Source: a virus. From it: a stretch of 20,344 bases of DNA. The translations under genes were made by a program, and so were the position numbers. Positions 1 to 20,344 of the stretch are shown here, piece by piece. A model generated the notes under the pieces. It searched no databases and was not told the origin of the DNA. It worked only from the letters and a program-made list of their open reading frames with translations. The stretch spans positions 1 through 20,344 of the IMG/VR virus record IMGVR_UViG_3300021519_000096; one strand, given 5' to 3'. Within the stretch, counting starts at the first letter, position 1. Each line of letters starts with the position of its first letter.

Positions 1-747
1 GACGGGGTAGCCCGTGGCTTTCCCGAAGCCCCGAAGACGTGGGCCGTCCTCGAAATCAAGACCATGAACAACAAGGCGTTCGACAGCCTGACGAACAAGG
101 GCGTCAAGGTCGAGAAGCCACAGCACTACGCCCAGATGCAGACCTACATGGGCCTGCTGAAGCTGGACCGCTCCATGTACGTGGCCGTGAACAAGAACAC
201 GGACGAGCTTTATACCGAGTGGGTGAAGTTCGACAAAACCGCGTTCGATAGCCTGTCGCACCGGGTCAAGCGCATCGTCGGGGCCAGCACGCCTCAACAG
301 CGCATCAGCGAGGACCCGTCGCATTGGAAGTGCAAGTTCTGCGACATGTACGGCCTGTGCCACCAGGCCGCGCCCGCAGAGGTCAACTGTCGGACCTGCT
401 GCCACTCCACAGCCGTAGAAGGTGGCAAGTGGTCATGTGACATGCACCGCAAGCTTTTGACCGCCAGCGAGCAGCTAAAGGGCTGCGGCGACCATCTGAT
501 GATTCCGGCCCTGGTGCCCAATGCCGAGGCCGTGGATGGGGGCGTCAACTCCATCGACTATGTGGACAAGTTGACCGGCGCGACCTTCACCAACGGGCCA
601 GGCCACACGCCCAGCGGCCAGCTTGCCCAAGTACGTCAGGCCCCGGCTATCAAGGGGCGGGCGAGGGTGTTGCCGGATAAGACGGCGCGTAAGGGCAATG
701 CGCCTGAGTTCGATTTGGACAAGTTCAACGACCCGATTCCCTTTTGA
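1..747 (+). CDS. PD-(D/E)XK exonuclease-like protein with Cys-rich C-terminus, 5' end cut by window
   Basis: The frame is open from the first base, so the gene starts outside the window; the first internal ATG (64) is not the start. Residues are numbered from the window edge. Residues 17-21 read LEIKT, the E-x-K half of a PD-(D/E)XK nuclease site, and QMQTY at 45-49 matches the Q-x3-Y motif of RecB/Cas4-type nucleases. The catalytic Asp and N-terminal helices are outside the window. Residues 111-165 hold many Cys and His (C111, C114, C120, C130, C133, C134, C146, C162, H165), which could bind zinc or an iron-sulfur cluster; which of these cannot be told. In phages this family is used for DNA recombination or degradation. 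It lies just upstream of two further genes on the same strand, one of them another nuclease-like gene. The nuclease call is fairly sure; metal binding is inferred. Confidence 0.72.
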   Translation, partial: DGVARGFPEAPKTWAVLEIKTMNNKAFDSLTNKGVKVEKPQHYAQMQTYMGLLKLDRSMYVAVNKNTDELYTEWVKFDKTAFDSLSHRVKRIVGASTPQQRISEDPSHWKCKFCDMYGLCHQAAPAEVNCRTCCHSTAVEGGKWSCDMHRKLLTASEQLKGCGDHLMIPALVPNAEAVDGGVNSIDYVDKLTGATFTNGPGHTPSGQLAQVRQAPAIKGRARVLPDKTARKGNAPEFDLDKFNDPIPF

Positions 748-754
748 TTAGGGC

Positions 755-1636
755 ATGAAAATGAAGAAACCAAATTCATTTTTGTCTGATTTTATAGATG
801 ACGCAAAAAATTACAGTGAAACAGAAGACTACAAATCATTATTGCAAATCACAAGATTGTTAAAAAAAGGAGTTGTTTTCTCGTTGCCAGAGGGCGGCAC
901 CTTAGTCGGCATGGAGAAAATAAAATCATTTCCAGGGAAGTTTCTAAAGCCACCGTACCCAATTGTTGTTCTTGCGTATTATGCCGAGGGATTTAATTCT
1001 GATGTTCTTGAGCGCGGGCAATTCCGCTGTTCCAGAAGAATCGTCATTGCATTAGACAGAGAAGACGGCGTTGAGTTAATTGCACTTAACTATATAGACA
1101 AAGACAGAGTATGGATGACATTTCCAATTGGTATTCATTTAAGTTATCTTAAGGAGGATGTTTTTATTGCGGGCACAGATCAAGTAGTTCCAGAAAAAAT
1201 TATTACCGTTACTGGTTTTATTGCAAGAGAAGTGATTCAATACGGAAAAGGCATGTCACTCAGCGATGCAGAAATTGCAAATCGTTTTTTGGCTGATTTC
1301 CAAGATGAGTTTTATGCTTATTTGCAATTTTGCTATGTTTTGCAAAACAATGAGGTCTCGTTTGTCGACGCGGAGCCGTCTGTCGCCGTCAACAAAATGC
1401 GCAAGTCGGCGGGAAAGTCTCCGCTGTTTTCATACAAGACGCTGACTATCGGTGGACCGAAACAAAAGTCACAGCATCATGGTGGAACCCATGCCTCACC
1501 GCGTAGTCATCTGCGCCGTGGGCATTATCGCACCAGCAAAACTGGCAAGCGCCATTGGGTCCAGCACCATTGCGTAAATGGCGGAACTCCTGGCTTTGTG
1601 CATAAGGACTATGAAGTGAGAGGAATGGTTCATTGA
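755..1636 (+). CDS. Phage protein of unknown function, AT-rich 5' two thirds
   Basis: Encodes about 293 residues. An ATG at 755 is followed by a second at 761; AGGG at 750-753 is only one base from the first but seven from the second, so 761 (291 residues) may be the true start. I do not recognise a catalytic motif. The last ~70 residues are basic and His/Gly-rich (HASPRSHLRRGHYR, then GKRHWVQ and KDYEV). This resembles a C-terminal block I recall from many phage proteins of unknown function. The first ~195 codons are clearly AT-rich while the tail and both neighbours are GC-rich, suggesting a mosaic gene or recent transfer of the 5' part. The gene follows the exonuclease by seven bases, and its TGA overlaps the TTG start of the next gene, so the three are probably one transcription unit. 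Confidence 0.75.
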   Translation: MKMKKPNSFLSDFIDDAKNYSETEDYKSLLQITRLLKKGVVFSLPEGGTLVGMEKIKSFPGKFLKPPYPIVVLAYYAEGFNSDVLERGQFRCSRRIVIALDREDGVELIALNYIDKDRVWMTFPIGIHLSYLKEDVFIAGTDQVVPEKIITVTGFIAREVIQYGKGMSLSDAEIANRFLADFQDEFYAYLQFCYVLQNNEVSFVDAEPSVAVNKMRKSAGKSPLFSYKTLTIGGPKQKSQHHGGTHASPRSHLRRGHYRTSKTGKRHWVQHHCVNGGTPGFVHKDYEVRGMVH

Positions 1637-1956
1637 CCGGACGCATGGCCCGCAACAAAGGCGCTCGCGGCGAGAACGAACTAGCCGCAATCCTGACCGA
1701 CGAACTCGGTTTTGTGGTGAAGCGTAAGCTGGGCCAGGCGAGGGACGGGGCCGACGACATCGAAATCGGCCCCTTCCGCATCGAGGTCAAGCGCCGGGAG
1801 ACGCTGGCCGTCATGCAATGGGTCAGGCAGATCGAAGCCTGCACCCCCAAGGGCCAGATCCCCATCGTGGCCTTCCGACAAAACGGCCAGAAATGGCGCG
1901 TCGTGATGCGGATGGAGGATCTGGTTCCGCTGATTCGGGAGAAACTTAGCGAATAG
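1633..1956 (+). CDS. Small PD-(D/E)XK (Holliday-junction-resolvase-like) nuclease
   Basis: Encodes 107 residues from a TTG start or 103 from the ATG at 1645. GAGAGGA at about 1618-1624 is well spaced from TTG 1633 and too far from 1645, and TTG overlaps the upstream stop (TTGA), so TTG is preferred. The small one-domain layout fits archaeal-type resolvase and VRR-NUC-like enzymes: helix RGENE at 12-16 (E14), acidic D41/D42 before the second strand, then the strand RIEVKRR with E51 and K53 as the E-x-K pair. The likely role is cutting branched DNA during phage recombination or packaging. It ends the plus-strand operon, and its last 11 bases overlap the end of the convergent minus-strand gene. 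The fold call is good; the substrate is inferred. Confidence 0.75.
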   Translation: MTGRMARNKGARGENELAAILTDELGFVVKRKLGQARDGADDIEIGPFRIEVKRRETLAVMQWVRQIEACTPKGQIPIVAFRQNGQKWRVVMRMEDLVPLIREKLSE

Positions 1957-2107
1957 CACTCCGCAGCGTAGCCCCCAGGATGGCCGTCAGCACGGCTTGA
2001 AGGGCTTGGGCGGCGGAAGCCTCGCCGGTGGCGTAGCTGGCCCCAGCGACAAGCACGCCAAGCCCGGCGGCGACGTAGGTCTTCTTGCCTTTCAGAAATC
2101 CAAACAT
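1946..2107 (-). CDS. 53-residue membrane protein, holin candidate
   Basis: A short gene read directly from the sequence: ATG at 2107, stop TAA at 1946-1948, preceded by AGGAG seven bases upstream. The product starts MFGFLKGKKTY and then has two hydrophobic stretches (about residues 11-27 and 32-49) separated by a short ATGEAS turn, ending in a basic tail (LRSAIR). A tiny two-helix membrane protein with a Lys-rich N-terminus, directly after the endolysin gene, fits a holin or lysis accessory protein. It is the last gene of the late operon and overlaps the convergent resolvase-like gene by 11 bases. The gene is well supported by its start signals; the holin role rests on size, topology and place only. 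Confidence 0.7.
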   Translation of the reverse strand: MFGFLKGKKTYVAAGLGVLVAGASYATGEASAAQALQAVLTAILGATLRSAIR

Positions 2108-2116
2108 GCTCGTCTC

Positions 2117-2578
2117 CTAGGGGTGAATGCCGTTTTGATAGGTCATCTTGCCGCCTATCACGGTCGCGGTAAGCTCTGACTTCCGATTGTCTACAGACTT
2201 GAAGCTAACATGAACCCACCCGCTTGTCGGCACGCCGGGCTTATAACACTCAAGGATTAGCTGGTCGTACTCGCAATGCTTCTCGATCCAGCGGGCCAGG
2301 TCGCCATTGGCGATGCCGGGAATCTCAATGTCCGCAGCCTCGCCCTTGCAATGCTGGGAGGACGAAGCCCCGCCAATCAGGCCATTGATTTCGAGGCTCC
2401 GAAAGCCGCTGTTGATATGCACGGGCCCCAGGTTCAGGCGCACAACCTCAAGCACCTTCTCGCAAAGCCGCTTCATGCAAGCGATCTGCTTTTCATCCGG
2501 CACGTTGGCAATGCCGAACCGCTCGCCGGCTTGGGACTTGGTGAATTCCTCAAGGGTGAAGTGTGCGCTGAGGTTCAT
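2117..2578 (-). CDS. Endolysin, M15-family peptidoglycan peptidase
   Basis: Encodes 153 residues from ATG 2578, which overlaps the upstream stop as ATGA; an in-frame ATG at 2602 lies inside the upstream gene and is less likely. The M15 (D-Ala-D-Ala carboxypeptidase/VanY-like) zinc site is complete: SGFRS at 57-61, the SxHxxGxAxD motif at 74-83 with H76 and D83, and the HVS strand after W121 supplying H123 as third ligand. E110 could be the general base. The enzyme would cut peptide cross-bridges of host peptidoglycan at lysis. There is no signal peptide or membrane segment, so release would depend on a holin; two small hydrophobic proteins sit on either side. Length is normal for a one-domain M15 endolysin of phages of Gram-negative hosts. 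Confidence 0.9.
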   Translation of the reverse strand: MNLSAHFTLEEFTKSQAGERFGIANVPDEKQIACMKRLCEKVLEVVRLNLGPVHINSGFRSLEINGLIGGASSSQHCKGEAADIEIPGIANGDLARWIEKHCEYDQLILECYKPGVPTSGWVHVSFKSVDNRKSELTATVIGGKMTYQNGIHP

Positions 2579-2757
2579 TGGGTATGAGACGCCACGCTCC
2601 AAGCGATTGCCGCTAGGGCTAGGATAAGAGACCCAGCGGACGAGAATAGAATCATCTCGATCCTCTTAAGCTGGGCGTTGATGGAGGTGTACCGTTCGAG
2701 GCACACCGCCTCATGAACGCTTAGTCTTTGGTCCACTTCATGAAGCTCCACCGACAC
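2575..2757 (-). CDS. 60-residue membrane protein, XhlA/holin-like
   Basis: The start was chosen by the ribosome binding site: GGGGAGG at about 2770-2764 is followed after six bases by GTG at 2757. A TTG at 2772 is in frame but lies on the far side of that Shine-Dalgarno sequence. The product has a charged, probably coiled N-terminal half (SVELHEVDQRLSVHEAV, then QLKRIE) and one hydrophobic C-terminal helix at about residues 40-57. This helix-plus-tail-anchor layout resembles XhlA-type lysis proteins and some pinholin or antiholin proteins. It overlaps the endolysin start by four bases, so it belongs to the lysis cassette. Whether this or the 53-residue protein at 1946-2107 is the holin cannot be told from sequence. 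Confidence 0.62.
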   Translation of the reverse strand: MSVELHEVDQRLSVHEAVCLERYTSINAQLKRIEMILFSSAGSLILALAAIAWSVASHTQ

Positions 2758-2778
2758 AGAAAACCTCCCCAAAGGCCG

Positions 2779-2994
2779 CTAGATTATTTCCCGAGCCTTG
2801 AGGGCTTTGGAGCAATGGTCTTTGACAAAGGTATCCAAGATTGAACACAAAACACAACCCCACCGCTTGTTTTTAGATCTCGCTCGCGCAGCGCGGCGAC
2901 TGAGAGTTTCGACTTTGACGCTGCAAAGAATGACCACGTTCAGCCCAACGTCGAGCCATTTCAAGACGTTGAGCATCCAGCGGATTGGGTTCAC
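2779..2994 (-). CDS. 71-residue small phage protein, possibly membrane-associated
   Basis: Starts at GTG 2994, which overlaps the upstream stop as GTGA; an ATG at 2976 is an alternative. The N-terminal ~27 residues are hydrophobic/amphipathic (WMLNVLKWLDVGLNVVILCS), followed by ETLSRRAARAR, a basic stretch, and a Cys-containing C-terminal part (RWGCVLCSILDTF, KDHC). The ETLSxRA block and the closing aromatic/HC segment look like a small protein I have seen near tail-fibre and lysis genes of other podophages, with no known role. It sits between the tail-fibre accessory gene and the lysis cassette. A role in lysis or virion-membrane contact is possible but unsupported. Confidence 0.6.
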   Translation of the reverse strand: MNPIRWMLNVLKWLDVGLNVVILCSVKVETLSRRAARARSKNKRWGCVLCSILDTFVKDHCSKALKAREII

Positions 2995-3407
2995 GGAATA
3001 GCCTTGGCAGCGATGAACAGGGCATCAATCTGGTCGTCCGTCAGGCCAAGCGCCCCGCCAAGGGACGCCACCAGATCCCGGTCGCGCCACACGTCCGTCG
3101 CGAACTCCCATTCAATCTGCACGGCACGCGGCGACTGGGCGACCACGGCGTCAACGCTATCCAGCAGGCCAGCGCCTAGCAGGGCAAGTCGGGCTTGGCG
3201 CATGGAGACGGAATGCGGAACGCCGGGCGGTTCCGGCTCAGGCGGGGGCGGATTGGATAGGACAGCGCCATCCCAGAGCATCCCGGCGACCACTGTGTCA
3301 GTGGGGAACTCTACGATTTCCCCGTTGCCGATCAGGGATTCAGCATCGACAGGGTAGCGCGCAACGGCGACGATAACCCCGCCATCAACCAAAGCATAAT
3401 CGTTCAT
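2991..3407 (-). CDS. Tail-fibre accessory / assembly-type protein
   Basis: Encodes 138 residues; ATG 3407 overlaps the tail-fibre stop by one base (TAATG). Two parts are visible: an N-terminal beta-rich part (MNDYALVDGGVIVAVARYP ... MLWDGAVLSN) and a C-terminal helical part (SMRQARLALLGAGLLDSVDA ... RDLVASLGGALGLTDDQIDA), joined by a Pro-rich linker (PPPPEPEPPG, about residues 53-62). The helical block is typical of small proteins encoded directly after phage tail-fibre genes, thought to act as fibre-bound or fibre-assembly factors. Its place fits that role. The family resemblance is fairly clear; whether it is a chaperone or a virion component is not. Confidence 0.68.
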   Translation of the reverse strand: MNDYALVDGGVIVAVARYPVDAESLIGNGEIVEFPTDTVVAGMLWDGAVLSNPPPPEPEPPGVPHSVSMRQARLALLGAGLLDSVDAVVAQSPRAVQIEWEFATDVWRDRDLVASLGGALGLTDDQIDALFIAAKAIP

Positions 3408-4405
3408 TAGGCGACCCTTGTGGCTTCAAGTTGGGCATAGACTTCAGCTTGTCCGGAGCTCACGGCGTTCCCACCCAAGGCCGTCGCGTTCGGGTAAATC
3501 TGCAAGATGATTGCCTTGGACGAAGCGAGCGTGACGACACCGACGACTTCACTCATCACGGACCCAGAGAACGCCCCCGCCGCGTCCTGCGGCGCTCTTG
3601 CGTTTGATCCCTGCGCAATGACTGACGAGTCCGTGTTGTTATAGAGACGGGCGCGGCCGATGACGGCGTATGTCGCGCTTGTGCCAATGAACGGGACAAA
3701 CCCGCGCAAGAGCCAAGTGCCGGCCGGCAGCGTCAGGGCATTGCCTGAAAGCGACCCGATAGACGCCGCATTCCGGTTCACGGTGTTAAGCGTGACCGTC
3801 TGCCATGACGACGCGGTGTAGCTCGTTCCTGTTGTACCGTTCGTTTTCTCGTCCGCGACGATGACATCCGGGGCAATGGAAATCGCAGCGGCCGAAGTCC
3901 AAGTCGTGCCGTTGCTGGTGAGCAGGTTCCCGGTGCTGCCAGGCGCAACGAACGAGACGGCGCTTGTGCCATTGCCGAGGAGGACGTTGTTGGCCGTCAG
4001 CGTGGTCGCCCCGGTGCCTCCAGAGGCCACAGGCAGGGTGCCAGTCGTCAGGGCTGACGTGGACGTGGCATAGACCGCCCCGCCCGACGTGAAGGCCGAC
4101 AGGCCCGTACCGCCATTGCCCCCCGTAAGCGGATTAGTCAGCGTCAGAGTGCTGATGGTCGCTACGTTGCCGAAGCTGAGCGCGTCCCCGCTGCCGGACG
4201 GAGCGCCCAGGCCTGTCAGCTTATAGCCGCCCAGCTTGATATTAGCCGTGGGCGTACTCTGACCATCCTTGGTCAAGCAGGTGCTAAGCCCCGTCGCCAG
4301 ATCCGCCGTGAGCGTGTTGAACGTCGAGGAACTGATGACCGTGCCGGTGACGACCGGCTGGCCCGTGGTGTTGATATTGAAGACGCCGGAACCATTGAAA
4401 CTCAT
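3407..4405 (-). CDS. Tail fibre / receptor-binding protein
   Basis: Encodes 332 residues with AAGGACC about nine bases before ATG 4405. Residues 1-60 look like a virion attachment domain (MSFNGSGVFNINTTGQPVVTG). Residues ~85-175 form a Gly/Ser/Thr-rich shaft with two GGTG repeats (GGNGGTGLSAF at 95-105 and ASGGTGATTL at 127-136), a common shaft element of phage fibres. Residues ~185-332 are beta-rich with alternating hydrophobics (AGTWLLRGFVPF, IGRARLYNNTD, AEVYAQLEATRVA), consistent with a C1q/TNF-like trimeric jelly-roll head that binds the host receptor. It lies at the end of the tail genes with a small accessory gene directly behind it, the usual order. The fibre call is strong; the head fold is inferred from pattern only. 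Confidence 0.85.
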   Translation of the reverse strand: MSFNGSGVFNINTTGQPVVTGTVISSSTFNTLTADLATGLSTCLTKDGQSTPTANIKLGGYKLTGLGAPSGSGDALSFGNVATISTLTLTNPLTGGNGGTGLSAFTSGGAVYATSTSALTTGTLPVASGGTGATTLTANNVLLGNGTSAVSFVAPGSTGNLLTSNGTTWTSAAAISIAPDVIVADEKTNGTTGTSYTASSWQTVTLNTVNRNAASIGSLSGNALTLPAGTWLLRGFVPFIGTSATYAVIGRARLYNNTDSSVIAQGSNARAPQDAAGAFSGSVMSEVVGVVTLASSKAIILQIYPNATALGGNAVSSGQAEVYAQLEATRVA

Positions 4406-4417
4406 TGGGTTTGGTCC

Positions 4418-6601
4418 TTAGTGAAGAAAAAGCTTCGCGCCAACACCACCGCCGGCCGCCGCTATCAAAAGAGTTTTAACAGCAGCATTTCTTCTTTTCG
4501 TATCGGCATATTTCTTGCGAACAAATGCAAGTTGCTCCGTAGCCGCTTTATGATCAGCAGCGGAAATATGATTTCCATTATGCATGTCGTCCAAAAGAGA
4601 CTGCGCGGCCCCATCAAGCTTATCTGGCTGCATAGTATCAATTTTGTTCAGCATGGTTTCGCGCGCCCTGCTTTTTGCCTCAGCAGCCTCAAATTGACCC
4701 CTAAGCGTTTCGGCTCTAGACCGCGCGGCGGCCGCTTCTTGTGTGTGTGCATTGGCTACGCCGCCAAGGTTTTTGGCCTCAACGCCGGCTTGTTCGGCAT
4801 CTATCAGATCGTTTACATGCCGCTCAACAGTAGCTTTTAGCTCTGGTTCCGCCGGAAGAATGTCCTTCAAGTCACTAACGTATTTCGTTTTGACTTGCGA
4901 ATAAGGAAGCGGAGCCCCGGTTACAGGGTCATGGAAAACACTTTTGATTTCATCTTCCAGCCATGCCCGAGCGGCTTGCGGATCTTTGGCTTGAGACTTC
5001 GCCAAAAGGTACGCCTCCTTGCCGCCAGACTTTATCTGCTGCCCAAACTGGTTCGCAAAGGCGCGAATCTGGGCGCTGTCGCCTTGCGTTTGAGTGGCTC
5101 CGCGACCAAGGTTGGAATCGTATTTTGCTGCGTCTTTGAAGTATCGCGTCCAAGACTCCTTCAGGGCTGGGGCAGTCTCTTTAAGGTACGCATCTTCTAT
5201 GGAGCCAAACTTCTTGTAAACACCATCCCAAAAGTTTGCCGAAATGCCTTCAAAGCCTTCAACCGGCTTTCCGTACTTAGCCATTTTTCCGGCAAATCTG
5301 CGGAAATTGGTTATGGCTTCAATCGGCGTCTTAAAGGTGCGGTAATACTTAGACGGCCCTGGAATGTCCCCCTGCGCCGTGGGGACTTCTTCGACTTCAT
5401 GCCCGAGCGCCTTAGCGTTTGCGGCTTCCGCCTGCGTCAGTTCCACGCGGTTGTTTTTCAGCGCATCAACAATCATGCTGTGCGCCTTCACTTCGCCCGT
5501 GGTCGGTCGTGCCGCCTCTGTGGGTGCGGTGGCGGGGTTGAAATTAACGGCAGCTTCGGACTCCTTTAGAGCCGACTTAGCTTCCGGCAGGTCATTGGCG
5601 TAAATCCTTTCCGCCGAGTTTTTCTTAGCCTCTTCTTCGGACAAAGCACGCAATCTGGCATCAAGCTCTTGCTGCGTTTTCAGCGAATCCTCAGCGCCTT
5701 GCTCTATGCTGGCGCGAAGGGGGAGATTGCGCTCCGTGGGCGTTTTGATAGATCCGACGTTGATCGGCTTAACTTCAGCGCGAGCCTGCGCTTCGGCTTG
5801 CTGACGCAGCGCGGTATTGGCGGCCTCTACGTTTGTGGCTTCAAGGCCCTTTTCTCCCATAAGGCCATGTTGAGCCGCTTGAGCCGTTTGAATATCTGCG
5901 CCTCGGAGTTGTTGCGCCATAGCTCTGGCATTAACCCGGCTGGCCTCAATCAAGGGTTTTGATTCAAATCCGTATTTCAGCACGTTAGCAATCGGGCGCG
6001 CGACAGCGCCGCCAGCGTGAGCGCCGAGGCCCTTTGCCAAGCGAAGAGCGGCGACAGTGGCTTCGGCAGCAGGTTTGCCGGAAATGGGAACAAGGAATTC
6101 TGCAAGGTCGCCAAATTTGCGTTCAGCACCTGGGGCCTGGCCAGGAGCGCCATAGTTTGGAACAAGGCCATGAACGCCGGCCATATCTCCGAGTGCCCCC
6201 GCTGGGCTTAGAATTACGCCTGCTTCGTTTGCTAGGTTGGCAATATCCCTGCCCGTTTCTACAAAAGGTATGAAGGATCTTTTGTGAGAAGCGCGGTCCC
6301 GCATGGCTTGTAAGTCCTCATGCGCCCGCTCTTGAGTCCGCCCTATAAACTCGCCGCCCAGCGCTTTGAGGTTCTCTAGCAAGCCTTGCGGGGCAGCAGA
6401 GACAGACGTATCTCCGAATTTACCAGCAACGCGGCCAGCGGGCGGCGCGGCAGGCGTTTCGCGCATTAGCGAAGCAATGGATTTACCGGGATAATCGCGC
6501 GCAACCCTGGAGGCCGTATCAGCCCTTGTCGTGCCGTCTGGTATTTTGTCGTAGGTGTGGGTCGATCCGTCATCAAACGTGACCGTTGCGCTGAAGGGCA
6601 T
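4418..6601 (-). CDS. Large helical internal virion / DNA-ejection protein
   Basis: Encodes 727 residues; ATG 6601 overlaps the upstream stop by one base (TAATG). Residues 1-46 form a small beta-type domain (FSATVTFDDGSTHTYDKIP ... PGKSIASLMRE) seen at the start of other phage virion proteins. Most of the rest is helical, Ala/Glu/Lys-rich and likely coiled coil (about 215-345 and 590-700). A short hydrophobic stretch (TLLIAAAGGGVGA) lies at the very C-terminus. No catalytic motif is seen. Size, helical content and place, last of three large genes between the tail nozzle and the tail fibre, match ejection proteins of T7 (gp14-16) or P22 (gp7, gp16, gp20), which enter the cell with the DNA. Codon choice looks somewhat less GC-biased than in neighbours. 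The assignment is by context. Confidence 0.7.
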   Translation of the reverse strand: MPFSATVTFDDGSTHTYDKIPDGTTRADTASRVARDYPGKSIASLMRETPAAPPAGRVAGKFGDTSVSAAPQGLLENLKALGGEFIGRTQERAHEDLQAMRDRASHKRSFIPFVETGRDIANLANEAGVILSPAGALGDMAGVHGLVPNYGAPGQAPGAERKFGDLAEFLVPISGKPAAEATVAALRLAKGLGAHAGGAVARPIANVLKYGFESKPLIEASRVNARAMAQQLRGADIQTAQAAQHGLMGEKGLEATNVEAANTALRQQAEAQARAEVKPINVGSIKTPTERNLPLRASIEQGAEDSLKTQQELDARLRALSEEEAKKNSAERIYANDLPEAKSALKESEAAVNFNPATAPTEAARPTTGEVKAHSMIVDALKNNRVELTQAEAANAKALGHEVEEVPTAQGDIPGPSKYYRTFKTPIEAITNFRRFAGKMAKYGKPVEGFEGISANFWDGVYKKFGSIEDAYLKETAPALKESWTRYFKDAAKYDSNLGRGATQTQGDSAQIRAFANQFGQQIKSGGKEAYLLAKSQAKDPQAARAWLEDEIKSVFHDPVTGAPLPYSQVKTKYVSDLKDILPAEPELKATVERHVNDLIDAEQAGVEAKNLGGVANAHTQEAAAARSRAETLRGQFEAAEAKSRARETMLNKIDTMQPDKLDGAAQSLLDDMHNGNHISAADHKAATEQLAFVRKKYADTKRRNAAVKTLLIAAAGGGVGAKLFLH

Positions 6602-8814
6602 TACCAGTCGCTCCTCGTCCTGTTGCCACCGGCAGGCGCGGCGATAGCCTGCCCTCCAGCATTAGGCATCATTTTAACGCCCATGCCGCGTATGGTAGCG
6701 TTGGGGTTTTTGCTGTTTGTCAGATCGGACACGTCACTCGGCGTCCACGGGATTGCGGCGGCCATCCTGGCTTTATAGCTTCTCAGTAAATCCTTTTGTT
6801 CTGAAGAAACGAACGGAGAAACCAAAAAAGAATTTATCGCGTTATCGGCTTGTTGGCGCATTTCGGCCAGTTGCCGCACTGTCGTAAGCCGCGTTTGCCC
6901 CCCTTGCATGACAAGGGCGTCGTAGCTTTCCGACACTTTGTCAGTGACTGATAGGCCGCCGGTCGCCAAGCCGCCCATTGCGCGATTAAGGCCGGCATAA
7001 GTTGTTCTGATGTCTTGCGCCTCTTGCGACGTAAGCGTGCGAGTAAGCGCACCCAGAGGCGTGTTTTTGATATTGTAAAGCCATCCCAGGTTGGGATTCG
7101 TGGAGGAAAGCTTGGAAAGGTTTTCCAAGCCGGAGGTCGCGTCTCCTGCGCTTGTCATTGTGCGCATAATAGCCGTTGAGGCTCTTGCCCCACCGTTTGG
7201 GGCCAATGTGATCCCATTGGGATCAAGTTTGTTCCCTTTCATGTCGATATAAGCGCCTGCGTTCTTGTCAAAAGAAGCAAGAATTTCTTCTGTTTTGCCA
7301 TTCACCGTGCGTTGAAGAAGGGTCGGCTTCAAGAAGTTGTTTTTTGACCCGCCAGGCGCTTGATAAAGCACTTTCGCGCCGCCATTGCTCGGCTTGGCCA
7401 TGCCGGGGCCAGGCTCGACATGCACGTGCGTGCCTTCATCAATCACGTCAAACCCAGGCATCTTGACCTTCAGGGCAGCGGCCATCTGGGCGGTGGAGAC
7501 GCCGGGCGGCGGGCGATAATCCCGCGCGTTGTCGCTCAGATGGTAGCTGTCAGAGACGCCGCCGACCGCAGCGTTTTTCTCAGGCGTGCGCGCACCGCTG
7601 GTGATGGTCGCGCCGGGGATAAGCCCCGCCACTGTGGATTCAATCTGAGCGCCGAAAGTGCCAGGAGCGGCAGGCGCTGAAGGTGAGCCGCCGGGTTGGA
7701 TAACGCTTGCGCCTTGGTTGACCACCATAGTGCCGCCAAGTGTTCCCTTTTTGGACTGGTCAATGTATTGGGCAAAGAAGTTAGGATTGGTGGGGTCTGG
7801 AGGAGTCCACCCACTACCTACAGCGTCAAGGTACTCATCATACACACTTTTTCGGGTTGGAGGCTTCATATCAGCCACAACCATTTCTTTGACGCCTGGT
7901 AGCCCCGCAACAGGCAAGGCATTTATGTACCTGTCTTGTAGTTCTGGAGGCATTCCGCTGTTCCGAATAGCCCTAACCATGTCGGCTACGTCGCGAGCGT
8001 CATTGACCCGCTTCATATCGAGCGCCTTCTGGGCGTCTTCGATCTTGGCGGTTCGGTCTTCCGCCTTGGTCTGCTTCTCAGTGGCAGACGAGTAGAGCAG
8101 CTTACCCATGCTCTCGGTCATGGGGCCGCCGCTCAGCATCGCCTTAAGCGCCATCTGCTGCTGTTCGGCAGGCGACAGAGCGCGGTCCAGCGTGACATCC
8201 CTTTGAGCCGGAACGAACCCTTTCGCCATTTGCGCTGCTATTTCAGATGCACTTTGGATTTGCGGAGGCGGAGCAATAGTTTCTCCACCTAAGGCGCGAG
8301 CAAGATTAGCCTGAGAGGAATCAGGCGTAGGCGCGATAGGCGGCAGGTTGGACTGCGTGATAGGCGCTTGAGGCGGGGCCATTGCGGGCGCAGGCGGGGG
8401 CATCGTAGGCGCGGCAGTGGGGTCAACCGGGGCCGCTTGGCCGCCTTTCGATAGAAGGGACGCCAGCTTGCTGCCGAGGCCAGTAGACGGCTGCATTTGC
8501 GGCCCGGCTAGGCTGCGCACGTTGTCCATAGTGACGGTGTGCTGCATTTGCTCAGGCAGGCCAGCAGCAGTTTTGCGGTCTAGATCGGAAAGCGCCCCAG
8601 CCTGCTTGATCGCCCGCGCTTCCTTGATCTGACCGCCGACCTGCCCAAGCACCTTAGCCAGCACGGCGCTCCAGGGGATCGGCGCTTGAGTGCCCTTGTA
8701 GGACTGGATTTCGATAGGCTGCTGCGCCTGCTGTTGCAGCATTTCGGCAAGCTTCTTCTGCCGCTCGATTTCAGCGACTTGGGAGGCGTAATTGGTCAGG
8801 CTGACAGTCGCCAT
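6601..8814 (-). CDS. Internal virion protein with embedded M15-type peptidase domain
   Basis: Encodes 737 residues; ATG 8814 overlaps the upstream stop by one base (TGATG). The N-terminal ~110 residues are helical and Gln-rich (AEIERQKKLAEMLQQQAQQP). Residues ~120-180 are a Pro/Ala linker. Residues ~400-470 form an M15_3-like peptidase: TSGARTPEKNAAVGG, then a SxHxx(G)xAxD site in SYHLSDNARDY with H425 and D432 (Asp in place of the usual Gly), then THVHVEP with H463/H465. The last ~200 residues are helical with a Gly-rich AMGGLATGGLS segment. A peptidoglycan-cutting domain inside a large virion protein next to other ejection-type genes suggests it opens the cell wall during DNA entry, comparable in role to the transglycosylase domain of T7 gp16. 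Domain call good, role inferred. Confidence 0.8.
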   Translation of the reverse strand: MATVSLTNYASQVAEIERQKKLAEMLQQQAQQPIEIQSYKGTQAPIPWSAVLAKVLGQVGGQIKEARAIKQAGALSDLDRKTAAGLPEQMQHTVTMDNVRSLAGPQMQPSTGLGSKLASLLSKGGQAAPVDPTAAPTMPPPAPAMAPPQAPITQSNLPPIAPTPDSSQANLARALGGETIAPPPQIQSASEIAAQMAKGFVPAQRDVTLDRALSPAEQQQMALKAMLSGGPMTESMGKLLYSSATEKQTKAEDRTAKIEDAQKALDMKRVNDARDVADMVRAIRNSGMPPELQDRYINALPVAGLPGVKEMVVADMKPPTRKSVYDEYLDAVGSGWTPPDPTNPNFFAQYIDQSKKGTLGGTMVVNQGASVIQPGGSPSAPAAPGTFGAQIESTVAGLIPGATITSGARTPEKNAAVGGVSDSYHLSDNARDYRPPPGVSTAQMAAALKVKMPGFDVIDEGTHVHVEPGPGMAKPSNGGAKVLYQAPGGSKNNFLKPTLLQRTVNGKTEEILASFDKNAGAYIDMKGNKLDPNGITLAPNGGARASTAIMRTMTSAGDATSGLENLSKLSSTNPNLGWLYNIKNTPLGALTRTLTSQEAQDIRTTYAGLNRAMGGLATGGLSVTDKVSESYDALVMQGGQTRLTTVRQLAEMRQQADNAINSFLVSPFVSSEQKDLLRSYKARMAAAIPWTPSDVSDLTNSKNPNATIRGMGVKMMPNAGGQAIAAPAGGNRTRSDW

Positions 8815-10286
8815 CAGATAGCTCCGTAATCAACCATCATGTAGCCGTCAGGGCGGTGATAGACGGCCTCAGGCTTAACCTCCAGAAGCTCCTGAGCCAT
8901 CACGCCGCGCTCCCTGCGGTCAAAGATGTCGTACTCATAGATGCCGATGCCGAGTTCGTGAGTGCCGACGCGCTTGATGTTGGACTTCAGGCGGCGGTCG
9001 CTGCTCGCAATTATCTGCCCGACGCTTCCGAACATCCCGCCAAGCGCCTGCATGTTCGCATTGCGCGCCGCCATCTGCTGCCCGTAAACGTCCTGCGCGT
9101 TCTGCGCTTGAGCCTGCACGCCTTGGAACACGGGGGCTGCATTCACGTTCTGCCCGGCATAGGCTTGGAACTGCGGGTTCTGGATCTGCGAACTGGACAT
9201 CAGCGCGTTGATCTCGTTCAGCGGCTGATTGCGCAGGGCGAGGTCTTGCTGGAGTTGGGCTTGCTGCGCCGCATTGCCGAACTGCGCCGATTGCAGGGCT
9301 TGGTTATAACCCTGGTTCTGCGAGCCCATGAGCTGCCCGTAGTTCTGGGCATTGGACTGCATTGCCTGATTGAAGTTCTGCCCGATGGCCGCATTCTGAA
9401 GCTGCTGCGACGAAAGCCCCTGACCGTAGTTCTGGCCGACCGCCGCGTTCGAGGCTTGGTTGGCTTGCAGCCCTTGGCCGAAGTTCTGGCCTAAGCCGGA
9501 GTTGTAGAAACCGCCCTGCTGCACGGCCTGATTAAAGCCCTGCTGGTTGGCTCCCATGTCCAGATTGATGCCCTGCAAGGCAGCTTGGCTCAGCAGGTCG
9601 TTCTGCTGCTGGCTCTGGTCCGTCATGGCGTTTGTGTAGGCTTCGCTGCCCTGCATGATGCCTTGGTTGGCAAGGCGCTGTTCAGTGGCCGCCGACTGCC
9701 GCTGTAGCTGCGGCGCGAGGCGCTGCATGATGGCGGCCTGGCCCGTAGTGCCCGCATTGACCGGCATCTTGGCGACGCCAGATAGGTCGAGGCCCTGAAG
9801 CGCCCGGCCGTACTGGTCTGCGTTGAAGCCTTGGGCCAGCCCGTACTTGTCCGCCGCGATGGACCCGGCTTGGCCGAAGTCACCGCCGCCGGGAGCCCCG
9901 CCGCCCTGAGGCACGGAGCCGTAGCTGACAGAGGATTGCAGCGGGTTTTGATTGGTAGGCTTGAACCTAGAGTTCAGAACATCCTGCGCCGTGCCGACGC
10001 CTTGCAGGCCAAGCTTGGACATAGCCAACTCGACTTGCTGCTGAGCATCAAGGTTGGCTTGAGCCGCAGGCGTCAGGCTTTGCGTGACCGTGGCTTGAGA
10101 GCCGCCTCCGGGCAGGTTGGGGTCTTGCGCGTAAGTTACGGTCTGGTTGCCGTAGGGCGTATAGATGTTGGGATTGCTCAGCACCGAGCCTTGTTGGGCA
10201 GCGGTCAGGTTGGCCGCGCCTTGGGCCTGCGCAGCGCCGGTGTAGTCAGGAACTGCCGGCGCGGCTGGTGTTGATTTTTTGCCCAT
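8814..10286 (-). CDS. Gln/Asn-rich tail protein with C-terminal S74 chaperone domain
   Basis: Encodes 490 residues with AGAGGA just before ATG 10286. It begins MGKKSTPAAPAVPDYTGAAQ and has the IYTPYGNQTVTY block seen at the start of a class of podophage virion proteins. Residues ~215-375 are very rich in Gln, Asn, Ala and Gly, with degenerate repeats of the type NFGQGLQ / NYGQGLS / NFNQAMQ / NYGQLMG about 20-22 residues apart. Residues ~428-490 form a short intramolecular chaperone (peptidase S74) domain opening SSDRRLKSNIKRV and containing RRERGVMAQELLE. In known S74 proteins this domain trimerises a fibre or spike and cuts itself off just before the Ser of the SDxRxK motif. The product is probably a trimeric tail or needle-like part. 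S74 call strong; exact virion role unknown. Confidence 0.82.
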   Translation of the reverse strand: MGKKSTPAAPAVPDYTGAAQAQGAANLTAAQQGSVLSNPNIYTPYGNQTVTYAQDPNLPGGGSQATVTQSLTPAAQANLDAQQQVELAMSKLGLQGVGTAQDVLNSRFKPTNQNPLQSSVSYGSVPQGGGAPGGGDFGQAGSIAADKYGLAQGFNADQYGRALQGLDLSGVAKMPVNAGTTGQAAIMQRLAPQLQRQSAATEQRLANQGIMQGSEAYTNAMTDQSQQQNDLLSQAALQGINLDMGANQQGFNQAVQQGGFYNSGLGQNFGQGLQANQASNAAVGQNYGQGLSSQQLQNAAIGQNFNQAMQSNAQNYGQLMGSQNQGYNQALQSAQFGNAAQQAQLQQDLALRNQPLNEINALMSSSQIQNPQFQAYAGQNVNAAPVFQGVQAQAQNAQDVYGQQMAARNANMQALGGMFGSVGQIIASSDRRLKSNIKRVGTHELGIGIYEYDIFDRRERGVMAQELLEVKPEAVYHRPDGYMMVDYGAI

Positions 10287-10692
10287 AACGGTCCTCTAGA
10301 AACCTGCAATCCGCGCGCTTCATTGTGTATAAAACAATGTCCCCGTTGGGATGGCAATCCGCTAGCCTGGCTTCTGGAATGAACCCCATGTTCTCCGCAA
10401 GCCGTGCACTCTCGATATTACCGACTTCAACGTGGCAAATCACTTTTTCGACGCCACAGACATTGAACGGATAATCAAAAATCGCAGCCAGGAATGATGG
10501 TGTCATCCTTCCTTTGATGGCGATGTGAGCGATGATGGAACGCCTGTTCCATCCTTCGTAAATCACACCTGCAACAATCTCGCCGTCTTTCACTAAACCA
10601 ATCGCAGCCGAGCGCCCCGAGTGGAAACCAAGCTCAAGTTCATCAGCTACCCAATAGCCTATTCTGTCGCCTGATTCTACACGCCAGCCCAT
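10246..10692 (-). CDS. GNAT-family acetyltransferase-like protein
   Basis: Encodes 148 residues from ATG 10692 (overlapping the nozzle gene by 16 bases) or 159 from ATG 10725; neither has a clear ribosome binding site, so the start is unsure. The sequence fits the GNAT fold: SAAIGLVKDGEIVAGVIYE (strands 2-3), then SIIAHIAIKGRMTP, then KVICHVEVGNIESARLAENM with GFIPEA (the acetyl-CoA region with the conserved N and the GF turn). The classical Q/RxxGxG/A loop is not obvious. Similar small acetyltransferase-like genes sit among tail genes in many podophages; their substrate is unknown. The 3' end overlaps the next gene by 41 bases. Confidence 0.75.
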   Translation of the reverse strand: MGWRVESGDRIGYWVADELELGFHSGRSAAIGLVKDGEIVAGVIYEGWNRRSIIAHIAIKGRMTPSFLAAIFDYPFNVCGVEKVICHVEVGNIESARLAENMGFIPEARLADCHPNGDIVLYTMKRADCRFLEDRYGQKINTSRAGSS

Positions 10693-12251
10693 CCGGCCTG
10701 ATACACGATGTCTGTTGAGGCCCATTCGATCTGTAGCCCTATGCTAGCCGTCTTGAACTGGATCGACGCGCAATAGCCAATGCCGGTGATGCCGAGCCAT
10801 GTGTTCGTAATCACAGTGTCAGTGCCCCACAGGCCAACATCCCACAAGGACGTGTCCCAGTTGGCGTAAGACGTAGGCGTAAAGGTCAAAGCCCCCGTGT
10901 TGTCCGATACGTCAAAATCCACGTTGACGCCGACAAGGGTTGCCGGTTGACCGTTGGAAAACACGCTAGGGCGGGCACGGGTGAAGTACTTCTTGACGCC
11001 GCGAGAGCCGAAATAGTTGAACGCCTGAAGGATATTCGTGGCGATGTTGGAGCCGTTGTCGGAGTAAGACGACGTGTCCCACGCCTTCCCGACAAAGCCG
11101 TCACCGCCAAAATAGGCATTGTCGTTGTAAGTTTCCCAGACGTTCGCCGCCCAGCCTGTGAACTGACACCACGACTTCGTGATGGTGTTCATGACGTACT
11201 GCTCTTGCGTGCCAGAACCGACAGGCACGTTTATCCAGAGCGCATTGTTCTTGGCGTTGTAAAAGACCTGCCAACCCACAGAGGCATGGGTTCCGCCATA
11301 GGCCGTGGTCGCCGCCGTGATGGCCCCCTGGATCTTGTTAGAGAGCGCCACACGCGGATCGAGCCGGGAACTTTGCAGGGACGCGGCCATAGGCAGAAGG
11401 CCGTCATACGTCAGGATAAGCAGGTCCCCGGCCCATTTGAGCATGGACCTGTCGCCAATGGGCGAGCCTAGTTTCCAGACGCCAATGAGCGCCCATGTGG
11501 AAGCGCTAGCCGGGTCGGTTCCGGCGTAGACGATAAGCTCGCCATTGCTGGTGGCGAAGGCCAGGTTGTCATCCACGCCATAACCAGCGTCGATAGTCCA
11601 CGCATCGAAATCGACAAGGTGGCCGCCGTCTCGGGCAATGGCGCTCAGGTCGAACGCCACCGCTGTGCCGCTGATAGCGTTGGTGGGCAGATACCAAGCC
11701 TTAAGCGTGTCCTTTTGGAAGAACCAAAGCCGGTTCTTGAACAGGACGACATTGGAAAGCGTGTTGGAATTGACGCCGGCAATGTAGGGCACGGTTGGAG
11801 CCGTCGTCCCCACGGTAGCCCATGTGGACCCGTCATAGACCCGCCCCGCATCAACGCCGTTGACGACGAAAAGGTAGCTACCGCCCGCCGTCGTGATGTT
11901 CGTGTGCGCCGTGATGCCGCTAGTGAGGCCCGTGACGACAGGAGCGCCAACAGCCCCGCCGGATGTCACGTCATAGATTTTGCCGGTGCTGGTGACGGCA
12001 AATAGCTTGCTCGTCGCCCCGCCGGAATAGTTCATCAGGCTCTGAACCTCGCCATCAAGGCCAGTGCAGTGCTGCGTATAACCCCCGCGTAAAACGACGT
12101 TTGACACCGTTGGGAACATGTTCACCAACGTAATGGCGTCCATCGGATCCATGTTCGCGTAGGAGTCGCGCGCGTTCCACCCGCCTACCGGGGCAGGCAG
12201 GGACTCCACTTGCGCGGTGTTTCTCTGAACCATCGCACGCGAATTAATCAT
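10677..12251 (-). CDS. Tail nozzle / hub protein, P22 gp10-like
   Basis: Encodes 524 residues; ATG 12251 overlaps the adaptor stop as ATGA, which favours it over the ATG six codons later. The N-terminus (LPAPVGGWNARDSYANMDPM, then LVNMFPTVSNVVLRGGYTQH) has the VNM and RGGY blocks typical of the P22 gp10-type packaged-DNA stabilisation or nozzle family. The body is beta-rich with repeated short blade-like blocks (LFAVTSTGKIYDVTSGG, YLFVVNGVDAGRVYDG, NVVLFKNRLWFFQKDTLKAW), consistent with a beta-propeller. In P22 and T7 the equivalent protein forms the short tail tube below the adaptor ring and carries the fibres. Adjacency to the adaptor gene supports this. Confidence 0.82.
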   Translation of the reverse strand: MINSRAMVQRNTAQVESLPAPVGGWNARDSYANMDPMDAITLVNMFPTVSNVVLRGGYTQHCTGLDGEVQSLMNYSGGATSKLFAVTSTGKIYDVTSGGAVGAPVVTGLTSGITAHTNITTAGGSYLFVVNGVDAGRVYDGSTWATVGTTAPTVPYIAGVNSNTLSNVVLFKNRLWFFQKDTLKAWYLPTNAISGTAVAFDLSAIARDGGHLVDFDAWTIDAGYGVDDNLAFATSNGELIVYAGTDPASASTWALIGVWKLGSPIGDRSMLKWAGDLLILTYDGLLPMAASLQSSRLDPRVALSNKIQGAITAATTAYGGTHASVGWQVFYNAKNNALWINVPVGSGTQEQYVMNTITKSWCQFTGWAANVWETYNDNAYFGGDGFVGKAWDTSSYSDNGSNIATNILQAFNYFGSRGVKKYFTRARPSVFSNGQPATLVGVNVDFDVSDNTGALTFTPTSYANWDTSLWDVGLWGTDTVITNTWLGITGIGYCASIQFKTASIGLQIEWASTDIVYQAGWAGV

Positions 12252-13153
12252 CGGCCATAGCCAGAATCCGGGATATTATCGTATCCAATCAATATGTTAC
12301 CTGGTCGCGGCGCAAAGGACAGGTTCGCCGCCGAGGTGTCTTGGGCAATCGACGTTTCCAGTTCCGTCAGATAGTCGCGATAAAGCGCGGTCGTATCGAA
12401 GCCCTTGGCCTGGAAATATTTCAGCTTGGTCATAAGCACCATGACCCGATCCGGGTAGATGCAGGTGTCCGTATCTACCGTGAAGCTGGTCTTCACCGCG
12501 CCGGCAGCCGACAGAGCCCAGCCATTGCTGCGGTACTCGTAGCCGAGCGATTCAGCGTTGGAGAAGCCCGGCCAAATCTGAAAATAGTTGCCATACAGCC
12601 GCCAGCGGATGCGCGGGCCGGTGGCGATATAGCCGCTTAGAAGCCACTCCCACTGCTGGGCGTCCTCCGGGCCGAGCATCTCCCAATGCTTCGACTTGTC
12701 CCATTGGGTGCGGGGGACGATGGCATCGTAATCGGCAGGGAAGGCGTACTTCACCTTCTGGAAATAGATCGTCCCGGCCGTCGCCGCAGAGGTGGAATAT
12801 TGCGAGACGGTAACAGCCGTGGCTGAGTCCACGCTGCTGATAAACGTGGCGTTCGGAAAGCCGGTCCCGACAACCATGAACGTGGTGTCGAGACCCGCCG
12901 TCGAGGGGATGCCGGTGATCTGGAGGGAGGTTGTCGTATAGGTGCCGGTGGTGGTCGTGTACTCGGTGAAGAAGGTTTTTGCCTTCGTCAGTTCACGCCA
13001 GTCTGCCTTGCGCAGCAGTTCATAACCGCTGGCATTCATAAGCGCCAGGATCTGAATGACGTCTTGGTTCGCGTTGCCCGCTACCGAAGTGGGGGTAGGG
13101 ACGCCAAGTTCATTCGTTACCTGCGTCACCAGTTGCAGCATCGTGCTCGACAT
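12248..13153 (-). CDS. Head-to-tail adaptor protein
   Basis: Encodes 301 residues; ATG 13153 lies inside the end of the 188-residue gene (44-base overlap), with another ATG at 13141. The N-terminal helical part (MLQLVTQVTNELGVPTPTSV ... ALMNASGYELLRKADWREL) and the block FPADYDAIVPRTQWDKSKHW are characteristic of podophage adaptor proteins (T7 gp11/P22 gp4 role), as is the helical C-terminus (YRDYLTELETSIAQDTS). Residues ~65-130 form a Thr/Ser-rich beta insert (ITGIPSTAGLDTTFMVVGTG ... SQYSTSAATAGTIYF) that may be a surface or Ig-like domain. The protein would form the ring joining portal and nozzle. The next gene is the nozzle, as expected. Confidence 0.82.
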   Translation of the reverse strand: MSSTMLQLVTQVTNELGVPTPTSVAGNANQDVIQILALMNASGYELLRKADWRELTKAKTFFTEYTTTTGTYTTTSLQITGIPSTAGLDTTFMVVGTGFPNATFISSVDSATAVTVSQYSTSAATAGTIYFQKVKYAFPADYDAIVPRTQWDKSKHWEMLGPEDAQQWEWLLSGYIATGPRIRWRLYGNYFQIWPGFSNAESLGYEYRSNGWALSAAGAVKTSFTVDTDTCIYPDRVMVLMTKLKYFQAKGFDTTALYRDYLTELETSIAQDTSAANLSFAPRPGNILIGYDNIPDSGYGR

Positions 13154-13676
13154 CGGTGTCTTTCGCCTTTTTGGGGATTCGCGTCCGAAGCAGGAGGTTT
13201 ACCTGCTTCTTAAGCTCCTCAATTTCCGCGTTGGCCTTCTCAAGCTTTTCGTCGGCCTTGGTATGGTTCTTCTCAGCCAGGAACGCCCTGGCCCGCTCAC
13301 GCATCCCCACCGCGCCCATGCCGACCCGCTGAAGCTGGGCGTCAGAGGCAGTCGCGACTTGCTCGACGGTCCGGAACTTCAGGATCTCAAGCTCTAGGAG
13401 CTGAACCTCGCTGATGTCGGCCGGCTTTGCCTTGCGCCAGTCCTCCAGGGAAATCCCTTCGGGACGCTTGGAGTTCTTCATCTGGTGGTACAGCCATTGT
13501 CGCGGGAAGCGTTCCTTGTGGTGCTCCCGCACCGGCGTCTCAATGATGTTCGTCTTGTCGCCGGGTACAGCGATCCGAACGAAAGGTTGGCCCTTGTAGG
13601 GGCCTTCCTCTTTGAACTCGTAAAACTCGACGTGAAGCTGAGAGTCAGCGTTTTGAACGTCGCTATCGAGAGCCAT
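13110..13676 (-). CDS. 188-residue virion-operon protein of unknown function
   Basis: ATG 13676 is preceded by AAGGA with six-base spacing. I recognise no enzymatic motif. The N-terminal ~65 residues look beta-rich (LHVEFYEFKEEGPYKGQPFV, then IAVPGDKTNIIETPVREHHK), and the phrase ERFPRQWLYHQM is similar to small proteins found between capsid and adaptor genes in other podophages. The C-terminal third is a likely coiled coil (ADEKLEKANAEIEELKKQVN, about residues 141-161) followed by a charged tail. Its place between capsid and adaptor genes suggests a minor head protein or assembly factor, but no function should be assigned. Confidence 0.7.
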   Translation of the reverse strand: MALDSDVQNADSQLHVEFYEFKEEGPYKGQPFVRIAVPGDKTNIIETPVREHHKERFPRQWLYHQMKNSKRPEGISLEDWRKAKPADISEVQLLELEILKFRTVEQVATASDAQLQRVGMGAVGMRERARAFLAEKNHTKADEKLEKANAEIEELKKQVNLLLRTRIPKKAKDTDVEHDAATGDAGNE

Positions 13677-13685
13677 TGGTTGTCC

Positions 13686-14045
13686 TTAAGCGGTGAGAAC
13701 GGAAGCCCAGGTCGTCGCACTGGTGGCGAACAGAATCATAGTCTTGGCGGTGGCGATGTTCACGCTGGAAGCAGCCGCGTTGACGGTAGACCCGGTGGCC
13801 GGGTAAATCGCAACAGTCTGCCCGCTGTCGTTACGAATGCCGACCATAGCGCCAACTTCAGTTGGCGGCAGCTTGACGCCCGTAGAGGCCGACGAGGTAG
13901 TGATCGTATTCCAGACAGCCGAAAGCTGGAGAGCATCGGCAGTGGTCGAGCCAACAGCCACGAGGCCAGTAGCGCCGTCGCCGCAGATCGAGGTGGTCGA
14001 GAGAGGAGCGTTGCCAGAGGCGAGGACGCGAGAGGGGATAGCCAT
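13686..14045 (-). CDS. Small Ser/Thr/Ala-rich virion protein
   Basis: Encodes 119 residues; AAGGA lies eight bases before ATG 14045. The sequence is low in charge and beta-rich, with short Ser/Thr/Ala runs (WNTITTSSASTGVKLPP, ATGSTVNAAASSVNIATA), consistent with a beta-sandwich decoration or minor capsid protein. A similar small protein (16069-16611) lies on the other side of the glycosyltransferase/methyltransferase gene, so the two structural genes flank the enzyme. No closer family is recognised. Structural role inferred from composition and position. Confidence 0.65.
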   Translation of the reverse strand: MAIPSRVLASGNAPLSTTSICGDGATGLVAVGSTTADALQLSAVWNTITTSSASTGVKLPPTEVGAMVGIRNDSGQTVAIYPATGSTVNAAASSVNIATAKTMILFATSATTWASVLTA

Positions 14046-14056
14046 GACTTAATTCC

Positions 14057-16012
14057 TTATGTCTTAACGAACCAAGTGAAGTTGTCACCTGGCTCCAGGG
14101 TTAGGCCATGAGCAGCTACATATTCGTCTACGGCCCGTTTCACGCCCCATTGAGGGTAGTCCACGTTATCATAATCATGGCCGCACAATAAACCACCCGC
14201 GCGAATTTTACCGGCCCACGCTTCTATGTCCGAACGACAGCCTTCGTAGCTATGGTCCGCGTCGATAAACACGAAGTCGAAAGGCCCATCCATCGCCTGC
14301 GCAGCATCCACTGATTTGGCGCGGTGGATAATCGCCCGCTCGCCAAAGGATGACACGGCTTGGCTGGTCCGCTGGAAATAGGTTTCCTGCGCTGCGTCGG
14401 TCAGATCCGCGTGATAGTCGCCCGACGCCTTAAGGCTAGGCTCATAGTCGCCCCATGAATCCACCAGATGCAGGGTCAAGTCGTGCCGGCCCGCTAGCAG
14501 GCGTTCGGACAGTTCGCCCGTGAACACGCCAATCTCTACGCCAGCGACGGGGCCGTCAGGCAGGCGGGACAGGATTTCCCGAGCCCGCATATCCACGGCG
14601 CTTTCCTCTACGCCTTCTCGCGCGATGTGGGCTAGCAGGCCGTCCCCCGCGACCGTGATGACGCCGTTGAACCGCTGGGCGTATTCGATGAAGTCCTGCG
14701 CCTGGCCGACCATCCACGGCGCGCATTTGAACGCCCGCTCGCCATAGACCACATCCATGATGGTCTCGTTGTCGTTCCACGCTTGCGGGTAGACGTGATG
14801 CTCGTCACCGAAATAACAGCTATCAATCCCAAACAGGTGAAGCGCGCGATAGCCGCTTAGTTCGGCTAGCAGCATGGCCTTCATGGCAACGGTGGTGCCA
14901 GCGCCGAGTAGGTGCACCTGACGCTCCTTCTCGTCTTTTAAAAGCTCTTCAACGCCTTCGGACTGGCAATGAAACAGCGTTACGTCATAGCCATCCAGAG
15001 CATCAAAAACGTCTGGGTCACATTGCGAGGCTATGAAATATTTAGTGCGGCTCTGGGGATTGCCGACAAACGCAACGTTCTCGGGCCTAGCGTCTATGAT
15101 GACGTGCCCGTCAGGAACAATCCCCTGGCCCACAAGATAGTCATACGCCCCATTCAGAGCCCAAACCTGCTGGCCTAACGCTTGCCGCCGGCGCAGCGTG
15201 TTGAGTTCGGTCTTAAGGGACGGCGCACCGCCCACGATGCAGACCTGGCCGTCGTGCGACTTCCAATTGAAATCAAACCATTTCAAATATCGATCACAAG
15301 CCAACCGGATATTGTCGTGAACCTTCTCCTTAGCCGTGTTGCACACCGCGTCCAGCTTGGCGCGAGTCATGCCGTTCAGCTTCCACACCATAGGCACCCA
15401 GCCGTTTGTCACTTGATGTGGCCTAGGAAGCCCGTGGAACACCACTACAGCCGCTTTGTCGGGAGATACGCCCGCAGTTACCTTGTAGCTGACAAAGGCG
15501 TCAGGCGCGATTTTCTGCCAGATGTCAGGATTGAGCTTACATTCCTCAATCCAAGCCTGATCGCCGCCAACAATTTTAGGCATCCCCGCCTTATGCCAAT
15601 CAAGCCAAATGGACTTGGTCTTGTTTGATACGCGCCAGCCCATGACGGATGACTGCAAGCCGTTGTGCCGATAAAAGTCGTTTAGAATGGCAAACTCGCC
15701 CTGGTAATCGGCTACCGCATCCAGGCGTCCGGTCAGCACCGTATCAAGGTCAAAATACAGGACGCGCTCGTCGTCCTGAAAGACGCCGGGGGCGAACAGC
15801 GCAAGCTTGTTCCACCAGCCTTCAAGGCCGGGATGCGGCAGCGGGCGCACTTCAATTTCAGGACCGTAGTCGCCAGGGCTATCGGTAAAGACCGTAAACT
15901 TCCCTGGATAGCCGGCGGGTAGATTGCGCCTGACCATATCGTTTAGGATTGTAACGTACTCTACGCCGCGTTCTTCATAGTTGTTCGCATTGATGCAGAC
16001 GACGTTTAGCAT
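14057..16012 (-). CDS. Three-domain glycosyltransferase - DUF115-like - SAM methyltransferase
   Basis: Encodes 651 residues from ATG 16012, chosen because AGAGGG precedes it at normal spacing and the product then begins with a strand (MLNVVCINANNYEERG). The frame is open up to 16111, but that extension overlaps the upstream gene and looks non-coding. Residues 1-205 are a nucleotide-sugar glycosyltransferase: VLYFDLDTVLTG gives the DxD motif at D88/D90, and VVVFHGLPRPH the late His-Gly block. Residues ~250-470 resemble DUF115/MptE-like proteins (CIVGGAPSLKTEL, WALNGAYDYLV, HLLGAGTTVAMKAMLLAEL, HLFGIDSCY). Residues ~485-651 are a class I methyltransferase: VEIGVFTGE (SAM loop), LHLVDSWG, and FDFVFIDADHSYEG. 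It lies among virion genes, so it is made late and may modify a virion protein or host glycan. Domain calls good, target unknown. Confidence 0.85.
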   Translation of the reverse strand: MLNVVCINANNYEERGVEYVTILNDMVRRNLPAGYPGKFTVFTDSPGDYGPEIEVRPLPHPGLEGWWNKLALFAPGVFQDDERVLYFDLDTVLTGRLDAVADYQGEFAILNDFYRHNGLQSSVMGWRVSNKTKSIWLDWHKAGMPKIVGGDQAWIEECKLNPDIWQKIAPDAFVSYKVTAGVSPDKAAVVVFHGLPRPHQVTNGWVPMVWKLNGMTRAKLDAVCNTAKEKVHDNIRLACDRYLKWFDFNWKSHDGQVCIVGGAPSLKTELNTLRRRQALGQQVWALNGAYDYLVGQGIVPDGHVIIDARPENVAFVGNPQSRTKYFIASQCDPDVFDALDGYDVTLFHCQSEGVEELLKDEKERQVHLLGAGTTVAMKAMLLAELSGYRALHLFGIDSCYFGDEHHVYPQAWNDNETIMDVVYGERAFKCAPWMVGQAQDFIEYAQRFNGVITVAGDGLLAHIAREGVEESAVDMRAREILSRLPDGPVAGVEIGVFTGELSERLLAGRHDLTLHLVDSWGDYEPSLKASGDYHADLTDAAQETYFQRTSQAVSSFGERAIIHRAKSVDAAQAMDGPFDFVFIDADHSYEGCRSDIEAWAGKIRAGGLLCGHDYDNVDYPQWGVKRAVDEYVAAHGLTLEPGDNFTWFVKT

Positions 16013-16068
16013 TTTCCCTCTGGTGGAATCTGCACCTCCCCCGAAGGGGAGGCACAGGGTCGAAAGGC

Positions 16069-16611
16069 TTAGGTAGTCGGACCTTGGAAATGCGGACGGT
16101 CCATCGAGCACACCACGGTAGAAGTCGTGGAGGTCACGGTGGCCAGGTTCGCAGAGGCGAGGCCGAGGATGTTCTTGCCAGCGGCCGAGGTCTGCATCAG
16201 GCGACCAGTGGTGGCCGATTGATACATGCGACGGGTGCCAGCCGGATCGACCTTCACGGCGGACTTCTTGACGACCGCGAGGCCGCCAATCTGATACCAG
16301 CCGAAAAGACCCGCCGTGCAGGCCGACATCGCCACAGCCACCGGCTGCGAGAGGTTGGCCGTGTTCGGGCTCAGGGCAGTCTGCCAGGTAGTCGGGCTAT
16401 AGGTAACAACGTTACCGATAACCGTGCTGGCAACGCCCAGGAGAAGGATAAATTCACCTTCTCCATAGGTCGGGTCAAACGCCCGAGCGACCATACCGAG
16501 AACGTTCGGCGGGGTCGGGATAGCGGAGGAGCCGTTCGCCATCGTGACACCCGAGTCGGTGTTCGCGATCTGCAACAGGCCCAGCTTGGGTTCGTCAAAA
16601 GTATAAGCCAT
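16069..16611 (-). CDS. Small virion protein, probable head decoration protein
   Basis: Encodes 180 residues. A strong AAGGAGG lies eight bases before ATG 16611, indicating high expression. The protein is Ala/Gly/Ser/Thr-rich and low in charge, with an N-terminal MAYTFDEPKLGLLQIANTDS and a beta-rich body (EGEFILLLGVASTVIGNVVT, LFGWYQIGGLAVVKKSAVKV). It follows the major capsid gene directly, with only the stem-loop and the binding site between, a usual place for a decoration or cement protein. A resemblance to a class of small proteins downstream of podophage capsid genes is noted, but no fold motif proves it. Confidence 0.72.
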   Translation of the reverse strand: MAYTFDEPKLGLLQIANTDSGVTMANGSSAIPTPPNVLGMVARAFDPTYGEGEFILLLGVASTVIGNVVTYSPTTWQTALSPNTANLSQPVAVAMSACTAGLFGWYQIGGLAVVKKSAVKVDPAGTRRMYQSATTGRLMQTSAAGKNILGLASANLATVTSTTSTVVCSMDRPHFQGPTT

Positions 16612-16647
16612 CTTAATGGCCTCCTTATCTATTAAGCGCCAGCTCTA

Positions 16648-16664
16648 TACTTGCACCGCAAGTA
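16648..16664 (-). other. Short perfect stem-loop after the capsid stop codon
   Basis: TACTTGC and GCAAGTA form a perfect 7-base-pair stem with a 3-base loop, starting one base beyond the capsid stop codon. No T-run follows on the minus strand, so it is not a standard intrinsic terminator. It could stabilise the capsid mRNA 3' end, be a processing site, or partly attenuate transcription into the next gene. It may also be chance. Confidence 0.4.
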
Positions 16665-16665
16665 A

Positions 16666-18485
16666 TCAAGCAATCAAAACTCCCTGGAACTGAGAGCCCG
16701 AGCAGGTCATATTGCCCGCCCAGCCAATCAGTTTCACAATGGCGTCTTGGTTGACCGATTGGCGCTCGCCACCAATGGGGACAAAGTTCCGATCAACGTG
16801 CGGGCGGAAGAACAGGTACTTGGTGTTCAGGAACCACATGTGGTTCGCCGTAGCCGCAGCACCGATACCACCGTCAAGCACGACGTCGGAAGCCATACCG
16901 GCCCCGTAGTACTTCAGCGAGGCGAAGCCAGCGCCGGCCATGCTCGAACCGGAGTCCGAGATACGCTGGATGGCTTGCAGGGACTGAAGGTACAGGCGGT
17001 AGTAGTTGTTGTCCGCCACGATCAGATCCGGCTTGTCCGTACCACGGATAAGCTGAACCGCCAGAGCATCCATGTACTGCTGGATGTTGGAAGCCGTGAC
17101 CGCCGCGCCGCCGTTCGTGACACCCGAATACGCAATCGACTGCCAGAAGGAGAACGAGGCGCGGTTGATGCCGCCGTAGGTGCCCGAGGACGGAGCGTCC
17201 GGAACCGCAGCGGCGAGGCCGGTAATGTTCTTACCGCTGTTGCCGGTGCCGTCCAGATAGATGTCGCCGCCGATGCGATTGGCCAGTTGGGCCTCCGCAA
17301 CAGCCATACGCCCATCCAGCAGGTCAATGATGGCTTCCTTGCCCGAGTTCTGGATCATCTCCAGGCCCGAGATAGTCACCGCCGAAGCGTACTGCGTGAT
17401 GGAGAACTGAGCCGCCGAGATAGGCGAGTTCTGCGACACGTTAATCACTTCATAGCCGGAATAGCTATTGGTGTTGTTCGTGGTCGAGTCGTTGTACATG
17501 ATTTCTTGCAAAATCACGTTACCGCCGGAGAACGTCTTGACGTTTCCACGGTCCTTCAGACGCCGAAGAAGGGCGTTGTTGTTCTGAACGTTGTCGGCCA
17601 GCTCACCACTACGGCTTTGGATGTTCGTCAATCTGTTATCGCGTGGGCTCTTTATCCCTCGCTTCTGCATGTTCGACCATGCAGTTCGGACTATCTCATC
17701 ACGCCCGTTTAGGCGTGCAGCGCGCTCGTGGGCCTTTACCGTCCGGTCTGGACTCCATGACCTAGTCTCTGAACCTTCAGCGCATTCCTGCGCCGCTTGG
17801 CTGCGGATTGCCGTATCCCGGTTTTCCCGCAATTCACGCTGTTTTACATCGCCTCGAAGTGCTATAATGTCTGTATGGCCAAAATCCCCTTCGAGAGCAA
17901 AATCTGCCCTGCCTGCGGCGAGCGCAAGCTGCGGAGCGAATATTACAAGAAGGGCGACGCCGTAAGCCACAAATGCAAGCCGTGCTCCCTGGCGGACAGT
18001 CGCCAGCGCGCCGCGCTTTATTTTGGAAAGTACCGCAACTACCAGAACGATTGGCGCAAGGAACGCTACGCCAAGGATGCGGAGTACCGCGAGAAGGTCG
18101 CGGCCCAAAAGAAAGCGCGTTACGAATTGCATAAAGACGCCCTGGGCGAAGCCAGAAGGCTTCGATGGGCTACAGATCCCCTGTGCCCGGCAAGATTGAA
18201 CTTCCGGTACAAAGACGTGAAGGACCGCACGCCGAAGTGGGTTGACCGTAAGGCTTTGTTGGCCATCTACGCGTCGTGCCCCAAAGGCATGGAAGTCGAT
18301 CATATCATCCCACTGAAGGGATTGATCGATGGGCGTCCTGTGAGCGGGTTGCATGTCCCTTGGAACCTTCAGTATTTGACCACTGAAAAAAACCGAAAGA
18401 AGCACAACCGGATTTCGGAAAAAGACATCGTTACACAATCCAGTTAAGCGATGATGTCGCTGATCGAGCTATTGGCAAAGGCCAT
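16666..18485 (-). CDS. Major capsid protein, gene split by a group I intron
   Basis: Exon 1 is 18447-18485 (13 codons, MAFANSSISDIIA), and without splicing is followed at once by TAA. Exon 2 is 16666-17628 and begins TNIQSRSGELADNVQNNNAL. Joined, they give 333 residues with an unbroken N-terminus SDIIATNIQSRSGELADN. This matches the start of a podophage capsid family (…SDIIATTI-SRS…) with the pattern NVQNNNALLRRLKDRGNVK, SGYEVINVS and ISGLEMIQNSGKEAIIDLL. The body fits an HK97-type fold capsid of that family, ending SQFQGVLIA. AGGAG lies six bases before ATG 18485, and the scaffold gene is directly upstream. A readable frame continues from exon 2 into the intron as far as 18438, but it encodes non-capsid sequence and has no proper start. 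Intron junctions are inferred from frame and homology. Confidence 0.88.
17629..18446 (-). ncRNA. Group I self-splicing intron (818 bases) in the capsid gene
   Basis: The 5' exon ends in U and the intron ends in G, as group I introns require. Core helices pair by eye on the minus strand: P3 CAGCGTG (17841-17835) with CGCGCTG (17724-17718); P4 TTGCGG (17832-17827) with CCGCAG (17806-17801); a P5 CCG/CGG between them; a P6-like GCGCA-GGAA-TGCGC hairpin; P7 GACTA in TTCAGAGACTA (17773-17763) with TAGTC (17693-17689); P8 CACGCC/GGCGTG (17717-17700); P9 CTGCATG/CATGCAG (17684-17665). Extra sequence between P7 and P3' suggests subgroup IA. The first ~570 bases are occupied, on the other strand, by an HNH gene. 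A P1 pairing between exon 1 and AACGATG is possible but has a C-A mismatch and a U-A instead of the usual U-G, so the exact 5' site should be confirmed. Confidence 0.87.
17863..17868 (+). promoter_or_regulatory. Consensus -10 box for the intron-borne HNH gene
   Basis: A perfect TATAAT lies six bases before ATG 17875 on the plus strand. A usual -10 to +1 distance would place the first transcribed base at or next to the A of the ATG, predicting a leaderless mRNA. There is no Shine-Dalgarno sequence between box and start, in agreement. A -35 element is weak: TTTACA at 17843-17848 has only 14 bases of spacing. The box lies inside the intron between its 5' domain and P3. Confidence 0.5.
17875..18447 (+). 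CDS. HNH homing endonuclease, antisense inside the capsid intron
   Basis: Encodes 190 residues from ATG 17875. The frame is open from an ATG at 17797, but the extra 26 residues overlap the ribozyme core and lack protein character, while MAKIPFESKICPACGERK is a natural start. C11, C14, C34 and C37 form a CxxC...CxxC zinc-binding domain. Residues ~45-105 are basic and helical, likely DNA-contacting. The HNH site is at the C-terminus: VDHIIPLKG with D142/H143, N164 in VPWNLQYLT, and the ENRKKHN helix (N173, H177). The gene runs opposite to the capsid gene and intron, and its stop codon (18445-18447) includes the last base of capsid exon 1. It presumably cuts intronless capsid alleles to spread the intron. 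HNH call strong; homing activity inferred. Confidence 0.9.
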   Translation: MAKIPFESKICPACGERKLRSEYYKKGDAVSHKCKPCSLADSRQRAALYFGKYRNYQNDWRKERYAKDAEYREKVAAQKKARYELHKDALGEARRLRWATDPLCPARLNFRYKDVKDRTPKWVDRKALLAIYASCPKGMEVDHIIPLKGLIDGRPVSGLHVPWNLQYLTTEKNRKKHNRISEKDIVTQSS

Positions 18486-18501
18486 TTGAAGCTCCTTTCA
18501 A
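18486..18501 (-). promoter_or_regulatory. Capsid ribosome binding site in a small hairpin loop
   Basis: TTGAA and TTCAA can pair as a 5-base-pair stem with AGGAGC in the six-base loop, directly before the capsid ATG at 18485. The Shine-Dalgarno sequence would be exposed in the loop. Because the first exon is only 39 bases, this signal sits about 55 bases before the intron. The stem is AT-rich and weak, so a functional role is uncertain. Confidence 0.4.
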
Positions 18502-18507
18502 GGGTCA

Positions 18508-19458
18508 TCAAAAACGCTCGTTAATGTTGTCGAGTTGTTCGAGCAACATCGAGCGCCTGTCTTGCGCCTTGGTCGGGGTGCGAACTCCGGGTGTAGAGCT
18601 ACGAACGCTTACCGCAGCAGCCTTAGCGGCCTTGGCAGCCTTATCGGCCGCCTCCCTCTTAGCCGCTTCAGCCTGGGCTTGTCGGCCTTGGGCGATGCGG
18701 TCAAAGATCGTGTCGTTAAGGCGTGTTGCCTTTTCGTAGGCGTCTTCAAGGTTGGACGCGACACCACTGTTCAGAAGCTGAATCATGGTGGGGCGCACTT
18801 CCTCGAAGTGTTCCGCCTTCTTGGCAAACGCGCTGATTTCAGCCTCAAGGATTTGGTTTTGAGCCGCCTCCTGCTGCTGCTTCCAGCCTACGACCTCGCC
18901 ACGAACATTATTCAGTTCGTTTTGCAGGGCGTAAATCGTGGGATTGACGAATTCGCCCTGTGAGGCTGTGTCCGCTTCGCCCAGATTGATGCCGTACTGC
19001 GCTGCAAGCTGGGCCAGGTAGGCCACCTTCTGCTGCTGCGGCAAGGTACGGAGGTTGTGGTCGGTCTGCATCAGGGCCTGCACGGCAGACGCTGGGTCAA
19101 TGCCCAAGCCCTGAATGGTGGTCATGTAAGGCTCAACGGCCTTTTGCATCCTCTCGGCGTATTCAGCCTTGCCCAGAAGCGGCTGCACCCCGGCGCGCAT
19201 TTCGTCCTCGCGCTGCCAGACGTACTTGCGGAAGTCAGGATCCGCTGTAGACCACTTCTCCTTGTACTCGCTTTTCCAGCTAGACGGCGGCCGGCTCCAG
19301 ACGGGTTCTTCCTCTGCTTCGGGCGCGGCCTCGGCCGGGGCTTCGGTCTTGGCGGGCTCAGGCGCAGGGGCGGCCTCCACGCTGTCGAACTGCTGCGCCA
19401 GCAGTTCCTTGCGGTCTACGGTAGCTTCTTCAGGAGCGATTGACTCTTGGGTGTCCAC
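18508..19458 (-). CDS. Capsid scaffold protein
   Basis: GTG 19458 is chosen as start because AAAGGA ends six bases before it; the in-frame TTG at 19464 abuts that sequence and is too close. The product has about 316 residues. The N-terminal ~55 residues are acidic and Ala/Pro/Glu-rich and probably disordered. SRPPSSWKSEYKEKWSTADP (about 55-75) is a typical podophage scaffold block. Residues ~95-260 are helical with likely coiled coils (YALQNELNNVRGEVVGWKQQ), and the end is Ala/Lys-rich followed by LLEQLDNINERF, a plausible capsid-binding tail. It sits directly upstream of the capsid gene, the usual order. It would form the internal core for procapsid assembly and be removed later. Confidence 0.85.
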   Translation of the reverse strand: MDTQESIAPEEATVDRKELLAQQFDSVEAAPAPEPAKTEAPAEAAPEAEEEPVWSRPPSSWKSEYKEKWSTADPDFRKYVWQREDEMRAGVQPLLGKAEYAERMQKAVEPYMTTIQGLGIDPASAVQALMQTDHNLRTLPQQQKVAYLAQLAAQYGINLGEADTASQGEFVNPTIYALQNELNNVRGEVVGWKQQQEAAQNQILEAEISAFAKKAEHFEEVRPTMIQLLNSGVASNLEDAYEKATRLNDTIFDRIAQGRQAQAEAAKREAADKAAKAAKAAAVSVRSSTPGVRTPTKAQDRRSMLLEQLDNINERF

Positions 19459-19468
19459 GTTCAATCCT

Positions 19469-19816
19469 TTAAGAGCGTCGAAGGTCTTTGAGAATGCGGT
19501 TAGCTTCTCGGTCGCTCATGTCTCCCAAGCGCCGCGCAATGGATTCTCTACGAGAAGACTGCGCCGGTGCGACCCTAGTCTCCATCTTTTCATTGCCGAT
19601 TTCAATGCAGCCATGCCGCTTCAGCAATTCGCGATGCTCTGACCGGCTCGTAATCATCCGGCCATCAATCATGTTCTGGTATGGCTGGATGTCAGGAACA
19701 ACGTAATAGCCCGCCTTTTGAGCGGGGGATTCGTCTTCTCTCATGAAGACGACTTCATCGTCCTGAACCTCGGCCACTAAGCCCTTGTTGTCGTAGATGG
19801 CGCGGTACCGGCTCAT
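19469..19816 (-). CDS. Small conserved phage protein upstream of scaffold
   Basis: Encodes 115 residues; ATG 19816 overlaps the upstream stop by four bases (ATGA). The segment YYVVPDIQPYQNMIDGRMIT followed by SRSEHRELLKRHGCIEIGNE resembles a small protein I have seen between portal and scaffold genes in other phages. It reads like a short strand region plus a helix-turn, possibly nucleic-acid or protein binding. The C-terminus is Arg-rich and charged (SRRESIARRLGDMSDREANR). No function is established. It probably takes part in head assembly given its neighbours. Confidence 0.72.
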   Translation of the reverse strand: MSRYRAIYDNKGLVAEVQDDEVVFMREDESPAQKAGYYVVPDIQPYQNMIDGRMITSRSEHRELLKRHGCIEIGNEKMETRVAPAQSSRRESIARRLGDMSDREANRILKDLRRS

Positions 19817-20184
19817 ATCAAAAGCAACACTTCCTCATCATCCAATTCCAGATATGCGGCCCATAATTGCTCCGCTCTATCCAAATTGGCAAGCAGCTTG
19901 TCAAAATCTATAGCCGGGGCGGAATTGGGTAATGCGGGCTTCGCATCTTCCCCCATGACTGCTTCGGTGATTTCCTGAACAAGTTCAGGGCGTCCCTCGA
20001 CCAGATGCTCGTAAGCCTGGATGATTTGGGCTTTGCGGAGCCGCGCCTTCTCGGTGTCTTCGTCAAAGCGTTTCTTGAGCCGCTTATCTTGATGGAACTT
20101 TCCATCGTGCATATCCGCCGGAATAATTTGGATTTGCGAGGCTTGAAACGCATTGTTTTGAAAGGCATCAACTTGAAATGCCAT
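19813..20184 (-). CDS. 123-residue protein of unknown function
   Basis: ATG 20184 has AAGGA eight bases upstream. The N-terminus contains a short repeated phrase (FQVDAFQNNAFQASQIQI) seen at the start of other phage head-region proteins. A highly charged helix follows (KRLKKRFDEDTEKARLRKAQ, about residues 34-53), and the rest is helical and acidic (FDKLLANLDRAEQLWAAYLE), ending in LLLI. Likely helical and able to bind a partner, but no known domain is recognised. It is translationally coupled to the next gene. Confidence 0.65.
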   Translation of the reverse strand: MAFQVDAFQNNAFQASQIQIIPADMHDGKFHQDKRLKKRFDEDTEKARLRKAQIIQAYEHLVEGRPELVQEITEAVMGEDAKPALPNSAPAIDFDKLLANLDRAEQLWAAYLELDDEEVLLLI

Positions 20185-20195
20185 TGCTCAATTCC

Positions 20196-20344
20196 TTAAC
20201 TGACAACAAAGTTAGCGTTGGAATTGAAAGTGTGAATCGTGTAGCTGCCTGAGGTGGTGATGGTCCCGCCTGTGCAGGAAGCCGTGCCAGTCAGGTAGCG
20301 GATGATGACGACGCCAGTGCCGCCCGCGCCGCCGGGGTAAAATC
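20196..20344 (-). CDS. Glycine-rich phage protein, C-terminal fragment cut by window
   Basis: The frame is open from the right edge to TAA at 20196-20198, giving the last 48 residues. They begin FYPGGAGGTGVVIIRYLTGT and end NSNANFVVS. The GGAGGTGVVIIRY block is the closing motif of glycine-rich domains found in phage tail fibres, spikes and surface adhesins. The 5' part and true size lie outside the window. Its place upstream of the scaffold genes, in the head-gene region, is unusual for a fibre-type protein. Coding is supported by the following ribosome binding site for the next gene. Confidence 0.62.
   Translation of the reverse strand, partial: FYPGGAGGTGVVIIRYLTGTASCTGGTITTSGSYTIHTFNSNANFVVS

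Follow-up and report, generated by a model that had tools for sequence, protein, structure and literature searches.

Genes at the locus

The window (the whole stretch analysed, 20,344 nucleotides, positions 1 to 20,344 of virus record IMGVR_UViG_3300021519_000096) carries a series of head and tail genes on its minus strand, within which lies an open reading frame of 651 codons with its ATG at 16012 and its stop at 14057. The ATG is preceded by CCAGAGGGAAA, a purine-rich stretch resembling a ribosome-binding site. From high to low coordinates the features are:

18508–19464, minus: probable scaffolding protein (positioned as the phiGT1 scaffold; syntenic in relatives)
16666–17670, minus: major capsid (major head) protein (phrog_9953, E 5e-100)
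16069–16611, minus: 180-aa head protein, here called deco, the proposed acceptor (phrog_29386, E 1e-22)
14057–16012, minus: fusion enzyme, GT8-like / DUF115 (Maf-like) / Methyltransf_24, 651 aa (ORF and profile matches, AlphaFold2 model)
15368–16012, minus: domain 1 of the enzyme, residues 1–215, GT-A glycosyltransferase, GT8/glycogenin-like (phrog_1962, Foldseek, profile, residues)
14588–15307, minus: domain 2, residues ~236–475, DUF115/MptE-like (PF01973, profile versus PDB, Foldseek)
14060–14587, minus: domain 3, residues 476–651, SAM methyltransferase of the sugar O-methyltransferase type (PF13578, Foldseek)
13686–14045, minus: 119-aa small protein downstream of the enzyme (occurs also in genomes without the enzyme)
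13110–13676, minus: 188-aa neck/virion protein, in the position of Mx8 p50 (phrog_20268, E 1e-10; synteny)
12248–13153, minus: tail tube A-like protein (phrog_6013, E 2e-40; synteny with phiGT1)
10677–12251, minus: tail tube B / P22 gp10-like stabilisation protein (phrog_5107; tblastn to 21 phage records)

The initial annotation had described a 651-residue fusion of a glycosyltransferase, a DUF115-like domain and a SAM methyltransferase, encoded after the capsid gene and between two small protein genes. Pfam and PHROGs matches confirm the fusion at its exact coordinates, to which we add the strand, and the PHROGs-annotated gene order agrees with its position, the small proteins being those of 180 and 119 aa. 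The start of the capsid protein was set from relatives of 333 aa and the ATG at 17670. Deco is homologous to the "major virion structural protein" of Myxococcus phage Mx8 (46% identity over 51%), and the 119-aa protein had no match in PHROGs.

Antisense between the scaffold and capsid genes lies a 216-aa HNH-endonuclease-like ORF (17797–18447, plus strand) with a zinc ribbon and a DHIIPL motif (Pfam HNH, E 0.12); in some relatives, too, additional ORFs lie close to the capsid gene. The family phrog_5107 is named "amidase", and by synteny and the phiGT1 annotation the protein at 10677–12251 is a stabilisation protein like P22 gp10 or T7 tail tube B. The ORFs at 8814–10286 and 10246–10725 encode a structural protein with a Peptidase_S74 (intramolecular chaperone) domain and, after the tail gene, a weakly GNAT-like protein, both conserved across this phage group.

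Domains and predicted active sites of the enzyme

Residues 28–213 matched the glycosyltransferase family phrog_1962 in PHROGs (E 1e-26). In Pfam, residues 254–400 matched PF01973 (MptE-like, formerly DUF115; E 5e-15, 56.1 bits against a curated cut-off of 34.6) and residues 492–614 matched PF13578, Methyltransf_24 (E 2e-14, above the curated cut-off). NCBIfam returned WaaZ alone, far under its cut-off, and profile matches to pilus-binding G3P and pseudouridine glycosidase were dismissed as chance. An AlphaFold2 model built from 35 sequences had a mean pLDDT of 90 and a pTM of 0.64, so the arrangement of the domains is uncertain. Foldseek on each modelled domain, a check proposed in the initial annotation, gave glycogenin, Maf and sugar O-methyltransferases as the nearest folds.

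For the glycosyltransferase domain the nearest PDB structures were glycogenin (E 4e-7) and GlyE by fold, and galactosyltransferase 6mw5 by profile search (E 1e-6). It has the GT-A fold with the DxD motif (DLD, residues 88–90), the catalytic-site Asp (D151 in GGDQ, 149–152) and the metal-binding His (H193 in FHG, 192–194) of GT8, glycogenin-like enzymes, these motifs being matched to those of glycogenin by eye. D88, D151 and H193 are kept in all 35 aligned homologues, and D90, the second Asp of DxD, in 31, with Ser in the other four.

The middle domain is nearest to Magnetospirillum Maf (5mu5) both by fold (E 8.5e-8) and by profile (E 1e-10). Profile matches to MptE (8sd5, E 0.01) and to a sialyltransferase (2drj, E 0.86) were weaker, so the domain stands nearer to Maf than to either MptE or GT42. 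The Pro and Ser of its GGxPS motif, D307, D397 and H406 are invariant in 35 of 35 homologues.

The C-terminal domain has the features of the Methyltransf_24 sugar O-methyltransferases, namely a class I SAM fold, motif I (E-x-G) and an acidic/HD metal site, the latter presumably of the MycF/NovP type; E493, G495, D518, D584, D586, H612 and D613 were likewise invariant (35/35). Its nearest folds are sugar O-methyltransferases: MeT1 (E 5e-8; E 0.003 by profile search), which is a sugar 1-O-methyltransferase (PMC9883506), NovP, MycF, CalS11 and SpnH. Degenerate active sites, which according to the initial annotation would refute its reading, were thus not found: the putative catalytic residues are nearly all invariant among the 35 homologues.

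Distribution and modular composition

Full-length homologues of the fusion were present in about 40 distinct viral genomes (40–74% identity), in the common gene order capsid, deco, enzyme, neck, tail tube A, tail tube B. Since so many distinct genomes repeat it in the same order, the fusion is neither an artefact nor a chance event. Two bacterial assemblies contain DUF115-containing relatives in this order, which are probably proviral. Compared as a whole, the enzyme had its best structural matches in two proteins of uncultured Caudovirales in BFVD (A0A6J5PVH5 and A0A6J7XC21, 700 and 685 aa). They share its MptE-like annotation, and differ in being metagenomic, without described function and 33–40% identical to it. 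Among cultured phages we found neither the full fusion (best coverage 32%) nor the stand-alone slot enzyme of contig L122, and a literature search for phage MptE-like glycosyltransferases gave no relevant report.

The place of the enzyme in this gene order, hereafter the slot, is filled in several ways. Counted with distinct capsid proteins, the architectures were GT-DUF115-MT24 (40), DUF115-MT25 (27), DUF115 alone (11), GT-DUF115 (3), DUF115-GT (1) and none (9). In the capsid-anchored loci the stand-alone DUF115 proteins have 264–281 aa, and those with a C-terminal Methyltransf_25-like domain 430–454 aa. The DUF115 domain is therefore the constant part of the slot, and the glycosyltransferase and methyltransferase are exchangeable. 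The initial annotation had spoken of a self-contained three-part module; this has to be corrected, only DUF115 being constant in the slot and the other two swapped or separate.

Three methyltransferase families (Methyltransf_24, Methyltransf_25-type and FkbM) are exchanged on the DUF115 core, fused or as separate genes, which argues for selection for O-methylation of the product rather than for one particular enzyme. In five of the DUF115-alone contigs with enough upstream sequence (L122, L131, L134, L144 and L170), a separate phrog_1962-type glycosyltransferase gene and an FkbM gene (PF05050) are grouped upstream of the portal gene. FkbM was confined to the DUF115-alone class among the 17 records tested; outside that test it was seen at the C-terminus of a fusion in a Rhodopila MAG (L173) and as a minus-strand match in L033. 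L110 and L157, with a stand-alone DUF115 gene, had no methyltransferase of the types searched. In L057 and L174 the slot contains a GT2 domain fused with GT8-like and DUF115 domains, without a methyltransferase.

Related genes in other phages

Unrelated phages have the three parts as separate neighbouring genes: in L070 and L080, two siphovirus-type contigs, they follow one another between the head-tail adaptor and head closure genes, the DUF115-type gene matching phrog_4603, "alpha-2,3-sialyltransferase". Tetraselmis virus S20 has sialyltransferase-like, glycosyltransferase and methyltransferase genes after its capsid gene, and in L071 a GT-MT24 fusion directly precedes the capsid gene. That the set recurs, co-linear or fused, in several head-gene settings speaks for a joint pathway. 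Proteins containing collagen-like GxY stretches are encoded upstream of the separate genes in the siphovirus-type contigs (L080, 3082–3585; L070, 5132–6013) and are possible alternative glycan acceptors. PHROGs names phrog_2675 "DNA methyltransferase"; the products of window positions 14060–14587 and of L080 5184–5759 resemble sugar O-methyltransferases, and the name is probably misleading.

Coliphage P1 (MH422554; L260, 4959–7517) has relatives of two parts of the enzyme. Its PmgQ belongs to the phrog_1962 glycosyltransferases (E 5e-128), PmgP is of the sialyltransferase/DUF115 type (phrog_2111 and, weakly, phrog_4603), and the ORF in the pmgO position, found with a DUF115-type query, is of this same type and has a VGSGPS motif. 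Unlike the fusion these are separate genes, and no methyltransferase was seen nearby. The three genes were reported to be nonessential for lytic growth (PMC10695390).

Association with the 180-aa head protein

In a non-redundant combined set, 79 genomes had both deco and the enzyme, two had deco alone (Mx8 and MW202489), none had the enzyme alone and 58 had neither. Throughout the capsid-anchored sample the enzyme never occurred without deco, and it was absent where the capsid gene is followed by an 88–100-aa protein instead of deco; all 76 targeted short-protein loci with capsid and tail genes lacked deco, DUF115 and the glycosyltransferase. Fisher tests gave p 4e-9 and 3e-37 without correction for phylogeny, and we therefore relied more on tree-based pairs. 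The capsid tree implied about 10 changes, and all five supported independent pairs were concordant (sign test 0.06, a value set by there being just five such pairs). PF01973 was also absent from the whole length of 19 deco-less contigs of 19–39 kb, so the link is not one of slot adjacency alone. The 88–100-aa replacement proteins (L124, 7934–8197; L133, 7942–8235; and relatives) resemble the N-terminal half of deco by eye.

DUF115 distances track those of deco best (r 0.74, versus 0.45–0.62 for other proteins), and the partial distance correlation between the two, controlling for capsid, neck and tail proteins, was 0.60 (permutation p 5e-4). Neighbouring genes may travel as a cassette and so be paired without any enzyme-substrate relation, and the glycan could then be placed on another virion protein, such as the capsid, 119-aa or tail protein. 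That the two genes adjoin, and that the triad elsewhere sits beside head-tail adaptor or closure genes without deco, would fit such an arrangement. We nevertheless consider it unlikely, given that 92–94% identical capsid proteins are found both in phages with the enzyme and in phages that lack it along with deco, and that enzyme-bearing and enzyme-less classes alike have the capsid, 119-aa, neck and tail proteins. The pairing moreover holds in genomes of the L137/L144 type, where deco and the enzyme are about 1 kb apart and the glycosyltransferase and FkbM genes lie beyond the portal gene.

The Ser/Thr-rich C-terminal motif of deco, TVTSTTSTV, was considered as evidence of a glycosylation site and rejected, as the classes cannot be told apart by Ser/Thr content (0.206, versus 0.228 in the short replacement protein; enzyme-bearing genomes are not set apart). 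A poor model of deco (pLDDT 64) had no significant Foldseek match.

Proposed function

From sequence comparison and the structural models we think it probable that the enzyme is a Maf-like system which glycosylates, and then O-methylates, deco. Mx8 and MW202489, with deco alone, and L110 and L157, with their stand-alone DUF115 gene and no methyltransferase of the types searched, speak against this reading. The DUF115 and GT8 domains would build a short glycan, one placing the initial sugar on Ser/Thr and the other probably extending it, in either order; we infer that they act on deco itself because Maf acts directly on protein. The C-terminal domain would O-methylate the sugar using SAM, so that with the predicted activities, in the predicted order and on the predicted acceptor and sugar, the phage head would carry a short, methyl-capped glycan. 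Its benefit, we would guess, is protection against proteases or antibodies, a more stable particle, or adhesion. The initial proposal of a virion-protein glycan that is then O-methylated is thus well supported by computation, through intact active sites, the nearest folds, the fixed place in the head operon and the dependence on deco.

The initial annotation had also offered alteration of a host surface glycan to limit superinfection. GT8 and FkbM enzymes are frequently directed at LPS, and phrog_1962 is filed under moron/host takeover, so that the enzyme might remodel LPS or capsule, limiting superinfection or changing the receptor in the manner of O-antigen-modifying morons. This seems less likely still than another virion acceptor: the position in the head operon is fixed in several phage types, and the enzyme depends on a head protein, being absent from phages with a near-identical capsid that lack deco. 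No membrane segment is apparent in the predicted secondary structure, though many LPS enzymes are cytosolic. A metabolic or genome-protecting fusion, with a genuine MptE-type diphosphokinase, for pterins or nucleotides, at its centre or a methyltransferase acting on DNA, is suggested by the Pfam name of PF01973 and the PHROGs name of the C-terminal family and is highly improbable, as the Maf profile match is far better than that to MptE, the best matches listed for the C-terminal domain are sugar O-methyltransferases and include no DNA methyltransferase, and the domains accompany glycosyl- and methyltransferases in head operons.

Modification of deco may also exemplify something broader. We give about even chances to a widespread, undescribed phage system in which a Maf-like DUF115 domain is dedicated to one decoration-type head protein, with interchangeable GT8 and O-methyl-capping modules, P1 pmgO, pmgP and pmgQ being of the same kind. 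Few cases of phage virion glycosylation are known, and the logic linking acceptor and enzyme is poorly understood. The proposal is open to direct test: the enzyme is named, there is a candidate acceptor, and phages of near-identical capsid protein, with and without the enzyme, offer a natural comparison. It also supplies a functional hypothesis for the unassigned P1 genes, which offer a laboratory test, and for many phage proteins annotated as "MptE-like" or "DNA methyltransferase".

Maf proteins (PF01973, Maf_flag10) are flagellin nonulosonic-acid transferases, and glycosylate this surface structural protein on Ser/Thr (PMC11339370). The likeness lies in the DUF115 domain. Maf acts on flagellin and has other flanking domains, whereas the phage enzyme has DUF115 fused to GT8 and methyltransferase domains and is paired with a phage head protein. 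The full Maf architecture, with N-terminal Rossmann-like and C-terminal helical domains, is absent; with GT8-like and methyltransferase flanks, this is a Maf-like domain and not a Maf protein. Phage enzymes can glycosylate phage capsids, as mycobacteriophages Che8 and Rita show: they encode glycosyltransferases, and their capsid proteins bear glycans (PMC11256854, citing Freeman 2023). The available text of that article describes an F1 phage with glycosyltransferase genes near the genome end, and a DUF115-GT8-methyltransferase fusion is not among the features it reports.

A parallel in layout is A064R of chlorovirus PBCV-1, a 638-aa protein with two rhamnosyltransferases and an O-methyltransferase, which makes the methyl-capped terminus of the glycan on the capsid; its second domain was described as a new glycosyltransferase family dissimilar to annotated rhamnosyltransferases (PMC9614988). 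A064R differs in coming from an algal virus and acting on an N-glycan. It resembles the phage enzyme in its size, its N-terminal GT-A domain with DxD, its second, unusual glycosyltransferase and its C-terminal SAM methyltransferase, and the order glycosyltransferase, glycosyltransferase, O-methyltransferase in one viral polypeptide is common to both, by predicted domain types in the phage enzyme and by published description in A064R.
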